From an uncultured Pelagibacteraceae bacterium (GTDB lineage Bacteria; Pseudomonadota; Alphaproteobacteria; Pelagibacterales; Pelagibacteraceae), in assembly GCA_902589795.1 (NCBI GenBank), contig CACIUJ010000003.1:1-54540 (forward strand): DNA of 54,540 nucleotides, read 5' to 3'. The notes under the pieces were generated by a model that was not told the DNA's origin, ran no database searches, and saw only the letters and a program-made list of their open reading frames with translations. Every line of letters begins with the position of its first letter. Positions within the stretch are counted from its first letter, which is position 1. Below are positions 1 through 54,540 of the stretch, one piece after another. The translations under genes were made by a program, and so were the position numbers.

Positions 1-471
1 TTTTTTTTATAATAAGGTAATACTCGCTCACAAGTATCTTCTAAAGACTCACTTAAAATATCTGAAATAATTTTAGTTTTATATGGATGATCTTTATCCA
101 TTGGTGGGGGTTTAGTAGAAAAAGATCTTCTCCAGATTTTAACCTGTTTATCCCCATATTTTTTTATAATTTCATCTTTATTAAGAGAAGTAAGATTTCC
201 GTAATGACGTTCTGCCAAATTAAAGGTTTTAATAATATTAGCGTTTTTTTCATTTAAGACCTCTAATATTATATTTAAACTTTTAAAAGCTCTTTTTTAA
301 TGTAGAAGTAAAAAAAGCATCAAATTTAATATCTGTTTTTTTAATTAGCTCTCCAGCAAGTCTAGCCTCTTCTTTGCCTTTATCTGTTAAATCAATATCC
401 GCCCAACCGGTAAACCTTCTTTCTTTATTCCAATGACTTTGTCCATGTCTAACTAAAATTAAATTATTCAT
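1..471 (-). pseudogene. gpmA: 2,3-bisphosphoglycerate-dependent phosphoglycerate mutase, frameshifted in this sequence and running off the left edge
   Basis: N-terminus MNNLILVRHGQSHWNKERRFTGWADIDLTDKG is the RHG phosphomutase signature. The frame breaks at the T6 tract (293-298, A6 on the coding strand). Removing one A restores an open frame to position 1 reading ...TLKRAFKSLNIILEVLNEKNANIIKTFNLAERHYGNLTSLNKDEI...KIWRRSFSTKPPPMD. Confidence 0.85.
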
Positions 472-504
472 TTTTATGATAAATAGTACGATTTATTATT
501 TTTA

Positions 505-912
505 TTGTATATTAACAAAGTGATTCATTTTTTAAAATTTATATTTCATGTTTCAACATTATTATTAATAGTACTGTCGCTTTTTCCAGGCAGTTTAATT
601 GGTTTTTTTTTATACGGAGACTTTGGAGTACAACCTGACATAGTTCCGGGTAATCCATTCGGAACCACTATAAATCACTTTTTTGCATATTTTTACGTCT
701 CATTTTTGGGTTTTTGCGCTTATTTAAAAGCAAAAGAAGATGATTTTAGAAAATTATTATTAGTTTTGATTTTCTTATCAATCACGCTTGAAGTTTTACA
801 ATCAATAATACCCAAACGATCTTTTCAGGTTGGGGATCTAGTATTTAATATTTTGGGTGTATTAGTTGCTTATTTCATAATAAAGATTTATTTATTTATA
901 ATTAAACGATGA
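505..912 (+). CDS. VanZ-like family membrane protein
   Basis: Four hydrophobic segments; the pattern 'INHFFAYFYVSFLGF...LEVLQSIIPKRSFQVGDLVFNILGVLVAYF' matches VanZ-like proteins; TTG start. Confidence 0.65.
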   Translation: MYINKVIHFLKFIFHVSTLLLIVLSLFPGSLIGFFLYGDFGVQPDIVPGNPFGTTINHFFAYFYVSFLGFCAYLKAKEDDFRKLLLVLIFLSITLEVLQSIIPKRSFQVGDLVFNILGVLVAYFIIKIYLFIIKR

Positions 913-1226
913 ATAAATTTGACGAAAGAGAAAAGAGCTTTGAAAAGAAATTTCAAATGGATGAAGAATTGCAGTTTAAAGTTTCTGCAAGAAGCAATAA
1001 ATATCTAGGTGAATGGGTAGCTGAAAAATTAGGGAAAAAAAACGAGGAAACAAAACAATATATACAAGAAATAATAAAAAGCGATCTCGAAGAATCTGGC
1101 CAAGAAGATGTTTTTAGAAAAATTCAAAAAGATTTCAAAATAGCTTCTATCGAAATTCAGGAAGACGAAATTAGAAAACAAATGGAGAAGGCATTATTAC
1201 GTGCAAAAGAAGATTTTAAAAAATAG
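909..1226 (+). CDS. DUF1476 family protein (alphaproteobacterial F1-ATPase inhibitor zeta subunit)
   Basis: Small charged helical protein MNKFDEREKSFEKKFQMDEELQFKVSARSNKYLGEWVAEKLG, the DUF1476 signature. Confidence 0.85.
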   Translation: MNKFDEREKSFEKKFQMDEELQFKVSARSNKYLGEWVAEKLGKKNEETKQYIQEIIKSDLEESGQEDVFRKIQKDFKIASIEIQEDEIRKQMEKALLRAKEDFKK

Positions 1227-1815
1227 TTTTTATTATATATTTGTTATTTTTTTTTTAGTTTCTTGTAGCTCAATTCCAAAATATCCTTCAAATGCATGCA
1301 AAATTTTTGGAGAAAAATATCTTTGGTACAAACATTCAAAGAAGAGTTCAGAGGTTTATGATGTACCAATTTATGTTATCCTAGCTTTTGTAAAAAAAGA
1401 ATCTGGTTTTAATCGATGGGCAAAACCAAAAAGAAAAAAATTATTTAAAATTGTACCTTATAAAAGACCATCAAGTTCTTTTGGTTATTCTCAAGCTGTA
1501 AAAAAAACATGGGAACAATATAAAAATGAAACTAACAATCCTTTAGCATTACGTACTCGCTTTAAAGATTCAGTTATGTTTATTGGCTGGTATATAAATA
1601 AAACCAATAAAATAAATAATATTCCAAAAAATGATGCTTACCGGCAATATTTAAACTATTATTTAGGTTGGGGTGATTATGCAAAAAAAGTTTATAAGAC
1701 AGATAAAAAATCGATTATTCTTGCAAAAAATGTTCAAAAACAATCCAATATTTATAAATCTCAGTTAAGAGAATGTAAAAAAATTTTAGATAGAAAAAAA
1801 TATATTATTTTTTAA
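1201..1815 (+). CDS. Lytic transglycosylase-like (SLT domain) lipoprotein
   Basis: Lipobox-like FFLVSCSS; 'VPIYVILAFVKKESGFNRWAKP...SSSFGYSQAVKKTWEQY' resembles the SLT catalytic Glu and GxxQ motifs; GTG start overlapping the upstream gene. Confidence 0.65.
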   Translation: MQKKILKNSFYYIFVIFFLVSCSSIPKYPSNACKIFGEKYLWYKHSKKSSEVYDVPIYVILAFVKKESGFNRWAKPKRKKLFKIVPYKRPSSSFGYSQAVKKTWEQYKNETNNPLALRTRFKDSVMFIGWYINKTNKINNIPKNDAYRQYLNYYLGWGDYAKKVYKTDKKSIILAKNVQKQSNIYKSQLRECKKILDRKKYIIF

Positions 1816-4800
1816 GTTCTCTGTTAAGCTGAATATCTACAGCATCAATTCGTTTCGTGTTTTTTGCAAGCAAAACATACATCGTAGGTGTTACATATAG
1901 AGTAAAAAAAGTTGATATTAACATTCCACCAAATATTGTTGAACCAACAGCAAGACGACTTCCTTCACCGGCTCCCGGTCCAATATTACCGATAAGCAAC
2001 GGAACCATTGCAATCATTGTAGATAGAGAGGTCATAATAATTGCACGAAATCTTCTTCTGCAAGCTTCTAACGCTGCGCTTTGGATATTTTTCCCAGCCC
2101 TTCTTAATTGATTTGCCCAATCAACTATTAAAATTGAATTTTTTGTAGAAATACCAATTAAAATTACCAAGGCAATTTGTGAAAAAATATTTATGCTTGA
2201 ATTGAAAAGTAAAATAAAAATGATTCCACCAAATACACTTAACGGCACAGTTAACATAATGATGGCAGGATGCACAAAACTATTAAAGTTTGCTGCCATC
2301 ACTAAAAAAGCTGTTACTAGTGCTAAAGCAAATATAATAAATAATTCGTTACTTGTTTCTTTAAGTTCCTCCGATTTACCTTTCCATTCTATTATTGCAT
2401 CAGGTGCATTTTTATTAGATACTTTTTCTAAGTAATTTAGAGCCTCAGATAATGTATAATCTCCAATAAGCCTCGCGCTAATCGTGATAGCACGCTGTCT
2501 GTCGTAACGGGCTAAAATTTTTGCTGAACCAACTTCTTTAAATTCAACGAGATTTGCGAGTGATATTAATTTTCCTGTAGTATCTGAACGTACAAAAATT
2601 TTACTTAGGCTTTCACTTTTTTTTCTATTTTCTATGTCTGCCTGGAGAATAATTGGATACTCTTTTCCCTGTCTACTAAATTTTGTTACAGTTTTCCCTG
2701 AAAAAAGTGTATTAACGGTAGAACCAATCGACTGAATTGAGACACCTAGGTCCTGTGCTTTTTTTCTATTTATCACAAGTTTTATTTCTGGTTTATTTTT
2801 CGAGTAATCAGACTCAATAGCTGCCAGGTTTCTATTTTTTCTTAATTCCATTATTATTGATTTTTGCCATCTTTCAAGTTGGTCATAACTATTTCCTAAC
2901 AAAACCATTTGAACAGGCTTGTTATAACTACTAACCCTTATACTTTGAGGAGATATAGGGAAAGCAAGAGCTTGCGGAACAGTAACAATTTTTCCTATAG
3001 CTTTTCTCATAATCTTTACTGCGCTGTCACTTCTTTCGCTCCAGTCGTCTAGCAAGGCAATAATTATAAAACTATTATAAGATTTACTTGCTCTTCCAAA
3101 TCCTGGTACTCTCATAATTACCCTTTTATAAGATTCACCTTCTTTTTTAATTAAAGGTATTAACCTTTTTTCAATTTCTTCAGCTTTATCTGCTGTGTAT
3201 TTAAACGAGCTTCCTTCATCTGTTTTTCCTATGACTAAATAAACGCCCCTATCTTCTTTTGGCAGCAATTCTTTGGTAGAAAAATTAAAAAGGAATATAG
3301 ATGCAATTACTATAAAAAACATAAATATTACTATACTTTTTTGTTTATTAATCCAATAATTCAATGTTTCAGAATAAAATTCTAAAAAAGATTTATAATA
3401 TTTTTCAAATTTTAAAACTATTTTGGATTTTTTTGTGTTTCTATCAAGAAATTTACTTCCAAGCATAGGAGAAAGAGTTAGAGCAACAAAAGACGATACT
3501 ATGATTGCAAAAGTCAAAGAAATCGCAGTTTCTCTAAAAAGTGTACCAGATAATCCTTCAATAAAGATCAAAGGTAAAAAAACTGCTACCAAAACTAAGG
3601 TAGTGGAAATAATTGCAAAGGTTACACTTCTAGAACCATTCACAGAAGCTATTAAAGGAGACTCTCCATTTTCTACTCTATTATAAATAGCGTCAGTCAT
3701 TATTATGCTATCATCCACAACTATTCCTATTGCTAATATTGCTGCCAATAGCACAAAAATGTTAATTGAAAGATCAAAAAACCATAGACCTAACGCAGCT
3801 GATATTAAACTTACTGGAAGAGCTACGGCAGGTACAATTACAGCTTTTAAATTACCCAAAAACAAATAAATAATGATCACGACTAATATAAAAGCAATAA
3901 TAAGAGTTTTATATACTTCATTTATTGCAGCATTAATATAAGTGGCTCTATCAAAAGAAACTCCCAGGCTTAATCCATCTGGTAATGTTTTTTGAACCAC
4001 TTTGATTCTTTCTTTTATTTTTTTTGATAACTCAACTGTTGAGGCTCCACTTTTTGCGTATATTCCGATCCCTACCACTTTTTCGTTTGGTTTACCGTCT
4101 TTGCTTTGAGCCTTAAAAAGAGTTTTTTCTGAAACCGGACCATATTTTATTTCAGCTATATTTTCTAAACGAATTACGCTATTTTTAACTTTTTTTATTG
4201 GCAATTGTTTTATAGAAGATAAATCTTTATAAGCTTTATCAAGATTAATTGTTAAATCAATATTTGTTGCTTCCAAACTTCCTGCAGGGAGGCTAATGTT
4301 CTCTTTTTTTAAAGCTTGCTCAACTTCCTGCACTGTTAAATTGTTTGCAGCAAGTTTTGCTGGAGAAATATATACCCTAACACTTAGTTCACGAAGACCG
4401 CCAACCAAAATCCTTCCAACTCCTTTTACATTAGAAAAATTATCTACAAGGTATCTTCTTGTATAATCTCCAATTTCCAAATCACTCCAAGTTGTAGACG
4501 AAACAGAAAGCCACATAGAAGTCGTAAAACCAGCACTTTGTTTAAGTATTTCGGGAGCGCTTGAATCTTCTGGTAAATTATCAGCAACTCTATTCACCCT
4601 ATCTCTTATGTCATTTGTCGCTGCATCTAAATCAATAGAATTATCAAATTCAATTTTTATAGTTGCCCTTCCATTTTCTGAAGTCGAGTCTATATTTTTT
4701 ATTCCTTCTGCTCCTCCAATAACATCTTCTATAATTTCGACTATTTCGCTTGAAACAATCTCAGCAGATGCCCCTTGATAGTCAACCTGAATTTGAACAA

Positions 4801-4933
4801 CGGGAGGCTGAAGTCCCGCTGGTAGTTCTCTTACAGGCAATTTCCAAAAAACAAATAGACCAAAAACTACTAATATCATTGAAAAAACTGCTGATACAAC
4901 TGGTCTTCTAATTGATAGTTCGGTGATAAACAT
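1805..4933 (-). CDS. RND (HAE1/AcrB-like) efflux transporter permease
   Basis: 1042 aa; MFITELSIRRPVVSAVFSMILVVFG N-terminus, GIVVDDSIIM proton-relay helix, duplicated RND architecture. Confidence 0.93.
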   Translation of the reverse strand: MFITELSIRRPVVSAVFSMILVVFGLFVFWKLPVRELPAGLQPPVVQIQVDYQGASAEIVSSEIVEIIEDVIGGAEGIKNIDSTSENGRATIKIEFDNSIDLDAATNDIRDRVNRVADNLPEDSSAPEILKQSAGFTTSMWLSVSSTTWSDLEIGDYTRRYLVDNFSNVKGVGRILVGGLRELSVRVYISPAKLAANNLTVQEVEQALKKENISLPAGSLEATNIDLTINLDKAYKDLSSIKQLPIKKVKNSVIRLENIAEIKYGPVSEKTLFKAQSKDGKPNEKVVGIGIYAKSGASTVELSKKIKERIKVVQKTLPDGLSLGVSFDRATYINAAINEVYKTLIIAFILVVIIIYLFLGNLKAVIVPAVALPVSLISAALGLWFFDLSINIFVLLAAILAIGIVVDDSIIMTDAIYNRVENGESPLIASVNGSRSVTFAIISTTLVLVAVFLPLIFIEGLSGTLFRETAISLTFAIIVSSFVALTLSPMLGSKFLDRNTKKSKIVLKFEKYYKSFLEFYSETLNYWINKQKSIVIFMFFIVIASIFLFNFSTKELLPKEDRGVYLVIGKTDEGSSFKYTADKAEEIEKRLIPLIKKEGESYKRVIMRVPGFGRASKSYNSFIIIALLDDWSERSDSAVKIMRKAIGKIVTVPQALAFPISPQSIRVSSYNKPVQMVLLGNSYDQLERWQKSIIMELRKNRNLAAIESDYSKNKPEIKLVINRKKAQDLGVSIQSIGSTVNTLFSGKTVTKFSRQGKEYPIILQADIENRKKSESLSKIFVRSDTTGKLISLANLVEFKEVGSAKILARYDRQRAITISARLIGDYTLSEALNYLEKVSNKNAPDAIIEWKGKSEELKETSNELFIIFALALVTAFLVMAANFNSFVHPAIIMLTVPLSVFGGIIFILLFNSSINIFSQIALVILIGISTKNSILIVDWANQLRRAGKNIQSAALEACRRRFRAIIMTSLSTMIAMVPLLIGNIGPGAGEGSRLAVGSTIFGGMLISTFFTLYVTPTMYVLLAKNTKRIDAVDIQLNRELKK

Positions 4934-4943
4934 CGTTAATTTC

Positions 4944-5819
4944 TTATTGTGGTTTAATAATAGGTTTTACTTTCATGCCGGGTCTAACTTTTGTTAAACC
5001 TTCCGCAATTATTTTATCTGATTGATTTAAACCTTTAATAATTTCAAGATTTCCAGCATTACGAATACCTGTTTCAACTTCTGTTTTTTTAATAATATTA
5101 TTCTCAATTATTTGATAGATAAATTTTTTGTTTCCCTCATACATAATACTGGTATCTGGTACGCTTAGGGCACTTTTATCATTAAAGAATATTTCAATTT
5201 CAAGAAGAGATCCTGGTATTATCTCAGATTTCTCATTAATAATTTTTGCACGGGCTAAAATCGATCTAGTTTGAGCATCAACTCTTGAAGCCACAGATTC
5301 AATTTTTCCTTTATAAATTTTATTTTTATATGCTGAAAATTTAGCATTTAATTTAAGATTTTTTTTTAAAACAGCAGCATATACTTCAGGTATTTTTAAG
5401 TCACATAATACATTTTTAGAATCATCTAATGTTAAAATAATTGTATTTTCAGAACCAAGACTACTTCCACTTATTCCTCTTTTTCCAATAACACCTGCAA
5501 AGGGTGCAATGATAGTTTGAGCAGATAGTTTTGCTATGACGTCACCCTTATTTACTTTTTTATTAAAATTAATTGGCTCCAATAATTCATTCTTTTTAAT
5601 TTTATAAGATTTAGTTTTGCTACTTAAGGATGTGCAATAACTCTCCAATGATTCACTAAAATTTTTATAAGAAATTACTTCTACGATTACACCTGGTGGA
5701 GGTCTTTTAGAAAATTTTTTTTTAAAATAAAGACCTGCCCCATATCTACCAATTATAACTAGAGCAATTATTAAAAAAAATATTATTATACCGATTGTTA
5801 TTTTTTTTGAACTTTTCAT
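4944..5819 (-). CDS. RND periplasmic adaptor / membrane fusion protein, short
   Basis: N-terminal TM; lipoyl half-motifs 'VNKGDVIAKL' and 'IIAPFAGVIGKRGI'; beta-barrel and C-terminal 'GLTKVRPGMKVKP'; adjacent to the RND permease. Confidence 0.85.
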   Translation of the reverse strand: MKSSKKITIGIIIFFLIIALVIIGRYGAGLYFKKKFSKRPPPGVIVEVISYKNFSESLESYCTSLSSKTKSYKIKKNELLEPINFNKKVNKGDVIAKLSAQTIIAPFAGVIGKRGISGSSLGSENTIILTLDDSKNVLCDLKIPEVYAAVLKKNLKLNAKFSAYKNKIYKGKIESVASRVDAQTRSILARAKIINEKSEIIPGSLLEIEIFFNDKSALSVPDTSIMYEGNKKFIYQIIENNIIKKTEVETGIRNAGNLEIIKGLNQSDKIIAEGLTKVRPGMKVKPIIKPQ

Positions 5820-6635
5820 TTATTTTTTTCCAAACTCTGTCCAGCTTCCAATATATATTTTTGGGATATAATCATCATTTATTAAAGAATATGCAAGTGC
5901 AAGAGTTGCCGCTGATACTGAGCTTCCGCAACTCATTACTATTTTATTACTATTAATTTGACTTAAATCAAATATATCTCTTAATTTTTTCGTATCTAAA
6001 AATGTATTATCCTCCGCATTTACAATTTTGTTCAAAGGCATTGATTTTGATCCTTCAATAGAGCCACTTTTAATCCCAGGTCTTGGTTCTGGTTCTAAAC
6101 CTAAAAAACGATTTCTACTTCTAGCATCTAACACAGTGAATTCTTTTTTTTTTATATTTTCTTCAATTTGAGATTTTATTTTAATCATATTCTTATTTTC
6201 TCTAGCTTTATAGTTAGATGGATTTATTTTAGTTTTTAAATTTGTAACTCTTCGTCTCTCTATTTTCCATTTCTTCATTCCTCCATTTAATACTGAAACT
6301 AATCTTGGATTATGTCCAAAATAAATAAATTGAAACCAAGCACGACAGCTTGAAATTAAATCTGAATAACAATAAAAAATAATTCTATCTGTATTTAAAA
6401 TTCCCATACCAGAAAGAGCTTTTTCATGATCATTTAACGATGGTAGAAAATGACCATGTGGAAAATCTTTTTTTTGATTAGAATTTTTATCTAAGTCAAA
6501 AAAAATTGCATTTTCTATATGCTCTTTATTATATTCTTCAAATCCATTACGATTCTTAACTAAATGCCAAGATGCATCAATAATTTTAACATTGTTTAAA
6601 TTTTCATTAAGCCAATTTGTTGAAACTAAAGTCAT
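5820..6635 (-). CDS. sseA: Sulfurtransferase (tandem rhodanese, 3-mercaptopyruvate/thiosulfate type)
   Basis: MTLVSTNWLNENLNNVKIIDASWHL; 'VLDARSRNRFLG.EPEPRPG'; active-site loop CGSSVSA. Confidence 0.85.
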   Translation of the reverse strand: MTLVSTNWLNENLNNVKIIDASWHLVKNRNGFEEYNKEHIENAIFFDLDKNSNQKKDFPHGHFLPSLNDHEKALSGMGILNTDRIIFYCYSDLISSCRAWFQFIYFGHNPRLVSVLNGGMKKWKIERRRVTNLKTKINPSNYKARENKNMIKIKSQIEENIKKKEFTVLDARSRNRFLGLEPEPRPGIKSGSIEGSKSMPLNKIVNAEDNTFLDTKKLRDIFDLSQINSNKIVMSCGSSVSAATLALAYSLINDDYIPKIYIGSWTEFGKK

Positions 6636-7081
6636 CTTTTCTTTTGCTTTTCAAAATACTTTTGATGATACTCTTCTGCTTTACAATAATTTTTTTCTTT
6701 TCTGATTGTAGTAACTACTTTACCATTAAATTTTTTATTAACTTCATCCAACACTTTTTGTGCAGATTTTTTTTCTTCTTCTGTGTTGTAAAAAATTTCT
6801 GATCGATACTGATAACCAACGTTGGGTCCTTGTCGATCAAGGGTTGTTGGATCATGGATTTTGAAGAATAATCTAGTTATATCTTCATAAGAAATTATCT
6901 TAGGATCAAATGTAACTTTAACAACTTCTATGTGCTCAGTATTACCACCACAGACCTGTTCATAAGTTACTTTTGGATTTTTTCCACCACAATACCCACA
7001 TTCAGTTGAAATAATACCAGCAACACCTTGATATTCAGTCTCATCCCAAAAGCAACCAATTCCACCTATAAATATTTGCAT
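6632..7081 (-). CDS. msrA: Peptide-methionine (S)-S-oxide reductase
   Basis: GGIGCFWDETEYQGVAGI...CGYCGG...GNTEHIEVVKVTFDP...YRSEIFY matches MsrA. Confidence 0.93.
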   Translation of the reverse strand: MQIFIGGIGCFWDETEYQGVAGIISTECGYCGGKNPKVTYEQVCGGNTEHIEVVKVTFDPKIISYEDITRLFFKIHDPTTLDRQGPNVGYQYRSEIFYNTEEEKKSAQKVLDEVNKKFNGKVVTTIRKEKNYCKAEEYHQKYFEKQKKR

Positions 7082-7124
7082 AAAATTTTTTAATTTAATG
7101 GTAAATATAAATTAATTTATCAAA

Positions 7125-8018
7125 ATGATCAAAAACCAAAATCACCTAGGCGCTGTCTGTATGATATTAAGCGTTTTATTTTTTTCGTTTATGGACTGCT
7201 TAATTAAAGTAACCGCTACTGATTTTGCTGTTGGACAAGTAATGTTTAGCCGAGCTTTATTTGGTCTAATTCCAATATTTTTTTTAATACCTAAAAATAA
7301 ATTAAAAAATTTTTATAAAACGAAACATATAAGTCTTCACTTTCATCGTAGTTTCTGGGGAGCTATAGCCATGTATTCTATATTTGTGGGAATTAGAAAT
7401 CTTGGTTTAGCAGAAGTCACATCAATAGCATTTTCTGGCCCAATTTGGGTTGTTATATTTTCTATTTTATTTTTAGGTGAAAAAATAAGAGCTAAACGTT
7501 GGATTGCAGTAGGCCTTGGATTTATAGGAGTTATTATAATTTCAAAACCTGGTTTTGATAATTTAAATTTTTATTATATTTATCCAATAATATTTACACT
7601 TGGTTTTGCGAGCGTTTCTATTTTTATAAGAAAATTAACTTTAGTAAACGAACCTATTTACTTGATAGCTTTTTATTTTTCAGTTTGTTCTGGTTTTATG
7701 GGACTTATGACCTTACCATTTGGCGGATGGGTTATGCCCACATCATATGAGTTGGGTTTATTAATTTTAATAGGTCTTTTTGGAAGTATTGCAAATCTTC
7801 TTTTGACCCAAAGCTATAAACTTGCTGAAGTTTCTCTTACAACACCTTTAAAATATTTATCACTAGTTCTAGCTATTATTTTTGGATTTTATTTCTTTAA
7901 TGAAACACCAACTGTTTATACCTTAACAGGAGCTAGTTTAATTGTTGTTTCATCTGCTATAATTTTTGTAAGGGAGCATCAATTAAAAAAACCTATTACT
8001 TTACCTAGACAACAATGA
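7125..8018 (+). CDS. DMT superfamily (EamA) transporter
   Basis: About 10 TM helices; duplicated EamA pattern ('RALFGLIPIFFLI', 'VTSIAFSGPIWVVIFSILFLGEKI'). Confidence 0.88.
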   Translation: MIKNQNHLGAVCMILSVLFFSFMDCLIKVTATDFAVGQVMFSRALFGLIPIFFLIPKNKLKNFYKTKHISLHFHRSFWGAIAMYSIFVGIRNLGLAEVTSIAFSGPIWVVIFSILFLGEKIRAKRWIAVGLGFIGVIIISKPGFDNLNFYYIYPIIFTLGFASVSIFIRKLTLVNEPIYLIAFYFSVCSGFMGLMTLPFGGWVMPTSYELGLLILIGLFGSIANLLLTQSYKLAEVSLTTPLKYLSLVLAIIFGFYFFNETPTVYTLTGASLIVVSSAIIFVREHQLKKPITLPRQQ

Positions 8019-8641
8019 GAAGAGCCCCATCTTATTGGAAAGAAGCAAAAAAAATATTATCTAAACGAGATTCTGTATTCAAAAAAATAATTAAAAAATA
8101 TAACAAAGGTTTTTTAACTTCAAAAAATGATCCATTTTTTTCTTTATGTCGAACTATAGTGGGTCAACAAATTAGCACAAAGGCAGCTGACTCAATTTGG
8201 GCCAAATTTGAAAAAAAATGCAAAAAAAAAATTAAACCAAAAATAGTACTTAAAATATCTTCCCGCAATTTAAAAAGAGCAGGCCTTTCTCGTCAGAAGG
8301 TTAGTTATCTAAAAAATATTGCAAAAGCTTTTAAAAATAAATCTTTTGATATTAATAAACTTAAAAAAATGAATGACTATGAAGCGATAAGTTATATTAC
8401 TAAACTTAAAGGTCTAGGAGTTTGGAGTGCTGAAATGTTTCTTATGTTTAATTTAAATAGACCAGATATATTTCCAATTAAAGATATCGGTTTACTTCGA
8501 TCTATTTCAAAAAATTACAAAGTTTCGTACCCTCCAAGCAAAAGGTTTTTAAATAAAATTTCTAAACTTCATTCCGGCTATAGAACTGTCAGTACCTGGT
8601 ATCTTTGGAGAGACATTGATTCAGAGGATGTTGAATATTAA
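8015..8641 (+). CDS. alkA: DNA-3-methyladenine glycosylase II (HhH-GPD)
   Basis: 'CRTIVGQQISTKAADSIW' and the HhH-GPD motif 'LKGLGVWSAEMFLMFNLNRPDIFPIKDIGL'. Confidence 0.88.
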   Translation: MRRAPSYWKEAKKILSKRDSVFKKIIKKYNKGFLTSKNDPFFSLCRTIVGQQISTKAADSIWAKFEKKCKKKIKPKIVLKISSRNLKRAGLSRQKVSYLKNIAKAFKNKSFDINKLKKMNDYEAISYITKLKGLGVWSAEMFLMFNLNRPDIFPIKDIGLLRSISKNYKVSYPPSKRFLNKISKLHSGYRTVSTWYLWRDIDSEDVEY

Positions 8642-9141
8642 ATACCTTTATTATACAAGCCCTCCAAGCGCAAACTCGCAATTTTTTTTACTTGTTTTAT
8701 AGCTTCTTCAAATTCAATTTGAGATTCCGAATTAACTCTTTTGCGGAAATTATTTAAAATTTCAATTTTACTTTTGCCTTTTATTGCTAATATAAAAGGA
8801 AAACCAAATTTTTTGTAAGTTAAATTTAGATGTTTAAATTCCTTAAATTCTTCCTCTGTACATTTATCTAAACCAACACTATTTTGTTCTTTTTTAGAGT
8901 CCGGAGTTAGAAGGGCAATTTTTGCTTTATCTGCTAAATCGGGATGAGCATTAAGAATTTCTAATTTTTTTTCTTTTGAAGATTTTTCAAAAATATTAAT
9001 CATTTTCAAAGACAATTCTTCAAAGCTGATAAATGGTTTTTGATTGTATAGTTTTTTAGCAATCCAACTTGCATTTTCAAAGATATTAGCAAAAACTTTG
9101 GTAAATTCACTTTCAGACAATTTATTAATTTTATTGATCAT
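8638..9141 (-). CDS. uraD: 2-oxo-4-hydroxy-4-carboxy-5-ureidoimidazoline decarboxylase
   Basis: 'NAHPDLADKA' and 'YKKFGFPFILAIKGKSK' OHCU decarboxylase motifs; next to uraH and xdh. Confidence 0.9.
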   Translation of the reverse strand: MINKINKLSESEFTKVFANIFENASWIAKKLYNQKPFISFEELSLKMINIFEKSSKEKKLEILNAHPDLADKAKIALLTPDSKKEQNSVGLDKCTEEEFKEFKHLNLTYKKFGFPFILAIKGKSKIEILNNFRKRVNSESQIEFEEAIKQVKKIASLRLEGLYNKGI

Positions 9142-9166
9142 ATTAATTTAGTTTATATAATATCTT

Positions 9167-9514
9167 ATGACAAAATTAACTACACATTGCCTAGATACTT
9201 ATTCCGGAAAACCGGCAAAAGGTATGCAAGTAGAGGTTTATTTTGTTTCTGAAAAAAGAGAAAAAATTAATTCCATTACGTTAAATGACAATGGTAGATC
9301 AGATACCCCACTGGTAGAAGGTTCCGATTTTAAAGAAGGTAAATATGAATTCGTATTCTTTGTAGGAAATTATTTTAAAAAAAAAACAGATTTACCTAGA
9401 ACGCCTTTTTTAACAGAAGTAGTAATTAGATTTGGAGTATCAAATCCCAAAGAACATTACCATGTACCTTTGTTAGTAAGTCCTTGGAGTTATTCTACTT
9501 ATAGAGGAAGTTAG
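9167..9514 (+). CDS. uraH: 5-hydroxyisourate hydrolase
   Basis: 'LTTHCLDTYSGKPAKGM' N-terminus and C-terminal 'YHVPLLVSPWSYSTYRGS', the HIUase signature. Confidence 0.95.
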   Translation: MTKLTTHCLDTYSGKPAKGMQVEVYFVSEKREKINSITLNDNGRSDTPLVEGSDFKEGKYEFVFFVGNYFKKKTDLPRTPFLTEVVIRFGVSNPKEHYHVPLLVSPWSYSTYRGS

Positions 9515-10953
9515 TGTCCTCTGACAAAATCAATTTTATTCATTCTGGGAGAATTATAGAAATTCTAAATCCAGATCCTAATGAAACATTACTTAATTTT
9601 GTTAGAACTAAATTAAAAAAAACAGGTACCAAAGAAGGTTGTGCGGAAGGAGGATGTGGAGCATGTACGGTTGTTTTGGGAGAATTAAAAAATAGTGATA
9701 TTAGTTATACCGCTGTTAATTCTTGTATTACTTTTTTACCAACAATAGCTGGGAAACAACTTATATTAGTAGAAGATTTAATTTCAAAAGATAATTCATT
9801 ACATCCTGTCCAAGAAGCTATGGTTAAGTGTCATGGTTCCCAATGTGGTTTTTGCACTCCTGGTTTTATCATGTCTTTATTTTCCATGTTTAAAAATCAT
9901 TCAAAATTTAAAGAGGATATAATTAAAGATTCTATAGCAGGAAATTTGTGTCGCTGCACAGGATATAAGCCTATTATTAAAGCAGCCAAAAGCTTACAAA
10001 CAAAAAATAAAATTGATCATTTTGTAAAAAATAAAAAAAAAACTATTTTCTTGTTAAAAAAAATAGGAAATAAAAGTATTATCATTTATCAAAAAAATAA
10101 AAAATATTTTGCACCCCGATATATTTCAGAACTTAAGAAAATTTTAAAAAAAAATACTAATTCAAAATTACTTAGCGGTGGAACAGATTTATCCTTAGTT
10201 GTTACTAAAGAGAGAAAAGATATTGAGTCAATTATTTATATGAATTCAATAAAGGAATTAAATTACATAAAAAACAATAATAAATATATTGAAGTAGGTG
10301 CCACAACTTCTTTAAATGATTTTGAAAAATATATAGTAAAATATTATCCAGATTTTAATAAAATTCTTAAGCGTTATGGGTCAACGCAAATACGGAATGT
10401 AGCAACTCTAGCTGGGAATATAGCAACTGCATCGCCAATAGGAGATAATTTGCCTTTGTTAATGGCTTTAGATTGTCAAATAGTTTTGCAGGGTATAAAA
10501 AAGAGTAAAATTTTATCGATCAATGATTTTTTTATTGGTTATCGAAAAACTAAATTAAAAACAGGACAATTCATTCATTCTATTAGAATTCCTATTTTTA
10601 AAAAAAGTATTTTCAAAGCTTATAAAATATCCAAAAGATACGATGATGATATATCTTCTATCTGTGCTGCTTTTAATCTAATAATCGAAAATAAAAAAAT
10701 TAAAGAAATAAAAATTGCATATGGGGGAATGTCTGCCTTGCCCCAAAGAGCAACTTATTGTGAAAAAGTACTTTTAAATTCTTTAATTACGATGGATGTA
10801 ATTAATAAAGCGAAAAATGCTTTAGAAAAGGATTTTTCACCAATTAGCGATATGAGAGCAAGTGGTAGTTATAGAAAGGTAGTTGCGAAAAATTTATTAG
10901 AAAAATGCTTTTTAGAAATAAATACAAAAAAATTAATTGGAATATATAGTTAA
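9514..10953 (+). CDS. xdhA: Xanthine dehydrogenase, FeS/FAD small subunit
   Basis: [2Fe-2S] motifs 'CAEGGCGACTVVLG' and 'CGFCTPGFIMSLF...GNLCRCTGY'; FAD-binding 'LLSGGTDLSLVV...GNIATASPIGDNLP'; GTG start. Confidence 0.95.
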   Translation: MSSDKINFIHSGRIIEILNPDPNETLLNFVRTKLKKTGTKEGCAEGGCGACTVVLGELKNSDISYTAVNSCITFLPTIAGKQLILVEDLISKDNSLHPVQEAMVKCHGSQCGFCTPGFIMSLFSMFKNHSKFKEDIIKDSIAGNLCRCTGYKPIIKAAKSLQTKNKIDHFVKNKKKTIFLLKKIGNKSIIIYQKNKKYFAPRYISELKKILKKNTNSKLLSGGTDLSLVVTKERKDIESIIYMNSIKELNYIKNNNKYIEVGATTSLNDFEKYIVKYYPDFNKILKRYGSTQIRNVATLAGNIATASPIGDNLPLLMALDCQIVLQGIKKSKILSINDFFIGYRKTKLKTGQFIHSIRIPIFKKSIFKAYKISKRYDDDISSICAAFNLIIENKKIKEIKIAYGGMSALPQRATYCEKVLLNSLITMDVINKAKNALEKDFSPISDMRASGSYRKVVAKNLLEKCFLEINTKKLIGIYS

Positions 10954-13254
10954 ATGAAAAGAGAAAATTTTATAAGCGAAGAAAGACCTCACGAAAGTAG
11001 CATAAAACATGTTAGTGGGAATGCTTACTATACTGATGATATTTTAGAGCCACCAGGCACTTTATATGGTGCAATTGGGTGGAGCAAAAGAGCTCATGCT
11101 ATAATTAAAAAAATAAATCTTGAAGAAGTGGAAAAAAGCGAAGGTGTTATTTCAGTAATTACTTCAAAAGATATACCTGGTCGAAACGATGTAGGACCTG
11201 TGTATGATGGAGATCCTATTTTTCCTAAAAAAGCCGAGTATTTTGGTCAACCCCTTTTTGCGGTTGCAGCAACATCAACTGAACTTGCTAGAAAGGCAGT
11301 TTTGAAGGCTAAAATTTCTTACAAATCTTTAAAAGTTACCAATAGCATTCAAGAGGCGTTAAAAAAGAAATTATTTGTTTTAAAGGAAAGTAAAATTAAA
11401 AAAGGAGAACCTATTAAGAAAATTAATGAAGCTCCATTTAAATTAAAAGGAAATTTTACCACAGGAAGCCAAGAACATTTTGCACTTGAGGGTCATGTAG
11501 CATTTACAATCCCAGGAGAAGATAATGACTATAAAGTTTATTCTTCTACTCAACACCCGAGTGAGACGCAGCAAATTATAGCAAAGATGCTTAATCAGAA
11601 AAGTAATACAATTACTGTCGAAGTCAGAAGAATCGGTGGAGGTTTTGGAGGTAAAGAAACTCAATCTTTCATATTTGCAGCAATTTGTACATTGCTATCA
11701 AAAAAAACTAAACGTCCAGTAAAACTTAGAGTAGACAGAGACGATGAAATAATTATTACAGGAAAGAGACATGACTTTTACTCTGAGTATGAAGTAGGTT
11801 TTGATGAATTAGGAGTTATACAAGGGTTAAATATTAAACTAGCTTCAAAATGTGGAATTTCTCCAGATTTATCTGGAGCTATAAATCAAAGAGCTCTTTT
11901 ACACATTGATAACGCATACTATCTTGAAAATATACTAGTAGAAAATTATTTATGTAAAACAAACACAGCTTCCAATACAGCATTTCGAGGTTTTGGAGGA
12001 AATCAAGGAATGATGGTTATAGAAAATATTATTGATAACATAGCAGGATCATTAAAAAAAGATTCCTCAGAAATAAGAAGAAGAAATTTTTACCAAAATT
12101 TTAAAAAAAATATTACCCATTATGGGATGAAAATAGAAGATAACGTGCTTCATGATATTTTTGATAAATTAATAAAAACGTCAAATTATAAGAGGCGCAG
12201 ACAAGAAATAAAAAAATTTAATTCTATTAATAAGTATTTAAAGAAAGGTATTGCAATAACTCCTGTAAAATTTGGAATAAGCTTTACAACCATCCATCTT
12301 AATCAAGCAGGTGCATTAGTTCACATTTATTGTAATGATGGAAGTTGTCATATTAATACAGGTGCTATTGAAATGGGACAAGGAACGTATACTAAAATAG
12401 CACAATTGGCTGCAGCAGAATTGGGTTTACCACTTAATAAAATTAAAGTTTCGGCTACTAGAACTGATAAAGTTCCAAATACATCAGCTTCGGCAGCTAG
12501 CTCTACTACAGATCTTAACGGAGCTGCCATGCTTGATGCTATTGCAAAAATAAAAAGGAATCTTTTTTTATTTGTTAAGCGCAAGTATAAAATTAAAAAT
12601 GGAGAAGCTGTTTATGAAAATGGATCTGTTAAGTTTAAAGGAAAATCAATTAAGTTTAATAAATTAATTAAAGAGGCTTATTTAAATAGAATTTCATTAT
12701 CTTCCTCAGGTTTTTATTCAACTCCAAAAATTCGTTTTAATAAAGAAAAGTTTCATGGACGACCGTTTTTATATTTTTGTTATGGGGCAGCAGTTTCGGA
12801 GGTAATAATAGATACCTTAACTGGTGAAAATAAAGTTTTAAGAGTGGATATATTACACGATGCAGGAAAGGCTATTAATCCTGCTATTGAACTTGGCCAA
12901 ATTGAAGGTGGCTTTTTGCAGGGTGCAGGATGGTTAACTATGGAAGAAGTTAAATGGAAAACAAATGGTCAAATTACAACGTATTCACCTTCTACTTATA
13001 AAATACCAGCAGTTAGTGATATGCCTGAAAAGTTTAATGTGGAAATTTTTAAAGATGGAAAAAATAAAGAAAATGTAGTGAATAAATCAAAAACTACAGG
13101 CGAACCACCTCTAATGAATGCTATGTCAGTATTCTTTGCTATTAAAGATGCTATTTCATCTATTGGTGATTACGATATAAGACCAATTATTGATGCACCA
13201 GCTACACCAGAAAAAATACTTATGAGCATAAATAAATTGAAAGCAAAATTATGA
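10954..13254 (+). CDS. xdhB: Xanthine dehydrogenase, molybdopterin-binding subunit
   Basis: 'GGGFGGKETQ', 'AFRGFGGNQGM', 'GAIEMGQGTYTKI', 'TGEPPLMNAMSVFFAIKDA'. Confidence 0.95.
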   Translation: MKRENFISEERPHESSIKHVSGNAYYTDDILEPPGTLYGAIGWSKRAHAIIKKINLEEVEKSEGVISVITSKDIPGRNDVGPVYDGDPIFPKKAEYFGQPLFAVAATSTELARKAVLKAKISYKSLKVTNSIQEALKKKLFVLKESKIKKGEPIKKINEAPFKLKGNFTTGSQEHFALEGHVAFTIPGEDNDYKVYSSTQHPSETQQIIAKMLNQKSNTITVEVRRIGGGFGGKETQSFIFAAICTLLSKKTKRPVKLRVDRDDEIIITGKRHDFYSEYEVGFDELGVIQGLNIKLASKCGISPDLSGAINQRALLHIDNAYYLENILVENYLCKTNTASNTAFRGFGGNQGMMVIENIIDNIAGSLKKDSSEIRRRNFYQNFKKNITHYGMKIEDNVLHDIFDKLIKTSNYKRRRQEIKKFNSINKYLKKGIAITPVKFGISFTTIHLNQAGALVHIYCNDGSCHINTGAIEMGQGTYTKIAQLAAAELGLPLNKIKVSATRTDKVPNTSASAASSTTDLNGAAMLDAIAKIKRNLFLFVKRKYKIKNGEAVYENGSVKFKGKSIKFNKLIKEAYLNRISLSSSGFYSTPKIRFNKEKFHGRPFLYFCYGAAVSEVIIDTLTGENKVLRVDILHDAGKAINPAIELGQIEGGFLQGAGWLTMEEVKWKTNGQITTYSPSTYKIPAVSDMPEKFNVEIFKDGKNKENVVNKSKTTGEPPLMNAMSVFFAIKDAISSIGDYDIRPIIDAPATPEKILMSINKLKAKL

Positions 13255-13715
13255 ATAATGAATTTATGAAAAGAGCCATAGAGCTTTCAATCGAAAATAT
13301 TAATAAAGGCGGAGGACCTTTTGGATGTGTTATTATTAAAGATAATAAAATTATAGCAGAGGGTTCAAATAAAGTTACACCCACCAAAGACCCAACAGCG
13401 CATGGCGAAATCGTTGCTATACGTGCAGCATGCAAAAAATTAGATAATTTCAATCTAAAGGGATGTGAACTCTATTCTACATGCGAGCCATGTCCTATGT
13501 GTCTATCTGCAATTTATTGGGCGAGAATTGATAAAATATATTATGCGAACACCAGGGAAGATGCTAAAAAAATTGATTTTGACGATTCATTAATTTATTC
13601 AGAATTTAGTAAAAATATTGATGAAAGAAAAATTCCCATGATTCAAATCATGAGAAACGAAGCTTTAAAAGCTTTCGAGTTGTGGGATAAAAAAACAGAC
13701 AAGGTTAAATATTAA
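13251..13715 (+). CDS. guaD: Nucleoside/guanine deaminase (CDA-fold)
   Basis: Zn motifs 'HGEIVAI' and 'CEPCPMCLSAIYWARI'; C-terminal '..AFELWDKKTDKVKY' as in guanine deaminases; in the xdh operon. Confidence 0.85.
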   Translation: MNNEFMKRAIELSIENINKGGGPFGCVIIKDNKIIAEGSNKVTPTKDPTAHGEIVAIRAACKKLDNFNLKGCELYSTCEPCPMCLSAIYWARIDKIYYANTREDAKKIDFDDSLIYSEFSKNIDERKIPMIQIMRNEALKAFELWDKKTDKVKY

Positions 13716-14558
13716 ATGGAATTTTTACCTGATATTTCTAAATGGATACAGGCTCTGCTAAGATGGGGCCATGTTTTTTTTGCCATACTATGGGTGGGGA
13801 CATCATTCACTTTCAATTATTTGGATAATAAATTGCCAAAAAATTTAAAAAACGATGATATTGAGGCAAGCGGAATATTACAACATAGTGGTTATTATTA
13901 TAAACTTACAAGATATCATGGAGCACCTAATGAAATTCCAAAAAATGTAATTATTTGGAAATATACATCTTATCTAACTTTTTTATCCGGCCTAGCTTTA
14001 TTGATAATGATTTATTATATGAATGCGGGTATTCTGATGATTGATAAAAGAGTAAACGAAGATATTACTCCTCTATTAGCAATATTAATTTCAATTGGTT
14101 CTATAGTAGTTTCATGGATAATTTACGATCTTATTTGTAAATCTAGATTAATAAATTATAAAATTATTTTTCTGTTTCTATTGTTAATTATCGGTACAAT
14201 AATTTCATTTATCTTGACCAAAATTTATGGCGCACGATTTGCTTTTCTACAATCCGGTATTATTTTGGGAAGTATAATGACCTTTAATGTTTTTCATGTT
14301 ATAGCCCCTAACGGAAGAAAAATTGCATATGCAGCATTAAATAAAAAAAAATTTGATTTAAATCTATCAGTACAGGCAAAGATCAGGTCAGTTCACAATA
14401 ATATTATTACACTATTAGTTTTATTTATCATGTTAAGTGGCCACTATTCTTTTGTTTGGTCAAACAAGTACAACTGGCTGATTCTTTCAATTTTAGCAAT
14501 AATTTTTATCTCTATTCAATGTTATGTTAATCGAAAGAACAAAAAAGAAAGTAATTAA
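13716..14558 (+). CDS. puuD: PuuD-like membrane urate hydroxylase, integral-membrane domain only
   Basis: About 8 TM helices; 'LRWGHVFFAILWVGTSFTFNYLDN...WKYTSYLTFLSGLALLIMIYY...VIAPNGRKI' matches PuuD; no CxxCH; end of the xdh operon. Confidence 0.82.
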   Translation: MEFLPDISKWIQALLRWGHVFFAILWVGTSFTFNYLDNKLPKNLKNDDIEASGILQHSGYYYKLTRYHGAPNEIPKNVIIWKYTSYLTFLSGLALLIMIYYMNAGILMIDKRVNEDITPLLAILISIGSIVVSWIIYDLICKSRLINYKIIFLFLLLIIGTIISFILTKIYGARFAFLQSGIILGSIMTFNVFHVIAPNGRKIAYAALNKKKFDLNLSVQAKIRSVHNNIITLLVLFIMLSGHYSFVWSNKYNWLILSILAIIFISIQCYVNRKNKKESN

Positions 14559-14845
14559 ATTCCTTCTATAATTTGTAAATTCCTTTTTGCTGATCCTTTT
14601 AAAATATTATGAGCTTCTTGGTACTCGTCAGAATTGTAGCATTTTTTTGCATCTTTGAAAGTTGGGAATTCAACTATTACTGTTCTAGGTGATTGATTTC
14701 CTTCAAGAGTTATATTCTTTCCTCCTCTTACGATAAATTTTCCTGAGTATTTGTCAATTGCAGAAGTGGCTTTAACAGCATATTTTTTTAAATTTTCTAC
14801 ATTTTCAATTTTTTCATACACAGCTATCCAAATACCTTTAGTCAT
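14555..14845 (-). CDS. DUF1330 family protein
   Basis: 96 aa; 'GKFIVRGGKNITLEGNQSPRTVIVEFPTFKDAKKCYNSDEYQEA' is the DUF1330 pattern. Confidence 0.85.
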   Translation of the reverse strand: MTKGIWIAVYEKIENVENLKKYAVKATSAIDKYSGKFIVRGGKNITLEGNQSPRTVIVEFPTFKDAKKCYNSDEYQEAHNILKGSAKRNLQIIEGI

Positions 14846-14897
14846 AAATTTTCTCCTTTTTAATTAAGTTTTTTTTTACTATGATAGCAGAATTAAT

Positions 14898-15422
14898 ATG
14901 TCAGAAAAATTAATTGTTTCATGGGACGAATATAATAAGACTGTAGAAAAACTAGCTATCATGATTCATGATAGTGGTTATAAACCGGATTTATTGGTTG
15001 GCATAATGCGTGGCGGAGCACCAATGATAGATTTGTTAAGCAGAGTTTTTAAACTAAAGTGCGCTTATCTTGCAGTAGAGTCTTATAGCGGAAAGGGTGT
15101 GGAAGATGAACAAGGCGATATAGTCTTTTCTCGTGAAATGAGTTCTATTGCAAAAAATATGGGTGGAAAAATACTATTATGTGACGATCTTTCTGATACA
15201 GGAATTACCCTAAAAAAAAGTGTTGATTGGTTACGAAGTTATGAGCCAATAAAAGATAAGATTAAAGATATAAAAACTGCAACTTTGTGGAAAAAAAAGA
15301 AATCGACTTTTGATCCAGATTACTGCGCAGTTAAATTAAAAGATAATCCTTGGATAGTTCAACCGTTTGAGCATTACGAAGAAATAAGAATTGAAGATAT
15401 AAAAAAGAAACATTCCCAATAA
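14898..15422 (+). CDS. Purine phosphoribosyltransferase (xanthine/hypoxanthine type)
   Basis: PRPP motif 'ILLCDDLSDTGITL'; 'LLVGIMRGGAPMIDLLSRVF'; C-terminal 'WIVQPFEHYE'. Confidence 0.8.
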   Translation: MSEKLIVSWDEYNKTVEKLAIMIHDSGYKPDLLVGIMRGGAPMIDLLSRVFKLKCAYLAVESYSGKGVEDEQGDIVFSREMSSIAKNMGGKILLCDDLSDTGITLKKSVDWLRSYEPIKDKIKDIKTATLWKKKKSTFDPDYCAVKLKDNPWIVQPFEHYEEIRIEDIKKKHSQ

Positions 15423-15452
15423 AAAAGGGCCAGAATAAATCCGGCCCTTTTT
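15421..15452. terminator. Bidirectional intrinsic terminator between convergent genes
   Basis: AAAAAGGGCC-agaataaatcc-GGCCCTTTTT: inverted repeat with a GC core and flanking A/T tracts on both sides. Confidence 0.9.
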
Positions 15453-15476
15453 AATATTATAAAAATTCTTAAATTA

Positions 15477-16805
15477 TTAAGAATATATAAATAAATTTAT
15501 AGCACTTAAAACTGCAACAACCCAAATAGCAGGAGATACTCCTTGTACTTTTCCTGTGCAAATTTTAATCAATGCATAAACTACAAAGGCAACTGCTATA
15601 CCGTGGCTGATATTATAGGTAAATGCCATTGTAAGAGCTGCTAAAACTGCAGGCCCAGACTCAGCGATATCATTCCATTCAATATCTTTCAGTTGTTGTA
15701 AGAAAAGAACAGAAATAAAAATTAATACAGCTGCATCAATTTGTTTAGGTATGCTTAAAAACAGAGGTGAAAAGAATACCATTAATAAAAATAATACTCC
15801 GATCACAATTGAAGTCATGCCTGTTCTTCCGCCTTCTTTAACTCCAGCTCCAGACTCGATGTAAGAAGTTACTGTTGTTGTACCTAAAAAAGCACCTGCA
15901 ACAGTTCCTACAGAATCTGAAAGAAGTGCTTTGTCAATATCTTCAACCCTACCTTTGCTATCAACTTTTCCAGCTACGTTAGCAACCGATGTTAAGGTCC
16001 CAGCCGTATCAAAGAAATCTACAAAGAATAAAGTAAAGACAACTGATACCATCGCTCCTGAAAAAACTGCATTAAGATTAAAATCAAAAAAATGAGTTAT
16101 CGCAGGAATCTTAACAGATGCTAAAGTTGAAAAGTTTGAATAATTTGCATCCAATATTGGATCTGGAACAAAAATCCATGCAAACACGGTCCAGCCGGCC
16201 ATTGCAATTATAATTGCACCTTTAATTTTTAACTTGTCTAACACAAACATTGTGACCAGAGCAGCTAAAGCAATTAAAATTAATGGATTTTGTAAAAATC
16301 CAAAAGAAAGCTGTATCACTGTTTCATTTCCGGACGGTACGGTTAAACCCATCAAGGTGAAACCAATTAAAGCTAGAAAAAGTCCAATACCAGCTCCAAT
16401 ACCAAGTTTTAAACTTTTTGGAATTGAGTTAATGATCCATGCTCTAACAGGTGTAACTGAAATAATAACGAACAGAATTCCAGCAACCAAAACTGCACCA
16501 AGCGCTTCTTGTGGCGTATGCCCTAAAGCACCGCAGACAAAAAATGCCACATAGGCATTAAGGCCCATGCCACAAGACAAACCAATTGGCCATGTCTTAC
16601 CATAGAAGCCCATTATGAAACAGGCAATTGCTGTTGCAAGAACTGTTGCAGTAAAAACTGATCCTGCATCAAATCCGCCAGCACTTAGAATCATAGGCTG
16701 TAAAGCCAAAATATAGGCCATCGTTAAAAAAGTTGTAACTCCAGCTCTAACTTCGGTTTTAAAGTCGGTCCCATGCTTTCTATAATTAAAATATTTATCC
16801 ATCAT
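15477..16805 (-). CDS. NCS2 (AzgA-like) purine permease
   Basis: 442 aa; 'GVTTFLTMAYILALQPMIL', 'CGMGLNAYVAFFVCG', 'FFVDFFDTAGTLTSVANVAGKVD', 'TTTVTSYIESGAGVKEGGRTGMTS'; strong SD GGAGG upstream. Confidence 0.92.
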   Translation of the reverse strand: MMDKYFNYRKHGTDFKTEVRAGVTTFLTMAYILALQPMILSAGGFDAGSVFTATVLATAIACFIMGFYGKTWPIGLSCGMGLNAYVAFFVCGALGHTPQEALGAVLVAGILFVIISVTPVRAWIINSIPKSLKLGIGAGIGLFLALIGFTLMGLTVPSGNETVIQLSFGFLQNPLILIALAALVTMFVLDKLKIKGAIIIAMAGWTVFAWIFVPDPILDANYSNFSTLASVKIPAITHFFDFNLNAVFSGAMVSVVFTLFFVDFFDTAGTLTSVANVAGKVDSKGRVEDIDKALLSDSVGTVAGAFLGTTTVTSYIESGAGVKEGGRTGMTSIVIGVLFLLMVFFSPLFLSIPKQIDAAVLIFISVLFLQQLKDIEWNDIAESGPAVLAALTMAFTYNISHGIAVAFVVYALIKICTGKVQGVSPAIWVVAVLSAINLFIYS

Positions 16806-16947
16806 AAATATTTTCCTCCATAAATTGTTAATGAATGGATCTTAATAGACCTTATTAAAGAAGTCACAACCATAATAAAAAATAAAATACAACTTTCAGG
16901 TTATGTCTGTTTATAAAATTTATGATATTCTACATGAAGTTGTAAAT

Positions 16948-17241
16948 ATGAAATTATTTTTAAGTATATTGTTAGTTTTTTTTCTTTCAGCCTGTCAAAC
17001 AATTGAAAACAAATCAGAGGCGATAGGGAAGAAAGAAGTTAAAGAAATAAGTAAATTTATCCAGCAACCCGAATCAGAATTAAAAATAGTAATGGGAGAA
17101 CCTGACGAAATAAAATATGACGACAAAGGTTCAAAATTTTTTATTTATAAGAAAAAAAAATATGGAATTACTTGTGAAAGAAAATTTGAGATTGATCAAA
17201 GCAAAATGATTATAGGAGTATCGAGCAGGGGATGTTTTTAG
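16948..17241 (+). CDS. Small hypothetical lipoprotein
   Basis: MKLFLSILLVFFLSACQTIE: signal peptide plus lipobox. The track start at 16903 is upstream of the likely ATG at 16948. Confidence 0.7.
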   Translation: MKLFLSILLVFFLSACQTIENKSEAIGKKEVKEISKFIQQPESELKIVMGEPDEIKYDDKGSKFFIYKKKKYGITCERKFEIDQSKMIIGVSSRGCF

Positions 17242-17245
17242 AATA

Positions 17246-17270
17246 CTTGCGGAGAGCGAATCTCCGCAAG
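17246..17270. other. Perfect 10-bp GC-rich hairpin with GCGAA loop, no T-tract
   Basis: CTTGCGGAGA-GCGAA-TCTCCGCAAG in the 41-bp convergent gap between the lipoprotein and hsp20. Confidence 0.9.
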
Positions 17271-17282
17271 CAAGGCTCCAAC

Positions 17283-17723
17283 TTATTTTATTGGAATTAG
17301 CTTCTTTTTCTTTTGTTCTGGCACAATTTTTTCACAGTTTATCGTCAAAAGACCATCTTTAAGTTCTGCACCACTTACTTTTACGTCATCGGCAATTGTA
17401 AATGATCTAGAAAATGATCTCTGAGATATTCCCTTATGAATTATCTCGCTACCATCTTTTTCAACAGTTTTATTAACTTTTTTCGTTTTAACTGTTAAAA
17501 GTTTATCTTCAAACTCAACTTCAACATCATCTTTATTAAAGCCAGCAACAGCTACTTCAATAGCATACTTATCTTTTCCAGCCTTTCTGATATTGTACGG
17601 GGGATAGTTGCTTTGAACCATTCCACCATTACCCAACATTGATTCAAACTGATCAAACATGTCGTCAAATCCAATGCTGAAAGGTCTAAGAGAGTTAAAG
17701 ATTGATAAATCCTTACTTGTCAT
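17283..17723 (-). CDS. Small heat shock protein (Hsp20/IbpA family)
   Basis: 'GFDDMFDQFESML', alpha-crystallin domain 'YAIEVAVAGFNKDDVEVEFEDKLLTV', 'ISQRSFSRSFTIADDVKVSGAELKDGLLTI'. Confidence 0.95.
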   Translation of the reverse strand: MTSKDLSIFNSLRPFSIGFDDMFDQFESMLGNGGMVQSNYPPYNIRKAGKDKYAIEVAVAGFNKDDVEVEFEDKLLTVKTKKVNKTVEKDGSEIIHKGISQRSFSRSFTIADDVKVSGAELKDGLLTINCEKIVPEQKKKKLIPIK

Positions 17724-17727
17724 ATTT

Positions 17728-17746
17728 ACCTCCTCTTTAGCAAGGT
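17728..17746 (-). promoter_or_regulatory. ROSE-like RNA thermometer hairpin sequestering the hsp20 Shine-Dalgarno
   Basis: Transcript-sense ACCUUGCUAAAGAGGAGGU: ROSE signature UUGCU opposite AGGA (U-A, U-G, G.G, bulged C, U-A), AAAG loop, ACC/GGU base stem; AUG 4 nt downstream. Confidence 0.7.
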
Positions 17747-17815
17747 TAATTTATATAAGTCCCACAATGGCAACTTATTAAAATTTATGTAGGAATGATT
17801 TTTAAAATTTCAAGA

Positions 17816-19936
17816 TTATGTATTCAATTTATTTGTAATTTTTAAAATAAAGCTATAATCAAAAGCAATTTCTTCGATAGCAGAATCTCTTCCAGATTTC
17901 CCCCCATGCCCTGCATCTTCTAACTCGCATTTTAAAAGCAATAAATTTTTATCGGTCTTATACTGTCTTAGCTTAGCTGTAAATTTTGTAGGCTCGTCAA
18001 AAATTACTCTTACATCTTTTAAATTTGTGACTAATAGTAAATGGGGATAATCCATTTTTTTTATATTATGATAGGGAGAATAAGATTTAATATATTCAAA
18101 GTGTTCTTTGTTATTTTTTGCATCTCCAAATTCTGTTAATTCTCCCAATGTTAAAGGTAATGAATGATCAAGATTAGTAGTAAGCGAATCTAAGAATCCA
18201 ACCTGAATTATCATTCCTAAAAATAATTCTGGAGATTTATTTACCACTGCGCCCAAAAGCAAACCTCCAGCGCTGCCACCATAACCCACTATTCCTCCTT
18301 TGTAGGTATATTTTTTTTCAATCAAGTATTTAGCGGCAGATATATAATCTTCAAAAGTATTTTTTTTATTTAACATTTTTCCTTCTTCATGCCAAATTTC
18401 GCCACGCTCACGTCCGCCTCTAATTGATGCTTCACACCAAATAATATTTCTATTAAGCAAACTAAGTCTTGTGCTAGAAAAACCAAAGGAAAGAGAGTTA
18501 CCATAGCTTCCATACCCATATAATAAAACGTGCGTTGTTCCATCTAACTTTGTATCTTTATGTCGAGTTATTGTAAGAGGTATTAATCTCCCATCGTGGG
18601 ATTTGCATTCCAGTCTTTCTGTAATATAGTTTTTTGAAGAATAATTTTTGTCCAAAACTTTTTGCTCTTTCACAAATTTTTTTTCTTTTGTTTTCAGATT
18701 ATAAATATAAGACCTTGCATTGGTCCTGGGTGATGAGTAGTTGATATAAACATTATCCGTGTTAGTTTCTTTTTGCATTTCAGAAATTGATGGACTCCAA
18801 ACTTTTTCATCGGCAAATATCAACTCTTCTTCTTTATTGGTTTTGAGATTTCTTACAAATAATCTAGGTAGGGCATTGGATACTTCTCCTCTAATCATCC
18901 AATCATCTAAAAAATCATATCCTCCAATCACAACTTCTTTTTTGGCAGGAATAAAATCTTCCCAATTATTTATACTTTCATGTTTACACCTACAAATTTT
19001 ATAATCAGGTGATTTGTCTTGATTGGTATGAATCCAAAAATAATCCTGCCATGAATCAACGGAATATTTAATTTTTTCTTTACGTTTTTGAAATAATTTT
19101 AATTTTATTTTTTTCCCCGAGTTTGCTTCCTCGGAAGTAAAGTAATGCGTTTCGTAAGTTGAGTGGTCAGAAGTACTTATCAAAAAAAACTTTTCATCTG
19201 AAGTCAAGCCTCCCATACCAACAGTAAATTTTGGATCTTTTTCCTCATAAATTAACTCATCATTTTTTTGAGAAGATCCAATTTTATGTCTAAAAATCTT
19301 TTTTGGCTGATGTGTTTTATTTAGTAAAGTATAAAAAATAAATCTAGAATCTTTACTGAAAGTTATTCCACCAGATGTATTTTCAATTTTTTCATCAATT
19401 ATTTTTTCATCATCTATTCTTCTTACATAAATAGTGTAAAATTCTGAACCGTTGAGATCTAATGAATATCCCAAGAGAGAATGATCATGACTGACAGAGA
19501 GATCTCCAACACCAAAATAGCTGGCACCTAATTTCTTTTTTTCTTTATCTCCGTTCCAATATTCTTGAGTTTTATCTTTATTGTCTCCTATTTTTTTTCT
19601 TAGTTGGATAGCATAATTATTTTCCTTGGTTGTTTTTGACCAATATTCCCATCCGTCCTTATTATAAAAAAAATGAAGAGACTCATCATCTAGTTTAATT
19701 CTTCCCTTAATTTCTTTAAATAATTTTTTTTGCATTTCCTCAGCATTTTTCATTTGAAATTTTGTATAAGAATTTTCTTCTTCTAAATATTTCCTTACTT
19801 CAGAATTTAATTTTGAACTATCTTTTAAAACATCAAGAATATTTTTTTGATGAATCCAACTGTATTCGTCTTTTATTTCAATTCCGTGATACTTTTTGAC
19901 TTCTAATTTTTGTTTTAATTTAGGAGAATTTTTCAT
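17816..19936 (-). CDS. ptrB: Oligopeptidase B / S9 prolyl oligopeptidase family
   Basis: 'GGIVGYGGSAGGLLLGAVVNKSPELF' (GGSAGG nucleophile), 'LLLVTNLKDVRV', 'DAGHGGKSGR'. Confidence 0.93.
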   Translation of the reverse strand: MKNSPKLKQKLEVKKYHGIEIKDEYSWIHQKNILDVLKDSSKLNSEVRKYLEEENSYTKFQMKNAEEMQKKLFKEIKGRIKLDDESLHFFYNKDGWEYWSKTTKENNYAIQLRKKIGDNKDKTQEYWNGDKEKKKLGASYFGVGDLSVSHDHSLLGYSLDLNGSEFYTIYVRRIDDEKIIDEKIENTSGGITFSKDSRFIFYTLLNKTHQPKKIFRHKIGSSQKNDELIYEEKDPKFTVGMGGLTSDEKFFLISTSDHSTYETHYFTSEEANSGKKIKLKLFQKRKEKIKYSVDSWQDYFWIHTNQDKSPDYKICRCKHESINNWEDFIPAKKEVVIGGYDFLDDWMIRGEVSNALPRLFVRNLKTNKEEELIFADEKVWSPSISEMQKETNTDNVYINYSSPRTNARSYIYNLKTKEKKFVKEQKVLDKNYSSKNYITERLECKSHDGRLIPLTITRHKDTKLDGTTHVLLYGYGSYGNSLSFGFSSTRLSLLNRNIIWCEASIRGGRERGEIWHEEGKMLNKKNTFEDYISAAKYLIEKKYTYKGGIVGYGGSAGGLLLGAVVNKSPELFLGMIIQVGFLDSLTTNLDHSLPLTLGELTEFGDAKNNKEHFEYIKSYSPYHNIKKMDYPHLLLVTNLKDVRVIFDEPTKFTAKLRQYKTDKNLLLLKCELEDAGHGGKSGRDSAIEEIAFDYSFILKITNKLNT

Positions 19937-19952
19937 TAGAATACTTATTTAT

Positions 19953-20465
19953 ATGAATATTGTAATAACTGGAATAATTATTTTTTGTGTTACGTTTTTA
20001 GCGCTTACATGGTTTGCTCGACAAAAAACACAGAAAATAGCTAAAGGTGTAAGAACTTTAATCATTATTTTATCATTATTAATAGCAATAATTTTGGCTA
20101 TAGGAGGCAGAATATTATTTTCCTTACCTTTATTTTTTTTAGCTTTGTCAGTTCTCAAAATAAAAGGTTTAACAGCATTTCAAATTTGGCAAATATGGAG
20201 ACTGTTAAATTTTTTAAGAGCCACAGGAAGATATTCATATTTTGGTCAAAACAAACAATCTTCTTCCTCAGGAAATTTAACCACAGATGAATGCTATAAA
20301 TTACTCGGGCTAAAGAAACCATGCTCGAAAGAAAACGTAATTAAAGCTGCAGCTCATCTGCAGAAAAAAATTCATCCCGATCTAAACAAAAATCAAAATA
20401 CAGAATATTTAAGCAAAATAGTAAATAACGCAAAAGATACTATTTTAAAAAATGATTTTAGCTAA
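19953..20465 (+). CDS. Membrane-anchored J-domain (DnaJ-like) protein
   Basis: N-terminal hydrophobic helices, then 'DECYKLLGLKKPCSKENVIKAAAHLQKKIHPDLNKN' with HPD. Confidence 0.8.
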   Translation: MNIVITGIIIFCVTFLALTWFARQKTQKIAKGVRTLIIILSLLIAIILAIGGRILFSLPLFFLALSVLKIKGLTAFQIWQIWRLLNFLRATGRYSYFGQNKQSSSSGNLTTDECYKLLGLKKPCSKENVIKAAAHLQKKIHPDLNKNQNTEYLSKIVNNAKDTILKNDFS

Positions 20466-21387
20466 TTAAATTTATAGTTTGTTTTAAAACTTCATCGTAA
20501 GAAATTTTTTCTTTACCTCTTGTATTATGTCCTGTGCTTTCAATAGTCTCTCCTTCAGGAACTATAATTTTTATATTAGGATTCCATAAGCCATAGGCTA
20601 GAGGTGGGCTATCACAGAATATGGCCAGACACTTGAGGTTAAGGTTAGCAGATATATGTAGAGGACCAGTATCATTTCCCACATAAAATTTGCAGGCTGC
20701 AAAAATAGGAATAATTTCATCCAAATTTAATTTAGAAAGCGAGACACAATTTGAAACCGAAGACATAATTTTTTCAATTAAAATTTCGTCATTTTTTCCA
20801 CCAAATAAAAAGAACTTACAAGGAAATTTAGAATTAATTGTTCGAAATAATTTTATGTAATTATCTACATCGTATCTTTTTGTTGGTCCGGAAGCAGAAA
20901 TTCCACAGATAATATTTTTAGTTTCAGTTTTTATATCATGATTTTTTTTAGCTTTTTCAATAGACTCTTTGCTCCAGTAAATTTTTGATGCAGAATTGAT
21001 TTTTTTTTGTAATATTTTTTCAGTAAATTCTTGGGCTGTTTTATAAAAATTTTTGCCTTTTTTTGAAAAAAATGGATAATGATAAATTTTTTTAATCCCT
21101 GAAAGCTTGGCTATTAAATATAACCTAATAGAATCAGAATAAATATAACATTGATCAAATTTTTCAGTTTTTATTTTATTAATAATATTAAAAAAATCTT
21201 TTTTCCCCAAATCTATAATGTTATTTACATGGGGATCATGCTTAAATATAGCTTTTGCTCCAGTAGTCTTTTGAGCAAGAACAGTTACCGGATTATTGAT
21301 TTCTTTTGATATGTGATGAACGTTACTTAATAGTATATTAGCGTCTCCTATACCTGGTGGCTTAATGCAAATTAGGGCTTTATTCAT
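20458..21387 (-). CDS. Glycosyltransferase family 9 (heptosyltransferase-like)
   Basis: 'ISASGPTKRYDVDNYIKLF', 'FFLFGGKNDEILIEKI', 'YVGNDTGPLHISANLNLKCLAIF'. Confidence 0.85.
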   Translation of the reverse strand: MNKALICIKPPGIGDANILLSNVHHISKEINNPVTVLAQKTTGAKAIFKHDPHVNNIIDLGKKDFFNIINKIKTEKFDQCYIYSDSIRLYLIAKLSGIKKIYHYPFFSKKGKNFYKTAQEFTEKILQKKINSASKIYWSKESIEKAKKNHDIKTETKNIICGISASGPTKRYDVDNYIKLFRTINSKFPCKFFLFGGKNDEILIEKIMSSVSNCVSLSKLNLDEIIPIFAACKFYVGNDTGPLHISANLNLKCLAIFCDSPPLAYGLWNPNIKIIVPEGETIESTGHNTRGKEKISYDEVLKQTINLIS

Positions 21388-21431
21388 TTTTTTTATCTAA
21401 TATAATTTCTAAATAATAAATTGGTGAAATT

Positions 21432-22316
21432 ATGTCTATAAAAAAAGGAATTTATGCTGCATCAATGACAGTTATCAATAAAGATTTGTCCGTAAACGTG
21501 GATGAAACAATTAAACATGCTGAAAAGTTAATAATACAGGGTTGCCATGGAACTGTAATAGGAGGCAGCACTGGAATGATGCAACTTATTTCAAACAGTG
21601 AAAAAAAACAATTGATTGATAAAATGAGAGCTAGCAAATTTAAAGATAATTTTGTTTTTGGTACTGGTTCAAATTCCCTAAGTGAAAATATCAAATTAAT
21701 GAAACATTGTTTAGAAAATGGAATTGATAGATTTTTATTAATGCCGCCGGCTTATTACAAATATAACGATGACCAAGTATATACTTTTTATTCAAAAATT
21801 GTTGAAGAAGTTCCTGAAAGTAAAATTATTTTATATAATTTTGAAAAATTAAGTGGTTATAAATTTAGCATTAAAATAATTGAAAAATTAGTTAAAAAAT
21901 TTCCAAAACAAGTAGTTGGCGTAAAAGATAGTACATATAATCTTTATGAAATACTTAAAATTCCAAATTTTTTAATTTTTCCTGGATCAGAAACAAAACT
22001 GCTAAAAGGATTAGAGTCAGGTTGCAGCGGTATAATTTCAGCAGTTTGTAATGTGACCGCCCCACTTGCTAGAAAAGTTTTTGATGATTTTGCAAATAAA
22101 AATAAACAAACATTCAATGAAAGATTGTGCTCAGTTAGAAAAGTCTTTGATAAGCATAATCTGATATCGGGACTTCATAGTTTTTTATCGAAAGAAGATG
22201 AAAAATATAATAAGGTTTTACCACCTTTGAGTCTATTAACCAAGGAGGAAGAAAAAAAGATGATGTCTGAATTAGAAAATCTTGATTTTTTTCCACAAAA
22301 AAATATTGCGGCTTAA
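21432..22316 (+). CDS. Dihydrodipicolinate synthase / N-acetylneuraminate lyase family protein
   Basis: 'GCHGTVIGGSTGMMQLIS', 'LMPPAYYKYNDDQVYTFY', 'VVGVKDSTYN' Schiff-base Lys, 'FPGSETKLLKGLESGCSGIISAVCN'. Confidence 0.88.
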   Translation: MSIKKGIYAASMTVINKDLSVNVDETIKHAEKLIIQGCHGTVIGGSTGMMQLISNSEKKQLIDKMRASKFKDNFVFGTGSNSLSENIKLMKHCLENGIDRFLLMPPAYYKYNDDQVYTFYSKIVEEVPESKIILYNFEKLSGYKFSIKIIEKLVKKFPKQVVGVKDSTYNLYEILKIPNFLIFPGSETKLLKGLESGCSGIISAVCNVTAPLARKVFDDFANKNKQTFNERLCSVRKVFDKHNLISGLHSFLSKEDEKYNKVLPPLSLLTKEEEKKMMSELENLDFFPQKNIAA

Positions 22317-22319
22317 TTT

Positions 22320-23525
22320 ATGATTTTAGCAAGATTTTTATCAAAATTTTTTACAAAAGAGGGGATAGTTCTAATTGACTCGCATGGTCAAAAATATATT
22401 TGTGGCGATGTAAAAAATAAAGAAAAACCACTAACTCTAAAATTATTAAAAAAAGATTTAAATTGGAAACTTTTAATATATCCAGAGCTTTATATGGGAG
22501 AAGAATATTATAAAGGAAATATTGAAATTGAAAATGGTACGATTCATGATTTTTTAGATTTATCATTAAAAAATCTTGGTCGTAAAAAAATAAATTTGTA
22601 TTCTACAATTGTGAATAATTTAGTTTATGGATATAAATTTTTAAGCAATCATAACTTCGTCCGAGCTTCAAAAAAAAATGCAGAAATGCATTACAACCGT
22701 GGCGAAGATATTTATGATTGGATGTTAGATAAAGAACACAGACAATATTCATGTGCAATTTTTAAAGATCCTAAAGAAACATTAGAACAAGCTCAAACGA
22801 ACAAACTTGCTCATATAGTAAAAAAATTAAATTTAAAACCAGGTCAGAGAGTACTAGATATTGGTTGTGGATGGGGTGGTCTAAGTAGATATATAGCAAA
22901 GGAAGTTGGATGTGAGGTTCATGGAATTAGTCTTGCATCAAATCAAATTGAATACTGTAAAAAGAAATCAAGAGAGTCTAAATTGGATAATTTACTAAGT
23001 TATGAGCTGTGTGATTATAGAGAAGTCAAAGGTACGTGGGATCGTATAGTTAATATTGGTTTTTTCGAACACGTATCTCCTAAATTTTACAAAGCCTTTT
23101 TTACAAGAATTCATGATTTATTAAAAGATAATGGGGATTCCCTTTGCTTAACCCATACAATTGCAACAACTAATCCTCCGGGTCCACCAAATCCTTTCAT
23201 AGAGAAATATATTTTTAATGGGGGAAAAGTTCCTTCAGCTAGCCAGATTACAAAAGCTATAGAAAAAAGTGGGCTCGTTATATCAGGTTGGGAAAGTTTG
23301 ATAGACCATTATAATTTAACACTTGATCATTGGAGAAAAAGGTTTTTAGAAAATGTTGGTAAGGCAAAAAAAGTATACGGACCAAATTTTGTAAGACTTT
23401 GGGATTTTTATCTCTCAAGTTGTAGCGCAGCCTTTAAATGGTCAGATCTTTTGGTTTATCAAATTGAAACTGTTAAAGATTTCAAATCCGTTCCCGCTAG
23501 AACAAGAGACTATATTTATAACTAA
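22320..23525 (+). CDS. cfa: Cyclopropane-fatty-acyl-phospholipid synthase family methyltransferase
   Basis: 'KPGQRVLDIGCGWGGLSRYIAKEVGCEVHGISLASNQIEY', 'RIVNIGFFEHVSPKFY'. Confidence 0.93.
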   Translation: MILARFLSKFFTKEGIVLIDSHGQKYICGDVKNKEKPLTLKLLKKDLNWKLLIYPELYMGEEYYKGNIEIENGTIHDFLDLSLKNLGRKKINLYSTIVNNLVYGYKFLSNHNFVRASKKNAEMHYNRGEDIYDWMLDKEHRQYSCAIFKDPKETLEQAQTNKLAHIVKKLNLKPGQRVLDIGCGWGGLSRYIAKEVGCEVHGISLASNQIEYCKKKSRESKLDNLLSYELCDYREVKGTWDRIVNIGFFEHVSPKFYKAFFTRIHDLLKDNGDSLCLTHTIATTNPPGPPNPFIEKYIFNGGKVPSASQITKAIEKSGLVISGWESLIDHYNLTLDHWRKRFLENVGKAKKVYGPNFVRLWDFYLSSCSAAFKWSDLLVYQIETVKDFKSVPARTRDYIYN

Positions 23526-23554
23526 CTAATTGTTAGTATAATCTTTCTGATTCA

Positions 23555-24667
23555 ATGAAAAAAAAGCGAAAAAAAATAAGAAAAAAATATAAAGTAAAAA
23601 AAAATAGATTAAAAAAACGAGGTAAAAATACAAGAAAAAGTACAAAAAAGAAAAAATCAATCAAGATAAAAAGAAAAAAAACAAAATTAAGATCAATTAA
23701 AAAATTCAAAATACCTAATATTTCAATAAGTAATAAAAAATTAAATTTGGTTAAAAGAATATCATTTCAAAAAATTATAAATTTTATTTTAGAACCATTT
23801 TTTGAAGCATACGAAAACTTTAAAGAAAAAAGAAGAAATGAAAAATTAAAGAAAATTGCTGTAGAGAAAGCAGAAAAAGAAAGAAAAATAAAAGAAGAAA
23901 GACGTATTCGTTATGAAGCAAAAAAACAACAGCTCAAAGATGAACAAAAAATGGCAAGGGAGCGTGAAATAGATTTAAAAAGATTTTTAAGAGAAGAGCA
24001 GGCAATTTTAAGACGTGAGCAGGCTAAAAAAAGAAAAGGTTTTCTTGAAGAAATAAAACTTGAGAAAAAAATCGAAGCTTTTAGAAAACGTGAACTTGAA
24101 GAAATTAAGAATTTAGAAAAATTAGCATTAAAGGAGCAGCGTGAAGATTACAAAGAAGTTGAGCAGAGAATTGAAAAAATTAAACTTAAATATCAGCAGA
24201 TAAGAACACAAAAAATTAGAGAGAGAATCGAGTCCCTGGGTGTTGAAATTTCTGATTCCGATACTAGAGAAGACTTATTACAAAAGGAACGCGAATATGC
24301 AGAACATAGGCAAAAAATTGAACTTGTTCTCGAATCTTTTTACCGTTCAGCAAATTCTTTAATTTTTCAATTAAATAAAAAATATATACCAAGGCACAAA
24401 AGTATACTTAGGGTTATTGATCGAAGGTACGAATCAAACGAATGTTTTATAAGATATGACGATAGTCCTGATGAAGATTGGTTGATTTTAATTTATTTAG
24501 AAGATTCTGACGCCAAGAAGGGAAAAATTGTTGTAGAAAATAAAGCCAATCAAGAAAAACATGAAACTAAATCATTTGAAACCAAGGAAATATTCACCTA
24601 TTCCGATTATCTTGTTGACGCGATGACAGCTCACATTGATCGTGAGCGACAAAAGAAAGTAAGCTAG
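23555..24667 (+). CDS. Hypothetical protein: highly basic K/R-rich N-terminus, long coiled coil, small C-terminal domain
   Basis: Opens MKKKRKKIRKKYKVKKNRLKKRGKNTRKSTKKKKSIKIKRKKTK; E/K/R heptads in the middle; folded-looking C-term 'IRYDDSPDEDWLILIYLEDSDAKKGKIVV'. Confidence 0.8.
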   Translation: MKKKRKKIRKKYKVKKNRLKKRGKNTRKSTKKKKSIKIKRKKTKLRSIKKFKIPNISISNKKLNLVKRISFQKIINFILEPFFEAYENFKEKRRNEKLKKIAVEKAEKERKIKEERRIRYEAKKQQLKDEQKMAREREIDLKRFLREEQAILRREQAKKRKGFLEEIKLEKKIEAFRKRELEEIKNLEKLALKEQREDYKEVEQRIEKIKLKYQQIRTQKIRERIESLGVEISDSDTREDLLQKEREYAEHRQKIELVLESFYRSANSLIFQLNKKYIPRHKSILRVIDRRYESNECFIRYDDSPDEDWLILIYLEDSDAKKGKIVVENKANQEKHETKSFETKEIFTYSDYLVDAMTAHIDRERQKKVS

Positions 24668-24715
24668 TTTTTTACTGATAAAAATTTTTTAGTGTGGTAA
24701 TAAATTAAATTCTAT

Positions 24716-25765
24716 ATGACAATGCAAGAATCAGTTTTATATATAGTCTTGGCACTTCTGTGCGTGGTAATTTATCTTTTGATTATTCCAAAAAAAAACA
24801 AAGAAGAAATTAATAATAAAGAGTTTGACAGATTGAAGGATTCGTTAAATAGTTCAATAAATAATATGTCTACATCTTTTAACACCTTATCAAAGGATGT
24901 AACTCGTGATATGACCCAAGCTCTTACCAAGGTTGATGAAAAAGTAGGAGCTTTTAATAAACAAGTTGAAGATTTAAACAAAAGTCAGGCAAGTTTTAGT
25001 AAAATTTTAGCTGGAGTTAAAAAGTATGGTACATTAGCTGAATTTTCCCTTTCATCTCTTCTTAAGGATCTGTTACCAGCTTCCCAATATATTCCTAATG
25101 TAAAAATGAAGGAGGACACCGGGGAGAATGTAGAATTTGCTGTAAGATTGCAGGATGGTATTTTGGTTCCAATAGACTCACATTGGCCGGTTGAAAAATT
25201 TCAAGCCATTGTTGATGCTGAAGAGGCAAAAGATAAAAAAACTGTAGCAGATGCTAAAGATAAATTAGCAAGTGCCTTTAGAGCAAAAGCAAAAAAAGTT
25301 AATGAAAAATATATTGTTCCACCAAAAACAACAGATTTTGCAATAGTGTATGCACCCACTGAAAGTTTATTTTCTGAACTTACAAGCTACAGAGATCCAA
25401 ACACCAAAGAATTATTAACACAAGAGTTAATGAGAAAATATAAAATTACAATTTCTGGACCGAATACACTTTCAGCTTATTTGCAATCTTTACATATGGG
25501 TTTTCAAACTTTAAAGGTACAAAAGCATGCAACGCAAATTTATAACGACTTAAGAAATATTTCATCAAGATTTAACAAACATTTTGACGGTATTGTAAGT
25601 TTAAGAAAAACTTTAGAGGAAGCTTTAAATCATACTGATGATTTTGGACGTGACGCTAGATCTATTATGAGAACTCTAGAAAACATCAAAACACCCGATC
25701 CGGTTGCAAAAAAAAACGAACAAGTAAATGATAAGGTTGACAAAATAAAATCTTTCAATAAGTAA
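24716..25765 (+). CDS. rmuC: RmuC family DNA recombination protein
   Basis: N-terminal TM then coiled coil; 'YGTLAEFSLSSLLKDLLPASQYIPNVKMKEDTGENVEFAVRL...PIDSHWPVEKFQAI' is the RmuC core. Confidence 0.9.
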   Translation: MTMQESVLYIVLALLCVVIYLLIIPKKNKEEINNKEFDRLKDSLNSSINNMSTSFNTLSKDVTRDMTQALTKVDEKVGAFNKQVEDLNKSQASFSKILAGVKKYGTLAEFSLSSLLKDLLPASQYIPNVKMKEDTGENVEFAVRLQDGILVPIDSHWPVEKFQAIVDAEEAKDKKTVADAKDKLASAFRAKAKKVNEKYIVPPKTTDFAIVYAPTESLFSELTSYRDPNTKELLTQELMRKYKITISGPNTLSAYLQSLHMGFQTLKVQKHATQIYNDLRNISSRFNKHFDGIVSLRKTLEEALNHTDDFGRDARSIMRTLENIKTPDPVAKKNEQVNDKVDKIKSFNK

Positions 25766-25771
25766 TAACTA

Positions 25772-27190
25772 ATGCCAAATTATGTATTCTATGATTTTGA
25801 GACTTGCTCAAGCAATATCTCATACGGTCAAATTATAGAAGCAGGAGCAGTTTTGGTGAACGACAATTTTCAAGAGTTAGATCGTTACGAAGGACGCTGC
25901 AGATTAAGTCCTGGAATTATTCCAGAAGCAATGGCTTTAATTGTAAACAAGAGCAGTGTTTCAATGCTAAAAAATACAAATTTATCTCACTATCAAATGA
26001 TAAAACAAATGATGGAGAAATTTAATAAATGGAAAAATTCAGTTTTTTTTGGGTACAATAGTATTGACTTTGATGAAGAGTTTTTAAGACGAACACTTTT
26101 TAAAAATCTTGAATATCCTTATATTACAGTAAGCAAAGGAAATGAAAGAGGGGATCTTTTAGGATTAGCTAGAGCTGCACATCTTTATTATCCAAGCTGT
26201 ATTAAAACTCCTATTAGCGATAAAAATAATCCTGTGTTTAAATTAGAACAATTGGCGCCCATGAATGGAATAAAACATGATAAAGCTCATAGCGCTATCC
26301 AGGATACACTTGTGACCATTGAAATAGCTAAAATATTAAAAAAAAATGCACCTAATGTTTGGAAAGCTAGTTTAATGACAACCAATAAAGATAAGTGTAT
26401 TCAAATAATTAAAGAGGAAAAGTTATTTTGCACAAATTTTTTTTACGGTGGTCGTGCAGTTCCCTATGTTTTGACTTATTTGTGTCAACATCCATGGGGT
26501 TATGCATTTTGTTTTGATTTACGAAATGATCCTGTTTATTATTTTAATTTATCTTCCGAAGCATTAAAAAAAGAAATTTTTGATGCAAAGCCAAAGCCTA
26601 TGAGGTCTATTAAACACAAAAAACATCCAATAATAATGAATGCTAATTATGGAGTTAATTTTGATGTTTATAAACAACTAGGCTTATCTAAACTAAAAGA
26701 GAGAGCAAAATTAATTCGGGAAAACAAAGATTTTATAAATAGAGTTAGCTCAATTTTGGAGGATGATATAAGAGAAAAGCAAGATTTAGATTCCCAGCTA
26801 GAAGTATATGCAGAAGAATCTATTTATAAACAATTTCCTAGCAAAGAAGACAATGCAATTATGCCTGAATTTCATAGAGTAGATTGGAAAGATAAATTTT
26901 CAGTTGTTCAAAAATTTAAGGATGAACGCTTTCAATATTTCGGAAAAAAAATTCTTTATGAAGAAAATCCAGCTTTTTTACCGCAAGAGGAATATAATTT
27001 AATTCACAAGGAGATAGCGGCGAGAGTTTTAAGCACAAACAAGGAAAAGTGGAATACTATTCCACGCACATATTCAGAAATAGATACATTAAGAAATAAA
27101 TTTAAGAATGATAAAGAAAAATTAAAGGCACTTGAGGAAATAAATTCATATATAGAAGAGATGGAAAAAATTTACCAAAAGGCCAGTTGA
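25772..27190 (+). CDS. sbcB: Exodeoxyribonuclease I
   Basis: DEDDh motifs 'FYDFETCS', 'FFGYNSIDFDEEFLRR', 'HDKAHSAIQDT', plus the ExoI middle and C-terminal regions. Confidence 0.92.
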   Translation: MPNYVFYDFETCSSNISYGQIIEAGAVLVNDNFQELDRYEGRCRLSPGIIPEAMALIVNKSSVSMLKNTNLSHYQMIKQMMEKFNKWKNSVFFGYNSIDFDEEFLRRTLFKNLEYPYITVSKGNERGDLLGLARAAHLYYPSCIKTPISDKNNPVFKLEQLAPMNGIKHDKAHSAIQDTLVTIEIAKILKKNAPNVWKASLMTTNKDKCIQIIKEEKLFCTNFFYGGRAVPYVLTYLCQHPWGYAFCFDLRNDPVYYFNLSSEALKKEIFDAKPKPMRSIKHKKHPIIMNANYGVNFDVYKQLGLSKLKERAKLIRENKDFINRVSSILEDDIREKQDLDSQLEVYAEESIYKQFPSKEDNAIMPEFHRVDWKDKFSVVQKFKDERFQYFGKKILYEENPAFLPQEEYNLIHKEIAARVLSTNKEKWNTIPRTYSEIDTLRNKFKNDKEKLKALEEINSYIEEMEKIYQKAS

Positions 27191-27225
27191 CAAACTAAAA
27201 AAAATTATTAGATTGAAATAATCTT

Positions 27226-27546
27226 ATGGGAACAAAAAATATTACAGACGAAGGATTTGAAACGGACGTGCTAAAGAACGAAAAACCTGTTCTCGTGGAC
27301 TTTTGGGCTGAATGGTGTGGCCCTTGTAAACAAATTGGACCAATTCTTGAAGAAATTTCAAATGAAATGAGCAATGAAATTGTAATAGCAAAACATAATA
27401 TTGATGAAAACCCCAATCAACCAACTAAGTACGGTGTTAGGGGAATTCCAACAATGTTACTTTTTAAAGGCGGTGAACTTAAAGCTACAAAAGTTGGGGC
27501 GACCACAAAATCAAACATTATTTCTTTTATAAAAGAAAATATTTAA
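27226..27546 (+). CDS. trxA: Thioredoxin
   Basis: 'VLVDFWAEWCGPCKQIGPILEEIS' active site and 'YGVRGIPTMLLFKGGE'. Confidence 0.96.
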   Translation: MGTKNITDEGFETDVLKNEKPVLVDFWAEWCGPCKQIGPILEEISNEMSNEIVIAKHNIDENPNQPTKYGVRGIPTMLLFKGGELKATKVGATTKSNIISFIKENI

Positions 27547-28823
27547 TTTAAATTTAATATTTCACCACAAAAATATAAACTTCCCGTACAAAAAATAATA
27601 GCATCGTTGTTTTCTTTTGAAATTTTTTTTAAAGCTTCTTCAATAGAATTTTCAGTTTTTGAGCGTATGCCGCATGATCGTGCAATTTTTGATAATTCTT
27701 CTTTTTTAATAAAGTTTTTTTGGTTTGGTATGTCCAAGGCAATTATTGAATGCACATTTTCTCGAAGTGTTTCAATACATTCTTTATGCTGCTTTGTTGA
27801 CATCATCGCAAGTATTAAAAAGATTTTCCTGTTTTTATTTAAGGTTTTCAAATATTTTTTTATTGCCAAAAAAGCTAGAGGATTATGTGCTCCGTCCAAT
27901 ATAATTTGATTATCTTTAGAGACATACTCTCTAAGTTTTCCATGAGTAATATTTTGCAACCTTGCTTCGGATTTTATATTGATTATGGATTTTTTAATGT
28001 GAGCCTCACTTATTTTAAATTGACTAAGATTTCTTGTAATAGCAATTGCCGTAGAAACAGTAGCCAGCTGGAAGTCACCTAATAAATTAGGGAGAGGTAA
28101 ATTTAATTTTCCCAACTTATCTTCATAAACAAGCTCATTATTTCCTTTTTTATAATAATAATCTTCACCTAAGATGAATTTTTTAGATGAATTGTTCAAA
28201 ATGTTTTTTTTTATTTTTTTTAATACGGTATCTTTTTGTTCTGAGATAAAGATTTTAGAATTGTTTAATAAATGTGAGCATTTTTCGTATACAATTTCAT
28301 CTATAGTTCCTTTTTTTAGAAAATCTAAGTGATCAATACCTATTGGCATAACTACAGAACAAATATTTTTTTTAAATACATTAGACGAATCTAGTCGAAA
28401 TAAAGCACCAGCTTCCATTATATTTACCTCAGCTTTTTTGCGAGAAGCATGCAAGATCCAAGCTGCAGTTATGATTTCGTGAAAGGATATACTTTTATTA
28501 TTATTTATTTTTTCAACTTCTATAAGAAGGTCATGTAATTCTTCATCAACAATGTACCTTCCTGAAAAATAATATCTTTCATTAAAATTTCGTAATGAAG
28601 GGCTAATGTTTACATTACATGTATAGCCGGCTGTTTCAAAAATTTCTCTCAAAGATACTATGAGAGAATGCTTAGAATTTGTTCCAACTACTTGTATTAA
28701 GTTATTGATTTTATTTTCTGGGTTTTTAAGATCTTTTAATAATCTTTTAATACGGTCAAGTGTACTAGGCTCACTTTTAGGATGCAGTTGAAGCAGTCTT
28801 TTTAAAATCTTCTGGATTTTCAT
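27543..28823 (-). CDS. folC: Folylpolyglutamate/dihydrofolate synthase-like
   Basis: 'ILDGAHNPLAFLAIKKYL', 'PIGIDHLDFLKKGTIDEIVYEK', downstream of accD; P-loop is atypical (GTNSKHS). Confidence 0.83.
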   Translation of the reverse strand: MKIQKILKRLLQLHPKSEPSTLDRIKRLLKDLKNPENKINNLIQVVGTNSKHSLIVSLREIFETAGYTCNVNISPSLRNFNERYYFSGRYIVDEELHDLLIEVEKINNNKSISFHEIITAAWILHASRKKAEVNIMEAGALFRLDSSNVFKKNICSVVMPIGIDHLDFLKKGTIDEIVYEKCSHLLNNSKIFISEQKDTVLKKIKKNILNNSSKKFILGEDYYYKKGNNELVYEDKLGKLNLPLPNLLGDFQLATVSTAIAITRNLSQFKISEAHIKKSIINIKSEARLQNITHGKLREYVSKDNQIILDGAHNPLAFLAIKKYLKTLNKNRKIFLILAMMSTKQHKECIETLRENVHSIIALDIPNQKNFIKKEELSKIARSCGIRSKTENSIEEALKKISKENNDAIIFCTGSLYFCGEILNLN

Positions 28824-29745
28824 GAGCTTCGTCTGTTGTTTTTAGATCCTGTTTTTTCAAAATTATGTTAGCTAACTTTGTTATAGTTTCTTTTAATTTT
28901 TTTCTATTTTCAAGAGTTATATCAGCCAATCCAGCTTTCATAACTCCATCTGCTCTACCGAAATCTTCGGGTATAGCGTCAGCTCCTTTAAGAATATTTG
29001 CAGTAACTCTTTTTCCTGAAAAAAGTAAATTTTCTACTGAAGAGTGTTCAATTATTATAAAATCGTGCATAAAAAAATTAGATGCATAAGTGCCTCCCGA
29101 AACAGCTCTGGCTGCTACTGCAAAAGTAGGAATTCCAGCTTCCTTTACCTGTTTCATTGCTATAACGCTTTTGGTCATTCCGCCAGCAAGTCCCACTAGT
29201 CCTGTGTGAACATCGATTCCAGAGCTTTGATATACTACAATCCAAATATCTACTTTTTTTTCAATTGCAAAATTTGCTGCCTTTAAAAAATGTTCAGATT
29301 CTGCTGGACCAAATCTTCCAGCTCCAAATTTCGGATTAAAGCAAACTACAACTGCATTTAAACCAGATACGTTTCCAGAAGCAGCAAGTAACGCAGTGAC
29401 TTGCCCAGTGGTCTTTCTGTACTTTTTAACTTTATCCATATACCTATATCCTTCTCTTGCACCATCCTTTACTTCAAATCCCAAAGGATCTGGATTTATG
29501 TCTGGAGCTTCAATAAATTTATACTCAGAGTCAAAAAGAGAATCCAAACGTAATTTTGGAGGCATATCAAAATGGAATGAACACTCACAAATATATGAAT
29601 TTTTAAATAAGTCTGGCTTGTAAGAAATTTTTTTACATTGAGGGCAATTTTTCCAATCAGTGGTTTCTTGCGCAACAGGTTGTTTTTTAAAAATCTTTTT
29701 TGCTTTTTGTTTTATTTTTTCAATTTTGTCAGTGATCCAATTCAT
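28777..29745 (-). CDS. accD: Acetyl-CoA carboxylase carboxyltransferase beta subunit
   Basis: 'RLDSLFDSEYKFIEAPDINPDPLGF', 'HTGLVGLAGGMTKSVIAMK', 'AVSGGTYASNFFMHDFIIIE'; N-terminal Zn ribbon. Confidence 0.93.
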   Translation of the reverse strand: MNWITDKIEKIKQKAKKIFKKQPVAQETTDWKNCPQCKKISYKPDLFKNSYICECSFHFDMPPKLRLDSLFDSEYKFIEAPDINPDPLGFEVKDGAREGYRYMDKVKKYRKTTGQVTALLAASGNVSGLNAVVVCFNPKFGAGRFGPAESEHFLKAANFAIEKKVDIWIVVYQSSGIDVHTGLVGLAGGMTKSVIAMKQVKEAGIPTFAVAARAVSGGTYASNFFMHDFIIIEHSSVENLLFSGKRVTANILKGADAIPEDFGRADGVMKAGLADITLENRKKLKETITKLANIILKKQDLKTTDEAHENPEDFKKTASTAS

Positions 29746-30545
29746 AATAATTTTCTTCTTAAATTTTTTACCATATAATTTACATTTTTGACAGGATTTT
29801 GTCTTTTTTCTATTGAATTTGAAATTTTTTTACAAATTTCGCTACCAACTACACATCCGTCAGCCTTTTTAAAAGAAGATATATTTTTACTTGTTATTCC
29901 AAAACCTATTACCAGGTTTTTAGATTTATTTATTTTTTTAATTTTATTATAATTTTCTAAAATTTTTTTTGGAGAAACCTTTAATTTTCCCCCAGTTGTA
30001 GAAAGCATAGAAATTAAATATATCATATCATGCGAGTCTCTAATAATTTTTTTCATTCTAGGCTTTGAAGTAGTTGGGCTAAGAAGTTGTATGAAGTTAA
30101 TAGAATTTTTTTTACATTTTTTAGCAAAAAGTTTATTTTCTGGCCAAGGCAAATCAACTACAATTATACCGTTTACTCCAACTTGTTTACATTTTTTGAT
30201 AAATTTATTTTCTCCATACTGGAAAATCATATTATAGTAACCCATCAAAATTACTGGTTTTGTTTTTTTATTTTTTTTAAATGTTTTGACAATTTGAAAA
30301 ATATCTTTCATTTTAATACCATTTTTAATGGCGCGATATGAAGATGTTTGTATTTGTCCACCATCAGCTATAGGTGTGTTGTGAGGAAAGCCTATTTCGC
30401 AGATATCGGCATGATTAGAAATTGAATTTAATATTTCTAATGATTTTTTTTTAGTATTGTCTCCAGCAACCGTATAAGTTAATAAAGCTGGTCTTTTCTC
30501 TTTTTTACATTTATTAAACGCCAAATTGATTTGAGAACTGATCAT
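29742..30545 (-). CDS. trpA: Tryptophan synthase alpha chain-like (divergent)
   Basis: 'CEIGFPHNTPIADGGQIQ' aligns with ELGxPFSDPxADGPxIQ; 'GIIVVDLPWPEN'; 'VIGFGITS'; 4-bp overlap with trpB. Confidence 0.85.
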   Translation of the reverse strand: MISSQINLAFNKCKKEKRPALLTYTVAGDNTKKKSLEILNSISNHADICEIGFPHNTPIADGGQIQTSSYRAIKNGIKMKDIFQIVKTFKKNKKTKPVILMGYYNMIFQYGENKFIKKCKQVGVNGIIVVDLPWPENKLFAKKCKKNSINFIQLLSPTTSKPRMKKIIRDSHDMIYLISMLSTTGGKLKVSPKKILENYNKIKKINKSKNLVIGFGITSKNISSFKKADGCVVGSEICKKISNSIEKRQNPVKNVNYMVKNLRRKLL

Positions 30546-31774
30546 TTATATTTTCCTAGTTTTTGTCTTAATATGTCACGATCTTTTAGTGCATCACCAC
30601 AGGAGTTTACACAAATAATAGTGTCCTTGCTTAATTTTGGAGCTATTTTTATAGCCTCCGCAAATGCATGACTTGGTTCTAGGCTTGGGTTTAAATTTTC
30701 TAATTTAGTAACTAATTGATAAGCGCTTAAAGCTTCTTCATCGCTGGCTGCAGTATATTTCGCTCTTTTCGCATCTTTCAAAAAACAATGTAGAGGCGAG
30801 ACTCCCGGGTAATCCAATCCAGCACTAATAGATTCTGTTTCTTCTATTTGACCTTCTGTGTTTTGATTCACATATTGAGCAGCTCCATGTAATATTCCTA
30901 TTTTTGATCCATAGGTAAGAGGAGCAGCATGCCTTTTACTTTTTTTTGGTCCACCGGCTTCAACACCAATAAACATAACTTGTTTTTTATCATAATGCAT
31001 AAATTCATTCCAAAAACCAAAGCTTGAGGAACCGCCTCCGACACAATTTATTAATATTAATTTTTTTGGAATTTTTCCAAACTCTTCTTGCATTTGTATA
31101 AAGAGTTCTTTTGAAATTTGCGAAGTGCTCCACCCACAAATTTTTACAAAAATATTGGGTCCAACTGTAGACCCAACACACATATGAGTCGTGTCACAAT
31201 TTGAAACCCAGTATCTCATGCACTCGCTAACGGCATCAACAAGAGTTTGACTTCCTGTATAAACCGGAACTATTTCAGCGCCATTTGCACGCATTGCATC
31301 ACAGTTTGGCTTTTGTCTTTTAATATCTTTTGCACCCATAAATATTTTACATTTCAAACCAAATTTTTTAGCAGCCATGCTCAACATTTTTCCAGCATAT
31401 CCAGCTCCAGTGTCTCCAACTATGTATTTTTTCCCTGCTCTTTTAGCTATAAGACTATGAACAGTAGCATTATAAATTTTATGAGCTCCACCATTAGCTT
31501 CCGAGACTACCTTGGTCCATATTTGAGCACCATTTAAATAGTTTGTTAAATTTTCTAATTTTATAAATGAAGTAGGAGCCCCAACCCAATTTTCAAAATA
31601 ATAATCTCTTTCTTGAATAAATTTTTTATCATTTCTTAATTTTTTAAATAAAATAGTAAGGTCTTCTACAGGTTTTTTTAAAGTTTCAGGTATAAAATTT
31701 CCACCAAATTTTCCCCAAAAACCATTTTTATTATGTTGATCAATTAAAGGAATTCCCTTTTTTATTTTTTTCAT
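30542..31774 (-). CDS. trpB: Tryptophan synthase beta chain-like (divergent)
   Basis: 'GFWGKFGGNFIPETL', 'GGAHKIYN' (PLP Lys), 'GGGSSSFG', 'SAGLDYPGVSPLH', 'NPSLEPSHA'; several canonical motifs altered. Confidence 0.85.
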   Translation of the reverse strand: MKKIKKGIPLIDQHNKNGFWGKFGGNFIPETLKKPVEDLTILFKKLRNDKKFIQERDYYFENWVGAPTSFIKLENLTNYLNGAQIWTKVVSEANGGAHKIYNATVHSLIAKRAGKKYIVGDTGAGYAGKMLSMAAKKFGLKCKIFMGAKDIKRQKPNCDAMRANGAEIVPVYTGSQTLVDAVSECMRYWVSNCDTTHMCVGSTVGPNIFVKICGWSTSQISKELFIQMQEEFGKIPKKLILINCVGGGSSSFGFWNEFMHYDKKQVMFIGVEAGGPKKSKRHAAPLTYGSKIGILHGAAQYVNQNTEGQIEETESISAGLDYPGVSPLHCFLKDAKRAKYTAASDEEALSAYQLVTKLENLNPSLEPSHAFAEAIKIAPKLSKDTIICVNSCGDALKDRDILRQKLGKYK

Positions 31775-31777
31775 AAA

Positions 31778-32464
31778 TTACTCTTTAATAGAATTAGATA
31801 CTTTATCTATATTTTCTTGAATATTTCCTTTAATTAAACCTCTTCCCATAATTATTTTATTTGCACCATTTTTTATACTTTCATCAGGAGTAGAAATGCG
31901 CTTTTGGTCATTATTACTATCATTTTTCATTCGGATTCCAGGAGTGAAAATTAAAAGGTCTGTACCTATTATTTTTCTAACTAGTTTTGCCTCTTGTCCT
32001 GAGCATACAACACCAACATTTGTTTCTTTTGCTATTCTTGCCAATCTTTTTACTTGTTCATCAACAGTGCTATTATTTCCCATATCTTTTAAATCACCAT
32101 CATTTAAAGCAGTTAAAATAGTTACCATCATAATTTTGGGTTTACACTTAATTTCTTCAGCAGCTTTTTTTGCTTTTTCTATCATAGCTTTACCACCTTG
32201 ACCGTGAATTGTAAGAAAACCAAATTCTAAATCATCTAATGCCTTGATTGCTTTAAAAACAGTTTCAGGAATATCTTTAAGTTTAAGATCTAACATCAAA
32301 TTATTTATTCCAATTTCATTAAATTTTTTTATACCTTGCTTACCATGAGCATTAAAAAATTCTAAACCAAGTTTAACTGTAAAAATTTTATCTTTGATTT
32401 TTTTAGTAATGCTTAAAGCGTCTTCCAAATTTGTGGTATCTAATGCAAGAATAATTCTGTTCAC
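31778..32464 (-). CDS. pyrF: Orotidine 5'-phosphate decarboxylase
   Basis: 'LDLKLKDIPETV' (DxKxxD), 'TPGIRMKNDSNNDQKRISTPDESIKNGANKIIMGRGL'. Confidence 0.95.
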   Translation of the reverse strand: MNRIILALDTTNLEDALSITKKIKDKIFTVKLGLEFFNAHGKQGIKKFNEIGINNLMLDLKLKDIPETVFKAIKALDDLEFGFLTIHGQGGKAMIEKAKKAAEEIKCKPKIMMVTILTALNDGDLKDMGNNSTVDEQVKRLARIAKETNVGVVCSGQEAKLVRKIIGTDLLIFTPGIRMKNDSNNDQKRISTPDESIKNGANKIIMGRGLIKGNIQENIDKVSNSIKE

Positions 32465-32467
32465 TTA

Positions 32468-32779
32468 CTAATTGTTAACAGATATTTTGTTTTCAGTAAA
32501 ATTTTTGTTTAATTTATTATAAAGTATTTTACTCATTTTCCATTTAATCGCTTTTTTTGCTGGTATCTGAACGGTTTCAGAGTTTTTTGGGTTTCTGCCC
32601 TGTCTAGCTTTTCTTTTAATTATTTTATAAGTTCCAAAACCTCTTATTTCTATATTTTCACCTCTACACAAAGCGTCTGTTATTTCAGAAAAAACAATAT
32701 CTAAAATTTTTTCTATATCTTTTTTTATCATGTTGGGATGTAAGTTACAGAGTTTATGAATTAATTCCGACTTAACCAT
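32468..32779 (-). CDS. ihfB: Integration host factor beta / HU-family protein
   Basis: 'GENIEIRGFGTYKIIKRKARQGRNPKNSETVQIPAKKAIKWKMSK'; downstream of rpsA. Confidence 0.92.
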   Translation of the reverse strand: MVKSELIHKLCNLHPNMIKKDIEKILDIVFSEITDALCRGENIEIRGFGTYKIIKRKARQGRNPKNSETVQIPAKKAIKWKMSKILYNKLNKNFTENKISVNN

Positions 32780-32794
32780 AAATGTAATATATAG

Positions 32795-34513
32795 TTATTT
32801 TTTGTTTTTTTGTTTTTTCGTTTTTACCTTAGAAAAATCAAATATGTCGCTTAGAATACCCCCAGAGTCTTTGCTTCCATATTTTTTTACTACTTCTTTC
32901 ATTTCTTTTTCTTCCAGAGCTTTTATAGAAAGTACAACTTTTCTTTTTTCCTTATCTAGTTCAACGATCATTGCATCTACCTTGTCTCCCCTTGCAAATC
33001 TTGATGGGCGCGCATTTTCTGTTTCTTTAGCTAGTTGATTTCTTTTAATTAGTACAGAGGCGATATTTTTGCTTGGGCTGACATATATTCCATTATTACT
33101 AGAAGAGCTTACAATTAAAGTTACTATATCAGAAACTTTTTTGTTTGCATAAAATTCAAAAGGATCATCTGTAAGTTGTTTTAAACCTAATCTTATTTTT
33201 TCTTTTTCTTGATTTATTTCCACAATTTTAAGTTTTAATTTTTGCGTTTTTTTGTATTTTTCTAATTCTGTATCTTTTTCTGACCAGTCTAAATCTTTAT
33301 AATGTACCATTCCATCGAGATCAGAATTATCTATTGAGATAAACAAAGCGTAATCAGTTATATTTTTTATAATTCCTTCAATTTGATCGCCCACTTTGTA
33401 TTTTTCAATAAATTTTGTCCAAGGGTTCGGTAAAGTTCTTTTGTGGCTTAAAGAAATTCGTCTTTTTTCAGAATCTTTTTCTAAAATTTCAACTTGAATT
33501 TTTTGTGAAGTTGTTAAGACTTTTCCTGGATGTATGTTTTTTTTGGTCCAAGATAATTCAGATTGATGAATCAGACCTTCTAAGCCATTTTCAAGTTTAG
33601 CGAAGCAACCATAATCTTGTACTTTTGTCACAATCGCATCATAACGTTTTCCAATCTCATAATTATTTATTGCTTTTACATAAGGATCTTCGGTCAATTG
33701 TTTTATCCCAACACTTATTTTTTTTGTGTCTGGTTCAATTTTAATAATTTTAACTTTCAAAGATTGTCCGATAGAAAGCAATTCGGAAGGCTTGTTTATT
33801 CTACTCCAAGATATATCTGTGATATGAAGAAGGGCATCAACACCATCTAAATCTATAAAAGCTCCCCAGTCAGTTAAATTTTTTACATTTCCCTGTATTA
33901 CATCTCCTTCGTTAAGTTTTGAAACTATTTGGTCTCTGTCCTTATCTCTAATTCTTTCCAATATGGATCTTCTTGATAGAACAATATTCGTTCTTTTTTT
34001 ATCTATTTTACAAATTTCAAAAGTTTGAGGTTTATTCATCAAATGATCATAATTTTTTAGAGGTTTTATATCGACTTGAGACCCAGGTAAAAAACAAAGA
34101 CAAGCTTCTACATCAACAACAAAACCCCCTTTGCATTTAGAAATAATATTTCCTTGGACTTCTTTTTTTGATTCAAAAGCTTTTTCCATTTTTTTCCAAG
34201 AATTTGCTTTTCTTGCTTTTTCTCTGCTTACTACTACCTCACCTGAATAATTTTCTATTTTTTCTAGAAGAATTTCTATTTTTTGCCCAACTTTAATTTT
34301 ATCTAATTCTTTCGCAAGTTTGAATTCATCGATGGGTATAGCTCCTTCGCTTTTTAAACCCAAATCTACAAAAACGAATTTTTTTCCAATTTCACTTATA
34401 ATTCCATTGGCTATTTCACCTTCTTTAAATTTTCTATTTCCTAAATCTTCTGAGAGAAGTTTTTTGAATTCTTGGTGTGATTTACTTTTTTCTTGTTTTG
34501 ATGTTACTTCCAT
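32795..34513 (-). CDS. rpsA: 30S ribosomal protein S1
   Basis: 572 aa with repeated S1 domains ('GNVKNLTDWGAFIDLDGVDALLHITDISWSRI'). Confidence 0.97.
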   Translation of the reverse strand: MEVTSKQEKSKSHQEFKKLLSEDLGNRKFKEGEIANGIISEIGKKFVFVDLGLKSEGAIPIDEFKLAKELDKIKVGQKIEILLEKIENYSGEVVVSREKARKANSWKKMEKAFESKKEVQGNIISKCKGGFVVDVEACLCFLPGSQVDIKPLKNYDHLMNKPQTFEICKIDKKRTNIVLSRRSILERIRDKDRDQIVSKLNEGDVIQGNVKNLTDWGAFIDLDGVDALLHITDISWSRINKPSELLSIGQSLKVKIIKIEPDTKKISVGIKQLTEDPYVKAINNYEIGKRYDAIVTKVQDYGCFAKLENGLEGLIHQSELSWTKKNIHPGKVLTTSQKIQVEILEKDSEKRRISLSHKRTLPNPWTKFIEKYKVGDQIEGIIKNITDYALFISIDNSDLDGMVHYKDLDWSEKDTELEKYKKTQKLKLKIVEINQEKEKIRLGLKQLTDDPFEFYANKKVSDIVTLIVSSSSNNGIYVSPSKNIASVLIKRNQLAKETENARPSRFARGDKVDAMIVELDKEKRKVVLSIKALEEKEMKEVVKKYGSKDSGGILSDIFDFSKVKTKKQKNKK

Positions 34514-35153
34514 ATTTTAACAACAGTCTTCTATCAATCTCCTTTTCCATTTTTTGTATCATCTGTTTTTTTGTTAACAAATGAGTGCGTATTACTACAG
34601 CATTAGGTACTTTTATCAAGGGATTTTGTCGCCTTTTTTTGTCTTGTAATGTGCGATTCTTAAGTGATTTTTTAACTTCCTCCAATGGAATTTTCTTATT
34701 GAGATCACACCATCTACGATAAGAAGAAACTTTTAAACTGCAAGTAAAATAAAATGCGCACAAATAGTTTTTTTTAAGTATTGAGCTGGCAGCATCTCTT
34801 CCCTCAACCACTATTCTTGGATATTTTTTAATAATTTTTTTTTGAAAAGACTTAATTATATTTCTTACTCTTTTTTTTTTAGCTAAATTAACAACATGAT
34901 TACTGATTTCTTGGGTGTGCAGATTACGTCTAGATATTTTTTTATAATTTAAATTTTTGAATTTTTTTTTTAAAAATGGAATTATTTTTTTGGGCTTATG
35001 TTTTATAATTAAAAAACTTGCATACCTATATGCAAAACCACTGTTTAATACAAAAAGATAATATCGGCTTCCAATAGCTTTTGAGGCAAAACTTTTTCCA
35101 CTTGCGCTTTCACCATCACAAGCAATTCTCAATGGCTTATTTTTGAATTTCAT
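34482..35153 (-). CDS. cmk: Cytidylate kinase (divergent)
   Basis: P-loop 'CDGESASGKSFASKAIG', 'VVEGRDAASSILKK', position between aroA and rpsA. Confidence 0.85.
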   Translation of the reverse strand: MKFKNKPLRIACDGESASGKSFASKAIGSRYYLFVLNSGFAYRYASFLIIKHKPKKIIPFLKKKFKNLNYKKISRRNLHTQEISNHVVNLAKKKRVRNIIKSFQKKIIKKYPRIVVEGRDAASSILKKNYLCAFYFTCSLKVSSYRRWCDLNKKIPLEEVKKSLKNRTLQDKKRRQNPLIKVPNAVVIRTHLLTKKQMIQKMEKEIDRRLLLKYGSNIKTRKK

Positions 35154-36492
35154 ATTTTGCTCCTATTTTTTTTAATAATAAAAAAAAGTTTGGAAAAGAG
35201 GTTTTGATTGTTGAGCAGCCTTTGATTACAACATTAGTAGAAGTAGTAGCCGCAAGTATGATACTACACATTTGTATTCTATGGTCTAAAGAAGATTTAA
35301 TTTTAACTTGTTTGTTTCCAATGTGTAAATTTGCAGGAGATCCATAAATTTTTATTGAATTTTTTTTTACTTTTGTTTTTATTCCAAAAGCATTTAAGTT
35401 CTCTGACATTTTTTTTATACGATCTGACTCTTTTCCTCTTATTACCCCGATGTTTTTAAAAGTTGAGATTCCTTTTATTTGTGAAGCTATAGTCATCATT
35501 ATAGGCAATTCATCTATTGTTGAAATTACTTCTTTTTTAGGAAAATTTATAGGACGTAATTTAGAGTTTTTAACGATTATATCTCCAACAGGTTCCCCAA
35601 ATCTTTTTTTAATATTTATTAATTTAATATTTGCGCCCATAGATTTTAGGCACCGAATATAACCTATACGAAATTTGTTAAGATTGATTTTTTTTAATTT
35701 TATTTTAGATCCTTTCGTCATTAAGCATATGGCCACAAAAAATGCTGCCGAAGAGGAATCTCCTGGTATTTCCATAGAAAAACTTTTCAAATTTTGTTGT
35801 CCTCTCAAAGAAATTAAATTATATTTTTTTTTCTTTTTAATTTTAATGTCAGCCCCAATGCTACGTAACATTAACTCTGAATGGTTTCTGCTAAATGGCT
35901 TGTGTTCTTCTATAGTAGTTATGCCCGGAAGATTTTTTGCTGCATTTAAAATACAGGCTTTTTCTTGAGCTGAGCCCGAATTTAAAATATGACGTTGAGC
36001 CAAACCATAGTCTGTACCCTGAATAGTTAGGGGAAAATTTTTTTTGTTTTTAGGTCTAAAAATACACCCTATCTTTGAAAGAGGTTCTATAAATTTTTTC
36101 ATGTTCCTAGAGTTAAGTGATTTATCCCCGTATACTCTAACATTTATATTTGAGCTGGTTGCTAAAAAGCCCAATAAAATTCCAAGAGTTCCAGCGTTTC
36201 CAAAATAAAGTTGTTTTTTTTTAGGTTGGTTATATGAATTTTCACCATTACCCCAAACTTTATACTCGCCATATTTTTTTCTTACAATTTTTACACCAAG
36301 AACCTTCAAAGACTGAATGCATGATTTTATATCGTCTCCTTCAAGTACACCTTTTAAATTAGATATACCAATGGACTGACTTGAAAAAATTAAAGCTCGA
36401 AAGCTTGTGCTTTTGCAACCCGGAATAGTTGAAATAACTTTATTAAATTTTTTTACTTTTTTTTTTATTTTAACAGAAAAATCTTTATTCAT
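35137..36492 (-). CDS. aroA: 3-phosphoshikimate 1-carboxyvinyltransferase (EPSP synthase)
   Basis: 'GNAGT', 'GDKSLNSRNM', 'SRNHSELML', 'PGDSSSAAFF', 'IDELPIM', 'RGKESDRI', 'DHRIQM', 'KTSFPNFF'. Confidence 0.9.
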   Translation of the reverse strand: MNKDFSVKIKKKVKKFNKVISTIPGCKSTSFRALIFSSQSIGISNLKGVLEGDDIKSCIQSLKVLGVKIVRKKYGEYKVWGNGENSYNQPKKKQLYFGNAGTLGILLGFLATSSNINVRVYGDKSLNSRNMKKFIEPLSKIGCIFRPKNKKNFPLTIQGTDYGLAQRHILNSGSAQEKACILNAAKNLPGITTIEEHKPFSRNHSELMLRSIGADIKIKKKKKYNLISLRGQQNLKSFSMEIPGDSSSAAFFVAICLMTKGSKIKLKKINLNKFRIGYIRCLKSMGANIKLINIKKRFGEPVGDIIVKNSKLRPINFPKKEVISTIDELPIMMTIASQIKGISTFKNIGVIRGKESDRIKKMSENLNAFGIKTKVKKNSIKIYGSPANLHIGNKQVKIKSSLDHRIQMCSIILAATTSTNVVIKGCSTIKTSFPNFFLLLKKIGAKYEIQK

Positions 36493-36501
36493 TTGTAAAT
36501 A

Positions 36502-37266
36502 CTAAATAGTAAAATCTTCACCAAAATATAATTTTTTTGCTTCAGCTGTATTTACAATTTGTCTTGGAGTGCCATTAGCAACAATACTTCCATTTGCTAT
36601 TACGTAAGCACGATCAACGACGCTTAATAATTGAGAAGCATTGTGATCTGTTACTAGCACAGCACAACCTCTTGCCTGTAGCTTTAGTAGTAATCCTTTA
36701 ATATCTTGTATAGACAATAAATCTACCCCAGCAAAAGGTTCATCTAATAATAAAACCTTGGGATTACTTATTAAACATCTTGCAATTTCCGTTCTTCTGC
36801 GCTCACCTCCAGATAAAGCTGTAGCCTTAACATCTCTTAAGTGAGTTATTGAAAATTCTGCCATAAGATTTTCCACTATATCTTTTTGTTTTGTAGTATC
36901 TTTTTTTACTATTTGAGCTATACCCAATAAATTTTCATAAACAGTAAGACCACGAAAAATTGCAGTTTGTTGTGGTAGGTAAGCGATTCCTAATTTTGAA
37001 CGTTCATGTATAGCGAGGTTAGTCAATTTTGTATTTCCCAAAAAGATATCACCAAAGTCACATTTTAGAAGACCCAAGACAATATTCATGAATGTACTTT
37101 TTCCCGCACCATTACTTCCAAGCAAACCTAACATTTCTCCTTTATTTAAGCTAATATCAATGTTTCTTAAAATAACCCTTTTATCAAAAGATTTAGATAT
37201 GCTTTTTGCCGCGAGTATAGGTTTAGATTTAAATTTTATAATTCTAAATTTTTTTACGTTACTCAT
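36502..37266 (-). CDS. lptB: LPS export ABC transporter ATPase
   Basis: Walker A 'GLLGSNGAGKSTFMN', 'TALSGGERRRTEIARCL', 'LLLDEPFAGVDLLSIQDI'. Confidence 0.95.
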   Translation of the reverse strand: MSNVKKFRIIKFKSKPILAAKSISKSFDKRVILRNIDISLNKGEMLGLLGSNGAGKSTFMNIVLGLLKCDFGDIFLGNTKLTNLAIHERSKLGIAYLPQQTAIFRGLTVYENLLGIAQIVKKDTTKQKDIVENLMAEFSITHLRDVKATALSGGERRRTEIARCLISNPKVLLLDEPFAGVDLLSIQDIKGLLLKLQARGCAVLVTDHNASQLLSVVDRAYVIANGSIVANGTPRQIVNTAEAKKLYFGEDFTI

Positions 37267-37868
37267 TCAATAAATTTTATTTTAACTTTTTCTCTATCAT
37301 ACATTGAAATTTTATAATTCTTAGATTCAAAGTCATAATATACTTTGTCAGCTATAAGGGATCCATTTTTACTAATTAATTTTACTTCATTATATATGGT
37401 AATAATATCTTTAGTTGCTAATAAATCTAAATTTTCAGAAGTAATTACCATTTCCCCGTCTGTCGCTCTGACATTGCTCTCCACATAGCAATCATAAGTG
37501 TTTTTATTATACTTCCCTTTATCCCCAGTTATTATAACAGTTCTTCCATCCTTCATTTCTATAGAAATTTTAATGTTTGTCATATGAACCATATCTGGTT
37601 TTTCAGATAAGACAAAAGCTTTTTCAGATAATATAATGAATGGTTTGTCTAAGTCGTACAAACCTTTATACTCTACCTCTTCAAACATATTATCTTCTTT
37701 ATCTTTATCTTTATCTTTTTCTACTGTTAAGGATTTATCATTTTGGATTACTGACTTACTTAGTTTGTCTTTGTTAATTGTTGGATAGTAAAAATACGTT
37801 GCTACAATTAAAAAAAGACCAATAAATATAAGTGTTAATTGTAATAGTTTTTTGTTTATTTTCATTTT
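37263..37868 (-). CDS. lptC: LPS export system protein LptC
   Basis: N-terminal TM anchor plus OstA-like beta-jellyroll pattern ('VIITGDKGKYNKNTYDCYVESNVRATDGEMVITSENLDLL'); overlaps lptB start. Confidence 0.75.
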   Translation of the reverse strand, partial: KMKINKKLLQLTLIFIGLFLIVATYFYYPTINKDKLSKSVIQNDKSLTVEKDKDKDKEDNMFEEVEYKGLYDLDKPFIILSEKAFVLSEKPDMVHMTNIKISIEMKDGRTVIITGDKGKYNKNTYDCYVESNVRATDGEMVITSENLDLLATKDIITIYNEVKLISKNGSLIADKVYYDFESKNYKISMYDREKVKIKFIE

Positions 37869-38830
37869 ATTCCTATACCAAGACAATGATGGAGGTGAAG
37901 CACTCCCAATAACGTTTTTATTTTTTTATTAATGTCACGATCATGAGCAACTAAAATTTGAGTAATTTTTTTTGTATTCATTATTTCCACAGCAGAGAGG
38001 GCTGTTGCATTGTGTGAAATCCAAGTTGGTTTTTTGCTTGAAATATTTAAAATTGATTTTTTGTATAAATTATTTGAATGCCTACGTAGGTCACCATCCG
38101 TCAAAATACTAATTCTTCCATTTTTTTCCTTACAACAAACCATACCTAATTTTTTTTTTGTCATTTCTTTAATAGCAGCTTTTACACTTTTCTTTGCAGA
38201 CACTAATGGAATTTCTTTTCCCTTTGCACAAACCTCACTCACTCTTATGAGCTGCCTACCTATTGATCCGGCTGGATGATTTGCTTTTAAAATTTTATTT
38301 GTCCATTTTTTTCTTTTTACCAGAGCTATACTCAAAGCATCCCCAAAACAAGTAAACATTGTAGAGCTTGATGTTGGAGCCAATAAAGAACCAGCTTCAC
38401 TCACTTTAGGTAATAAAATTTTTATTGTAGAATGTTTAAGCAAAATTGAATTTGCTTTACAACTAACACCGATAGTTTTTATTTTAAATTTATTTGCATA
38501 TTTTAATATTGGGTCAAGTTCAGCAGATTGACCCGAAACACTAAAAATTAATAGAATATCATTTTTTGAAAAAAAACCTAAACCTCCATGGATCAGGTCG
38601 TTTGCACTAAAACCAACGGCCCTTTGATTTAAACTTGCCATTGTTCCAGCCACTTTTAAAGATAGGATGTAACTTTTTCCAACACCAATAACTCCAATTT
38701 TATTTGCTTTGTTACATAAATTAACCGCTTTTGAAAATTGAGATGTTCTATTAAAGCTGGATGAAAGTTTTTTAAGAGCAACTATTCCACTTTGAATTGT
38801 TTTTTTTGCTATTTGAAAATCTTTATTCAT
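37862..38830 (-). CDS. kdsD: KpsF/GutQ arabinose-5-phosphate isomerase (SIS + CBS)
   Basis: 'VIGVGKSYILSLKVAGTMASLNQRAVGFSANDLIHGGLG', 'NHPAGSIGRQL', CBS motif 'RISILTDGDLRRH'. Confidence 0.93.
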   Translation of the reverse strand: MNKDFQIAKKTIQSGIVALKKLSSSFNRTSQFSKAVNLCNKANKIGVIGVGKSYILSLKVAGTMASLNQRAVGFSANDLIHGGLGFFSKNDILLIFSVSGQSAELDPILKYANKFKIKTIGVSCKANSILLKHSTIKILLPKVSEAGSLLAPTSSSTMFTCFGDALSIALVKRKKWTNKILKANHPAGSIGRQLIRVSEVCAKGKEIPLVSAKKSVKAAIKEMTKKKLGMVCCKEKNGRISILTDGDLRRHSNNLYKKSILNISSKKPTWISHNATALSAVEIMNTKKITQILVAHDRDINKKIKTLLGVLHLHHCLGIGIK

Positions 38831-39468
38831 TAATGATCAAAAAGTTTATCTATACCCAAATTATCTATTTCTATACGAGTGTCTATAAATTCCATGCATT
38901 TTAAAAAAATATCGTATTTTTTTTCTCTTTTTAACATAGATTCTAATTTTGTCTTAATTAAGAAAAGATATTGCACGTCCGCTGCTGCATACATTTTTTC
39001 CTTATCCGAGTATTCCGACATATCTTTTGCCCAGTCTGAGGATGCCATTTTTTTTTCTAATCTCACACCAGCAAACTCTTGACACAAAGCTGAAAGACCA
39101 TGATCATTTGAATATTTTCGAACTAAGCGAGAAGCAATTTTTGAGTCAAAGAGAGATGTTATTTTACATTTTGGTTTTAAGAAATTTTCAATTGCACTTT
39201 TGTCTTTACGGGAAAAATGTATGACAATTTGAATTTTTGGATCCTCAAGAACCTTTACTAGATTTGGGGTTTCGTAATTTTTATTTGGTTGAATTAGGTA
39301 AATATCTTTACTACTTTTACCACAAATTTGGACTAAACAAAGACGATCAGTTCCATCCTTACCCACATCCAAACCAGTAAATTCTGAGTCAACCATTGCT
39401 ACGCCTTCTTTTTTTAGAGTTTTTACAATTTCAGCAGGTATATCTCTACAAGTGTGAATTTTTGGCAT
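38830..39468 (-). CDS. rnd: Ribonuclease D-like 3'-5' exonuclease (no HRDC domain)
   Basis: DEDD motifs 'MVDSEFTGLDV', 'IHFSRKD', 'YAAADVQYLFLI'; only 212 aa. Confidence 0.85.
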   Translation of the reverse strand: MPKIHTCRDIPAEIVKTLKKEGVAMVDSEFTGLDVGKDGTDRLCLVQICGKSSKDIYLIQPNKNYETPNLVKVLEDPKIQIVIHFSRKDKSAIENFLKPKCKITSLFDSKIASRLVRKYSNDHGLSALCQEFAGVRLEKKMASSDWAKDMSEYSDKEKMYAAADVQYLFLIKTKLESMLKREKKYDIFLKCMEFIDTRIEIDNLGIDKLFDH

Positions 39469-39510
39469 AGTTGTATTCTTTTATACATATTTATATATAA
39501 TTAAAGAAAA

Positions 39511-40458
39511 ATGCAAAATAATCAAATTGTGATCGCTGTTTTTGGGGGCACGGGTTTTCTTGGTAGAAACTTAATAAAAAAACTCACAGAATTAGACTAT
39601 AGAGTAAAGGTAGCTACAAGAAATCCTCATACAAAGGGCTATTTTTTAAAGCCCCTTGGTAATCCCGGATATGTAGAGTTGTTTAAAACTAATATTTTTA
39701 ATACAGAAGAAGTTAAGTCCGTTTTAAAGGGTTGTGATTTTGCAATTAATTTATGCGGGATCCTCTTCGAAACTTCCAAGCAAAAATTTGATTACGTTCA
39801 TGCTAAATTTCCAAATTTATTAAGCAAGCTTTGTGAAGAATTGGGAATTAAAAAATTAGTTCACATAAGTAGCCTAGGAGTAAAGGAATATCATACTTCA
39901 AAATATATGGAATCTAAACTTCAAGGGGAAAAAAATATTAAAGATAATTTTAAACCGTCAATTATTTTAAGACCAGGAATTTGTTTTGGACCAGATGACT
40001 CTTTTTTTAATCGTTTTGCATCTATTGCAGAGGTTTCACCTTTTCTTCCACTAATAGGAGGAGGAAAGCAAAAATTTTCACCCATTTATGTTCAAGATGT
40101 TGCAAAAGCTATTGTAAGAGCTTTAGAAGTAAATAATACAAGACCTAAAATTTTTGAACTAGGTGGACCAGAAAATTTTACTTTTAAAGAACTTATGGAA
40201 ATTTTATTAAAAGAGATAAAGAAAAAAAGATTTTTAATACCCATTCCATTTGGCCTTGCTAAATTCCAATCTTTTTTCTTACAATTTATGCCAAATCCAC
40301 TTCTGACACCTGATCAGGTAGAATTATTAAAATATTCAAATGTAGTTTCAGGTGAATATCCAACTTTAAAGGATCTTGGAATAACAGGCATACCTATTCA
40401 AAACGTTTTACCAAAGTATATTTATAGATTTAGAACTGGTGGGCAATTCAATAGATAA
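39511..40458 (+). CDS. Complex I NDUFA9-like NAD(P)-binding protein
   Basis: 'VFGGTGFLGRNLIKKLTELDYRVKVATRNP', 'LVHISSLGV', 'KFSPIYVQDVAKAIVRALE'. Confidence 0.88.
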   Translation: MQNNQIVIAVFGGTGFLGRNLIKKLTELDYRVKVATRNPHTKGYFLKPLGNPGYVELFKTNIFNTEEVKSVLKGCDFAINLCGILFETSKQKFDYVHAKFPNLLSKLCEELGIKKLVHISSLGVKEYHTSKYMESKLQGEKNIKDNFKPSIILRPGICFGPDDSFFNRFASIAEVSPFLPLIGGGKQKFSPIYVQDVAKAIVRALEVNNTRPKIFELGGPENFTFKELMEILLKEIKKKRFLIPIPFGLAKFQSFFLQFMPNPLLTPDQVELLKYSNVVSGEYPTLKDLGITGIPIQNVLPKYIYRFRTGGQFNR

Positions 40459-40470
40459 TAGTTAGTAAAA

Positions 40471-40968
40471 TTAAGCTGACTTAATTTTCTTTTCGTAAAC
40501 CGGCAAATCTTCTTCAGTAATTATATCTTCTTCTTTGGCATTTTTAGGTTGGAATGCATACAGAACATGCAATTTGCAATATGGGAATTTTGCCATTGGT
40601 TTCCTTCCGCAAAAATAAAATTTTTCTTCATAAGGATGACCAATGGGCCATCTACAAGTATCGTCTGTTAATTCTTCAAGTTTTTTTGGATTCTCTTTTT
40701 CAAAACTTTTATCTAACAATAAAGCTTTAAATTTTGCCTTCCTTCCTAATTTTTGTGTTTTAGTTTTTTGAGTATCTTTATCAATTATATTAACTGGTTT
40801 AGCAGATTGTTTTTTTGACGTTCCTCTTGTTTCTAAATTTAATCTATGAGCTTTTCCTATTACTGCGTTTCTTGTGGTTCCTCCCAAAATTTCAGCTATT
40901 TGGCTTGCAGTATGACCTTTTTTCCAAAGCTCTTTTAGTTTCTCTTCTCTATCTGTTGTCCAACTCAT
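40471..40968 (-). CDS. gcrA: GcrA cell cycle regulator
   Basis: 'MSWTTDREEKLKELWKKGHTASQIAEILGGTTRNAVIGKAHRLNL' and C-terminal 'CRWPIGHPYEEKFYFCGR'. Confidence 0.96.
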   Translation of the reverse strand: MSWTTDREEKLKELWKKGHTASQIAEILGGTTRNAVIGKAHRLNLETRGTSKKQSAKPVNIIDKDTQKTKTQKLGRKAKFKALLLDKSFEKENPKKLEELTDDTCRWPIGHPYEEKFYFCGRKPMAKFPYCKLHVLYAFQPKNAKEEDIITEEDLPVYEKKIKSA

Positions 40969-41100
40969 TTTTTTACAGGCTTAATTAAAGACGCTATATG
41001 TTGTGTTTGCAATAAAAAAAAATACTTAATGTGGATAGTTTATTAACATCATGCAAGTAAATGGACGTGGTTCAGTTTAATTAATATATAAGCTTTTTTT

Positions 41101-41913
41101 ATGAAAGATACTGAAAATAAATATGAGATTTATGAATCTCAATACGGTTACATTAATTGGATTGGGTTTTGGACACTTTATAAAAAAGAAGTGTTTAGAT
41201 TTTTGATTGTTGTTATTCAAACTGTTATATCACCTCTTGTTACATCACTTCTATTTTTACTTGTATTGTCCCTAGCTATAGGGAATGATAGAGGCAATGT
41301 TTTGGGGTTTCCTTTTATAACTTTTCTTGCACCAGGTTTGATTGCAATGCAAGTAATACAACAAGGGTTTTCTCATTCTTCATCCTCTATAATGATTGGA
41401 AAAATACAGGGCAACATAGTTGATATTTTGTACGCTCCTTTAACTGCGGGAGAAGTCACTTTAGCATTAAACTTAGCATCCTGTACTAGAAGTCTAATGA
41501 TTGCTGCAGTTTCTATCGCTGTATTTTATTTTTTAGTAGATTTGCAATTTTATAATTTTCTATATATTTTTGTTTTTACATTCTTAGGCTCTTTTATTTT
41601 AAGCTCAATAGGTATTATTATAGGCTTATGGTCTGAAAAATTTGATCATATGGCCTCAGCCACAAACTTCATTATAGTCCCACTTTCTTTTCTATCCGGC
41701 ACCTTTTATACAATTGATCGACTTCCGGATGTACTGAAAAAAATAAGTGAATTAAACCCTTTTTTCTACATTATAGATGGATTTAGATATGGATTTTTAG
41801 GTGTGTCTGATGGTTCAATAAAATTTGGTTTAATCTATTTACTAATACTAAGCTTTATAACTTGGTTTGCTGCATATGTTTTGTTCAAAAAAGGTTATAA
41901 AATAAAATCGTAA
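41101..41913 (+). CDS. ABC-2 type transporter permease
   Basis: 'IGFWTLYKKEVFRFL..VIQTVISPLVTSLLFLLVLSLA', 'FLSGTFYTIDRLPDVLKKISELNPFFYIIDGFRYGFLG'. Confidence 0.9.
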   Translation: MKDTENKYEIYESQYGYINWIGFWTLYKKEVFRFLIVVIQTVISPLVTSLLFLLVLSLAIGNDRGNVLGFPFITFLAPGLIAMQVIQQGFSHSSSSIMIGKIQGNIVDILYAPLTAGEVTLALNLASCTRSLMIAAVSIAVFYFLVDLQFYNFLYIFVFTFLGSFILSSIGIIIGLWSEKFDHMASATNFIIVPLSFLSGTFYTIDRLPDVLKKISELNPFFYIIDGFRYGFLGVSDGSIKFGLIYLLILSFITWFAAYVLFKKGYKIKS

Positions 41914-41920
41914 TATATTT

Positions 41921-43084
41921 ATGAGTTCTATTCTTGAAACATATGCAAGAAAAAACATTTCTTTTGATAAAGGAAAAGGATGTTATCTTTTTACAGAAAA
42001 TGGGGAAAAATATCTTGATTTTGTACAAGGAATAGCAACTAATATTTTAGGTCATTGTCATGATCACTTAGTCTCTACAATTGAAAAACAATCTAAAAAA
42101 TTATGGCACGTGTCTAATGCTTATATAATTAAAGATCAGGAAAGATTAGCTAAAAGATTGACAGAAAATACTTTTGCCGATTTCGTTTGTTTTCAAAATT
42201 CAGGAACCGAAGCAACAGAGGCGAGTATCAAAATAGCAAGAAAATATTTCCACAAAATTGGGAAACCTCAAAAAAATAGAATTATTACATTTAAAGGAGC
42301 CTTCCATGGAAGAACATTGGCAGCATTATTTGCGGCTAACAATCCAAAACATACAGAAGGTTTTGGGCCAAAAGTCGAGGGGTTTGACCAAGTTACTTTT
42401 GCAGACCACGAAGCTATAAAAAAAACAATAAATGAAAATACAGCAGCAATTATGGTCGAAACCATAATGGGAGAGGGAGGCATAAAAATAATACCAGATT
42501 TTTGTTTAAAAGGTTTAAGAGAGTTATGTGATCAACATGAGTTATTACTAATATTAGACGAAGTACAGTCAGCATATAGAACTGGTAATTTTTTTGCTTT
42601 TGAGAAGTCCGGGATTTCACCTGATATAGTTCCTATAGCAAAAGGAATAGGTGGTGGATTTCCACTTGGAGCATGTCTTGTTACTAAAAAGGTATCAGTT
42701 GGAATGACCCCAGGTACACACGGCAGTACTTTTGGAGGAAATCCTTTAGCTATGGCAGTTGGAAATGCAGTTTTAGATGTTATTTTAAAAAAAAATTTCT
42801 TGAAAGCTGTAAAAGAAAAAGGAAAATATTTGGATAACAACTTAAATAAAATTAAAGAAAAATATCCAAAAATTATTAGCGAAATAAGAGGGGAAGGTTT
42901 AATTAAAGGATTAAAACTTAAAGTTGATAATAACCAATTTATTGAAAAATTAATGAAATATAAAATGCTTACAGTAAAAGCAGAAGAAAATGTTGTAAGA
43001 CTTTTTCCTCCTTTAATTGTTGAAAACAAAGAAATAGATGAAGCAATAGAAAAAATCCAATTAGTTTGCTCTGAAATAAGTTAA
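41921..43084 (+). CDS. argD: Acetylornithine/succinyldiaminopimelate aminotransferase
   Basis: 'FQNSGTEATEASIKIARKYF', 'LLILDEVQSAYRTG', 'AKGIGGGFPLGA', 'HGSTFGGNPLAMAVG'. Confidence 0.95.
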   Translation: MSSILETYARKNISFDKGKGCYLFTENGEKYLDFVQGIATNILGHCHDHLVSTIEKQSKKLWHVSNAYIIKDQERLAKRLTENTFADFVCFQNSGTEATEASIKIARKYFHKIGKPQKNRIITFKGAFHGRTLAALFAANNPKHTEGFGPKVEGFDQVTFADHEAIKKTINENTAAIMVETIMGEGGIKIIPDFCLKGLRELCDQHELLLILDEVQSAYRTGNFFAFEKSGISPDIVPIAKGIGGGFPLGACLVTKKVSVGMTPGTHGSTFGGNPLAMAVGNAVLDVILKKNFLKAVKEKGKYLDNNLNKIKEKYPKIISEIRGEGLIKGLKLKVDNNQFIEKLMKYKMLTVKAEENVVRLFPPLIVENKEIDEAIEKIQLVCSEIS

Positions 43085-43086
43085 GT

Positions 43087-43995
43087 ATGAAAAATTTCAT
43101 AAACCTATCAGATATAAACAAAAAGGAACTTAGAAAAATTATAGATCATGCAAAAATTTATAAGAAAAAAATTTTAACTTCAAAATCATATTATCCTTTA
43201 AAAGGAAAAGTTTTAATAATGATTTTTGAAAAACCTTCAACCAGAACAAGGATTTCTTTTGAGTTAGCTATGAAACAGTTAGGAGGAGAACTTTTAATAT
43301 TAAACCCCAAAGATAGTCATTATGGTGGAGGTGGAGAAAGTATTCATGATACAGCAAAAGTTCTTTCTCAATATGGAGACATTGTAATGATGAGAGCAAA
43401 TAAACACGAGAATTTTTTAAAATTTTCAAAAAATTTAGATATACCCATTATTAATGGCTTGACGGATTTATCACATCCCTGCCAAATCATGTCAGATATT
43501 ATGACTTTTGAAGAATTAAAAGGACCAATATCAAATAAAAAAATTGCCTGGCTAGGTGACGGAAATAATGTTGCATTTTCTTTGATAGAAGCATCAGTTC
43601 AGTTTAATTTTGAACTTGCTATAGCTTCACCCAAAAAATTTAAACCAGATAAAAAAATTATTGCATGGGCTAAAAATAAAAAAGCAAAAATTTTGATAAC
43701 TAAAGATCCTGAAGAGGCAGTAAATTTAGCAGACTGTATTATGACTGATAAGTGGATATCAATGGGAGACAAAGTTAATAAAAAAAAAAAGAAAAAGATA
43801 TTAAAGCCGTATCAGGTAAATAAAAAAATTATGAAATTAGCTAAAAAAGATGCAATTTTTATGCATTGTCTTCCCGCAAGCAGAGGTGAAGAAGTTACAA
43901 ATGATGTTATGGATGGAAAGCAATCAGTTGTTTGGTTGGGTGCACTTAATAGAATTCATGTACAAAAAAGTATTATTCAGTGGTGTTTAAAATAA
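43087..43995 (+). CDS. argF: Ornithine carbamoyltransferase
   Basis: 'EKPSTRTRISFE', 'DLSHPCQIMSD', 'MHCLPASRGEEVT'. Confidence 0.96.
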   Translation: MKNFINLSDINKKELRKIIDHAKIYKKKILTSKSYYPLKGKVLIMIFEKPSTRTRISFELAMKQLGGELLILNPKDSHYGGGGESIHDTAKVLSQYGDIVMMRANKHENFLKFSKNLDIPIINGLTDLSHPCQIMSDIMTFEELKGPISNKKIAWLGDGNNVAFSLIEASVQFNFELAIASPKKFKPDKKIIAWAKNKKAKILITKDPEEAVNLADCIMTDKWISMGDKVNKKKKKKILKPYQVNKKIMKLAKKDAIFMHCLPASRGEEVTNDVMDGKQSVVWLGALNRIHVQKSIIQWCLK

Positions 43996-43999
43996 AGAT

Positions 44000-44530
44000 T
44001 TAATTTAACGGAAGAGGATTATTTGAATTTGCGTTCATATATAGAATTACAGCTGCTCTTTCCTTCACATCTTTTAAGCCGGCGAAAGACATTTTAGTTC
44101 CTTTTATCCAATCTTTGGGTTTTATTAAGAAACCATTCATTTCTTCAAAGGACCAAGATTTTCCATACGCTACTAGTGCTTTGGAATATTTGTAATCAGG
44201 AACGGAACCTGCTTTTCTTCCAAGAACTCCCCACAATGCAGGTCCAATTTTATTAGCACCACCTTCAGCTATACTATGGCAAGCTGCACATTTTTTAAAA
44301 ACCTTTGCTCCATCTTCTACGCTTGTTGATGCAAAAATTGCCATTATATTTTCTGAGTTTAAGTTTGTCATTTCTGACTCAGAAGTCGTATTACTAGCAA
44401 CAGTAGTTACACTTTCAACTTGGTAAGCAGATTTTTCTGGCTTCTCCACATTATATATTACATTTGTAATTTTGTTTATTCCAACCACAAGGATTACAGC
44501 CAATATTATAGAAACTATAATTTTATTCAT
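44000..44530 (-). CDS. Membrane-anchored class I cytochrome c (CycM-like)
   Basis: N-terminal TM, 'GAKVFKKCAACHSIAEGGANKIGPALWGVLGRKAG' and distal Met 'GTKMSFAGL'. Confidence 0.93.
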   Translation of the reverse strand: MNKIIVSIILAVILVVGINKITNVIYNVEKPEKSAYQVESVTTVASNTTSESEMTNLNSENIMAIFASTSVEDGAKVFKKCAACHSIAEGGANKIGPALWGVLGRKAGSVPDYKYSKALVAYGKSWSFEEMNGFLIKPKDWIKGTKMSFAGLKDVKERAAVILYMNANSNNPLPLN

Positions 44531-44645
44531 TTTAAAAAAGTTAATAAATTTAGTACAACTTAATTAGATTATACCATGACCTGGATGAAAGAAATGAACT
44601 TCATCAAGTTTATTTTGCGACTGTTAGACGCATAACTTTTTATAT

Positions 44646-45377
44646 ATGAAAACAACGGCAATAATTATACCAACTAGATTAAAAGCAAGAAGACTGCCAA
44701 ACAAACCATTGATAAAAATTAACAACATACCCATGATTGTTCATGTTTTGAATAAAGCCAAAGAATCATCTGCAGGAGAAGTAATAGTAGCAACCCCAGA
44801 TCAAGAAATAATTGATGTTGTTAAAAAAAACGGTGGCAATACAGTTTTGACTAAAAACGAACATCCTTCTGGCAGTGATAGAGTTTACGAGGCATACATG
44901 AAAAATTTGAAAAAAAAATTTGATTTAATAATTAATCTTCAAGGAGATATGCCAAATATAAAACCTAATTCTATTTCAAAATTAGAAAAAATGATGAGAA
45001 ATAACGATTGTGAAATTGGCACATTAGCCTCTCCAATAAAAAACAAAGAAGAAATAGAAGACCCAAATATTGTTAAGCTTCTTGTAGATCAAGATTTAAA
45101 AGATAATGATTTTTTAGAAGTAAAAGATTTTTTTCGTATACGCAGTGATTTAAATCAAAAAAGGATATATCATCATATTGGAATTTATGCCTTTACAAGT
45201 GATGCTCTAACAAAGTATGTAAAGTTTCCTAGATCTAAATTAGAAATTAAAAGAAATTTAGAGCAAATGAGAGCTATGGAAAATAAAATGATAATAAAAA
45301 CTGGATATTATGATTCTATCCCATTAGGAGTGGATACAGAAAAAGATTTAAAACAAATTACAAAAGAAATGATTTAA
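44646..45377 (+). CDS. kdsB: 3-deoxy-manno-octulosonate cytidylyltransferase
   Basis: 'IIIPTRLKARRLPNKPLIKINNIPMIVHV', 'GSDRVYEA', 'INLQGDMPNI', 'HHIGIYAF'. Confidence 0.95.
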   Translation: MKTTAIIIPTRLKARRLPNKPLIKINNIPMIVHVLNKAKESSAGEVIVATPDQEIIDVVKKNGGNTVLTKNEHPSGSDRVYEAYMKNLKKKFDLIINLQGDMPNIKPNSISKLEKMMRNNDCEIGTLASPIKNKEEIEDPNIVKLLVDQDLKDNDFLEVKDFFRIRSDLNQKRIYHHIGIYAFTSDALTKYVKFPRSKLEIKRNLEQMRAMENKMIIKTGYYDSIPLGVDTEKDLKQITKEMI

Positions 45378-45379
45378 GC

Positions 45380-46228
45380 ATGCCCAAAAAAATAAAAATT
45401 GCATTTCAGGGGGAAAAGGGAGCTTACTCACATTTAGCTACTTTAGAAATTTTTCCAGATACCGAAATAAAAGCATGTTCCACTTTTGAAGATGTTTTTC
45501 GGCTAGCTAAAGAAAACCCTGAATTTAAAATAGTTATACCTATAGAAAATTCTTTAGTAGGAAGAGTTGCTGATATACATTATTTAATTCCCAAATATAA
45601 ATTGCAAATACATGCTGAACATTTTCATAAAGTTGCACACAATTTACTTGGTATAAAGGGATCTAAAATAAGTGACATTAAAACTGTTAGAAGTCATTCC
45701 CATGCTATAGGGCAATGTCAAAAAATAATTGTAGAAAATAAATTAAAATCAATAATTTCTGCTGATACAGCTGGATCCGCAAAATTCATTTCTGAAAGAA
45801 AAGAAAAAAGTGAAGGCGCTATAGCATCTCAGTTAGCAGCAAAAATTTATGACCTTGAAATTTTAAAATCAAACATTGAAGATGAGCCTGGTAATGTGAC
45901 AAGATTTTTAATTATGGGAAGAGATTCGGTACACCCTGATAAAAAAGATAAAAAATATATTACAAGTTGTATATTTAAACTTAAAAGTACTCCCGCTGCC
46001 CTTTACAAAGCCTTAGGTGGTTTTGCAACTAATGGGGTAAATTTATGTAAGCTTGAAAGTTTTGCGGTAAAAAATACTTTTGACCAAGTTAACTTTTATA
46101 TTGATATAGAAGGCCATATAGACGATCCTTCGTTGAAAAAAGCCCTTGAGGAACTCGGTTTCCATACACAGAAATTGGATATTTTGGGTGTTTATGAAGC
46201 ACATAAATTTAGATTTAATAACAAATAA
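45380..46228 (+). CDS. pheA: Prephenate dehydratase
   Basis: 'FQGEKGAYSHLA', 'IPIENSLVGRV', 'SADTAGSAKFIS', 'NVTRFLIM', ACT domain. Confidence 0.95.
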   Translation: MPKKIKIAFQGEKGAYSHLATLEIFPDTEIKACSTFEDVFRLAKENPEFKIVIPIENSLVGRVADIHYLIPKYKLQIHAEHFHKVAHNLLGIKGSKISDIKTVRSHSHAIGQCQKIIVENKLKSIISADTAGSAKFISERKEKSEGAIASQLAAKIYDLEILKSNIEDEPGNVTRFLIMGRDSVHPDKKDKKYITSCIFKLKSTPAALYKALGGFATNGVNLCKLESFAVKNTFDQVNFYIDIEGHIDDPSLKKALEELGFHTQKLDILGVYEAHKFRFNNK

Positions 46229-46244
46229 ACAACTTATAGTTATC

Positions 46245-46274
46245 TTGTAGTTCTTAATTTTATATTGGTATAAT
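46245..46274 (+). promoter_or_regulatory. Sigma70-type promoter for SRP RNA
   Basis: TTGTAG - 18 bp - TATAAT, 6 bp upstream of the RNA 5' end. Confidence 0.75.
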
Positions 46275-46280
46275 AAAAAA

Positions 46281-46375
46281 GGAGGCTGGCGACGGGTGGA
46301 ATTTTTTGAACAACCCGGTCAGGACGGAAACGTAGCAGCCGTAACGAAATATTCCAGGTTGTTGTTCAGTCTCCT
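46281..46375 (+). ncRNA. ffs: Signal recognition particle RNA (small, 4.5S type)
   Basis: GGAGGCTG...CAGTCTCC terminal pairing; conserved core GGTCAGGACGGAAACGTAGCAGCC with GNRA tetraloop. Confidence 0.95.
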
Positions 46376-46384
46376 TAAAAAAAA

Positions 46385-48082
46385 ATGGAAAACAAAACTC
46401 ATAAAGTTCTTGCATTAAAATACAGGCCTAAAAATTTTAATGAATTAATTGGTCAAAATATCATGGTCCAAACTATCACCAATTCTATAAATTTAAATAA
46501 ATTGCCAAATGCATATTTACTTACCGGTATACGCGGAGTAGGGAAAACAACAACTGCCCGGTTGATTGCAAAGGCTTTAAATTGTAAAAAAAATTTTCTT
46601 AAAGAAGAAAATTGTGATTGTAATCATTGTGAAGAAATTGCTAATTCTAAACATCTTGATGTATTAGAAATGGATGCGGCATCAAGAACTGGTATTGATG
46701 ATGTAAGAGAATTGATTGAATCTTCTAAATATAATCCTACAAGTGCAAAATACAAAATATTTATTATTGATGAAGTACACATGCTTTCTAAACAAGCATT
46801 TAATGGGTTATTAAAAACTTTAGAAGAACCACCACCACAACTAAAATTTATTTTCGCTACAACCGAAATTAAAAAAATACCAATTACTATTGTTTCCAGG
46901 TGCCAAAGGTTTGATTTACAGAGGGTTTCAATTAAAGATTTACTAAAAAACTTAAAAAAAATCTTAAATTTAGAAAATGGAAAAATATCTGACGATGCTT
47001 TAAAATTAATTGCAAAAGCATCAGAAGGCTCAGTGAGAGATTCGCTGTCACTTTTAGATAGAGCTCTAATAAGTCAACATAATACCAAGTCAGAAATTGA
47101 TGAGACTTTCGTTAGAAAAATGCTTGGAATAGCTGATAAGTCAAAAATTTTGGAATTAATTAATTTAATTTTTCAAGGAGATAAAAAAAATTCTACAGCA
47201 CTTTTAAGAGAAATGGTCGATCAGGGAATTGAACCTAATAATTTATTAAATGATTTTTTAGAAGTTATATATTTTATTCAACAAAGAAAAAATTTTGGAG
47301 ATTTTAATGATAATTTTTCTATATCAGAAGCAGAAATTAAAACCATTGATCTAATATCGAAAGATGTAAAAAATTCTACATTAATATTGTTTTGGCAGTT
47401 TATTTTAAAAGCCATTGACGAAATTTCAATAGTTTCTAATTCTATATTGTCTCTTGAAATGTTAATTATAAGATTAATCCATTTAAAGGATATGCCATCT
47501 TATGAAAGTGTAATAGATCTTGTTAATAAAAATATTACAAATCATGAATATCAAAAAGATATTATAACGAATGATGAAGATGAAAATGAAAAGGAGCTAA
47601 ACAATCATAAGAATGAAGTTAATATAATTTCAAAAGATCAAATTAAAAATACAATACAGGCTAAACCTAAGCTAGGTTCTCTAGACATAGAAACACATCC
47701 AAAAGATCCAGAAGTGGAAAAAATTTTATCTTTTCAAAGTTTAATTGAATTATCCTCAAGGAAGAAAGAAGTTGAGTTAAAATACGATCTCGAAAAAAAT
47801 GTAAATTTAATCAAATTTAATGAAGGTAAAATTGATATAGCTTTTAATGAAAACCTTGCAAAGGATTTTGTAAAAAAATTGTCAGAAAAATTATTAGAAT
47901 GGACTGGAAGAAGATGGCTAATAACTCTAACAAAAGCCCAAGGACAGAAATCGTTTGCAGAGCTAAAATCAATTACAAAAAAAAAGTTATTTGAAGAAGA
48001 GAAAAATTCTGAAATTTATAAAAAATTTAAAAAAATATTTGCAGACGGTGAGCTAACTAAAGTTTTAAAAAAAGAAGAGTAA
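46385..48082 (+). CDS. dnaX: DNA polymerase III subunit gamma/tau
   Basis: 'LALKYRPKNFNELIGQ', 'LLTGIRGVGKTTTARLIAKALNC', 'IIDEVHMLSKQAFNGLLKTLEEPP'. Confidence 0.96.
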   Translation: MENKTHKVLALKYRPKNFNELIGQNIMVQTITNSINLNKLPNAYLLTGIRGVGKTTTARLIAKALNCKKNFLKEENCDCNHCEEIANSKHLDVLEMDAASRTGIDDVRELIESSKYNPTSAKYKIFIIDEVHMLSKQAFNGLLKTLEEPPPQLKFIFATTEIKKIPITIVSRCQRFDLQRVSIKDLLKNLKKILNLENGKISDDALKLIAKASEGSVRDSLSLLDRALISQHNTKSEIDETFVRKMLGIADKSKILELINLIFQGDKKNSTALLREMVDQGIEPNNLLNDFLEVIYFIQQRKNFGDFNDNFSISEAEIKTIDLISKDVKNSTLILFWQFILKAIDEISIVSNSILSLEMLIIRLIHLKDMPSYESVIDLVNKNITNHEYQKDIITNDEDENEKELNNHKNEVNIISKDQIKNTIQAKPKLGSLDIETHPKDPEVEKILSFQSLIELSSRKKEVELKYDLEKNVNLIKFNEGKIDIAFNENLAKDFVKKLSEKLLEWTGRRWLITLTKAQGQKSFAELKSITKKKLFEEEKNSEIYKKFKKIFADGELTKVLKKEE

Positions 48083-48085
48083 ATT

Positions 48086-48406
48086 ATGCCAGACTTTAAA
48101 GACCTAATATCACAAGCAAAAAAAATGCAAGAAAAAATGCAAGAAGCTCAAACAAATTTAAAAAAAATAGAGGTAGAGGGTGTTGCAGGAGGAAATTCAG
48201 TTAAAGTAGTTTTAAACGGAGATGGTGAGTTAGTAAAAATTTCTTTAAGTGATAATGTTTTGAAAGAGCCTAAAGAAATAATAGAAGATTTAATTGTTGC
48301 GGCTCATAATAATGCTAAGCTGGAGTTGAAAAAAAGAACTTCAGAAGAAATTTTAAAAATTACGGGAGGTGTAGATTTGCCTCCAGGCTTTAAACTACCT
48401 TTTTAA
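48086..48406 (+). CDS. ybaB: YbaB/EbfC nucleoid-associated protein
   Basis: 'DLISQAKKMQEKMQEAQTNLKKIEVEGVAGGNSVKVVLNGDGEL...DLPPGFKLPF'. Confidence 0.95.
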   Translation: MPDFKDLISQAKKMQEKMQEAQTNLKKIEVEGVAGGNSVKVVLNGDGELVKISLSDNVLKEPKEIIEDLIVAAHNNAKLELKKRTSEEILKITGGVDLPPGFKLPF

Positions 48407-48409
48407 AAA

Positions 48410-49015
48410 ATGTCAGACAATAATGTAAAAGAAATAGAAGATTTAATTAAATTAATTTCAAAACTACCAGGTCTTGGATCTAAATCAGCAAAAAGGATTG
48501 TGTTAAAACTAATAAATAATCGTGAAGAATTAATTAAACCTCTGGCCAACACTTTAGCTCAGGTCTATAAAAATGTAGCTAGATGCAAAATATGTGGAAA
48601 CCTTAAGTCTATGGATCATAAATGCAAATGTTTAACAATTAAACATGACCAAATTTGTGTAGTGGAAAATATTGCGGATATGTGGGTAATTCAAAATACA
48701 GGAATTTATAAGGGTCACTACCATATTTTAGGAGGTACATTGCCATCAACAGAAACTAAAAAAGGAGACGGCTTACTGCTCTCTTCATTAATTGATAGAG
48801 TAAAAAAAAATTCTGTTAAAGAGGTAATATTAGCAACTAGTGCAACAGTGGAAGGACAAACGACAGCACATTATATTCAAGATAGTTTAAAGGACACAAA
48901 AGTTAAAGTTTCAAAACTTGGACAGGGCCTACCAGTAGGTGGAGAAATAGAATTTTTAGATGATGGAACACTTTTTTCAGCTTTCAAAAATAGAGGACCT
49001 GTAGCAAATGATTAA
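48410..49015 (+). CDS. recR: Recombination protein RecR
   Basis: '[12 protein letters not shown]', Cys4 zinc '[16 protein letters not shown]', '[14 protein letters not shown]', '[16 protein letters not shown]'. Confidence 0.96.
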
Positions 49016-51177
49016 TTTTTTTTCAAAAGTCTATTACGGTGAAGAATGGGTTCCGTATAACCCGAAGGTTGTTGTTTACCATTAAAAACTAATTCACAGG
49101 CAGCTTTAAATGCAACAGATGTTTCATAATTATCGGACATACGCTTATATAAAGCATATCCTTTTAAATCCGGATCTCTAATATTTTGCTTATCAACAAT
49201 ATTTGCCATTTTTTTCATTGCTTCTAAGACTTGTTCTTTGTCACAAATCCCGTGATGAAGCCAATTAGCAATGTGCTGTGATGAAATTCTTAATGTTGCT
49301 CTATCCTCCATTAAACCCACATTATTAATATCAGGTACTTTTGAACAGCCGACTCCTTGGTCTATCCATCTAACAACATAACCTAAAATACCTTGTGCAT
49401 TATTTTCTAATTCTTTAGTGATTTCCTCTACAGACCAATTTGGTCTATCTGCAATTGGAATTGTTAAGATGTCAAATAATTTTGCAGAAACTTTTTCTTT
49501 TAATTCTTTTTGTTTAGAAAAGACATCTATTTGATGATAATGCAATGCATGAAGTGTAGCTGCAGTTGGGGAAGGGACCCAAGCACAATTAGCACCAGAT
49601 TTAGGATGATTAACTTTTTGAGACATCATATCTGCCATTTTATCTGGCGCAGCCCACATTCCCTTTCCAATTTGGGCGATCCCAGAAAAACCACAAGCTA
49701 ATCCTACATCAACATTATTATTTTCATACGCCACGAGCCATTTAGAAGATTTCATGTCACCTTTTTTAATCATCGGTCCCGCTTCCATTGAGGTGTGCAT
49801 TTCGTCACCTGTGCGATCCAAAAATCCAGTATTGATAAAAACAACTCTATTTTTTACAGCTCTAATACATTCTTTTAAATTTACCGTGGTTCTTCTTTCT
49901 TCATCCATTATTCCAATTTTAATTGTATTTTTTTTTAAATTTAAAACTTCTTCTACTTTTTCAAAGATTAGATTAGTAAATGCTACTTCATCAGGACCAT
50001 GCATTTTTGGTTTTACAATATAGAAAGAATTTGTTCTTGAATTTTTTTTGTTTTTAAAATCATGAATTGCGGCAGCAGTTGTCATGAATGCATCCATTAT
50101 ACCTTCAGGGACTTCTGATTTATCTTGTAATAAAATCGAAGAATTTGTCATTAGATGTCCTACATTTCTATTAAACATTAAAGCCCTTCCGTGTAATCTA
50201 ATTTTTTTTCCATCACGAGAAATGTATTCACGATCAGGATTTAATTTTCTTGTAAAAGTGAAAGGTTTATTTCCTGTGTTTTTTTTTCCTTCGTACTTTA
50301 AGTCCCCTTTCATCAAACCTAACCAGTTTCTATAGCCATGAACTTTGTCCTCAGCATCTACTGCTGCAACAGAATCTTCATGATCCATAATTGAAGTAAT
50401 AGCTGATTCCAAAATTACATCATATATCCCTGCTTTATCTTTAAGACCTCCTCGTGTCTGATTAGGGTTAAACAAAACATCTATATGAAGATTATTATTT
50501 ACAAATAAAAGAGAAGATAAGTTATTTGATTTTTTATTATATCCTATAAATTGTTTAGGATTTTTTAATTTTAAATTTAATTGATTATTTTCAACCTTGG
50601 GAATTTCATTAATATCTTTCCAACTACTTTTTTGAAGTGGAACATTTTTATCTAAAATTTCACGTGCATATTTAATTACTTTTTCTCCTCGTATATAATT
50701 ATATTTTTTTCCGCGTTCGGCCCCATCCGATTCTGAAATTACGTCCGTTCCGTACAAGGCATCATAAAGACTTCCCCATCTAGCATTTGCAGCATTAAGA
50801 GAATATCTTGCGTTCATAACTGGCACTACTAGTTGTGGACCGGCAATTTTAGAGATTTCACTATCCACATTTTTAGTTTCAATTTGAAAATCTTCTCCTT
50901 CTTTTTTCAAATAACCAATTTTTTCCAAAAAATTTGAATATTCTTTTATATCAATATCTTTACCCCCTTTATTTTTATGCCAATCATCAATTTTTTTTTG
51001 AAGATTTTCTCTAGTTTCCAAAAGCCTTTTATTTATTGGGGACAATTCATGTACGTATTTATCAAAACCATCCCAAAATTTTTTGGGTTCTACATCAGTC
51101 CCTGGCAAAAGTTCATTATTTACAAACTTTAAAAGGACTCCAGCAACAGACAATTTACCTTTTGAAATATAATCCAT
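49012..51177 (-). CDS. glcB: Malate synthase G
   Basis: '[31 protein letters not shown]', '[17 protein letters not shown]', '[21 protein letters not shown]'. Start chosen at MDYISKGKL (track start 51198). Confidence 0.95.
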
Positions 51178-51269
51178 AGTAAGACAAAATTTTGCCACTA
51201 ATTTTTATATTTATATATATTGATATTCAAGATATATATAGTCATAGCAGCTATTACAAATTTCGTTAT

Positions 51270-52367
51270 ATGAAAAATTATTTAGAATTTGAAAAAGACA
51301 TCAAAGCTTTGGAGGAAGAAATTGAAAAATTAAAGGATCCTTTTAACAAAGAAGGTATATCTCAAGTAAATACTGAAAAAATATCTCAAATACAATCAGA
51401 AATTGATGAAAAATTAAAAACAACTTACGCAAATTTAAACGATTGGCAAAAAACACAAGTTGCTAGACACGAAGAAAGACCTAAAGCAAAATATTTTATA
51501 GAAAATTTATTTACTAACTTTATTAATTTGTCTGGTGATAGACGTTTTGCAGATGATCAAGCTGTAATAGCTGGATTTGCAAAATTTTTTGATCAATCTG
51601 TTTTAGTTATAGGACAAGAAAAGGGAGATGATCTTGACAGCAGATTAAAAAGAAATTTTGGAATGATGAGACCAGAAGGTTATAGGAAGTGTATAAGGTT
51701 GATGAAACTTGCGGATAAATTTAATATTCCAGTCATTTCATTCATTGATACTCCAGGGGCATATCCTGGAATTGGCGCAGAACAAAGAGGTCAAGCGGAA
51801 GCAATAGCCAATTCAATAGAGTGCTGTTTATCACTTAAAGTTCCTATCATTTCAGTTATTATAGGAGAAGGAGGATCAGGAGGCGCGATTGCTTTAGCTT
51901 CAGCAAATAAAATACTAATGTTAGAAAATTCTATTTATTCAGTGATATCTCCTGAGGGCTGCGCCTCTATTCTTTGGAGAGACCAATCAAAATCACTAGA
52001 GGCAGCGAAAGCAATGAAACTAACAGCAGGTGAACTTTTAAAAATGAAAATTATTGATGAAATAATAAGTGAACCTATTGGTGGAGCACATCGTAATAGA
52101 AAAGAAGTTATTATTGCAATAGAAAATAAATTAAAAAAATATTTAGATGAATTTAAAAATTTATCAAAGGAAGAAATAATTAATCACAGAAAAGAAAAAT
52201 TTTTAGAAATTGGAAAACACAAATCATTTGGAGTTTTTTCTACAGAAGATGTAAGGTTTAAAAAGGATAATTTTTTAAATTATATAAAAAGTATTTCATT
52301 TAAAGTTAATAAAAAAATAATTGTGATTTTAATATTAGTAGCTATTGTAGGATTTTTTTTAATTTAG
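51270..52367 (+). CDS. accA: Acetyl-CoA carboxylase carboxyltransferase alpha subunit with C-terminal TM tail
   Basis: 'MKNYLEFEKDIKALEEEIEKL', 'DRRFADDQAVIAGFA', 'ISFIDTPGAYPGIGAEQRGQAEAIA', 'GEGGSGGAIALA', 'SVISPEGCASILW'. Start chosen at 51270. Confidence 0.95.
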   Translation: MKNYLEFEKDIKALEEEIEKLKDPFNKEGISQVNTEKISQIQSEIDEKLKTTYANLNDWQKTQVARHEERPKAKYFIENLFTNFINLSGDRRFADDQAVIAGFAKFFDQSVLVIGQEKGDDLDSRLKRNFGMMRPEGYRKCIRLMKLADKFNIPVISFIDTPGAYPGIGAEQRGQAEAIANSIECCLSLKVPIISVIIGEGGSGGAIALASANKILMLENSIYSVISPEGCASILWRDQSKSLEAAKAMKLTAGELLKMKIIDEIISEPIGGAHRNRKEVIIAIENKLKKYLDEFKNLSKEEIINHRKEKFLEIGKHKSFGVFSTEDVRFKKDNFLNYIKSISFKVNKKIIVILILVAIVGFFLI

Positions 52368-52372
52368 CTTGT

Positions 52373-54540
52373 TTACAAAGATCCACAACAATGCTTGTAT
52401 TTTTTACCAGAACCACAAAAGCAAGGCTCATTTCTACCAATTTTTTTTCCTGTATAACCAGGGGTTACCTTGGAAGGTTTAATATTTTCTTCTTCTTCAT
52501 TTTTTTCAACAATTTCTAAATTATTTAAAAAAGTAATTAGATCAATTTTTATTTTATAAAGAAGATCTTCAAAAAGTTTGAACGCCTCTCTCTTAAATTC
52601 TTCCAAGGGATCTTTTTGAGCATATCCTCTTAATCCTACCACCTGCCTAAGATGTTCAAGGTATTGTAAGTGCGATCTCCATAAGAAATCAATAGTTTGT
52701 ACAAATATTTTTTTCTCAAGTTGAAGATTAGCTGTTTCAGCAATTATTTTTTTTCTTTTATCTCTTTGCTGATCAAATTTTAATTTAATAATTTTTTTAA
52801 ATTCATCATTTTTTAAATTGATTAAATTTTCAAATTCGTTCTCTGTAAAAGATTTACCTATAGCAGGTTTAATTTTGTTTTTAAATTTTTCAGACTGATT
52901 TGATTTAGAAAAAAATTCTTTTTCATTAATAAAGCTTTGAATTAAATCATCCAAAAATGAGTTAATTATTTCGTTAATATTGTTTGAACTTAGTATTTCT
53001 TTTCTTTGTTCAAAAATTACTTTCCTTTGATCATTCATTACGTCATCAAATTTAAGTAAAGTTTTTCGTATATCAAAATTTCTTGTTTCCACCCTTTGCT
53101 GAGCTCTTTCCAAGGCCTTGTTAATCCAGGGATGATTAATTGATTCACCTTCTTTTAATCCAAATTTCTTCATTATGTTATCTATAGATTCTGAACCAAA
53201 AATTCTCATGAGATCATCTTCTAAACTTATATAAAATATTGATTTTCCAGGATCTCCTTGTCTTCCAGATCTTCCTCGTAACTGATTATCAATTCTTCTA
53301 CTTTCATGCCTTTCTGTTCCTATTACAAATAAACCACCTTTTTTAATAACATCATTTTTTTCTTCAATTATTTGATTCTGCTTTTCTTGAATATCTTCTT
53401 TGCTTAAAAAGGTTTGATTTCCACCTAACTGTATGTCGGTTCCTCTGCCAGCCATATTAGTTGCAATTGTTACCCCCTCTAATTTTCCAGCTTCTGCAAT
53501 AATTTTTGCTTCTTCCTCATGATATTTTGCATTTAAAACATTATGTTTAATTTTTTTTGTTTTAAGAAAGTGAGAAATTTTTTCTGATTTTTCAATACTA
53601 GTTGTTCCAACCAAAACAGGTTGTTTTTTCTTGTTACAATCCTCTATTTTTTCAATGATGGCTTGGTATTTTTCTTTTTCTGTTCTAAAAATTTGATCGT
53701 TTAAGTCATCCCTTATCATTTGTTTGTTTGTTGGTACAGAAACTGTTTTTAATTTATATATATCATTAAACTCTTCAGCTTCGGTAATGGCTGTTCCAGT
53801 CATTCCAGATAACTTTTCATAAAGCCTAAAATAATTTTGATAAGTTATTGAAGCTAAAGTTTGATTTTCACTTTGTATTTCTACATTTTCTTTTGCTTCC
53901 AAAGCTTGGTGTAAACCATCAGAGAATCTTCTTCCCTCTAGGACTCTTCCAGTAAATTCATCTATAATTTCTACCTTGCCATTTCTTACAATATAATCTG
54001 TGTCCCTTGAGAATAGTAAATTTGCTTTCAAGGCCTGATTTATATGATGAACTAAATTAATATTTTGGGGATCAAAAAAATTATTATTTTTTAATATTCC
54101 ATAAGTATGTGATAATTTTTCTATTTTATCTATACCTTTCTCTGAAAGCATTACATTTTTATTTTCCTCATCTAGCTCGTAGTCATTTTTTTCAAGCTTT
54201 GTGATAAATTTATTACTTACAAAATATTGATCAGATTTATTTTCAGTTGCACCCGAAATTACAAGTGGTGTTCTAGCTTCATCAATAAGTATACTATCTA
54301 CTTCATCTACAATACAAAAAAAATGGTTTCTTTGAACCATTTCTTTAATACTGTATTTCATGTTGTCTCTTAAGTAATCAAATCCAAACTCACTATTAGT
54401 TCCATATGTCACATCACAGTCATAATTTTTTTTTCTTTCATCATCTTCCATTGCATGATTTATACAACCAACAGAAAGTCCTAAAAAATTATAGACCTTA
54501 CCCATCCATTGAGAATCTCTTTTTGCCAAATAATCGTTTA
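52373..54540 (-). CDS. secA: Preprotein translocase SecA, C-terminal portion (continues beyond window)
   Basis: '[13 protein letters not shown]', '[21 protein letters not shown]'-like, '[11 protein letters not shown]', '[18 protein letters not shown]', SEC-C '[19 protein letters not shown]'. The ORF-track start at 54529 is an internal codon. Confidence 0.97.
   Translation of the reverse strand, partial: [721 protein letters not shown]

Follow-up and report, generated by a model that had tools for sequence, protein, structure and literature searches.

SAR11 bacteria are among the most abundant cells of the sea and carry very few regulators, and the hsp20 leader of one of them raises the question of whether the messenger RNA itself may respond to temperature. 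The gene lies in a window of 54,540 nt, which is the whole stretch of DNA analysed here and comes from an uncultured Pelagibacteraceae bacterium (contig CACIUJ010000003.1). An RNA thermometer shared across the family, if true, would be one of the direct temperature responses of SAR11, and as such relevant to warming. On the evidence set out below, the leader of hsp20 is very likely a short ROSE-like RNA thermometer built of two hairpins. This reading draws on the sequence itself, the conservation of two hairpins with compensatory change, the restriction of the element to hsp20, the promoter pattern and the presence of rpoH.

The hsp20 leader and its promoter

The gene under control encodes an IbpA-like small heat-shock protein (Table 1), to which the NCBIfam IbpA model assigns an E value of 4e-28, yet a score under the cut-off of the model. 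Immediately 5' of the open reading frame (ORF), which starts at 17723, the minus strand carries ACCUUGCUAAAGAGGAGGUaaauAUG (17746-17721), within which ACCUUGCU (17746-17739), including the anti-Shine-Dalgarno strand CCUUGCU, opposes the Shine-Dalgarno (SD) sequence of hsp20. The pairing drawn in the original prediction, with ACCU/AGGU at the base, U-U-G-C-U against A-G-G-A and an AAAG loop, can be reproduced exactly in the sequence, and the SD does lie inside the hairpin, as had been proposed. Downstream of the gene, a strong inverted repeat, CTTGCGGAGAGCGAATCTCCGCAAG (17247-17272), separates hsp20 from a convergent small lipoprotein-like ORF and is likely a two-way terminator; elsewhere in the window, a bacterial small SRP RNA was found at 46283-46375 (RF00169, 40.6 bits, barely over threshold).

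Table 1. Positions of the elements of the hsp20 locus in the window
Feature	Position	Strand	Remarks
hsp20, IbpA-like small heat-shock protein gene (controlled gene)	17283..17723	-	146 aa; PF00011, 66 bits
AGUAAGG, codons 3-5	17711..17717	-	Complementary to CCUUGCU; possible SD-freeing competitor, a lead only
Hairpin II, putative thermosensing SD hairpin	17728..17746	-	ACCUUGCU-AAAG-AGGAGGU; ROSE motif UUGCU versus AGGA
Shine-Dalgarno AGGAGG	17729..17734	-	Inside hairpin II
Hairpin I, AUAAGU-UGCC-AUUGU-GGG-ACUUAU	17755..17778	-	9 pairs; 99.3% of cells paired and 5 pairs compensatory over 83 leaders
Sigma32-type promoter, -10	17787..17793	-	CCTACAT; CCCATAT in most relatives
Sigma32-type promoter, -35	17808..17814	-	CTTGAAA

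Judged by folding energy alone, hairpin II is no better than chance: its 19-mer has a minimum free energy of -3.3 kcal/mol (z -1.1), a stability equalled or exceeded by 30 of 200 shuffles. It is conservation, not energy, that settles hairpin II as real.

The original prediction had found no convincing sigma32-like promoter, a view that did not hold up. Set against the sigma32 consensus, a promoter of this type is present as CTTGAAA-N14-CCTACAT (17814-17787, minus strand), and a degenerate form of the pattern, with the same spacing throughout, is shared by 82 of 86 host leaders, versus 0.9% of background windows. The genome also encodes rpoH, detected above the curated cut-off, while a sigma70 scan of the hsp20 strand returned no promoter. 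The first base pair of hairpin I comes approximately 9 nt past the -10 element, close to the predicted start of transcription; as transcription is expected, from the position of the -10, to begin at the base of hairpin I, the leader would be about 55 nt long.

Two conserved hairpins in SAR11 hosts

Conservation was assessed on an alignment of 83 distinct hsp20 leaders from Pelagibacteraceae. The motif U[UC]GCU facing the SD, whose loss in related genomes had been named as a point that would tell against a thermometer, is retained throughout the alignment. None of the 83 departs from UUGCU or GGAG, and only L010 and L089 have another base in place of the A before GGAG (TGGA for AGGA). RNAalifold returned two hairpins rather than one, the additional, covarying hairpin (hairpin I, 17778-17755) being placed directly upstream of the SD hairpin. 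The idea that the SD of hsp20 is covered by a compact thermosensor of the ROSE type is well supported on comparative grounds, UYGCU/AGGA being retained in related genomes, whereas the single hairpin in which it had been cast has to be given up.

With both hairpins taken as the structure, 99.4% of pair cells are canonical across the 83 leaders and 6 of the 15 pairs undergo two-sided changes. Such changes account for 68 cells, versus 15.5 in shuffles, none of which (0/500) reached the observed value; the compensatory substitutions in related SAR11 genomes, proposed earlier as a check, were found. When partners were slid by one to three columns, pairing dropped to 36-66% and the covariation signal collapsed. 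The bulk of this signal sits in hairpin I, where, for example, pair 29-48 occurs as CG, UA, AU, UG and GC. Hairpin II features a compensatory change in three hosts, from C-G to A-U (ACUUGCU...AGGAGU), and its upper part is devoid of host covariation because the SD, and hence that part of the hairpin, is nearly invariant.

The alignment also reveals a core in hairpin I in which UYGCC lies opposite GGGR with one additional G on the 5' side, lopsided like the ROSE motif, as though this motif occurred twice in the leader.

Distribution, specificity and the leaders of marine phages

A covariance model, R1, was built from 56 host leaders and from hosts only. In the genome of the window it registers one real site (17721-17779, 56.6 bits), the runner-up having an E value of 1.65. 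Within the Pelagibacteraceae, R1 matches 192 of 247 genomes, 99 of the 102 near-complete ones and 12 of 14 genera, in a count that took matches up to E 1 and therefore includes a few weak ones. In a class-wide alphaproteobacterial sample, 10 of 289 genomes match at E <= 0.05, three of them being Pelagibacteraceae; four of the remaining matches stand at the opening of proteins with the Hsp20 PPYN motif. Two class-level matches look spurious and were discarded, one preceding a 331-aa protein which is not Hsp20-like (L466) and the other a 10-aa frame (L467). E. coli ibpA is not matched by R1, which indicates that the model is not merely a generic ROSE detector.

Phage hsp20 loci emerged from the same protein search as the host relatives, and three further scans added more. 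Despite being host-built, R1 gave matches at the start of hsp20 for nearly all of the 34 phage loci scanned, the best of them at E 1e-8. The phages bearing the motif on hsp20 comprise cyanophages, pelagiphages and a methylophage, among them HTVC008M, Mosig, HTVC103P, HTVC115P, P-SSM4, S-SSM5, Syn33, S-H9-1 and the methylophage Melnitz. Altogether, 246 of 253 hsp20 leaders from phages (loci L099-L182 and L220-L459) contain U[UC]GCU...AGGA. Every one of the 246 has a canonical pair adjoining the motif (CG 90, GC 77, AU 63, UG 16), against a shuffle expectation of about 43%. After thinning to 37 dissimilar genes, this pair is still canonical in 37 of 37, versus 65% in shuffles. The variation of the closing pair in phages thus amounts to compensatory change within hairpin II. 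A hairpin I with a strict UGCC/GGG-type core was recovered in 156 of 185 phage leaders, and core variants such as UGCUC/GAGG occur in the HTVC103P group.

Two further features of these leaders deserve mention. In 28 of 185 phage leaders, hairpin I is immediately preceded by a T4-type late-promoter-like NATAAATA, approximately 63-81 nt before hsp20, at the place where hosts have the sigma32-type -10. Moreover, in a variant group of six loci (L016, L118, L135, L146, L147 and L156), CUGUCU replaces UUGCU facing the SD and the upstream hairpin is different, as in GGGUGCUUUGGAAAGGCCC; L016 comes from a SAR11 genome and the other five loci from viral contigs.

The element is limited to hsp20 and near-absent before other genes. 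Among other host genes with an AGGA SD at the same loci, the motif occurs in 2 of 137, with a canonical closing pair in neither, and among non-hsp20 viral genes with an AGGA SD at the same loci, motif and canonical closing pair coincide in at most 1 of about 116; the 11 viral control matches with a canonical closing pair were all hsp20 leaders still left in the set. An ordinary strong SD facing a chance anti-SD, with no regulation involved, would agree with the energy of the single hairpin, which falls within the range of shuffles, but the invariance over 83 hosts, the covariation of hairpin I and of the phage closing pair, and the near-absence of the motif before other genes all contradict it. 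We assign this reading almost no credence and reject it on the grounds of conservation.

With moderate confidence, we propose that the hsp20 genes of marine phages carry host-like, two-hairpin, ROSE-like thermometers of their own, through which seawater temperature would dose the chaperone, and that Hsp20 of the host might regulate the phage leader and vice versa. To judge from sequence, the SAR11 cell and the marine phage probably both tune chaperone output to temperature. The phage-borne element is the newest part of these results; no earlier description was found in the open-access literature searched. In the same literature, no RNA thermometer is described in SAR11 or on a phage hsp20, a scope within which novelty stays unproven; the main text of Meyer et al. 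2009 on Pelagibacter RNAs (PMC2704228) mentions neither hsp20 nor a thermometer. Known phage RNA thermometers are very few, and that of blyA has been described as just the second from a phage (PMC11182007). If hundreds of marine phages have such an element on hsp20, this handful would grow into a large natural set and, as isolates of both host and phage exist, the element is directly testable.

Proposed temperature response and relation to known thermometers

In the proposed mechanism, the sigma32-type promoter would yield an mRNA whose leader begins at or beside hairpin I. In the cold, CCUUGCU would hold the SD in hairpin II, allowing only poor ribosome binding; in this hairpin, UUGCU would lie across from AGGA with two G residues facing one another and one C bulged out, an arrangement in which the sequence permits a syn G-G pair. 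Upon warming, the weak hairpin II would open, exposing the SD and leading to the synthesis of Hsp20. Hairpin I, the stable upstream hairpin, probably isolates hairpin II or aids its folding.

Folding was predicted with RNAfold between 5 and 45 °C. Hairpin II of the window, taken alone, opened slowly, from 0.05 to 0.30, in an energy model which does not include the G-G pair. Relatives had a mean SD openness of approximately 0.6 with no temperature trend, many being open throughout. The E. coli ibpA element, a validated thermometer used as a control, was closed at every temperature and showed no melting. The outcome varied with the amount of coding sequence included. Since RNAfold misses the melting of the E. 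coli element and cannot score the G-G pair, the lack of strong predicted sequestration in many relatives counts little; given its dependence on coding length and its failure on the same control, its output was not taken as evidence of thermosensing.

Temperature could alternatively act through chaperone titration instead of direct melting, if the leader served chiefly as the operator through which Hsp20 represses itself. In E. coli, IbpA attaches to the 5'UTR of its own mRNA, and Arg93 and Tyr34 are required for mRNA binding and self-repression (PMC10474464). At the corresponding positions, the Hsp20 of the window and 7 of 7 aligned phage Hsp20s have Arg and either Tyr or Phe, so that autorepression may act on the same leader, and both hairpin I and its loop-proximal GCC/GGG are conserved beyond the needs of a plain SD clamp. 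However, Arg93 is reported to be common in alpha- and gammaproteobacterial IbpAs, and hence is not specific, and K98 is not conserved in the window protein. We regard a mainly autorepressive role as rather unlikely, and such a role could co-act with the thermometer.

A bistable switch appears decidedly improbable. Here CCUUGCU would pair with the SD in the off state and with AGUAAGG of codons 3-5 in the on state. Lys4 is encoded by AAG in 116 of 119 genes and by AAA in none, while the genome prefers AAA, with AAG making up 12-18% of Lys codons elsewhere, and the neighbouring codons vary freely. In the window, the AGUAAGG helix is predicted to be about 2 kcal/mol more stable than the SD hairpin (-6.2 versus -4.1 kcal/mol), although the energies compared omit the G-G pair of hairpin II. 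The alternative helix features no compensatory change, since UUGCU is invariant, and AGUAAGG is absent from genes with other N-termini (L013-L015, L502-L504) and from the phage starts examined, where the thermometer is nevertheless retained.

Returning to the ROSE-like thermometer, the leader was compared with described families. A search with the Rfam ROSE models had been suggested at the outset, and none of them recognises the window: RF00435, RF01832 and RF02523 gave no match at E up to 10. RF00435 did not match the genomes of 21 relatives either, and Rfam scans of the window, 37 relative and phage loci and 19 further SAR11 loci yielded no ROSE family above threshold. The nearest model to the window leader is RF02523 (ROSE_3), which we take to be built from the Pseudomonas ibpA element. 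Sub-threshold scores were registered in three SAR11 relatives (ROSE_3 26.8, ROSE_3 23.0 and ROSE_2 22.8 bits), ROSE_2 matching one relative only, and weakly; the Melnitz phage leader reached 34 bits with ROSE_3, whose gathering threshold is 43, and E. coli ibpA, the positive control, scored 100 bits with ROSE_2. The leader would work like a ROSE-like thermometer, yet by score it is outside the existing Rfam ROSE families.

With FourU thermometers, including that of blyA in phage SPbeta, it shares an imperfect anti-SD hairpin covering the SD, but a FourU assignment was rejected, as no UUUU lies opposite AGGA and the anti-SD strand CCUUGCU contains UUGCU instead. Classical ROSE elements (RF00435, Bradyrhizobium hspA; RF01832 or ROSE_2, E. 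coli ibpA) similarly have a sigma32-type promoter, precede a small heat-shock protein gene and pair UYGCU with AGGA in their final hairpin, but fold into three to four hairpins, compared with two in the SAR11 leader. The features of the ROSE-like class found here are U(U/C)GCU imperfectly pairing with the SD in the 3'-proximal hairpin, two hairpins in the 5'UTR and a small heat-shock protein gene downstream.

Of the systems described so far, the Pseudomonas ibpA leader comes closest; it is a validated ROSE-like thermometer of 61-62 nt with two hairpins and UYGCU against the SD, in which hairpin II suffices for thermosensing and hairpin I is stable (PMC3669281). The authors of that study had found no single-hairpin ROSE element, with which the two-hairpin leader of the window is in keeping. 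The SAR11 leader differs in being AU-rich and, in the window, in not being recognised by RF02523; it shares with the Pseudomonas element a length of about 60 nt, a fold of two hairpins of which the 3' one opposes U(U/C)GCU to the SD, an AUG outside the structure and a small heat-shock protein gene.
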